From a virus, in IMG/VR virus record IMGVR_UViG_3300040808_001718, positions 1 through 22,489 of that record: DNA of 22,489 bases; one strand, 5' to 3'. How positions within the stretch are numbered: position 1 is the first letter of the stretch; each line of letters starts with the position of its first letter. Positions 1 through 22,489 of this stretch are shown piece after piece. The position numbers and the translations under genes were made by a program. The notes below the pieces were generated by a model. It was given only the letters and a program-made list of their open reading frames with translations. It made no database searches and was not told the DNA's origin.

Positions 1-384
1 CTTGGCCACATGGGCTAGCCCGTGTCTGAGGTTAGGCGTTCCATTGTGGTGGAGCTTACTGGCAAGCATGGTGCAGCCAATTCTCCGTCCCCGCACATAG
101 ATGCCATGTTCTTGAAGCCAACCAAGATCAAACACTGCATTGTGGGCTAGCCAGTAACGCTCACCATTGGTAAAGAACAGGCGGAGCTTTTGCCAGCCAT
201 CCGTATCTAGTTCAAAACAGTCAATGATGATAATGGTTTTGCTAACTTCGCAACCCAGCTGGATTAAACGAAGTTTGCCCACTTCGGGCTGCAGCTGGAG
301 CGTTTCCGTGTCAAAGGCGATAGAAATTGATGTCGAGATCCTATGCAGGTGCTCGACACCGAAAAACAAGTTGTAGTCAGACAT
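1..384 (-). CDS. DNA polymerase, N-terminal 3'-5' exonuclease part (partial, runs off left edge)
   Basis: The first 128 codons of a replicative DNA polymerase of the phage family A (T7/Pol I-like) type, read leftwards out of the window. What shows it is a DEDD exonuclease fold: an Exo I motif IAFDTET (about residues 28-34) and an Exo II motif LAHNAVFDLGWL (about 86-97), followed by TMLASKL and LRHGLA, as in DnaQ-like proofreading domains. The polymerase domain itself is outside the window, so family A is inferred from the exonuclease type and from its pairing with a primase-helicase. It starts 9 bases after the stop of the GW-motif gene upstream, so it is probably the distal gene of the minus-strand replication operon. 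A stand-alone exonuclease is the main alternative. Confidence 0.82.
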   Translation of the reverse strand, partial: MSDYNLFFGVEHLHRISTSISIAFDTETLQLQPEVGKLRLIQLGCEVSKTIIIIDCFELDTDGWQKLRLFFTNGERYWLAHNAVFDLGWLQEHGIYVRGRRIGCTMLASKLHHNGTPNLRHGLAHVAK

Positions 385-393
385 GGGTGGTCT

Positions 394-816
394 TCAAAGA
401 AGTGTGTATTCAGGAAATGGGCCTGTCCATTCGGACTCGTGTTGGCCTTCAGGACTGTACCAGCCGGTGTCATCTATGCGCCATCCAGCTGTGCAACGCT
501 TAAGCGCCTTGTAGTTTTCCCAGACGGGTTCTTCAGGGAAAGGGTTTCCGTAGTCGTGTTCCCAGTCATGCTCACTGATGCCGGTGGGTGTATACCAGCC
601 ACCTTCGTCAGCTTCCCAGCCTTCTGCGCTACGCATTTTCCAGAGCTTGTCTTCGTCGGCCATAGCGCGATCAACTTGAGCAGCGTTCGCAGCGTAGTTA
701 TCGAACCAGGCCGCAACCCGAAGATTGTAATCTGCGGCTTCACTCTGTGCGTAGCTTGGAACGTGCTTGAGTTTTACGCCTGCAAAGCTGCTGGTATCAA
801 ATGGGTGTGTAGACAT
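394..816 (-). CDS. Small protein with two GW-motif repeats, unknown function
   Basis: A 140-residue protein of unknown function. Its C-terminal half holds two copies of an aromatic and acidic motif, GWEADEGGWYTP (about residues 66-77) and GWRIDDTGWYSP (about 111-122), each followed by an E/W-rich stretch ending in PFPE. The same motif occurs in the protein at 8497-8736, so this is a family within this phage. The N-terminal half looks helical (YNLRVAAWFDNYAANAAQVDRAM). There is no signal peptide or membrane segment. It starts 2 bases after the stop of the zinc-ribbon gene and has no clear Shine-Dalgarno, which suggests translational coupling. I recall similar tryptophan-rich small proteins in cyanophages but know no function. 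Confidence 0.75.
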   Translation of the reverse strand: MSTHPFDTSSFAGVKLKHVPSYAQSEAADYNLRVAAWFDNYAANAAQVDRAMADEDKLWKMRSAEGWEADEGGWYTPTGISEHDWEHDYGNPFPEEPVWENYKALKRCTAGWRIDDTGWYSPEGQHESEWTGPFPEYTLL

Positions 817-818
817 AA

Positions 819-1055
819 TTAAAGAGGAAAAGTTTCGTAAGAGGTTTGCAAGAGGTTTTTGATGATTACCTCTAGCTCTGCAATCCTATCATTGGAGTCA
901 AGGTCGCAGACAATTGGGACTTCAGCTGTAAACCATTTGTAACCACAGGCCGGGCATTTGCGGCCTCTAACCACGCTTGCTTCAAAACGAGGTTTAGTTT
1001 GAGTGACCCAGCGGTCACCTTTTTGTGGTGACCGATTGCAGTCTGGGCAATTCAT
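819..1055 (-). CDS. Small zinc-ribbon protein resembling the NrdR N-terminus
   Basis: A 78-residue protein with two cysteine pairs, C3-x2-C6 and C34-x2-C37, in a context (MNCPDC ... RGRKCPACGYKWFTAEVPI) that closely resembles the zinc ribbon of the ribonucleotide reductase regulator NrdR (CPxC ... RRRxCxxCxxRFTT). The ATP-cone that completes NrdR is absent; the rest is a short helical tail (RIAELEVIIKNLL). A true NrdR regulator is therefore unlikely; a nucleic-acid or protein-binding zinc ribbon is the safer reading. It overlaps the DUF3310 gene by 4 bases (ATGA). Confidence 0.78.
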   Translation of the reverse strand: MNCPDCNRSPQKGDRWVTQTKPRFEASVVRGRKCPACGYKWFTAEVPIVCDLDSNDRIAELEVIIKNLLQTSYETFPL

Positions 1056-1297
1056 GCAAGAGGATCGTCATAAGGACTGGTTTCAAATTCCAAAATCAAG
1101 CGGCATAAGTACCATCTGGCTTTGCGAAGGTCTTCAGCACCATTTTTCTGGCGATACCGCCAGAGGTACTTGATGCAATTGCCGCGCAGATAGCCGATAA
1201 ACTCATCGAATGTCATTGCGGCTTTGATTGCCTCAATACATTCGACGCCGTTTGCGCTTTGGTAGTGCGCGGGAAAGTTGACAGAATCAGCCATCAT
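1052..1297 (-). CDS. DUF3310 family phage protein
   Basis: An 81-residue protein that matches the DUF3310 pattern: PAHY near the start, then ECIEAI, GYLRGNCIKYLWRYRQKNG and LRKARWYLCRLI. The family is very common in phage early regions and is often annotated loosely as a nucleotide kinase; its biochemical role is not established and no P-loop is present here. The start is backed by an AAAGGAGG Shine-Dalgarno that lies inside the end of the upstream gene, with a stop/start overlap (TCATGATG). The methionine is doubled (MM), so translation could begin at either. Confidence 0.88.
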   Translation of the reverse strand: MMADSVNFPAHYQSANGVECIEAIKAAMTFDEFIGYLRGNCIKYLWRYRQKNGAEDLRKARWYLCRLILEFETSPYDDPLA

Positions 1298-1887
1298 GAG
1301 TCCTCCTTTGTAATGGGAGCTTCAGAAATCAGCCTCAGCAGCAGGTCGCGTTGACGAAGGCGGGCGTCGGCAGCGGCGTAGGCGTTGGCAGCGGCGTAGG
1401 CAGCGGCGTAGGCATAGGCGGCGGTGTAGGCGGCGGCGGCGGCGGCGGTGTAGGCGGCGGCGGCGGCGGCGGCGGAACAGGCAGCAGCCTTGGGCCACTC
1501 CTTGCCTTCTGCCAACAAATCTATCCCGTTGATGACTGGGTCAATACAGGCTTGAATGTCATCAGGAACAGGCTGCAGCGCTCGCAGCTCTTCGGCGAGG
1601 AACTTCCAGCCGACGCGGCTCAGGTCTTTGCCGTCAGAGCCGATAGCCTGAGGAATCGCAGCAAAGAACAGAATCGCTTCATTAGAACGAAGCCCCTCAA
1701 AGATCGATTCAGCGATCCGGGTGACCATAAACGGGATGCCATATTGGTTCTCGATAAATTCAGGGTCGTCGTGGCCGTTGGCGAGACAACCAATGAAACA
1801 GGTCTCGTAGCTACCTTGCGCAACACGATCAGCGCTGACATGAGCTGTTACTTCGGATTTAAGCCGTTCAAAGTTTCTAGTAAGCAT
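1294..1887 (-). CDS. Protein with alanine/tyrosine-rich tract
   Basis: A 197-residue protein. Residues 1-130 look like an ordinary folded domain (LLAEGKEWPKA at its end). Residues 134-174 are a near-pure Ala/Tyr tract with AAAY and AYAAAY steps, and the C-terminus returns to a helical segment, LRQRDLLLRLISEAP. I recall phage and bacterial proteins with a similar layout (alanine-rich repeat, then a Leu-rich helix), but no function is known to me. The start follows an AAGGAGG Shine-Dalgarno. The long plus-strand Gly/Val reading frame over the same bases is only the complement of the GCN-rich repeat. The stop overlaps the DUF3310 start. Confidence 0.75.
   Translation of the reverse strand: MLTRNFERLKSEVTAHVSADRVAQGSYETCFIGCLANGHDDPEFIENQYGIPFMVTRIAESIFEGLRSNEAILFFAAIPQAIGSDGKDLSRVGWKFLAEELRALQPVPDDIQACIDPVINGIDLLAEGKEWPKAAACSAAAAAAAYTAAAAAAYTAAYAYAAAYAAANAYAAADARLRQRDLLLRLISEAPITKEDS
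1355..1487. repeat. Imperfect GGC/GTA trinucleotide low-complexity tract
   Basis: The plus strand is built of GGC triplets with regularly placed GTA, in units such as GGCGTAGGCAGC and GTAGGCGGCGGC. On the coding (minus) strand it gives Ala with interspersed Tyr. Period-3 slippage that preserves frame is the simplest origin, and copy number is likely to vary between relatives. Confidence 0.8.
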
Positions 1888-2087
1888 CAGTTGTCCTCCT
1901 TAACCCAAAGACAGCCGAGGCAGACCGTCATCATAAATCTTACGAAACGATTGGGAACTTGACCCTTTGCTGGGAAATAAATCATCCCTTGGCTATCGGG
2001 TCTGTTTTCAAACAAATAGCACTTCCAGTCAGAAGGTTCTGGTTGATTGAAAATTGGGTAGGTTTTTAATCCCTTTGGCTCATTCAT
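1887..2087 (-). CDS. Small hypothetical protein (66 aa)
   Basis: Not recognised. A 66-residue basic/aromatic protein containing YPIFNQPEPSDWKCYLFENRPD and ending in VKEDN. There is no membrane helix of clear length. Translation support is good: an AGGAGG Shine-Dalgarno sits 5 bases before the ATG, inside the 3' end of the upstream small gene, whose TGA overlaps this ATG. The ATG is preferred because it coincides with that junction. Confidence 0.62.
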   Translation of the reverse strand: MNEPKGLKTYPIFNQPEPSDWKCYLFENRPDSQGMIYFPAKGQVPNRFVRFMMTVCLGCLWVKEDN

Positions 2088-2254
2088 GAGTCCTCCTGTG
2101 TTGTTGTTGCTGGGCGCATTGCTTTTTGAAGTTCAACAATAAAAGATTTTACGGCTCGCATGTCATCAGCATCAAAAATGATTAGATTGCCATGATAAAC
2201 ACCATTGAACTTTTCGTGAAGTATCTCATCAGTCAGTGGGTGTTGGTTAGTCAT
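2084..2254 (-). CDS. Small HPLTDE-type protein, truncated paralogue (56 aa)
   Basis: A 56-residue protein starting MTNQHPLTDEI and ending KAMRPATTTQEDS. It shares these ends with its upstream neighbour (2247-2489) but has a different middle (FNGVYHGNLIIFDADDMRAV). I recall many cyanophage small proteins with an HPLTDE N-terminus and an AMRP C-terminus; function unknown. It overlaps the upstream gene by 8 bases (ATGACTAA) and its TGA overlaps the next ATG, so it is firmly embedded in the operon. Confidence 0.72.
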   Translation of the reverse strand: MTNQHPLTDEILHEKFNGVYHGNLIIFDADDMRAVKSFIVELQKAMRPATTTQEDS

Positions 2255-2489
2255 TGTTGTTTTCCTGTGTTGTTGTTGTTGGGCGCATTGCTTTCAACTT
2301 TTGACCAAAATCAAGAAGATCCTGAATGTCAGTCCTTGGTGATTCCAAGCACTGCTCCCAGGCTGTAATCACCTTCTCAAGCTGCCAATCGGCAGCGGCT
2401 CGCATCTCGATGTAGTCGTGTTCCGATTCAAGAGGGAAGGTCACAAGTCCTTCGCAGATCTCGTCAGTCAGGGGGTGTTGGTTAGTCAT
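2247..2489 (-). CDS. Small HPLTDE/AMRP-type protein (80 aa)
   Basis: An 80-residue protein, MTNQHPLTDEI at the N-terminus, MRAAADWQLEKV in the middle and LKAMRPTTTTQ near the C-terminus. This arrangement fits a family of short cyanophage proteins I recall with HPLTDE, MRAAADWQLE and AMRP segments; no function is known. A TTG two codons upstream could extend it, but the ATG at 2489 is chosen because it matches the paralogue at 2254 exactly and gives the same 8-base overlap with the upstream gene. Confidence 0.75.
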   Translation of the reverse strand: MTNQHPLTDEICEGLVTFPLESEHDYIEMRAAADWQLEKVITAWEQCLESPRTDIQDLLDFGQKLKAMRPTTTTQENNND

Positions 2490-2784
2490 CGTCAAAAGTA
2501 ATTGGGGGAATAACGCACCAATCGGTGATCCAGGGCAACATGCGTAGCACCTGTTCCTGCGTTGGTGCGTTTGTGTGGTCTAGTGGTTCGTCCCAAAGAA
2601 TGAATGCCTGGCAGTGGGCAGAGTCAAACTCAGGTGGGTCTAGGTGTGTTGCAGGTAAGACTTGCACAGCGTCATCCACAATGGCTTGGACATGCAGAAG
2701 GTCTGAACCTTTGGTGTAGCTGTAGCTAATTAGCTGGGCGTGGGCCATGGTTGGGCTCCGAACGACTTGCTTACAGTAGCACAT
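2482..2784 (-). CDS. Hypothetical protein (100 aa; alternative start gives 88 aa)
   Basis: Not recognised. A 100-residue protein ending in FDDD, with a probable beta-rich N-terminal part (AQLISYSYTKGSDLLHVQAIV). The first ATG (2784) directly abuts the upstream stop (TAATG), which favours coupling. A second ATG at 2748 (MAHAQLISY) has a GGAG at a longer distance and would give 88 residues; I cannot decide between them. It overlaps the next gene by 8 bases. Confidence 0.62.
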   Translation of the reverse strand: MCYCKQVVRSPTMAHAQLISYSYTKGSDLLHVQAIVDDAVQVLPATHLDPPEFDSAHCQAFILWDEPLDHTNAPTQEQVLRMLPWITDWCVIPPITFDDD

Positions 2785-3089
2785 TATGTGAGGTGTGCCG
2801 TGATGCCAGGAAAAAATTCATGTGCGTAGGTGCTCAGGACGCTGGCATCAATACCAGAATTAAGGGCAATGTCTATGTCCCGCTCCAAGCGGCAGAAGTC
2901 TTCAGGCGTGTCGTGGTACAAGTCTTCATAAACACTGATTGGCAGTAGGTCCGTTCCATACGCCATATACCGCACAATCGCCAAATAAGGCGTCGGCCCC
3001 TTGAGTTCGTAGTACGTGATGGTAGCCCACTCTTGCATTGGACCGCAGCACTTAACACCAGTCTGAATTAAAAGCCAATCACTAAGCAT
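2784..3089 (-). CDS. Hypothetical protein (101 aa)
   Basis: Not recognised. A 101-residue acidic protein with SDWLLIQTGVKCCGPMQEW at the N-terminus and a helical middle (DTPEDFCRLERDIDIAL). Two adjacent cysteines (CC) could be structural. It is the gene that restarts the minus-strand series after the plus-strand insert at 3118-3297, and its stop shares a base with the next start (TAATG). Only 28 bases separate its start from the divergent gene's start. Confidence 0.6.
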   Translation of the reverse strand: MLSDWLLIQTGVKCCGPMQEWATITYYELKGPTPYLAIVRYMAYGTDLLPISVYEDLYHDTPEDFCRLERDIDIALNSGIDASVLSTYAHEFFPGITAHLT

Positions 3090-3117
3090 AATGTAGTAGT
3101 AGTGAGCATTTTTTACG

Positions 3118-3297
3118 GTGGACCCAAACCGCGAATTTATCTACGAACGGTACGCCCGTCAAGTCTCAAGCTGCGAAGACACGAAAGAACTGCAGGAGCT
3201 GGCCTGCAAGTTCTTTCGCCTTTACTTAACGCAACAAGAAGTGGTAGCAGGTTTAATCAAAAAAGGCTGGTTACCCGATGACCCTGCACTGCGATAA
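3118..3297 (+). CDS. Small protein (59 aa) on the opposite strand, GTG start
   Basis: A 59-residue protein read from GTG: DPNREFIYERYARQVSS, then KELQELACKFFRLYLTQQE and LIKKGWLPDD. I recall very similar short proteins (NREFIYERYARQV ... LYLxQQE ... GWLP) in cyanophages and marine viral sequences; role unknown. Strong charge patterning and a conserved-looking WLP tail argue for real coding. It lies alone on the plus strand among minus-strand genes and overlaps the 3' end of 3271-3588 by 27 bases tail to tail. No clear Shine-Dalgarno is visible. Confidence 0.7.
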   Translation: MDPNREFIYERYARQVSSCEDTKELQELACKFFRLYLTQQEVVAGLIKKGWLPDDPALR

Positions 3298-3588
3298 ACG
3301 TTGTGCAGTTTCAGCACGGGCGTTTTTGTTGTTGTTTACCTGCGTTGCAGTCTCTTTGTAACAAGCCCGTTTTGTTTCCACAGGAATGGCATTAAACATT
3401 TTTGACACCTTGAACTGTAAAAATTCTTCATCTTCGTTCAGTTCCTCGCAATTGCACCGTCCAGCCTGAAGACCATTGGATATAGCACTGATTGCCCAAT
3501 AACAAAAAGTTGGCGACTCCAGCAAATCCCTAAGCAGAATGTTCTCGGAAGCAACAAGCACTTTTTCGGGCACATCAAATGTAGGCAT
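3271..3588 (-). CDS. Hypothetical protein (105 aa)
   Basis: Not recognised. A 105-residue protein with PEKVLVASENILLRDLLESP at the N-terminus, an acidic middle (EELNEDEEFLQF) and a basic tail rich in N, K, R and T. It is AT-richer than the primase region. Its last 27 bases overlap the convergent gene 3118-3297, so the final residues (AQRLSQCRVIG) may be under double constraint. No membrane segment. Confidence 0.58.
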   Translation of the reverse strand: MPTFDVPEKVLVASENILLRDLLESPTFCYWAISAISNGLQAGRCNCEELNEDEEFLQFKVSKMFNAIPVETKRACYKETATQVNNNKNARAETAQRLSQCRVIG

Positions 3589-3626
3589 GATCTTGATTAG
3601 TAGTAGGGTAATGAACCGCTGAGATC

Positions 3627-4160
3627 CTACACGAAATCGGCGTCAAAATCACCAGCCAAGAATTTATTTATCAATTTCTTCAAAAAGTACGTCCTTTTCA
3701 CATCTATATCATCCAATTTTGCATCCATACGCTCCACCAAATCCGCAGGCATGTTGCTCACGGTAAAGGTTTGTTTTTGTGTTGGTCCGGTCTTAAGTAA
3801 CTCTAATTTTTTATTTTCCGACTTAAAAATGTTGAAAGACCTTATAAGCGTACCAAAGGCCTTGTTGTCATACTTTGTAGAGGGCTGCTGAGCAAGCACC
3901 CTAACAATAGTGCCAGGCTCAATACTGGCGATGATTTCTTGTTGCTGCTCGATAGACATATCGCTGTTGCAGTAGCAGCGCATACTGGTGGCCGCATTAT
4001 TTAAACGGTCATATATCTTTTCTGAAGGATTAACAATTACACCTTCAATATATGGACGTTTTTTACTATCAGTAGCGGCAAAAGTTACACGAACTTCAAC
4101 AGGCAAACTGTCTGAATACTTACCCACTCTAAAACTGACTTCGGTTTCTTGTGACAGCAT
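3627..4160 (-). CDS. Hypothetical protein with possible ribbon-helix-helix C-terminus
   Basis: A 177-residue protein of unknown function. Residues 1-110 look beta-rich (VSFRVGKYSDSLPVEVRVTF, EPGTIVRVLAQQ), compatible with an OB-like fold, but this is only an impression. The C-terminal 50 residues (FTVSNMPADLVERMDAKL, then a Tyr/Phe-Leu-rich helix) have the strand-helix-helix rhythm of ribbon-helix-helix DNA-binding domains. The gene follows the primase-helicase and is AT-richer than it. No Shine-Dalgarno is visible; instead a 10-base-pair hairpin covers the bases just upstream of the ATG. Confidence 0.65.
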   Translation of the reverse strand: MLSQETEVSFRVGKYSDSLPVEVRVTFAATDSKKRPYIEGVIVNPSEKIYDRLNNAATSMRCYCNSDMSIEQQQEIIASIEPGTIVRVLAQQPSTKYDNKAFGTLIRSFNIFKSENKKLELLKTGPTQKQTFTVSNMPADLVERMDAKLDDIDVKRTYFLKKLINKFLAGDFDADFV

Positions 4161-4184
4161 GTGAAGGCGGGTAACGCCCTCACA
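4160..4184 (-). promoter_or_regulatory. Hairpin abutting the start codon of the 177-aa gene
   Basis: On the plus strand TGTGAAGGCG, loop GGTAA, CGCCCTCACA: a 10-base stem with one A/C mismatch. In the minus-strand mRNA it lies directly 5' of the gene at 3627-4160 and includes part of its ATG. It lacks a following T-run, so it is not a terminator; control of translation or a protein-binding dyad is the likely role. Confidence 0.5.
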
Positions 4185-4205
4185 TACTACACAGACAAAC
4201 CTAGA

Positions 4206-6599
4206 TCAGTCGGACCACTTGTTCCAGGCCGCGTCCATCAGGGCGTCTGATTCCTCCTTGGTACGGTCCATCTCCTTCGCGCGGGGATATTGCCCTGAGT
4301 GTCCAGTATGGGCAGAACCCGCACCACCACTGGCTTCTGAGGGTGGACACCCCCCTAAATCAGCGGCAATGTGTCCAGTCTCGGCATCCGCACCTAAATC
4401 TAGGGTGGACACTTCTTCTTTTTCTGAGGTGCTGTCCACCCTGAGATCCGTTCCACTGGAAGGCTTCTTCTTGGGTGGACACACATACGCAACCTCTCCA
4501 CACGCGAGGACAGCCTGGTACGTCTTTTTTCCGTACCTACCAACCCCTGGAACTTCAACAATTAAGCCGCGCTTTACAAGCCGTTGGAGCGACTTCTGGA
4601 TAGCAGCCGTTTTTCCACCCACTACTGGGTCGGAATTGAGGTCTGTATTGGAAAATGCACGAGGGTGCCCAATACGAAGCCTCTGGAGCACCTTGTCAGT
4701 GACGCTGGAAGGCGATGTATTGCTGTCATCGACCTCTGGGGTGAAATCAGCCACGGAGAAGCTCAGGTCGTCCTCCTGGCGCATGATGAGCGCCGTACCA
4801 GAACGACCAAACCGTGACTTTTCAATCGTGACAATTCGGCTGTGCTCTGGAACGGAACCTTTTTCAACTTCTTCCTTGCTGGGCTTACGCAGTGACAGTG
4901 TGGTATCCACAGCATCCCGAATGGCAGAGGTGCCACGGAAACCGCCCTGCTTGTTGGCGTGGTGGATGATCAGGATGGTTGTCGCTGGAAACAGCACCCC
5001 GTTATTCCTGGTCAACCAATACAGCGGCGTCGCAAAGTCAGATTTGTTTTCATCAAATGCCCTACCACCAGAGCAGCCGATCAGCGAGTCAATAACAACA
5101 AGCTTGGGCTGGACCTTTTCCATCAGCTTGATGAACTGGGCGTAACGCTGGAGCGACCAGTCCGTGAGCAACTTGGTCCTGTCATCCAACGGGTATTCAA
5201 CCTCTTCCAGCTGCTCTTTGAGCTGTAGAAGCGGCTGGTCACCATTCAGGAGCAGCACAGGGCCTTGCTGGACTGGAACGTGCTTCCCCCGGACCACAAA
5301 GGGTGCTCCAGTAGCGATGTGCTTTGCCAGGGTCCAGGCAAACATAGATTTGCCGTCACCACCAGCGCCATAAATCAGGGCAACGGAAGGGTGCGGAAGC
5401 ACATCAGGGATCAGATATTCACGCTGACCGTCTAAATCCTGGAGCGCAGACACATCCATAAGCCCCTTAGCGCCTTCAAACTGAATCTGGTCAACGATTA
5501 GTTTTTCGAGTGCAAACTGGTCCCGGTAACCAGCATCCAGGGCCAAGCTGTTGAGCTTGAAGTTCATCTCAGCGGGGTTATCCAGCTCCAGATAGGACCG
5601 AGCCTTTTGAATTACTTCTTCAAACGACAGCGAAACACGCTGATAGAAAACAGGCTTGGCCTCAACTTCATCAACAACTGAGCCGCAGCCATCACGGGTG
5701 AACCTTGCCCGTTCTGGGTCGTAATGATCAGCTAGCCGGATGAGGCTCCCAAAGCCCAGACCACCTTGTTTAAAACCAGCATCCCAGCGGCTTTGGCAGG
5801 GGTCTTTGCCATCAGCCCAGTCATTTTCGTATTCAGAATCCTGGAGCGACCATTCACGCCACAGGTTGAGACCTTCATCACCAGGCAGGTCGGACTGGAG
5901 CATCGCACCGATCTGCCACCACAGCTGCTCAGAGCCCCTGCCTTGTGGCTGGATGACAGACAGACAGGACTGAGCAATGGCAATCCGTTCTTCGGTGGAA
6001 CGCATTGACCAGCGGCCATCACGGAGGGACTTACCGACCTTTTTGTCGTTCTTAGCCTTGAACGACTGCTTCATACGCTCTAGGAGCCACCCAGGAGCCT
6101 CTGGAACGGCGTTTAGGTCGCCTTTAAGGGTGTATGTACCACCAGCGGGGTAGGCACCGTTTAGAAGCCCTTGGCGGCCCCACAGAACTTCCCAGCCTTC
6201 ACCGCTAGCAGCGAGGCTGATGTCCGATACCTCAGTCCAAAGTTCCTGCGGAACGGTGAACAGAAATTTTGCAGCCGCTTTCTTGGGCGATGTAATGCGT
6301 GGAGCGTTAGCTAGGTCTTTGCCCCACTTGGCCACAACAGCGCCGAGGTTGGCATCAACGTCGAGGATCACCAGCCCTTCAGAGCGTGGTCCTGTAAAAA
6401 CACCAACAGCCTGAAAGGTTTCGGGCTGACGCTCGATGACCATCGCCGTGGCTTCGGGCGCCATCTTGTCGTGGTGCGCCCTACCAAGGGGATTCTTGCC
6501 GCAGGCTTCGCCACCTTTCGGCAGTGGAACGCCTTTTTTGTAGATAGGCGCTGTTGCCCAATGGTTCGGCAAAGACCGAACAAACGACAGCAGATTCAT
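4206..6599 (-). CDS. Replicative primase-helicase (PrimPol-like N-terminus, RecA-fold helicase)
   Basis: A 797-residue protein that would synthesise primers and unwind DNA at the phage fork. Residues about 1-170 resemble a bifunctional primase/polymerase domain: a VGVFTG step at 65-70 and LDVD (D80, D82) as the likely metal-binding acidic pair. Residues about 200-293 fit a primase C-terminal (PriCT-2-like) domain (LWWQIGAML, LWREWS, FGSLIRLA). Residues about 398-610 are a RepA/DnaB-type RecA fold: Walker A GAGGDGKS (411-418), Walker B KLVVIDSL (499-506), then ILIIHHANK and FRGTSAIRDAVD. A winged-helix segment follows (about 635-690). The last 90 residues are low-complexity and disordered-looking, and their DNA carries the GGGTGGACA repeats. 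The start has a TAGGAG Shine-Dalgarno. Confidence 0.88.
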   Translation of the reverse strand: MNLLSFVRSLPNHWATAPIYKKGVPLPKGGEACGKNPLGRAHHDKMAPEATAMVIERQPETFQAVGVFTGPRSEGLVILDVDANLGAVVAKWGKDLANAPRITSPKKAAAKFLFTVPQELWTEVSDISLAASGEGWEVLWGRQGLLNGAYPAGGTYTLKGDLNAVPEAPGWLLERMKQSFKAKNDKKVGKSLRDGRWSMRSTEERIAIAQSCLSVIQPQGRGSEQLWWQIGAMLQSDLPGDEGLNLWREWSLQDSEYENDWADGKDPCQSRWDAGFKQGGLGFGSLIRLADHYDPERARFTRDGCGSVVDEVEAKPVFYQRVSLSFEEVIQKARSYLELDNPAEMNFKLNSLALDAGYRDQFALEKLIVDQIQFEGAKGLMDVSALQDLDGQREYLIPDVLPHPSVALIYGAGGDGKSMFAWTLAKHIATGAPFVVRGKHVPVQQGPVLLLNGDQPLLQLKEQLEEVEYPLDDRTKLLTDWSLQRYAQFIKLMEKVQPKLVVIDSLIGCSGGRAFDENKSDFATPLYWLTRNNGVLFPATTILIIHHANKQGGFRGTSAIRDAVDTTLSLRKPSKEEVEKGSVPEHSRIVTIEKSRFGRSGTALIMRQEDDLSFSVADFTPEVDDSNTSPSSVTDKVLQRLRIGHPRAFSNTDLNSDPVVGGKTAAIQKSLQRLVKRGLIVEVPGVGRYGKKTYQAVLACGEVAYVCPPKKKPSSGTDLRVDSTSEKEEVSTLDLGADAETGHIAADLGGCPPSEASGGAGSAHTGHSGQYPRAKEMDRTKEESDALMDAAWNKWSD
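4341..4482. repeat. Cluster of GGGTGGACA repeats inside the primase-helicase gene
   Basis: The 10-mer GGGTGGACAC occurs at 4341-4350, 4403-4412 and 4473-4482, and the inverse 9-mer TGTCCACCC at 4433-4441. A fifth copy (TGTCCACCC) is at 6680-6688, upstream of the plus-strand promoter. In the coding strand the copies fall in different frames and orientations (CPP twice, STL, VDS), so the repeat is at DNA rather than protein level. Iterons or regulator sites are the candidate roles. Confidence 0.6.
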
Positions 6600-6631
6600 T
6601 TGCTAAACTCCTACAGGGTTGCACAGTTATG

Positions 6632-6665
6632 CGCCCTAGAGTCTGACCAACTCTGGGGCGTTTTT
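6632..6665 (+). terminator. Strong rho-independent terminator in the divergent gap
   Basis: CGCCCTAGAGT, loop CTGACCA, ACTCTGGGGCG (11-base stem with one G-T pair), followed by TTTTT. It is oriented for plus-strand transcripts, yet lies upstream of the plus-strand genes and in the leader of the minus-strand primase operon. It would stop transcripts coming from the left and insulate the promoter at 6698. Confidence 0.75.
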
Positions 6666-6697
6666 CATTGTAGCGAAGCTGTCCACCCTCATCAGTG

Positions 6698-6706
6698 TGC
6701 TACTAT
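6698..6706 (+). promoter_or_regulatory. Extended -10 promoter for the ssDNA-binding/nuclease genes
   Basis: TGCTACTAT matches an extended -10 (TGnTAnnnT), about 44 bases before the start at 6750. There is no clear -35; instead the TGTCCACCC repeat (6680-6688) sits where a -35 or activator site would be. Similar TGnTACnnT elements occur at 9943, 10252 and 11331. Confidence 0.5.
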
Positions 6707-6749
6707 TGCCAAGCACCGGGCAGTTCTAGCCCACAGCTAAAGCCATTAA

Positions 6750-7328
6750 ATGGGTTTCCTAAAGAACAAAGAGGCCGTTGCAGGCAACGCAGGCGGCGGT
6801 TATCTAAACCCCAGCAAAATCCAGGCAGGCAGCCAGGTTCGTTTTGCGTTGCTGGCCGAAGAGCCACTGGAATTTTATGAGTGCTGGGGCGAAGCTACAG
6901 ACGGCAGTGTCAGGCCATTCAGGTTTCTTGACGACCCATCACCTGCTGATGTTGAGCAGGAGATGGGGCCAGGCTATTCACGCCGGATGAACCGTGAAGG
7001 CACTGGACCGGAAGCCGTCAAGTTTGCGATTGCTGTGCCCTGCTACAGCCACGACACAAAGACCATTCAGGTTCTGAGCATCACCCAGAAGTCAATCATC
7101 AAGGAATTTGACAGCCTTTCCCAAATGGAAGACTACGAAAACCTGATGGAATGGGACTTTGTTTTGAGCAAGGAAGGCTCAGGACTGAACACGGAGTACA
7201 CGCTACGGCCTGTACCTCGTAAGTCCAGCCAAGCGGTGCTGGATAAGGCGTGGGACGCAGCATTAAAGGCTGGTTTTGACATCACCAGGCTGATTGCTGG
7301 TGGTAATCCATTCAAGGAAGCTGCCTAG
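6750..7328 (+). CDS. Probable single-stranded DNA-binding protein
   Basis: A 192-residue protein whose layout resembles phage ssDNA-binding proteins of the gp32/OB-fold sort: GGYLNPSKIQAGSQVRFALL at the N-terminus, RRMNREGTGPEAVKFAIAVP, a strand with VLSITQKSIIKEF, then WDFVLSKEGSGLNTEYTLRP. The pair of IQVLSITQKSI and W-x-[FL]-x-[LI]-x-[RK]-x-G-x-GLxTxYT is what I associate with this class. It is the first gene divergent from the primase-helicase and is followed by a nuclease, which fits a replication/recombination role. No acidic C-terminal tail is seen (it ends NPFKEAA). Family assignment is by pattern only. Confidence 0.58.
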   Translation: MGFLKNKEAVAGNAGGGYLNPSKIQAGSQVRFALLAEEPLEFYECWGEATDGSVRPFRFLDDPSPADVEQEMGPGYSRRMNREGTGPEAVKFAIAVPCYSHDTKTIQVLSITQKSIIKEFDSLSQMEDYENLMEWDFVLSKEGSGLNTEYTLRPVPRKSSQAVLDKAWDAALKAGFDITRLIAGGNPFKEAA

Positions 7329-7340
7329 CACCTAATAAGG

Positions 7341-7369
7341 CCCCGTGTTCCTATGGCACGGGGTTTTTT
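7341..7369 (+). terminator. Rho-independent terminator after the ssDNA-binding protein gene
   Basis: CCCCGTG, 9-base loop, CACGGGG, then six T. It lies 12 bases after the stop at 7328 and is followed at once by ATTGGCTATAGT, a -10-like element. Confidence 0.85.
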
Positions 7370-7375
7370 ATTGGC

Positions 7376-7381
7376 TATAGT
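7376..7381 (+). promoter_or_regulatory. Possible -10 element directly after the terminator
   Basis: TATAGT lies 6 bases after the T-run, about 22 bases before the ATG at 7403. The same arrangement (GGGGTTTTTTATTG, then TATAGT or TAAAAT) occurs after the capsid and tail tube terminators. A -35 would fall inside the terminator stem; none is recognised. Confidence 0.4.
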
Positions 7382-7402
7382 AGATATGGGAAAGAGTATT
7401 TT

Positions 7403-7549
7403 ATGACCACTAGGGAGCAAGTACAAGCACAACGAGAACGGCAGAATAGGCTGGAACGTATGTATATGGACGATGGCCGAGACAACCCCCAGCACCCCTA
7501 CCACAGCTTGTACACGGGACTCAATCAAGCTGCCGGAGACACAAATTGA
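7403..7549 (+). CDS. Small hypothetical protein (48 aa)
   Basis: A 48-residue protein: MTTREQVQAQRERQNRLERMY, then DDGRDNPQHPYHSLYTGL. The N-terminal half is a charged helix; the second half (DGRDNPxHPxHxLYTGL) is a pattern I recall from short cyanophage proteins of unknown function. It is the first gene after the terminator/-10 cassette at 7341-7381. Its last 77 bases overlap the next reading frame. Confidence 0.6.
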   Translation: MTTREQVQAQRERQNRLERMYMDDGRDNPQHPYHSLYTGLNQAAGDTN

Positions 7550-7679
7550 CACCGAGCCTGACTCGATGGTACGTATCACGGTTGGCGATAAGGTTGGTTG
7601 GGTTAGTTCATATCACTTAATAGTCCCAAAGGAAAATCAGCTTATAAACGCATGGCTAGCCAAACACAGCAAAAGCTGA
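7473..7679 (+). CDS. Small hypothetical protein (68 aa or 37 aa)
   Basis: Not recognised. The C-terminal part (MVRITVGDKVGWVSSYHLIV, then NQLINAWLAKH) looks like a real small domain with the VGDxVGWVSSYH strand pattern. The N-terminal part is proline/threonine-rich and overlaps the previous gene in another frame, so the start is uncertain: ATG at 7473 gives 68 residues, ATG at 7566 gives 37 and avoids the overlap. The 3' end overlaps the nuclease start by 28 bases. Confidence 0.5.
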   Translation: MAETTPSTPTTACTRDSIKLPETQIDTEPDSMVRITVGDKVGWVSSYHLIVPKENQLINAWLAKHSKS

Positions 7680-8470
7680 ATAACCTAGGTAGAAATACCC
7701 TGGTACGTGATGATTCTGGCCCTTTCCGCGTGTATCGGGATGACGCTGGCAGCGTTTTTCACAGTGTTACGCACATTCTCAAAGAAACGGCACCCGAATG
7801 GCAACAACAAGCCCTGGAACGGTGGCTATCTAGACCGAGTGCTACAGAAGACCGCGACATGGCTGCAAAGCGTGGAACGCTTGCCCATGATCACGCGGAA
7901 CGTCTACTACGAGTCACCAGAAAACTCGCCATCCAAACCGCCACAAAACGAAAAAGCCTAAAACCCAACCAGCAGGGCCTGGAACGTTGTCCACCAGCCA
8001 TCACCAGCTGGGCGCTCGATAAGGCCATTCAAAGCGCACCTAGGGTTGCCTGGAGCGCATCAGGCTATGCACGCGGCCTACGAGGCTGGATCGAATCCAA
8101 TCTTGCGGCCATTCATGCGATTGAATTCAGCATCCGGCACCCGCTTGGATTTGCTGGAACGGCAGACGCCCTGCTTGAGGTAAAAGACCGGAAAGGACTG
8201 TATGTCGTGGACTGGAAAACTAGCGTCCGCGAAAGAAACGAGGATATGTTACAAAACTACATAGACCAATGCGGTGCGTACTCGCTTGGACTACGTGAAA
8301 TGACCGGCATTCAAGCAGCTGGAGCGTTAATTGTCGTGGCACGCCGTACCGGAGCACCACAAGTCCGCGAGCTATCCGCATTAGAGCTAATCGGCGCTGA
8401 AACGCGATTCAAAGAGCGCGTGGAACGCTATTTCTCGGGCCTAGCGGCCCTCGAAAAATCGCATTCATAA
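7652..8470 (+). CDS. PD-(D/E)XK nuclease, RecB/Cas4-like exonuclease
   Basis: A 272-residue nuclease of the RecB/Cas4-like phage exonuclease type, likely acting in recombination or processing of replicating DNA. Core motifs in order: RGTLAHDHAE (residues 74-83, H79 as the metal-site histidine), GFAGTADALLEV (D172), YVVDWKTS (D187-x-K189) and QCGAYSLGL (Q206, Y210). There is no CRISPR array and no cysteine cluster, so the Cas4 FeS domain is absent and a lambda-exo-like role is more likely. It follows the probable ssDNA-binding protein, a common pairing. The gene is dense in the TGGARCG heptamer (seven copies). Confidence 0.82.
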   Translation: MASQTQQKLNNLGRNTLVRDDSGPFRVYRDDAGSVFHSVTHILKETAPEWQQQALERWLSRPSATEDRDMAAKRGTLAHDHAERLLRVTRKLAIQTATKRKSLKPNQQGLERCPPAITSWALDKAIQSAPRVAWSASGYARGLRGWIESNLAAIHAIEFSIRHPLGFAGTADALLEVKDRKGLYVVDWKTSVRERNEDMLQNYIDQCGAYSLGLREMTGIQAAGALIVVARRTGAPQVRELSALELIGAETRFKERVERYFSGLAALEKSHS

Positions 8471-8496
8471 CAGGCTACGCCTGCAAAAGCCATGCG

Positions 8497-8736
8497 TTAT
8501 AGGTCTTCAGGGTAAAGAATCCCGTGATCCAGCCAATCCCATTCAGGGATTAGTTCCTGCGTTTCGGGGCATGGAGCGAACCAGCCATCTTCGTCTAGCT
8601 CCCAACCGCCCTTGGTACGTATGGCGTAGACGCGGTCCCATTCTGCCGTAGCGGCATTTATTGCGTCTAAGTGGTCGTACCATGTTGGACATTTTTCCAA
8701 CATAAGTAGGTTTTCTTGGGCTTGGTAAAGAGTCAT
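8497..8736 (-). CDS. Small GW-motif protein (79 aa)
   Basis: A 79-residue protein with a helical N-terminus (YQAQENLLMLEKC, HLDAINAATAEWDRVYAI) and one copy of the motif GWELDEDGWFAP (about residues 43-54), followed by an acidic/Trp stretch ending YPEDL. This is the same motif found twice in the protein at 394-816, also minus-strand, more than 7 kb away. Function unknown. It converges with the nuclease gene; 26 bases separate the two stops. No good Shine-Dalgarno is visible. Confidence 0.68.
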   Translation of the reverse strand: MTLYQAQENLLMLEKCPTWYDHLDAINAATAEWDRVYAIRTKGGWELDEDGWFAPCPETQELIPEWDWLDHGILYPEDL

Positions 8737-8893
8737 GGTACGTAAGTAGGGGCGATGTGTGGGCCTAGTAGAAACCTAGAACACATTCAAGGATTTTGCA
8801 AGCGAGCTGCGCCATTCATAGCGCCACAAGTCCTAATTTGGCTGTAATTAGGAATAGATGGATGTTAAAAATTCGCCTTTACCTAGGTCACCG

Positions 8894-8966
8894 CATTCAA
8901 GCAGCCATGGCCGGATTTGCCATTCAAGCGGCCACGGCCTAATTTGCCATTCAAGCAGCTGGAACG
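8894..8966. repeat. 27-base tandem repeats beginning CATTCAAGC
   Basis: Copies start at 8894, 8921 and 8948 (the last partial), each CATTCAAGC[AG]GC followed by a GGCC-type and an ATTTGC segment. The third copy, CATTCAAGCAGCTGGAACG, matches a site within the nuclease gene (from about 8309) at 18 of 19 bases. Confidence 0.75.
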
Positions 8967-8984
8967 TGGTTCACGCCAGGGCGG

Positions 8985-9064
8985 TGCCGTAGTGCCGTAG
9001 TGCCGTAGTGCCGTAGTGCCGTAGTGCCGTAGTGCCGTAGTGCCGTAGTGCCGTAGTGCCGTGG
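8985..9064. repeat. Tandem 8-base repeat TGCCGTAG, ten copies
   Basis: Nine perfect copies of TGCCGTAG followed by one variant (TGCCGTGG). The period is not a multiple of three, so it is unlikely to be in a gene; slippage or a multi-site binding array are the options. Confidence 0.95.
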
Positions 9065-9100
9065 TTTATTGCTATTGAGAAGCATTTGCAATAAGCCATG

Positions 9101-9134
9101 CGAAAGTAAAGCCAGCCCATAGGTTAGGGCTGGC
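9101..9134 (-). terminator. Rho-independent terminator of the minus-strand HTH gene
   Basis: Read on the minus strand: GCCAGCCC, 8-base loop, GGGCTGGC, then TTTACTTTC. It is a perfect 8-base stem starting 6 bases beyond the stop of the gene at 9141-9506. Confidence 0.75.
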
Positions 9135-9140
9135 ACGATT

Positions 9141-9506
9141 TCAAGCGTGCGGCGATTGCAGCGGTGAAAGCTTCTCTTGCTTTAGGCCGCGCCAACCGCG
9201 GGCCTTGTCCATGGATTGTACGAGTTTGGCCATGGCTGGAACGTCCCCACTAGCGGCTGCAATATTGAAATGATGCTGCAACGTGGCGAGAATTGAGAGT
9301 GGTTCTAGGTCTTGTTCTGATTCTGCCGGGCCATCATCGCTTGAATCTATGGTCTGCTGGGCTTGCCGGATAGCGTCATAAGAGACGGATCGGCTGATCC
9401 CGAACCGGACTGATGCCATGGTTGCCGCGCTGGAATGTGCGATCCCAGACTCAAGCCAACCGCGAATAACGGATTGGCGCTGCTCGATTTCTGCTTTGGT
9501 TGCCAT
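9141..9506 (-). CDS. HTH protein, possible small terminase-like or regulator
   Basis: A 121-residue protein. The N-terminal part has a helix-turn-helix pattern (EIEQRQSVIRGWLESGI, FGISRSVSYDAIRQAQ). The C-terminal part (HHFNIAAASGDVPAMAKLVQ, KARGWRG) resembles the helical segment of phage small terminase subunits. It is transcribed away from the packaging genes, so a regulator is equally possible. The ATG at 9506 is chosen over an upstream start at 9644 because the extra 46 residues are Arg/Cys-rich and poorly protein-like; they cover the divergent promoter region. It has its own terminator. Confidence 0.6.
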   Translation of the reverse strand: MATKAEIEQRQSVIRGWLESGIAHSSAATMASVRFGISRSVSYDAIRQAQQTIDSSDDGPAESEQDLEPLSILATLQHHFNIAAASGDVPAMAKLVQSMDKARGWRGLKQEKLSPLQSPHA

Positions 9507-9536
9507 AGTGCGGCGAGACTGTACGAAAGCACAATA

Positions 9537-9563
9537 GCAGGAAATGCAGGAAATACAGGACAA
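9537..9563. repeat. Three 9-base direct repeats in the divergent promoter region
   Basis: GCAGGAAAT, GCAGGAAAT, ACAGGACAA in tandem, between the divergent starts at 9506 and 9653. Its position suggests operator sites for a regulator, possibly the HTH protein next to it. Confidence 0.5.
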
Positions 9564-9596
9564 TCGGCGAGTGTTGGTGCGTTTCGGGCTTGTGGC

Positions 9597-9626
9597 TTGA
9601 CGGTTCCTTCTATTGTGATCTAGTAT
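9597..9626 (+). promoter_or_regulatory. Sigma-70-like promoter for the 9653 gene
   Basis: TTGACG, 18-base spacer, TAGTAT, the best conventional promoter in the window. It lies 27 bases before the ATG at 9653. Confidence 0.6.
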
Positions 9627-9652
9627 TAGCGGGAACCACACCAAGGTCTTTT

Positions 9653-9940
9653 ATGGAACACTTCCAACCTGCATTAGTGCTTTTAGACACCCATGGCGTC
9701 TACATACCCCAGTTGTGGTGCTCTGATCTTGATCAAGAACAAGCTCAGGCTATTGGCGCCAATTGGAGCGACGTTGAAGCCTGCAAACATGGGCCAGATC
9801 ATGAGTGGTATTGGGAAGCTTGGCAAGCGATCCTTGATGACGTATCGATGACTGACGCAAACGGTACAACTTGGACTCTTTACCAAAATGGCGATCTTTG
9901 GGAAGTACCCGAAGGATTTGACTTTGATGCGGAAAATTAA
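9653..9940 (+). CDS. Small acidic hypothetical protein (95 aa)
   Basis: Not recognised. A 95-residue acidic protein (MEHFQPALVLLDTHGVYIP ... DHEWYWEAWQAILDDV ... WTLYQNGDLWEVPEGFDFD). The C-terminal TWTLYQNGDLWEVP segment is a beta-hairpin-like pattern I recall in phage small proteins of unknown role. The ATG at 9653 is preferred to an upstream in-frame start because the -10 element at 9621 lies just ahead of it. Confidence 0.65.
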   Translation: MEHFQPALVLLDTHGVYIPQLWCSDLDQEQAQAIGANWSDVEACKHGPDHEWYWEAWQAILDDVSMTDANGTTWTLYQNGDLWEVPEGFDFDAEN

Positions 9941-9942
9941 AC

Positions 9943-9988
9943 TGCTACTCTATTAACTCACCAAACCAACTTAAAACCACTTACCGCC
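9943..9988 (+). promoter_or_regulatory. Promoter-leader copy 1 (duplicated cassette)
   Basis: TGCTACTCT (extended -10) preceded by TTGATG 16 bases before the TACTCT hexamer, then a leader with ACCAAACCAACTTAAAACC and CGCC immediately before ATGACAACA. Nearly the same sequence lies at 10252-10296. Neither copy has a Shine-Dalgarno. Confidence 0.6.
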
Positions 9989-10249
9989 ATGACAACACAA
10001 TCCAGCTCGCTACGTTTCGCAGACCATCTCGCCAAAGCACCTTACGCGTTCCCCGGCGGCTATCCTATGTATGCAGTGACTAACGATGGAGCGTGTCTCT
10101 GCTCTGGTTGCTGCAAAATCGAGCGCGAACTGATCGCCACCACAACGGGGCATGACGGCTGGACTGTTATCGGTCTTGACGTAAACTACGAAGATGATTC
10201 TCTGTTTTGCGACAATTGCTCAAAGCAGATTGAAGCGGCTTATGTCTGA
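9989..10249 (+). CDS. Small zinc-finger-like protein (86 aa)
   Basis: An 86-residue protein with two cysteine pairs, C38-x2-C41 and C74-x2-C77, in the contexts GACLCSGCC and LFCDNCSKQIEAAY. The arrangement (GGYPMYAVTNDG, Cys pair, NYEDDSLFCDNCSKQIE) is one I recall from small proteins in viral metagenomes, function unknown. A four-Cys zinc-binding site is inferred. It is expressed from its own promoter-leader, duplicated in front of the next gene. Confidence 0.7.
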   Translation: MTTQSSSLRFADHLAKAPYAFPGGYPMYAVTNDGACLCSGCCKIERELIATTTGHDGWTVIGLDVNYEDDSLFCDNCSKQIEAAYV

Positions 10250-10251
10250 CG

Positions 10252-10296
10252 TGCTACTCTACTGAAGACCAAACTAACTTAAAACCACTCAGCGCC
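10252..10296 (+). promoter_or_regulatory. Promoter-leader copy 2 (duplicated cassette)
   Basis: TGCTACTCT, then ACCAAACTAACTTAAAACC and AGCGCC before ATGACAACA. It aligns to 9943-9988 with a one-base gap and only a handful of differences, continuing into the first codons of both genes. Confidence 0.6.
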
Positions 10297-10740
10297 ATGA
10301 CAACACTAACTCAACTGCTTAAGATTTCCGGTTCCCGTTGGGTAGAGACGGACTGGACTGCGCCGAAGAATCGGTGCATTGAAGACATTATTGAGCGCTT
10401 CGATGACTGCCCCGAAGCACTTATTGACTTTGAACGTTCGGACTGGGTGAACCTGGCAGAGTGTTACACTTTCGATTTGCTGCAACGTTGGAACCAGCAA
10501 GAAAGCGACATTAAGGCGTTGTGGGATGGATACGTTGACGCCATTGGCGCCACGTCAACGATGCAAGCCTTAGAAGGAGTGTCCGATTCTTTTGAAGACG
10601 GGGACGATATGAACGCTGCGATAGTCAATCTTGCTATGTCGTGGGCTTGCCTGGACTTATTGCAAGACTTGGCACGTTATGCATACGACCACATTGATCT
10701 AGGTGGTCAGTTGTGGGATACGTTCCGATCACGGGCTTAA
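10297..10740 (+). CDS. Acidic hypothetical protein (147 aa)
   Basis: Not recognised. A 147-residue, strongly acidic, mostly helical protein (IEDIIERFDDCPEALIDFE, LLQRWNQQESDIKALWDGYV, NLAMSWACLDLLQDLARYAY). Acidic helical early proteins of phages are sometimes DNA mimics that block host enzymes, but no known antirestriction motif is visible, so this is only a possibility. It shares its promoter-leader and first residues (MTT) with the preceding gene. Confidence 0.65.
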   Translation: MTTLTQLLKISGSRWVETDWTAPKNRCIEDIIERFDDCPEALIDFERSDWVNLAECYTFDLLQRWNQQESDIKALWDGYVDAIGATSTMQALEGVSDSFEDGDDMNAAIVNLAMSWACLDLLQDLARYAYDHIDLGGQLWDTFRSRA

Positions 10741-10838
10741 TGTTTCTTTAATAATCTAGACGTTGGCAACTGCTGTTGATGTAGTAGGGTAGAGACCGAA
10801 CGGAGAGCACCACCTAAGCCCTTTCGGTTCTGTTTCTA

Positions 10839-11042
10839 ATGATCACTACCACTACAGCTGCAATCGTCGCGTTGATCCTTCTACCGCTGATCGTGATCGT
10901 ATGGGCTACTGAATCCAAGACCCAACGTCAAACCAGGCAGGCTAAGCGCCTAAGCCGCCACTACGGCCTAAGCCAGCGTGAAATCGCTCAGCGACTAGGC
11001 GTTAGCCAGTCCACTGTTTCACGTCGCTTAGCGAGCGCTTAG
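10839..11042 (+). CDS. Membrane-anchored mini helix-turn-helix protein (67 aa)
   Basis: A 67-residue protein in two parts. Residues about 7-23 (AAIVALILLPLIVIVWA) form one hydrophobic helix long enough to span the membrane. After a basic linker (SKTQRQTRQAKRLSRHYG) comes a textbook helix-turn-helix, LSQREIAQRLGVSQSTVSRRL (about 44-64). I recall short cyanophage proteins of this type. A membrane-tethered DNA-binding peptide is inferred; the topology would place the HTH in the cytoplasm by the positive-inside rule. Upstream, TTGGCA and TAGGGT (16-base spacing, around 10763-10790) might be its promoter, with low confidence. Confidence 0.7.
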   Translation: MITTTTAAIVALILLPLIVIVWATESKTQRQTRQAKRLSRHYGLSQREIAQRLGVSQSTVSRRLASA

Positions 11043-11090
11043 TGAGATAAAGCTCAGCTATCACAAACATTTACATCAGCAATCCTTATC

Positions 11091-11306
11091 ATGACCAACT
11101 TCATCCCTCAAAAATTCTTATACGTTGCCGTCTTCGCTATCAGCGGAGTATCAGCAGCCTGCATTAGCGCTGGTCTGGCCTCGCTACTAGCAGCTAACCC
11201 CAAGGGCCCTGACTCGGCTGGGCAGGCCGTAGCGCTGGTTGCCTGTGCTGGTTTGGCCGGAACCTCCCTGACCCTGGCAGCCGGCGCTGCTACTGACGAA
11301 GACTGA
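11091..11306 (+). CDS. Small two-helix membrane protein (71 aa)
   Basis: A 71-residue protein with two hydrophobic Ala/Gly-rich segments (FLYVAVFAISGVSAACISAG and QAVALVACAGLAGTSLTLAA) joined by a short polar loop (NPKGPDS) and an acidic tail (ATDED). Two small transmembrane helices near the late-gene boundary could suit a holin-like or signalling role, but no lysin is next to it, so I do not assign holin. Its stop codon lies inside a 16-base palindrome. Confidence 0.6.
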   Translation: MTNFIPQKFLYVAVFAISGVSAACISAGLASLLAANPKGPDSAGQAVALVACAGLAGTSLTLAAGAATDED

Positions 11307-11320
11307 TACGAATTCGTATC
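11305..11320. promoter_or_regulatory. Perfect 16-base palindrome GATACGAATTCGTATC
   Basis: A perfect palindrome that begins with the last two bases of the stop codon at 11304-11306 and lies 11 bases before an extended -10 element. A dimeric regulator site is the simplest reading. Confidence 0.6.
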
Positions 11321-11330
11321 GGTCACAAAA

Positions 11331-11339
11331 TGTTACAAT
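11331..11339 (+). promoter_or_regulatory. Extended -10 promoter ahead of the late operon
   Basis: TGTTACAAT fits TGnTAnAAT. It is about 180 bases before the terminase gene; a second weaker match TGTTACTGT is at 11427-11435. No clear -35 is visible. The long leader also contains a GACCCG/CGGGTT stem. Confidence 0.5.
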
Positions 11340-11469
11340 CGACCCGTTCTCAATAAGGGGGGCGGGTTCGCAACAACGGCGGCATGGCGTAGGACATAGG
11401 GAACCTGCTGGTACGTGGGAAACATCTGTTACTGTAATACTAAGGGGGTATCCACCAAAAGTCAACTAT

Positions 11470-11482
11470 CCTGTAGTACAGG
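11470..11482. promoter_or_regulatory. Palindrome CCTGTAGTACAGG upstream of the large terminase
   Basis: Two 6-base arms (CCTGTA, TACAGG) around one G, 38 bases before the terminase ATG. It may be an operator or part of a packaging recognition site. Confidence 0.5.
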
Positions 11483-11520
11483 CCCCAAAAAAATACGCAC
11501 CAAATACTTTCTACTGTGAT

Positions 11521-12774
11521 ATGGCTGTACGTACACCACCCGCACTATCGCTACGGCACGCGCAGGGTGAAGTTTTCAACAGCGACGTACGTTTTCGCGT
11601 ACTAGTCGCAGGCCGCCGCTTCGGAAAGTCCTACTTAGCCTGCATCGAACTCTTGCGTGGAGCGATTGCTGCACCCGGCGAAACGTTCTTTTATTGCGCC
11701 CCGACTTACCGCATGGCAAAGGACATTGCCTGGAAAGTTATGAAACGTATTGTTCCCCCGGCGTGGATCAAATCCAAGAACGAAACAGACCTCAAGCTGG
11801 AACTTGTCAACGGCTCAACAATCGAACTGAAGGGCACAGAAAACGCAATGGCGCTACGAGGCCGCAGCCTTTCCGGCGTGGTACTCGACGAAGCCGCATT
11901 TATGGACGCCGCTGTCTGGTTCGAGGTGATCCGCCCCGCACTAGCCGACAAACAGGGCTGGGCCTTATTCATTTCCACACCCGATGGAACGGCCAGCTGG
12001 TTTTACGAACTCTGGCAATACTGCATCACAGGCGACACCAACTGGAAACGGTGGAGCTTCACTACGATTGAAGGCGGCAACGTTCCACCGGAGGAAATCG
12101 AAGCTGCGCGAGGCCAACTCGACCCCCGAACTTTCCGCCAAGAGTTCGAGGCCAGCTTTGAAAACCTATCCGGCCTCGTTGCCGTCTCATTTAGCGACGC
12201 CAACATCAGCACAGAAGCCAAGGACATCCCAATCCTGCCACTACTACTGGGCGTGGACTTCAACGTGGACCCAATGACGGGAATCTGCGCAGTAAAAACC
12301 GACGACATCCTCTATGTTTTCGACGAAATCCACCTAACAGGCGGCGCCACCACCTGGGACTTCACGGAAGAAGTAATCCGCCGCTTCGGCCTGGAACGCC
12401 GCATCATGGCCTGCCCGGACCCAACAGGTGGCGCCCGCAAAACCCAAGGCGTAGGCGCAACGGACCACAACATCCTGCGAAAATCGGGATTCCGCGTCTG
12501 CGCCCCACGCAGCCCCTGGAAAGTACGCGACAAAATCACCGCCGTCAACACCGCATTACTGGATGCCACTGGAACGCGCCGCTGCTACATCCACCCACGC
12601 TGCAAGGAACTAATCAAGTCATTCCGCAGCCTGACCTATGCCCCTGGAACGGGCCTACCAAACAAAAACCTAGGCGTAGACCACGCATTTGACGCCTTCG
12701 GCTATCTATGCCTACAACAATTCAACCTGGCAAAATCAGGCGTAATGGGCACAACTTCATATAGGTTGTATTGA
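11521..12774 (+). CDS. terL: Terminase large subunit
   Basis: A 417-residue DNA-packaging motor with ATPase and nuclease domains. ATPase: Walker A AGRRFGKS (30-37), Walker B VVLDEA (120-125), coupling motif FISTP (150-154). Nuclease: LGVDFNVDP (D246), CPDPTGG (D300) and GVDHAFDAFGYL (D388/D391), the usual acidic triad of the RNase H-like fold. The length is normal for the family. It opens the late operon after a 214-base control region; no Shine-Dalgarno is seen before the ATG. It would dock on the portal encoded at 14830. Confidence 0.95.
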   Translation: MAVRTPPALSLRHAQGEVFNSDVRFRVLVAGRRFGKSYLACIELLRGAIAAPGETFFYCAPTYRMAKDIAWKVMKRIVPPAWIKSKNETDLKLELVNGSTIELKGTENAMALRGRSLSGVVLDEAAFMDAAVWFEVIRPALADKQGWALFISTPDGTASWFYELWQYCITGDTNWKRWSFTTIEGGNVPPEEIEAARGQLDPRTFRQEFEASFENLSGLVAVSFSDANISTEAKDIPILPLLLGVDFNVDPMTGICAVKTDDILYVFDEIHLTGGATTWDFTEEVIRRFGLERRIMACPDPTGGARKTQGVGATDHNILRKSGFRVCAPRSPWKVRDKITAVNTALLDATGTRRCYIHPRCKELIKSFRSLTYAPGTGLPNKNLGVDHAFDAFGYLCLQQFNLAKSGVMGTTSYRLY

Positions 12775-12787
12775 GCTACACAAACTA

Positions 12788-13282
12788 ATGGTTAATTACG
12801 AGGGGCCAAAAAAGCGAACACGCGGTGATAAACGCGCCCAGGAATACATCGAAGCGCGACAACGCCGCATGTACCGCCATCAACTTGACGGTCACAGCGT
12901 GCGTCAAATCGTATATGAGCACAGTGCCCGCGAGGGTATCAGCATTCCGACTGCCTGGCGCGACTGGGACCAAGTAAAGCAGTGGACCGAAGAGGACTGG
13001 ATCCGCGACCGCGAAGCCATGCTGGGCCGCATCCAAACGATGCGCCTCCGGGTCGTGCACGCCGCGATGAAAAAGGGCCACTACCAAGTCGCCGCGCAAG
13101 TTTTGGATTCCCTGGGCCGCGTTTTAGGCGAAAACACCCCGGAACAAGTATCGGTCCAAGTGCCATCACTAAATATCCAAGTCGAACCCAAAGTAGTCAC
13201 CGCCCAACTACCTGAAAGCGACGTAATCGAAGCCGAAATATCACCCCAAAAAGAGGTAGATTCAGCTGAACCCGCGCCCTAA
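12788..13282 (+). CDS. Probable terminase small subunit
   Basis: A 164-residue protein with an N-terminal HTH (YRHQLDGHSVRQIVYEHSAR, then GISIPTAWRDW; about residues 29-60), a helical segment (LGRIQTMRLRVVHAAMKKG, HYQVAAQVLDSLGRVLGEN) and an acidic, low-complexity tail. HTH followed by an AxKKGxxxxAxxxLxxLGR segment is typical of phage small terminases that recognise DNA and feed it to the large subunit. It follows terL by 13 bases, the reverse of the common small-then-large order. The alternative candidate is the HTH protein at 9141-9506. Confidence 0.62.
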   Translation: MVNYEGPKKRTRGDKRAQEYIEARQRRMYRHQLDGHSVRQIVYEHSAREGISIPTAWRDWDQVKQWTEEDWIRDREAMLGRIQTMRLRVVHAAMKKGHYQVAAQVLDSLGRVLGENTPEQVSVQVPSLNIQVEPKVVTAQLPESDVIEAEISPQKEVDSAEPAP

Positions 13283-13286
13283 ATCA

Positions 13287-13352
13287 ATGCCCGGACACTA
13301 CGGCCAAGGCAAAAAGAAGAAGCCCAAGGGAAAGAAGGGACCCAAGAAGTAG
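13287..13352 (+). CDS. Tiny lysine-rich peptide (21 aa)
   Basis: A 21-residue peptide, MPGHYGQGKKKKPKGKKG and a PKK end. Similar tiny HYG-plus-polylysine peptides are, as I recall, common in phages near head genes; role unknown, perhaps DNA or RNA binding. It lies 4 bases after the preceding stop and in line with the late operon. Confidence 0.55.
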   Translation: MPGHYGQGKKKKPKGKKGPKK

Positions 13353-13377
13353 AATATGAACAGCTGTAGCGGTGTCC

Positions 13378-13539
13378 ATGGCAAAACGCGGTCTCTACGC
13401 CAATATCCACGCTAAACGTAGGCGCATCAAGGCTGGCGCGGACGAAAGTATGCGTAAACCCGGCTCAAAAGGTGCCCCAACCGCTGGAGCGTTCAAAAAA
13501 GCAGCCAAAACAGCTAAAAAACGCAAACCAAAGGGGTAA
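13378..13539 (+). CDS. Small basic phage protein (53 aa)
   Basis: A 53-residue basic protein: MAKRGLYANIHAKRRRIKAG, then MRKPGSKGAPTAGAFKKAAK. I recognise this as a conserved short phage protein (RGLYANIHAKRxRIxxGS ... MRKPGxxGAPT) found near capsid genes of many podo- and siphoviruses; its role is not known to me. The strong conservation pattern makes the call safe in spite of its size. Confidence 0.8.
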   Translation: MAKRGLYANIHAKRRRIKAGADESMRKPGSKGAPTAGAFKKAAKTAKKRKPKG

Positions 13540-13544
13540 AAGTA

Positions 13545-13895
13545 ATGGCTGGTGTTGCTACAACCGCCGTCGACCGGTTCACAAACGTCGTCGAATACAC
13601 AGGGGCAACAATGTCCGCCGTAAACGACTGGTTCGCGGTCCATGGCCACACCAGCGAATACTCATTTGCAGCTGCCGTCACAAGCGAAGCCAACTTCACC
13701 TTGGCTTTAGAGGCAAATTTCAACGGCAACGGCAACTGGTTCACAATAGACACCAGTAAAACCATCAATGCATCCGGCCAATACGTCTACTTTTACAACG
13801 GAAAGCCTGCATCCCAGATTCGCATGAGAATTGCTTCCATTTCCTCTGGAACGGTATCTTTAACGCCCCATATTGTCACTGCTTACCACGGATAA
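13545..13895 (+). CDS. Probable virion-associated beta-rich protein (116 aa)
   Basis: Not firmly recognised. A 116-residue, probably beta-sandwich protein (TTAVDRFTNVVEYTGATMSA, ANFTLALEANFNGNGNWFTI, YVYFYNGKPASQIRMRIASI). The Gly/Asn/Thr-rich strand composition and its place between packaging and portal genes suggest a capsid decoration or accessory structural protein. A good AGGGG Shine-Dalgarno lies 8 bases before the ATG. Its TAA overlaps the next ATG. Confidence 0.6.
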   Translation: MAGVATTAVDRFTNVVEYTGATMSAVNDWFAVHGHTSEYSFAAAVTSEANFTLALEANFNGNGNWFTIDTSKTINASGQYVYFYNGKPASQIRMRIASISSGTVSLTPHIVTAYHG

Positions 13896-14074
13896 TGGGC
13901 ACCCGAATCATCAGCGGCTTCTGCACACACCTTGAGGTGGACTCAGAAAGCCGCACCACCGAAGCCTCATTCGCCTTCATGACACCGCAAGACCCCGAGG
14001 ACTTCGCCGGTCTGATGGTACGCCTTGCCAGCGGCATCGAAGTAATGATTGAAGTTGAGGACGAAGATGATTGA
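13895..14074 (+). CDS. Small acidic hypothetical protein (59 aa)
   Basis: Not recognised. A 59-residue acidic protein (MGTRIISGFCTHLEVD ... TPQDPEDFAGLMVRLASG ... EVEDEDD). It starts within the TAATG of the preceding gene and its end overlaps the next start by 8 bases (ATGATTGA), which strongly supports translation in spite of the small size. Confidence 0.65.
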   Translation: MGTRIISGFCTHLEVDSESRTTEASFAFMTPQDPEDFAGLMVRLASGIEVMIEVEDEDD

Positions 14075-14342
14075 ATATCGCGGCGAAAAATTCAGCGGCT
14101 ACAACAAGCCAAAACGCACCCCAGGCCACGCAAATAAAAGCCACGCAGTGCTTGCCAAGGAAGGCGACAAGGTAAAACTGATCCGTTTCGGCCAACAAGG
14201 CGTAACAGGCAGCCCAAAAAAGGACAACGAAAGCGAATCCTCCCGCAAACGCCGCGAAGCATTTAAGAAACGCCACGCCGCTAATATCAAAAAAGGTAAA
14301 ATGTCCGCCGCCTGGTGGGCAGATCGAACTAAGTGGCGTTAA
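14067..14342 (+). CDS. DUF6321-like basic phage protein (91 aa)
   Basis: A 91-residue, very basic protein: MIEYRGEKFSGYNKPKRTPG, then SHAVLAKEGDKVKLIRFGQQ, SPKKDNESESSRKRREAFKK and MSAAWWADRTKW. I recognise the pattern (GYNKPKRTPGHxxKSHxVLAKxGxKxKLIRFGQQG ... RRxAFKxRH ... MSAAxWA) as the DUF6321 phage family, function unknown, often near terminase or portal genes. The ATG at 14067 is chosen over an earlier in-frame ATG because it gives the compact overlap and matches the family's start. Confidence 0.85.
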   Translation: MIEYRGEKFSGYNKPKRTPGHANKSHAVLAKEGDKVKLIRFGQQGVTGSPKKDNESESSRKRREAFKKRHAANIKKGKMSAAWWADRTKWR

Positions 14343-14368
14343 ATTAAAGTGGTAACCGTTTTACGAAA

Positions 14369-14821
14369 TTGGCCGCCCATCACTCGTACGTTCAGGTGAT
14401 CTGCCCTTGCTGCAGCCAAGAGCGTACAGCACGCAAAGATTTGGTCACTAAAAAACAGAAGCTTGGTGAGCGACTACTTTGTAAACCATGTGCACTAAAA
14501 ACGAGGCCTGTTACCTGGAAAAAGGCTCCTTCTGAGTTGCGTAAAAATCAAGGTGCCTATAAATCTTTCATACGCGCTAAAAGACGGGTAAAAGAAAATC
14601 ACAAAAACGCCTACAAGCACGTTCAATTTCTGTTCAAAGATTACGAACAGTTTTTAGAGGAACTCGGTCCTAGACCTCAAGGCATGACATTGGACCGCAT
14701 TGATAACAATGGTCATTACGCGCCGGGCAACGTGCGCTGGGCTAGCATTGAGGAACAAGCTAAAAACCGGAATCCTCGTTATACGTGGACACCTAAGCCC
14801 ACTAAAGACGAGGTTTTCTAG
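14369..14821 (+). CDS. HNH-type endonuclease, possibly a mobile (homing-like) gene
   Basis: A 150-residue protein. N-terminal CPCC (12-15) and CKPC (38-41) could bind zinc. The C-terminal [19 protein letters not shown] (108-126), then EEQAKNRN, is the signature of a phage HNH subfamily (LDRIDNxGxYxxxNxRWxxxxEQxxNR). These enzymes often nick DNA and spread between phages. The reading frame has only a TTG start at 14369 or later GTG codons, and the gene is AT-richer, with different codon use from its neighbours, which suggests recent insertion between the DUF6321-like gene and the portal gene. Confidence 0.75.
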
Positions 14822-14829
14822 GTAAAACG

Positions 14830-16308
14830 ATGACCTACGCAGTTCCCGGCCAAATCCGCACCCACCTTGTAAGCTCCAACACGCTTGGTGGAGCGGACAG
14901 TCCGTTCACCCGCACGCAAGCGGTGCTGGACATGATGAAGGGCTGGGAAATCATGAAGGCCGTCACCCTTGGGACGGAATACCTCCGCGAAAACAGCGAA
15001 GCCTTCCTACCAATCGAGCCCCGCGAGGACTACACCGCCTATTTAGCCCGCGTAAACCGCGCAGTATTTTCCCCTTTTACCCAGCGCCTGGTGCGTGCCG
15101 CTGCAGGACTAATTTTACGCAAGCCAATCAGCCTAGTAGGCGATCCATACTGGACCGCTATTTTCGCCAAAGACGTTGACGGCTGCGGCTCAGACCTAGA
15201 CGAGTACGCCCGCCGCCTGCTGCTGTGTTCATTAACCTACGGTCATTGTCATACACTAGTAGATTTTCCGGCTCCCACAGGTGCCCGCAGCCTTGCGGAA
15301 GAGCGCGAGCTTAACCGCCGTCCGTACTGGATCGAAATTGACCCAGACAACATCTATGGCTGGCGCCTGGACCGTGAAGTCAACTATGGCAACCTGGTAC
15401 AAGTCCGCATCAAGGAAAAAGCAGTAGTCCCTGAAGGCGAATTTGGCGAGAAAGTCTACGACCAGATCCGTGTAATCGAGCCCGGCCAATACCGCATCTA
15501 CCGTCAGGTCGAAACCAAAAAGGACATGCAGGGAGGCTTCCCATATCCAAACGCCTTCGACGCAACAGATGCCACCTCGGACTACGAATTAGTGGAATCA
15601 GGCGACTACAGCCTGGGCCAAATCCCATTAGTAACAACGTATGCAGGCAAGACCGACACCCTTACAAGTAAGCCGCCCTTACTTGACATCGCATATTTAA
15701 ACCTGGCCCATTTCCAACGTCAAGCCGATTTAATCCACAGTCTGCACATCGCTAGCCAACCAATTCTTGTTCTTGAAGGCTGGGACGACCAATCCAAAGA
15801 CGTAGCTGTAAGCGTCAACTACGCAATGGCCAGCCAACCTGGCAACACGGTCTACTACGTCGAACCAGCCGCAAACGCATTTGAAGCGCAATCCAACGAA
15901 ATCCGCGAGCTACAGATGCAAATGGCAACTCTAGGCATCAGCACATTAAGCCAGCAAAAGTTTGTTGCCGAATCTGCCGACGCACGCCGCCTGGACCGTG
16001 TCGATACAAATTCAATGCTGTCGATGGTATCTCTTGACCTAGAACAAGCCCTACAAAAAGCATTTAATCTTGCCGCCGACTATGTAGGGATCGAACCACC
16101 CGAAGTAAAGATCAGCCGAGATTTCGACATTGACCGTTTAATCGGCCAAGACGTAACCGCGTTGACGGCATTGTTCGAGCAAGGTGTCCTGGGCCGGGAC
16201 GAATACCGGCAAATCCTTGTCCAAGGTGAAATCCTTCCCACCGCTAGTGAGCAACAGCAGGCTGGTACTCAAACTGAGGACAGTGAGTCCGACCCAATTG
16301 ACGACTAA
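14830..16308 (+). CDS. Portal protein (DUF4055-like)
   Basis: A 492-residue protein forming the ring at the capsid vertex through which DNA enters and leaves. It fits the DUF4055 portal family: TEYLRENSEAFLPIEPRED, VFSPFTQRLVRAAAGLILRK, HTLVDFPAP, PYWIEIDPDNIYGW, then LLDIAYLNLAHFQRQADLIH and a glutamine-rich tail. Length and position (after terminase, before scaffold and capsid) fit. A weak AGG precedes the ATG by 7 bases. Confidence 0.88.
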   Translation: MTYAVPGQIRTHLVSSNTLGGADSPFTRTQAVLDMMKGWEIMKAVTLGTEYLRENSEAFLPIEPREDYTAYLARVNRAVFSPFTQRLVRAAAGLILRKPISLVGDPYWTAIFAKDVDGCGSDLDEYARRLLLCSLTYGHCHTLVDFPAPTGARSLAEERELNRRPYWIEIDPDNIYGWRLDREVNYGNLVQVRIKEKAVVPEGEFGEKVYDQIRVIEPGQYRIYRQVETKKDMQGGFPYPNAFDATDATSDYELVESGDYSLGQIPLVTTYAGKTDTLTSKPPLLDIAYLNLAHFQRQADLIHSLHIASQPILVLEGWDDQSKDVAVSVNYAMASQPGNTVYYVEPAANAFEAQSNEIRELQMQMATLGISTLSQQKFVAESADARRLDRVDTNSMLSMVSLDLEQALQKAFNLAADYVGIEPPEVKISRDFDIDRLIGQDVTALTALFEQGVLGRDEYRQILVQGEILPTASEQQQAGTQTEDSESDPIDD

Positions 16309-16373
16309 ACGCCAAGGCATAAGTTCTTGTAAACTACACAAGTAGACTAAACGAGTACACGGAGTATGCCTAC

Positions 16374-16538
16374 ATGGGCAAATCACTAGAAAAGGTACTA
16401 AAACCCGACGGTTCTGAAGTATGGGAACTCGTGGAATTACGCGAACCCCAGCCAGAACCCGAGGCATGTAAACCTGTACGCAAGCGCAAGCCATCAAAGC
16501 CTGCGGAAGAAACCCCTACCTCTACTTTTGACTTCTGA
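16374..16538 (+). CDS. Small hypothetical protein (54 aa)
   Basis: Not recognised. A 54-residue protein (MGKSLEKVLKPDGSEVWELV, then EPQPEPEACKPVRKRKPSK and a TSTFDF end). A folded-looking N-terminus with WELVELRE is followed by a Pro/Lys-rich tail. It starts 65 bases after the portal stop, in a gap with a possible -10 (TAGACT, 16343-16348), and ends 2 bases before the scaffold start. It is too short to place functionally. Confidence 0.6.
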   Translation: MGKSLEKVLKPDGSEVWELVELREPQPEPEACKPVRKRKPSKPAEETPTSTFDF

Positions 16539-16540
16539 CT

Positions 16541-17266
16541 ATGGAAGAGCACGTCATCCAGGAAACGCCCGTGGCGAGTCCTGACCAGCCCGTGGCTGCA
16601 GCCGACACCGCTCCACAGCAACCAGACCCTGCAGTTGCTGCAAAAGCCGAATACGAGACCCAGCTTGCCGCCTTAAAACAGCAAGCAACTGAAGCCGAGG
16701 AACGTTTCCAAGGCATCAAATCCAAGCTGGACGAGGTCTACAAAAAGCAGGACGACCAGCGCAAACAAACGCTGGAAGACCAAGGCCAATGGAAAGACCT
16801 TTGGGAGGAAGCTAATAAAAGCGCCCAAGAAAAGGACAGCCAAATCAGCGCACTGGAGCGTCAGCTGGCGGACCTAAGGGTTTCCAACGAAGAGGCGACC
16901 ATGCGCACAAAAGCGTTGTCTGCAATCAGCCAAGCCGGTGCAATTAACGCCGAACAGATGCTGCTGCTGGTACAAAACAACCTGCATAAAAAGGACAACG
17001 GCGACGTTGTAATTTTGGACAAAGGTGTCGAACAAGATATTACTAACTACCTAGGCAACCTAAAAAACCCTGGTTCAGGTTTTGAGCATCACTTTAAACC
17101 CAGCAGCGCCGCTGGTATGGGAGCCAAGCCGACACCAAACTCTGTTATTGCCCCTGGAATGCCCAATCCATTCAAGGCCGGTAGTATTAACATAACGAGA
17201 CAAATGCAACTAAAAGCAGAGGAGCCCGAACTTGCAGCTGTGCTGGAAAGGGAAGCTTCTTTGTAG
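16541..17266 (+). CDS. Capsid scaffolding protein
   Basis: A 241-residue protein with the hallmarks of a phage scaffold: acidic Pro/Ala-rich N-terminus, a long coiled coil (about residues 35-120: EYETQLAALKQQATEAEERF, KDLWEEANKSAQEKDSQISA), a linker and a basic/helical C-terminus (SINITRQMQLKAEEPELAA). It lies immediately before the major capsid gene, the usual place. It would template capsid assembly and then leave or be cleaved; no protease gene is visible next to it. Confidence 0.85.
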   Translation: MEEHVIQETPVASPDQPVAAADTAPQQPDPAVAAKAEYETQLAALKQQATEAEERFQGIKSKLDEVYKKQDDQRKQTLEDQGQWKDLWEEANKSAQEKDSQISALERQLADLRVSNEEATMRTKALSAISQAGAINAEQMLLLVQNNLHKKDNGDVVILDKGVEQDITNYLGNLKNPGSGFEHHFKPSSAAGMGAKPTPNSVIAPGMPNPFKAGSINITRQMQLKAEEPELAAVLEREASL

Positions 17267-17279
17267 CCCCGGTGGGGCT
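17265..17279 (+). promoter_or_regulatory. Hairpin(s) between scaffold and capsid genes
   Basis: AGCCCC, GGT, GGGGCT at the scaffold stop codon, followed by TTGTCT; a second stem CCAAG/CTTGG (about 17286-17302) follows. The T-run is weak, so a partial terminator or an RNA end-stabiliser that raises capsid mRNA is more likely than full termination. Confidence 0.45.
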
Positions 17280-17337
17280 TGTCTCCCCAAGTCCGTGGCT
17301 TGGACCCCGCACACACCTTTAACGTTGGTTTTCTAAG

Positions 17338-18420
17338 ATGGCCGCACCATTTCAGAATTATTCCGGCGGTGTCCTGCTCGCGGACATCGTAAAGAGGAAT
17401 AATCTCAGCACCTATGTGTCTGAGGCAGTAAAAGAGCGCAGCTTGTTCATCAAGTCTGGCGCTGTTGTTCGTAATCCTTTGCTGGATGCCCGCGAAGGCG
17501 GCACCCGCATCCAAGTCCCTGAGTTCAATCCAGTATCTCCAACTGAGGAGATCATGGACGGTACAGCTACGTGGGGCACAAGCACCGCTGGCTACCTGAC
17601 TCCACAGAAGATTGGCACGGGCACCCAGATCGCGTCTATCTGCCATCGCGGTTTCGCGTATGCAGTGGACGACGTTGCAATGTTGGCAGCGGGCGAAGAC
17701 CCAATGCTTCACATCCGCAACCAGCTTGCCGATGCAATCAACAAGTTGAACAGCGCACGTCTGTTCTCGCAGCTTGCCGGTTTGTTTGGCACAGCATTGT
17801 CTGCCCATTCATTGGACAAGGCAGTTGCTGCAACCTCAGGACAAGGCGAAGCCAACTTCCTGACCGCAGCCAATGTGGCTGAGGCCCGCGCTGCTCTTGG
17901 CGAGCGTGGCGATGAGCTGGACACCTTGATTGTCCACCCATCCGTTGGTTTCTACCTGTATCAGGTTGGCCTTCTTACCTTCAGCACCTCTGCACTAGCC
18001 GCTTCTGGCGCCGTGACCTGGGGTGGTGGTGGCGTAGGCGTCGGCGCACGCAGCATCGGCGAATTTGCTGGCTGCAACGTGATCATGGACCCACAGGTCA
18101 ACACTGTGATCCCTGGCACGGCAACCCACGTCAAGGAGTTCCGCTGCTACCTGATGAAGGGTGGTTCAGTTCTGGAAGGCGTCCAGCAGGATCTGCGCAT
18201 TGAAGCAGACCGCAACGTGCTCTCGAAGCAAGACGTGCTTTCTGTGGACTACCACACCGCCTATCACGTGATGGGCACCAAGTGGACAAGTGCTGGTGAC
18301 AACCCTACCAACGGCACGCTGGCCACTGCTGGCAACTGGGCAGCCACCTACGACACCGACCTGATCCCAATGGTCGAGCTGATCGTCAACAGCCCACTGG
18401 ACACCAGCGCAATCGCCTGA
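17338..18420 (+). CDS. Major capsid protein
   Basis: A 360-residue protein consistent with an HK97-fold capsid subunit: a helical N-terminus (GGVLLADIVKRNNLSTYVSE), IQVPEFNPVSPTEE and EDPMLHIRNQLADAINKLNS (spine-helix region), LDTLIVHPSVGFYLYQVGLL, GEFAGCNVIMDP, and EFRCYLMKGGSVLEGVQQDL with DVLSVDYHTAYHVMGTKW (P-domain strands). It follows the scaffold and ends at a strong terminator. Codon use is GC-richer and more uniform than in flanking genes, as expected for a highly expressed product. Confidence 0.92.
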   Translation: MAAPFQNYSGGVLLADIVKRNNLSTYVSEAVKERSLFIKSGAVVRNPLLDAREGGTRIQVPEFNPVSPTEEIMDGTATWGTSTAGYLTPQKIGTGTQIASICHRGFAYAVDDVAMLAAGEDPMLHIRNQLADAINKLNSARLFSQLAGLFGTALSAHSLDKAVAATSGQGEANFLTAANVAEARAALGERGDELDTLIVHPSVGFYLYQVGLLTFSTSALAASGAVTWGGGGVGVGARSIGEFAGCNVIMDPQVNTVIPGTATHVKEFRCYLMKGGSVLEGVQQDLRIEADRNVLSKQDVLSVDYHTAYHVMGTKWTSAGDNPTNGTLATAGNWAATYDTDLIPMVELIVNSPLDTSAIA

Positions 18421-18444
18421 TAAGTCCAGCACAAGCTGATACTG

Positions 18445-18466
18445 CCCCGCTTCGGCGGGGTTTTTT
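18445..18466 (+). terminator. Strong UUCG-loop terminator after the capsid gene
   Basis: CCCCGC, TTCG, GCGGGG, then six T, 24 bases after the capsid stop. The C(UUCG)G tetraloop makes it very stable. Confidence 0.95.
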
Positions 18467-18473
18467 ATTGGGC

Positions 18474-18479
18474 TAAAAT
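18474..18479 (+). promoter_or_regulatory. Possible -10 element after the capsid terminator
   Basis: TAAAAT, 7 bases after the T-run and 24 bases before the GTG at 18504, in the shared context TTTTTTATTGGGCTA. Confidence 0.4.
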
Positions 18480-18503
18480 CAGAGAAAGTATCCCTGCAGT
18501 CTT

Positions 18504-19034
18504 GTGGCCGCAACAATTGATGCCACATTAAAGGGCGAAAATTCCAACAGCTTTGTAACGCTGGCGGAAGCAAACGCCTATTTCGAGACCGTTCCAAGTT
18601 CTTCAACCTGGGACGACAAAACTGACGACCAAAAGAACCGCGCCATTATCAGCGCAACCCGCTGGATCGACAGCCTTAACTTTTACGGCGACCGTTGCAG
18701 TAACGGCCAAGCCCTGAGCTGGCCGCGCAACAACTACCACGTTGACCGGGTGGAACTTACGTGTTCCGTCATCCCAGCTGATATCAAATACGCCACCTAC
18801 GAGCTGGCACGCGCCCTAGCAAACGACACTGATGCCGTCACCGGTAACACCGGAACCGAAGGTTTGTATGAAGAAGTCGAGCTAGGCGAACTAAAGGTGA
18901 AGTACAACACAGATAGCCAGGCAACTGGAGCTGTGAACAACATTTTTGATGTCTACCCCTGGTTACAGTCTTACCTCGGAGCCTTCACCTTGGGCGGTTC
19001 TGGGGGTTATCAAGTGCGCGTTGTTAGAGGATGA
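18504..19034 (+). CDS. Head-tail adaptor-like protein (DnaT-like/connector fold), GTG start
   Basis: A 176-residue protein in the position of a head-tail adaptor. SNSFVTLAEANAYFETVPSS, then AIISATRWIDSLNFYGDR, QALSWPRNNYHVD and IPADIKYATYELARALAN match the helical family that Pfam lists as putative DnaT-like ssDNA-binding and that in virions acts as a connector of the HK97 gp6 type. The start is GTG, 25 bases after a -10-like element, with no Shine-Dalgarno. It ends 1 base before the next start. Confidence 0.78.
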   Translation: MAATIDATLKGENSNSFVTLAEANAYFETVPSSSTWDDKTDDQKNRAIISATRWIDSLNFYGDRCSNGQALSWPRNNYHVDRVELTCSVIPADIKYATYELARALANDTDAVTGNTGTEGLYEEVELGELKVKYNTDSQATGAVNNIFDVYPWLQSYLGAFTLGGSGGYQVRVVRG

Positions 19035-19035
19035 A

Positions 19036-19413
19036 ATGTCAAAAATAGACGACACCTTTTCACCGATTCCAGCCCAGATCTTCAATGACTGGGGCCAGGA
19101 CATCACGTACATCAAAACCACCACACCCCGCGCCTACGACCCAACCACAGGGGCTGTGACTGGAGCGGACACCAATGTCACGGTAAAAGGCATCATCAGC
19201 CGCCTGACGCCCCGCGAATCGGAGGGCTTGTATCAAAGCACGGACGTAAAGATTTTGATTGGTACGGAAGAGCTTGGCGATTATTACCCAACAGAAGCCG
19301 ACCGTGTGCAGTATCCGCAGGCAGGTCAAACCCGCGAAGCCAAGATCATCAACATCTTGACCTATCGCGGTGACAAGCCTGTGTATCACACCCTTATCGT
19401 GAGGCCACAGTAA
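19036..19413 (+). CDS. Head completion / stopper-like protein (125 aa)
   Basis: A 125-residue, beta-rich protein (IFNDWGQDITYIKTTTPRAY, VKGIISRLTPRESEGLY, DVKILIGTEELGDYYPTEAD, AKIINILTYRGDKPVYHTLI). The barrel-like strand order and the position between adaptor and gp10-like gene fit a head-closure (stopper) protein. The ATG at 19036 is preferred: a GAGG lies 5 bases upstream and the earlier in-frame starts overlap the adaptor gene. Its TAA overlaps the next ATG by one base. Confidence 0.65.
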   Translation: MSKIDDTFSPIPAQIFNDWGQDITYIKTTTPRAYDPTTGAVTGADTNVTVKGIISRLTPRESEGLYQSTDVKILIGTEELGDYYPTEADRVQYPQAGQTREAKIINILTYRGDKPVYHTLIVRPQ

Positions 19414-20027
19414 TGGCTAAAGGTTTTGGAAAAGGCTTTAATAGGCTCCGACGAGACATGGAGTCTTTGCCTTTTTTAGCTGCTGTATTAGCTGCAGAGC
19501 GCACAGTCGCTGAACTACAGGCAGAAGGTCCGAGCTGGACCGGGCGATTCTCTAATTCGTGGCAAATAACTGGGCCTCAAGGCCAACAAGTAAAAGGCGA
19601 TGGTAGCCCCGGTGATCCTAGACCAGTAAAGTTCAAAGAAGGTCCGTTTACCGGACCGCAAGCAGCAGCAACCTTTTTAAGGACCAAAGTAACTACGGAT
19701 AAAGTTGTATTTACTATCTCAAATTTTGCAGATCATGCAGCCAAAGCTATTGATGCTGTAGAACAGGATAATTTTCTGTATCCTCGTGGCTGGGCTATTA
19801 GCCCCGACGGCCCTAGTACCCAATTAGGAAAAGCAAAGTTCGACCCCGTTGCACAAGGTCGAAAAGGGGATGGTAGTTACCGAGGTGACACCGGCGGTGG
19901 TGATCCCGATAACAGTTCCAGCAGAACGGCGCCGCTTGATTGGTTTGCCACTTTTGCCGAGGGAGGACGTTTAGATAAAGCAGTCAGAATAAGCGTAGAT
20001 GAGGCATTAAGGAAAGCATTGAAATGA
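19413..20027 (+). CDS. HK97 gp10-like neck/tail completion protein
   Basis: A 204-residue basic protein in the usual place of the HK97 gp10-like family (neck or tail completion). Features: GFNRLRRDMESLPFLAA, a helix with VAELQAEGPSWTGRFSNSWQ, which is the PxxTGRxxxSW pattern typical of that family, and KVVFTISNFADHAAKAID (strand then helix). The codon usage is AT-richer than in the genes on both sides, hinting at exchange with another phage. It overlaps the next gene by 4 bases (ATGA). Confidence 0.72.
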   Translation: MAKGFGKGFNRLRRDMESLPFLAAVLAAERTVAELQAEGPSWTGRFSNSWQITGPQGQQVKGDGSPGDPRPVKFKEGPFTGPQAAATFLRTKVTTDKVVFTISNFADHAAKAIDAVEQDNFLYPRGWAISPDGPSTQLGKAKFDPVAQGRKGDGSYRGDTGGGDPDNSSSRTAPLDWFATFAEGGRLDKAVRISVDEALRKALK

Positions 20028-20455
20028 ACTATCAAGCGATCCGGGCATCAATGGAGAACCCGTTACTGACGGCGTTTAACAACCTTGTACCAGCAGTTCC
20101 TGTTTACTTCGACAACATCACTGCTGTACCACCAAATACGACCACCGAGTACGTCCGCGTCAACATCACGTTCGGTCTAACCAACGAACCAACGCTGACC
20201 TCTAGCGTGGATAATGCCCGTGGTGCGTTAGTAATCCGCTTGTTTACAGAAAAGGGGCGTGGTCCGGCCCGCAATCAAGAACTGGTAACAACTGCTGTAG
20301 ACGTACTAGAAACAATTAATAACACATCCAAAACTACTACAGGCGTCTTTGTAAAAGTAGGAGAGATAAACGGCCCAAGTTTTTCAACTACTGATGAATC
20401 ACCGCATTTTGTAGGCCGCATTGACACAGGCTATGTAGCAACTGTGCTGACTTAA
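20024..20455 (+). CDS. Tail terminator protein (DUF4128-like)
   Basis: A 143-residue protein: AIRASMENPLLTAFNNLVPA at the N-terminus, VPVYFDNITAVPPN, EYVRVNITFG, GALVIRLFTEKGRGPARNQE, HFVGRIDTGYVATV at the end. The pattern (short helix, strand with YxN, then R-rich strand GxGxxxA) fits the DUF4128/gpU-like tail terminator family that caps the tail tube. Its position before the tail tube gene agrees. Confidence 0.78.
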   Translation: MNYQAIRASMENPLLTAFNNLVPAVPVYFDNITAVPPNTTTEYVRVNITFGLTNEPTLTSSVDNARGALVIRLFTEKGRGPARNQELVTTAVDVLETINNTSKTTTGVFVKVGEINGPSFSTTDESPHFVGRIDTGYVATVLT

Positions 20456-20517
20456 ATAGTCGCTAACCTGTAAGAAGCCGGGCAGTGCCCGCAGAGACCC
20501 TTAATTTTGGCGTAGCA

Positions 20518-21288
20518 ATGGCCACCACCGTTCTGTCCGGCACTTCAGGTGCCCTCTACTACAAGCCCGCTGGCACAACCAGCAGTTTTGCCGAGTCTAA
20601 CGTCGATACTGGCGCAGACACCATCACTGTTGGAACCTACTTGAACTTCAAAGTAGGCGATCCTGTGCAGTTTAGTGTGATCAACACTCAAACTGGCGGC
20701 GCAGGCACAGGCACACTTCCCGCAGGACTCAGCCTTGCGACCACCTATTACGTTATTGCTTACACCGCCAGCACTGGAGTGCTGCAAGTGTCCGCAACCC
20801 TGGGCGGCGCGACAGTCACCATCACCGACGACGGTACAGCTGTTAGCCCTAACGCTTTCCAAGTTGCCTACGCCGCATTTGCAGTAGTCGGACAGGTCCG
20901 TGACTGGAGCTTTGAAATCAACCGGGCCGAAATCGATGTAACCACCATCGGCCAAACCCCTGGTCAGTACGTGCCATTCCGCAGCTACATCTCCGGTTTC
21001 GGCGATGGTACGGGCAGCGCAACGGTTTACATGACCGACGAAGACGCTTCCCTTAGCAACCGCATGATTGAGGACGTGCTTCAGCGCAACCAAACTGGTG
21101 CTGCGTTCAAGCTTTACACCGACCAAGTGTTCAGCAGCGGTTCAGTCAACGAAGTTGCAAGCCGTTCCATCGAGTTTGAAGCAGTGCTGACTTCTGCCAG
21201 CATGAACGTCAGCCCTGACGACGCACAGTCTGTAAGCGTAAGCTTCCGTCCATCCGGCACCCCAAGCTTCGACTTCAGCCAGACCTGA
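20518..21288 (+). CDS. Major tail tube protein
   Basis: A 256-residue beta-rich tail tube protein. Core strands include QVRDWSFEINRAEIDVTTIG, then PGQYVPFRSYISGFGDGTGS, TGAAFKLYTDQ and ASRSIEFEAVLTSASMNV, typical of tube subunits. Between about residues 30 and 110 lies an extra module (DTITVGTYLNFKVGDPVQF, LPAGLSLATTYYVI, VSATLGGATVTITDDG) that looks like an inserted surface domain. The start is uncertain: ATG at 20518 (MATTVLSG) is chosen, while GTG at 20485 would add 11 residues. A strong terminator follows. Confidence 0.82.
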   Translation: MATTVLSGTSGALYYKPAGTTSSFAESNVDTGADTITVGTYLNFKVGDPVQFSVINTQTGGAGTGTLPAGLSLATTYYVIAYTASTGVLQVSATLGGATVTITDDGTAVSPNAFQVAYAAFAVVGQVRDWSFEINRAEIDVTTIGQTPGQYVPFRSYISGFGDGTGSATVYMTDEDASLSNRMIEDVLQRNQTGAAFKLYTDQVFSSGSVNEVASRSIEFEAVLTSASMNVSPDDAQSVSVSFRPSGTPSFDFSQT

Positions 21289-21315
21289 TAAAGTGCTACT
21301 TAAGTAGACATTTAG

Positions 21316-21338
21316 CCTCGGTTTTGCCGGGGTTTTTT
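21316..21338 (+). terminator. Rho-independent terminator after the tail tube gene
   Basis: CCTCGG, TTTTG, CCGGGG, then six T, 27 bases after the tail tube stop. Confidence 0.88.
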
Positions 21339-21350
21339 ATTGCGCTACGC

Positions 21351-21356
21351 TATAGT
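21351..21356 (+). promoter_or_regulatory. Possible -10 element after the tail tube terminator
   Basis: TATAGT, 12 bases after the T-run and 24 bases before the ATG at 21380, again following TTTTTTATTG. Confidence 0.4.
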
Positions 21357-21379
21357 TAATTTATAGTCAAGTACAAATC

Positions 21380-21727
21380 ATGCCCGCTGGATCTACTCGC
21401 GCCATTGACCGGTTGCGTAAAGCAGCGAATCTCCAGCCAAGCAAGCGTAAGGTTAAATTGTCTGACGGCACCACATTTGAGATGTGGATCAGCCCGCTAA
21501 CCATGGCTGAACGTGAACGAGCCCAGAAGCAAGCCAAGTCCGACGACGCTGGAGCGTTCGCACTACAGCTGTTAATTGCAAAAGCACAGGACGAAAACGG
21601 CGCAAAGCTTTTCTCTGCCGGTGAAATCGATATTTTAAAAAACGAAGTCAAGGACAGTGATCTGCAATCTTTGATGCTGGCCATTCTTAGCGATGAAAAC
21701 GAAGAGCCAATGGACCCAAAATCCTAG
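21380..21727 (+). CDS. Tail assembly chaperone, short form (gpG-like)
   Basis: A 115-residue helical protein (MPAGSTRAIDRLRKAANL, LSDGTTFEMWISPLTMAERE, AFALQLLIAKAQDENGAKLF) in the fixed place between tail tube and tape measure, where tail assembly chaperones lie. It would coat the tape measure during tail assembly. Near its end is a canonical slippery heptamer, after which the -1 frame stays open for 63 more codons. The short form ends at TAG (21725). Confidence 0.85.
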   Translation: MPAGSTRAIDRLRKAANLQPSKRKVKLSDGTTFEMWISPLTMAERERAQKQAKSDDAGAFALQLLIAKAQDENGAKLFSAGEIDILKNEVKDSDLQSLMLAILSDENEEPMDPKS

Positions 21728-21912
21728 TTGCGGAACTTCGTAAAGACAACTGGCTCATGCTGCAATTTGGCGTTGCCAAGGAGCTTGGCATGAGCTTAAC
21801 CGAAGTCCGCACCACAATGACCCCAGAAGAACTAATTGGCTGGAGCGCCTATTTTCAGGTTCTTAACGAGGACCAAGAAAAACAAATGGAAAAAGCCCGC
21901 CGCCGCAGGTAA
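21380..21912 (+). CDS. Tail assembly chaperone, frameshifted long form (gpGT-like)
   Basis: The long chaperone made by -1 frameshifting at C CCA AAA (21715-21721): 114 residues of the short form, then 63 residues in the -1 frame beginning ILVAELRKDNWLMLQFGVAK, then LGMSLTEVRTTMTPEELIGW, a helical tail and RRRR. The second part has the ELxxW helical pattern expected of gpT-like domains that bind the tail tube. The coordinates give the whole span; the coding sequence is joined at 21721 (base reused). Such frameshifting is conserved in long-tailed phages. Confidence 0.85.
21715..21721 (+). promoter_or_regulatory. Programmed -1 ribosomal frameshift site (C CCA AAA)
   Basis: A canonical X XXY YYZ heptamer in frame with the upstream gene, 3 bases before its TAG stop. 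After slipping, the codons CCC AAA ATC continue into an open frame to 21912. Confidence 0.9.
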
Positions 21913-21942
21913 GCTGTATGTAAGTAGTTTACGTTAGAGGCC

Positions 21943-22489
21943 GTGGCTTATCAAAGCGAGATTGAGCTGCGCGTCAAGGTAAATGACGTAGAAATAGAGC
22001 GGCTTGAAAAACGTATAGAGCGGTTAAACAAAAAACCTGGACTTGTAGCGGGTAAAGCTAGTAGTGTTCTTAGCAAGCAGCTCAGACTAAGAAAAGGAGA
22101 AAATCAATTAATTAAAAATAATTTAGACCTACAAAATAAAGTACAGCAAGCGGCAGTAAGAGAGTTAAATACCCGCACACAATTTGTAAGGTTATTTAAG
22201 GATGCTGCGGCTATTCGTGCCAGCTACGCAAAAGATACCGAAAGAGCTGCTAAGTCAGCTGAAAGAGCTGCTTTAGCAGCCGAAAAAGAAGCAGCAGCGG
22301 TCAAGAAGACAGCAGTTGCCAAAGCAGCTGCCAACAAAAGAGACCGTCAAAAAAGAGCGGATACTTTAGCTCTTGGCGTAGGTTTCCCGCTTCTATTCGG
22401 CGGTGGCATCGGCTCTGTTGCAGGCGGCGGACTCGGTGGACTGCTAGGGACACTAGGAGGAGGAAGTGGTTTTGGTGCGCAGATCCTCG
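21943..22489 (+). CDS. Tape measure protein, N-terminal part (runs off right edge)
   Basis: The first 182 codons of the tape measure gene, which sets tail length. It starts at GTG with a GAGG 3 bases before it. Residues 1-140 are a long charged coiled coil (EIERLEKRIERLNKK, then AERAAKSAERAALAAEKEA-type Ala-rich heptads). This leads to a Gly-rich hydrophobic segment, LGVGFPLLFGGGIGSVAGGG, then GLGGLLGTLGGGSGFG, a pattern I associate with tape measure proteins of cyanophages that probably insert into the membrane on injection. Base composition is AT-richer than in the capsid genes. It directly follows the chaperone pair. Confidence 0.85.
   Translation, partial: MAYQSEIELRVKVNDVEIERLEKRIERLNKKPGLVAGKASSVLSKQLRLRKGENQLIKNNLDLQNKVQQAAVRELNTRTQFVRLFKDAAAIRASYAKDTERAAKSAERAALAAEKEAAAVKKTAVAKAAANKRDRQKRADTLALGVGFPLLFGGGIGSVAGGGLGGLLGTLGGGSGFGAQIL

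Follow-up and report, generated by a model that had tools for sequence, protein, structure and literature searches.

The 3′ end of the primase-helicase gene in the virus record IMGVR_UViG_3300040808_001718 carries a cluster of short repeats, which raises the question of what these repeats do and which protein reads them. The window analysed here is the complete record of 22,489 nt (22.5 kb). A first-pass annotation had described clustered copies of GGGTGGACA in this gene and had proposed them as origin iterons. The cluster was confirmed, since GGGTGGACA occurs six times in the window, a count that no dinucleotide shuffle attained (0.18 expected), and four of the exact copies lie within 4341-4481, at 4341-4349 (+), 4403-4411 (+), 4433-4441 (-) and 4473-4481 (+), all three + strand copies reading GGGTGGACAC. 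The two remaining copies are found outside the array at 6680-6688 (-) and, within the major capsid gene, at 17931-17939 (-). The copies that had been named were thus correct, but the list was incomplete, as it had overlooked the capsid copy and two weaker sites with a TGGACA core at 4300 and 4372, which extend the cluster to a six-site array (4300-4482) with strictly alternating strands. It had also been argued that selection acts on the DNA, the repeats being in different frames and orientations; this holds, as the four exact array copies occupy two reading frames and both orientations, and the 7-base core, present four times in the tail of the gene, falls to 0.41 copies after synonymous-codon shuffling (maximum 2 in 500). 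The features of the locus are collected in Table 1.

Table 1. Positions of the array, its sites and the surrounding features in the window.
Feature	Position	Strand	Remarks
Primase-helicase gene, 797 aa	4206..6599	-	Prim-Pol, PriCT-2, RecA-like AAA_25, C-terminal winged helix, disordered tail
Winged-helix coding segment (aa 618-704), recognition-helix residue Q668	4488..4748	-	AF2 and PDB fold matches; co-variation
Disordered tail stretch (aa 698-780, pLDDT <50)	4260..4508	-	Full-length model; read-through of array
Iteron array, putative origin	4300..4482	.	Six of eight ancestral sites; layout conserved in relatives
Site 1, GGGTGGACAC	4473..4482	+	Exact motif count
Site 2, GGGTGGACA	4433..4441	-	Site 3, present 13 bases on in other clades, lost in window
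Site 4, GGGTGGACAC	4403..4412	+	Exact motif count
Site 5, weaker copy AGACTGGACA	4372..4381	-	Full AGGGTGGACA in L028, L029, L031
Site 7, GGGTGGACAC	4341..4350	+	Site 6 lost in window
Site 8, weaker copy ATACTGGACA	4300..4309	-	Full GGGTGGACA in L028-L031
TGGAACG box	4449..4455	-	Arm between sites 1 and 2
TGGTGCG box (variant)	4320..4326	-	Arm between sites 7 and 8
Single iteron, primase/SSB intergenic, putative autoregulatory operator	6680..6688	-	Invariant in 17 close relatives, flanks vary
SSB-like gene	6750..7328	+	Conserved beside primase

The domain composition of the encoded protein was determined using Pfam, which returned AAA_25 and PriCT-2, a weak Prim-Pol match (PF09250) just below the cut-off (22.0 vs 22.8) and no Toprim or SF3 match; PF09250 scored above the cut-off in relative L129. 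NCBIfam gave no match, and no solved structure was related to the protein by sequence at E 0.01. No close cultured relatives were found, the best matches being S-EIV1 and S-CBS4 (25-28% identity over about a third of the protein), and no array was found 3′ of the primase gene of S-EIV1. Structure prediction placed a winged helix of three helices and two strands at about aa 633-697 (mean pLDDT 74 for the domain alone), with winged-helix fold matches in the PDB (VIA Z about 10), namely Hop2, MarR-type regulators and Z-alpha; residue 668 falls within the predicted recognition helix (664-676 in the full-length model). The same model agrees with the earlier placing of the repeats in a disordered tail. 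A predicted C-terminal helix at aa 781-796 (4212-4259), RTKEESDALMDAAWNKW, is kept in many long-tail relatives and may be a protein-interaction peptide.

Relatives were gathered in an initial scan that yielded 80 loci with 50-100% identity to the primase-helicase gene, and later scans extended the set to 191 distinct primase genes whose 3′ end is closed, many of the records being fragments. The genes broadly conserved across the 80 loci are those encoding the primase-helicase, the SSB-like protein and an exonuclease. In a 7-mer search around the stop codon that presupposed no motif, the commonest word reached at least five copies in 117 of the 191 regions, against none of 710 same-sized control windows within the same genes. 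Most of the 191 relatives carry an array whose sites recur at fixed positions and on fixed strands, the fullest layout being a nearly dyad-symmetric set of eight sites (+ 40 - 13 - 19 + 19 - 18 + 13 + 40 -, in L256), of which sites 1, 2, 4, 5, 7 and 8 are kept in the window. The motif itself drifts in concert without a change of position or orientation: lineages differ, with AGGGTGGACA, CAGGTGGACA, CAATGGGACA, GGTTGGGACA, ACCCTGGACA and even AAATGCGACA-type motifs, and copies within one genome agree. In L129, which has AAATGCGACA-type sites, the otherwise fixed GGACA has become GCGACA in all six copies. Judged in whole records of long relatives, the motif is almost confined to the array, all five exact copies lying within it in relatives of 48 and 56 kb, which amounts to almost one locus per genome; the 9-mer of the window is likewise not a genome-wide repeat. 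This distribution led us to reject stoperators of the mycobacteriophage type, which are repressor sites scattered genome-wide.

The array is not confined to the coding sequence. It lies within the gene in 92 relatives (median protein 806 aa), straddles the stop codon in 55 (758 aa) and is mostly 3′ of it in 38 (711 aa). The encoded residues at the sites vary by frame (CP, VS, VD, GQ or GT), and the 4-7 core copies of the tail fall to less than one in synonymous shuffles. The DNA repeats thus persist in relatives in which the residues, the reading frame and even the place of the stop codon are different, and selection acts on the DNA, because in relatives with short proteins the array spans the stop codon or follows it. 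The disordered tail of the window's protein arises where the reading frame runs through the array.

The reader of the array was sought by comparing changes in the motif with changes in the protein on a tree built from aa 1-600, which leaves out the winged helix. Eight branches of this tree show a switch of base 5 between T and non-T; seven of them also carry a change of residue 668, which in the remaining case (L087) precedes the switch by one branch. In a simple parsimony count, which takes no account of branch length, the column most strongly associated with base 5 among all 797 is residue 668 (p 1.1e-8), the other high-ranking columns belonging mostly to the array-encoded tail or the winged helix, and a Pagel test prefers dependent change of base 5 and residue 668 (LR 47.6). 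For base 4 the association with residue 668 (p 1.3e-11) stands far above that of any other column. The correspondence is nearly deterministic: R668 occurs with TG (109) or TA (8) at bases 4-5, the exceptions being GT (2) and TT (1); K668 with GG in 12 of 13; Q668 with GT (17), CT (15) or TT (2) in all 34; and H668 with CT in 13 of 14, the exception being L129, where H668 is found with TG (TGC). Bases 1 and 3 track residues 682-692 of the wing, base 1 being led by columns 688, 692 and 690 and base 3 by columns 687, 685 and 683, and base 2 shows a mixed column association. Joint transfer of the adjacent array and winged-helix codons by recombination could link motif and residue; linkage alone, however, would not single out one residue, and 668 stands far above its neighbours. 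Since one residue of the predicted recognition helix varies in step with the repeats across about 190 relatives, the primase-helicase in all likelihood recognises the iterons encoded in its own gene, and this co-variation is the strongest evidence that it would bind the array. Two kinds of binder had been put forward in the first-pass annotation, and of these the primase-helicase is favoured by the co-variation, but the RHH protein is present in only 26 of the 80 loci.

A second word sets the surroundings of the array apart. No other 7-mers are as over-represented in the window, by count and by excess, as TGGAACG and TGGAGCG, and TGG[AG][AG]CG (TGGRRCG) occurs 43 times forward and 12 times in reverse over its whole length, its density being about one per 400-500 bases. 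TGGAACG leads or is among the leading words in six long relatives; no excess of TGGRRCG was found in three other phages. Counts pooled over 49 clade representatives, in gene orientation, gave forward/reverse values of 41/230 in the primase gene, 7/113 in the next 1.5 kb upstream and 34/230 further upstream, against 57/7 inside the array, 92/69 in the first 1.5 kb downstream and 73/133 at 1.5-6 kb downstream. The polarity therefore reverses at the array, sharply on the primase side only, the far side being mixed. A two-sided flip in single records reached Fisher p <0.05 only in the window and in G018, so that it is the pooled count that serves as evidence. The antisense word is found 215 times in the gene against 31 (sd 6) in synonymous shuffles, a sevenfold excess, whereas the sense word shows none (45 vs 52). 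Among 271 distinct 40-base arms of the array, 125 contain TGGRRCG, at a distance from the second site that is almost always 13, 14 or 17 bases.

The polarity agrees with a fork that would depart mostly by way of the primase gene and would have TGGRRCG on its lagging-strand template; it agrees about equally well with a Chi-like or KOPS-like role of the word. One proposal, to which we would give somewhat less than even chances, is that TGGRRCG (more widely TGGNRCG) is the template word at which the Prim-Pol starts primers, so that the copies in the array would start the leading strand and the polar copies would be lagging-strand starts. If so, the origin, the direction of the fork and the Okazaki starts could be read from these genomes, whose iteron code would also have been rewritten several times together with one residue of the initiator. 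In the open papers that were searched, no description of the array or of the TGGRRCG word was found.

The base composition of the locus was also examined. A switch in GC skew near 4.4 kb, which would have been expected from the first-pass annotation, did not appear: in the window the cumulative skew has its peak near 3-3.5 kb, and six long relatives do not consistently reach an extremum where the array lies. In mean 50-base bins, no AT-rich segment that might serve for opening stood out beside the array, shorter elements being below this resolution. A G+C-rich inverted repeat (CGCGCGGGGA-like) at 4276-4290 / 4492-4507 seems to flank the array in several relatives. Elsewhere in the window, a tandem 9-base repeat, GTAGTGCCG, is present in about eight copies at 8990-9062 and adjoins CATTCAAG repeats at 8785-8960, and the gene at 1294-1887 (-) contains an alanine-rich, G+C-rich low-complexity run at 1370-1480.

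The copy of the iteron at 6680-6688 had been noted earlier and assigned to the -35 position of a promoter. The copy itself is secure, being found at the same place in 17 relatives, but the -35 role is not borne out, as the promoter scan listed no promoter there; the copy instead sits between the -35 and -10 positions of a plausible leftward primase promoter (TACAAT, 6672-6667). No exact copy occurs at this position in other clades. In the clade of the window, binding of the protein to this iteron may repress the primase gene.

Together, these data suggest that the phage very probably uses the array as its replication origin and as the site to which its own primase-helicase binds. The origin assignment, which is in line with the earlier proposal, is drawn from the anatomy of the array, its co-variation with the primase-helicase and the polarity of TGGRRCG. 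As judged by co-variation, the C-terminal winged helix would dock on the iterons, residue 668 reading bases 4-5 and the wing bases 1-3. The two inverted groups of four sites would place the protein around the central dyad, where the RecA-like domain may open the DNA. Going by the polarity, the Prim-Pol would prime the first strand, probably at the TGGRRCG boxes in the outer arms, and the fork would leave mainly via the primase gene, with the Prim-Pol priming at the same word on the lagging-strand template.

Among the alternatives, an operator or silencer bound by the winged helix, which would regulate its own gene and its neighbours and have no origin role, seems unlikely. The lone motif copy in the primase promoter of the window clade and the resemblance of the fold to MarR-type regulators are in its favour, yet that copy is limited to one clade, whereas in every clade the symmetric eight-site array lies at the 3′ end of the gene and away from the promoter, the proposed binder is a replication enzyme, and the polarity of TGGRRCG reverses at the array. 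Hairpins in RNA or single-stranded DNA, formed by the alternating inverted copies, whose opposite members are complementary, would recall the stem-loop 3′ of the Prim-Pol gene in pRN1 (PMC4234260). Every copy in a genome nevertheless keeps one motif and not pairwise complementarity, two of the pairs are same-strand copies 13 bases apart, and the motif bases track DNA-reading residues, all of which makes such structures a very improbable explanation of the array; a cruciform may still form as an additional step.

A slighter chance still is given to a partition or regulatory site of an RHH protein (3627-4160) or of an HTH protein. The gene at 3627-4160 adjoins the array, its C-terminal sequence is RHH-like by eye, and RHH proteins bind short repeats, but nearly all complete loci have the array, most of them without this gene, and the motif tracks residue 668 of the primase-helicase; the RHH protein was accordingly rejected as the conserved binder. 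Selection could instead act on a repetitive protein tail encoded by the repeats (CPP, VD, GQ/GH motifs), with the DNA pattern as a by-product, which would agree with the coding position of all sites in the window and with the disorder of the tail. This reading, which we regard as having a negligible probability, is contradicted by sites in different frames and orientations and by the loss of the motif in synonymous shuffles, and is refuted because the same arrays are untranslated in some relatives, namely those with short proteins.

Origins within or beside initiator genes are known from several systems. The origin of phage lambda has four direct iterons within gene O, whose product is a helicase recruiter. 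Iterons inside an initiator gene are thus shared with lambda, but the array lies outside the gene in other clades here, and lambda has no dyad array and an O protein that is not a primase-helicase. The alpha protein of phage P4 resembles the protein of the window in joining a primase and a helicase to a winged helix for the binding of origin repeats (PMC4234260); it is, however, a Toprim primase with an SF3 helicase, whereas the window encodes a Prim-Pol with a RecA-like AAA_25 domain and so does not belong to the P4 alpha family, and its array is dyad-symmetric and, among relatives, inside or just after the gene. SaPI Rep and SCCmec Cch2 use their C-terminal domain to read iterons that immediately follow the initiator-helicase gene, and two hexamers have been proposed (PMC7581432). 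The likeness lies in this position and mode of recognition; unlike in the window, the primase is separate, the helicase is of another family and the array is untranslated. In pRN1 ORF904 and BIP-1-type phage proteins, Prim-Pol, helicase and winged helix are combined and the origin is just 3′ of the gene (PMC4234260). The N-terminal Prim-Pol and the winged helix are shared with the window, which has no SF3 helicase and an iteron array in place of the iteron-free stem-loop of the pRN1 origin, so that its protein is not a member of this group. The common theme of P4 alpha, SaPI Rep, SCCmec Cch2 and pRN1 ORF904 is that the DNA-binding domain of an initiator helicase reads the origin sites, and in the last three the origin is beside its own gene. 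In Pseudomonas phage vB_PstS-pAN (L410), ten TGTTGGGT copies lie 15-312 bases after the stop codon of a PriCT-2 primase gene, whose product (PriCT-2, Toprim_3, DUF5906) is a P4 alpha-type analogue and not a homologue along its length. With regard to priming, the Prim-Pol of phage NrS-1 requires a template word of 8 nt, for which a role as origin marker has been suggested (PMC7102993) and which occurs twice in the genome, in contrast to the frequent and strand-polar TGGRRCG, and for PolpTN2 the winged helix of a Prim-Pol had been proposed to act in origin recognition (PMC5862659).

For uncultured phages, the origins of almost all of which are unknown, an origin and its reader can here be proposed by sequence in some 190 genomes, and the near-deterministic code from residue to base would predict which primase-helicase serves which origin. 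The array appears as an origin that has been absorbed into and released from coding sequence, which would offer a simple reason for a disordered protein tail. If TGGRRCG is a priming site, the direction of the fork may become readable from metagenomic contigs.
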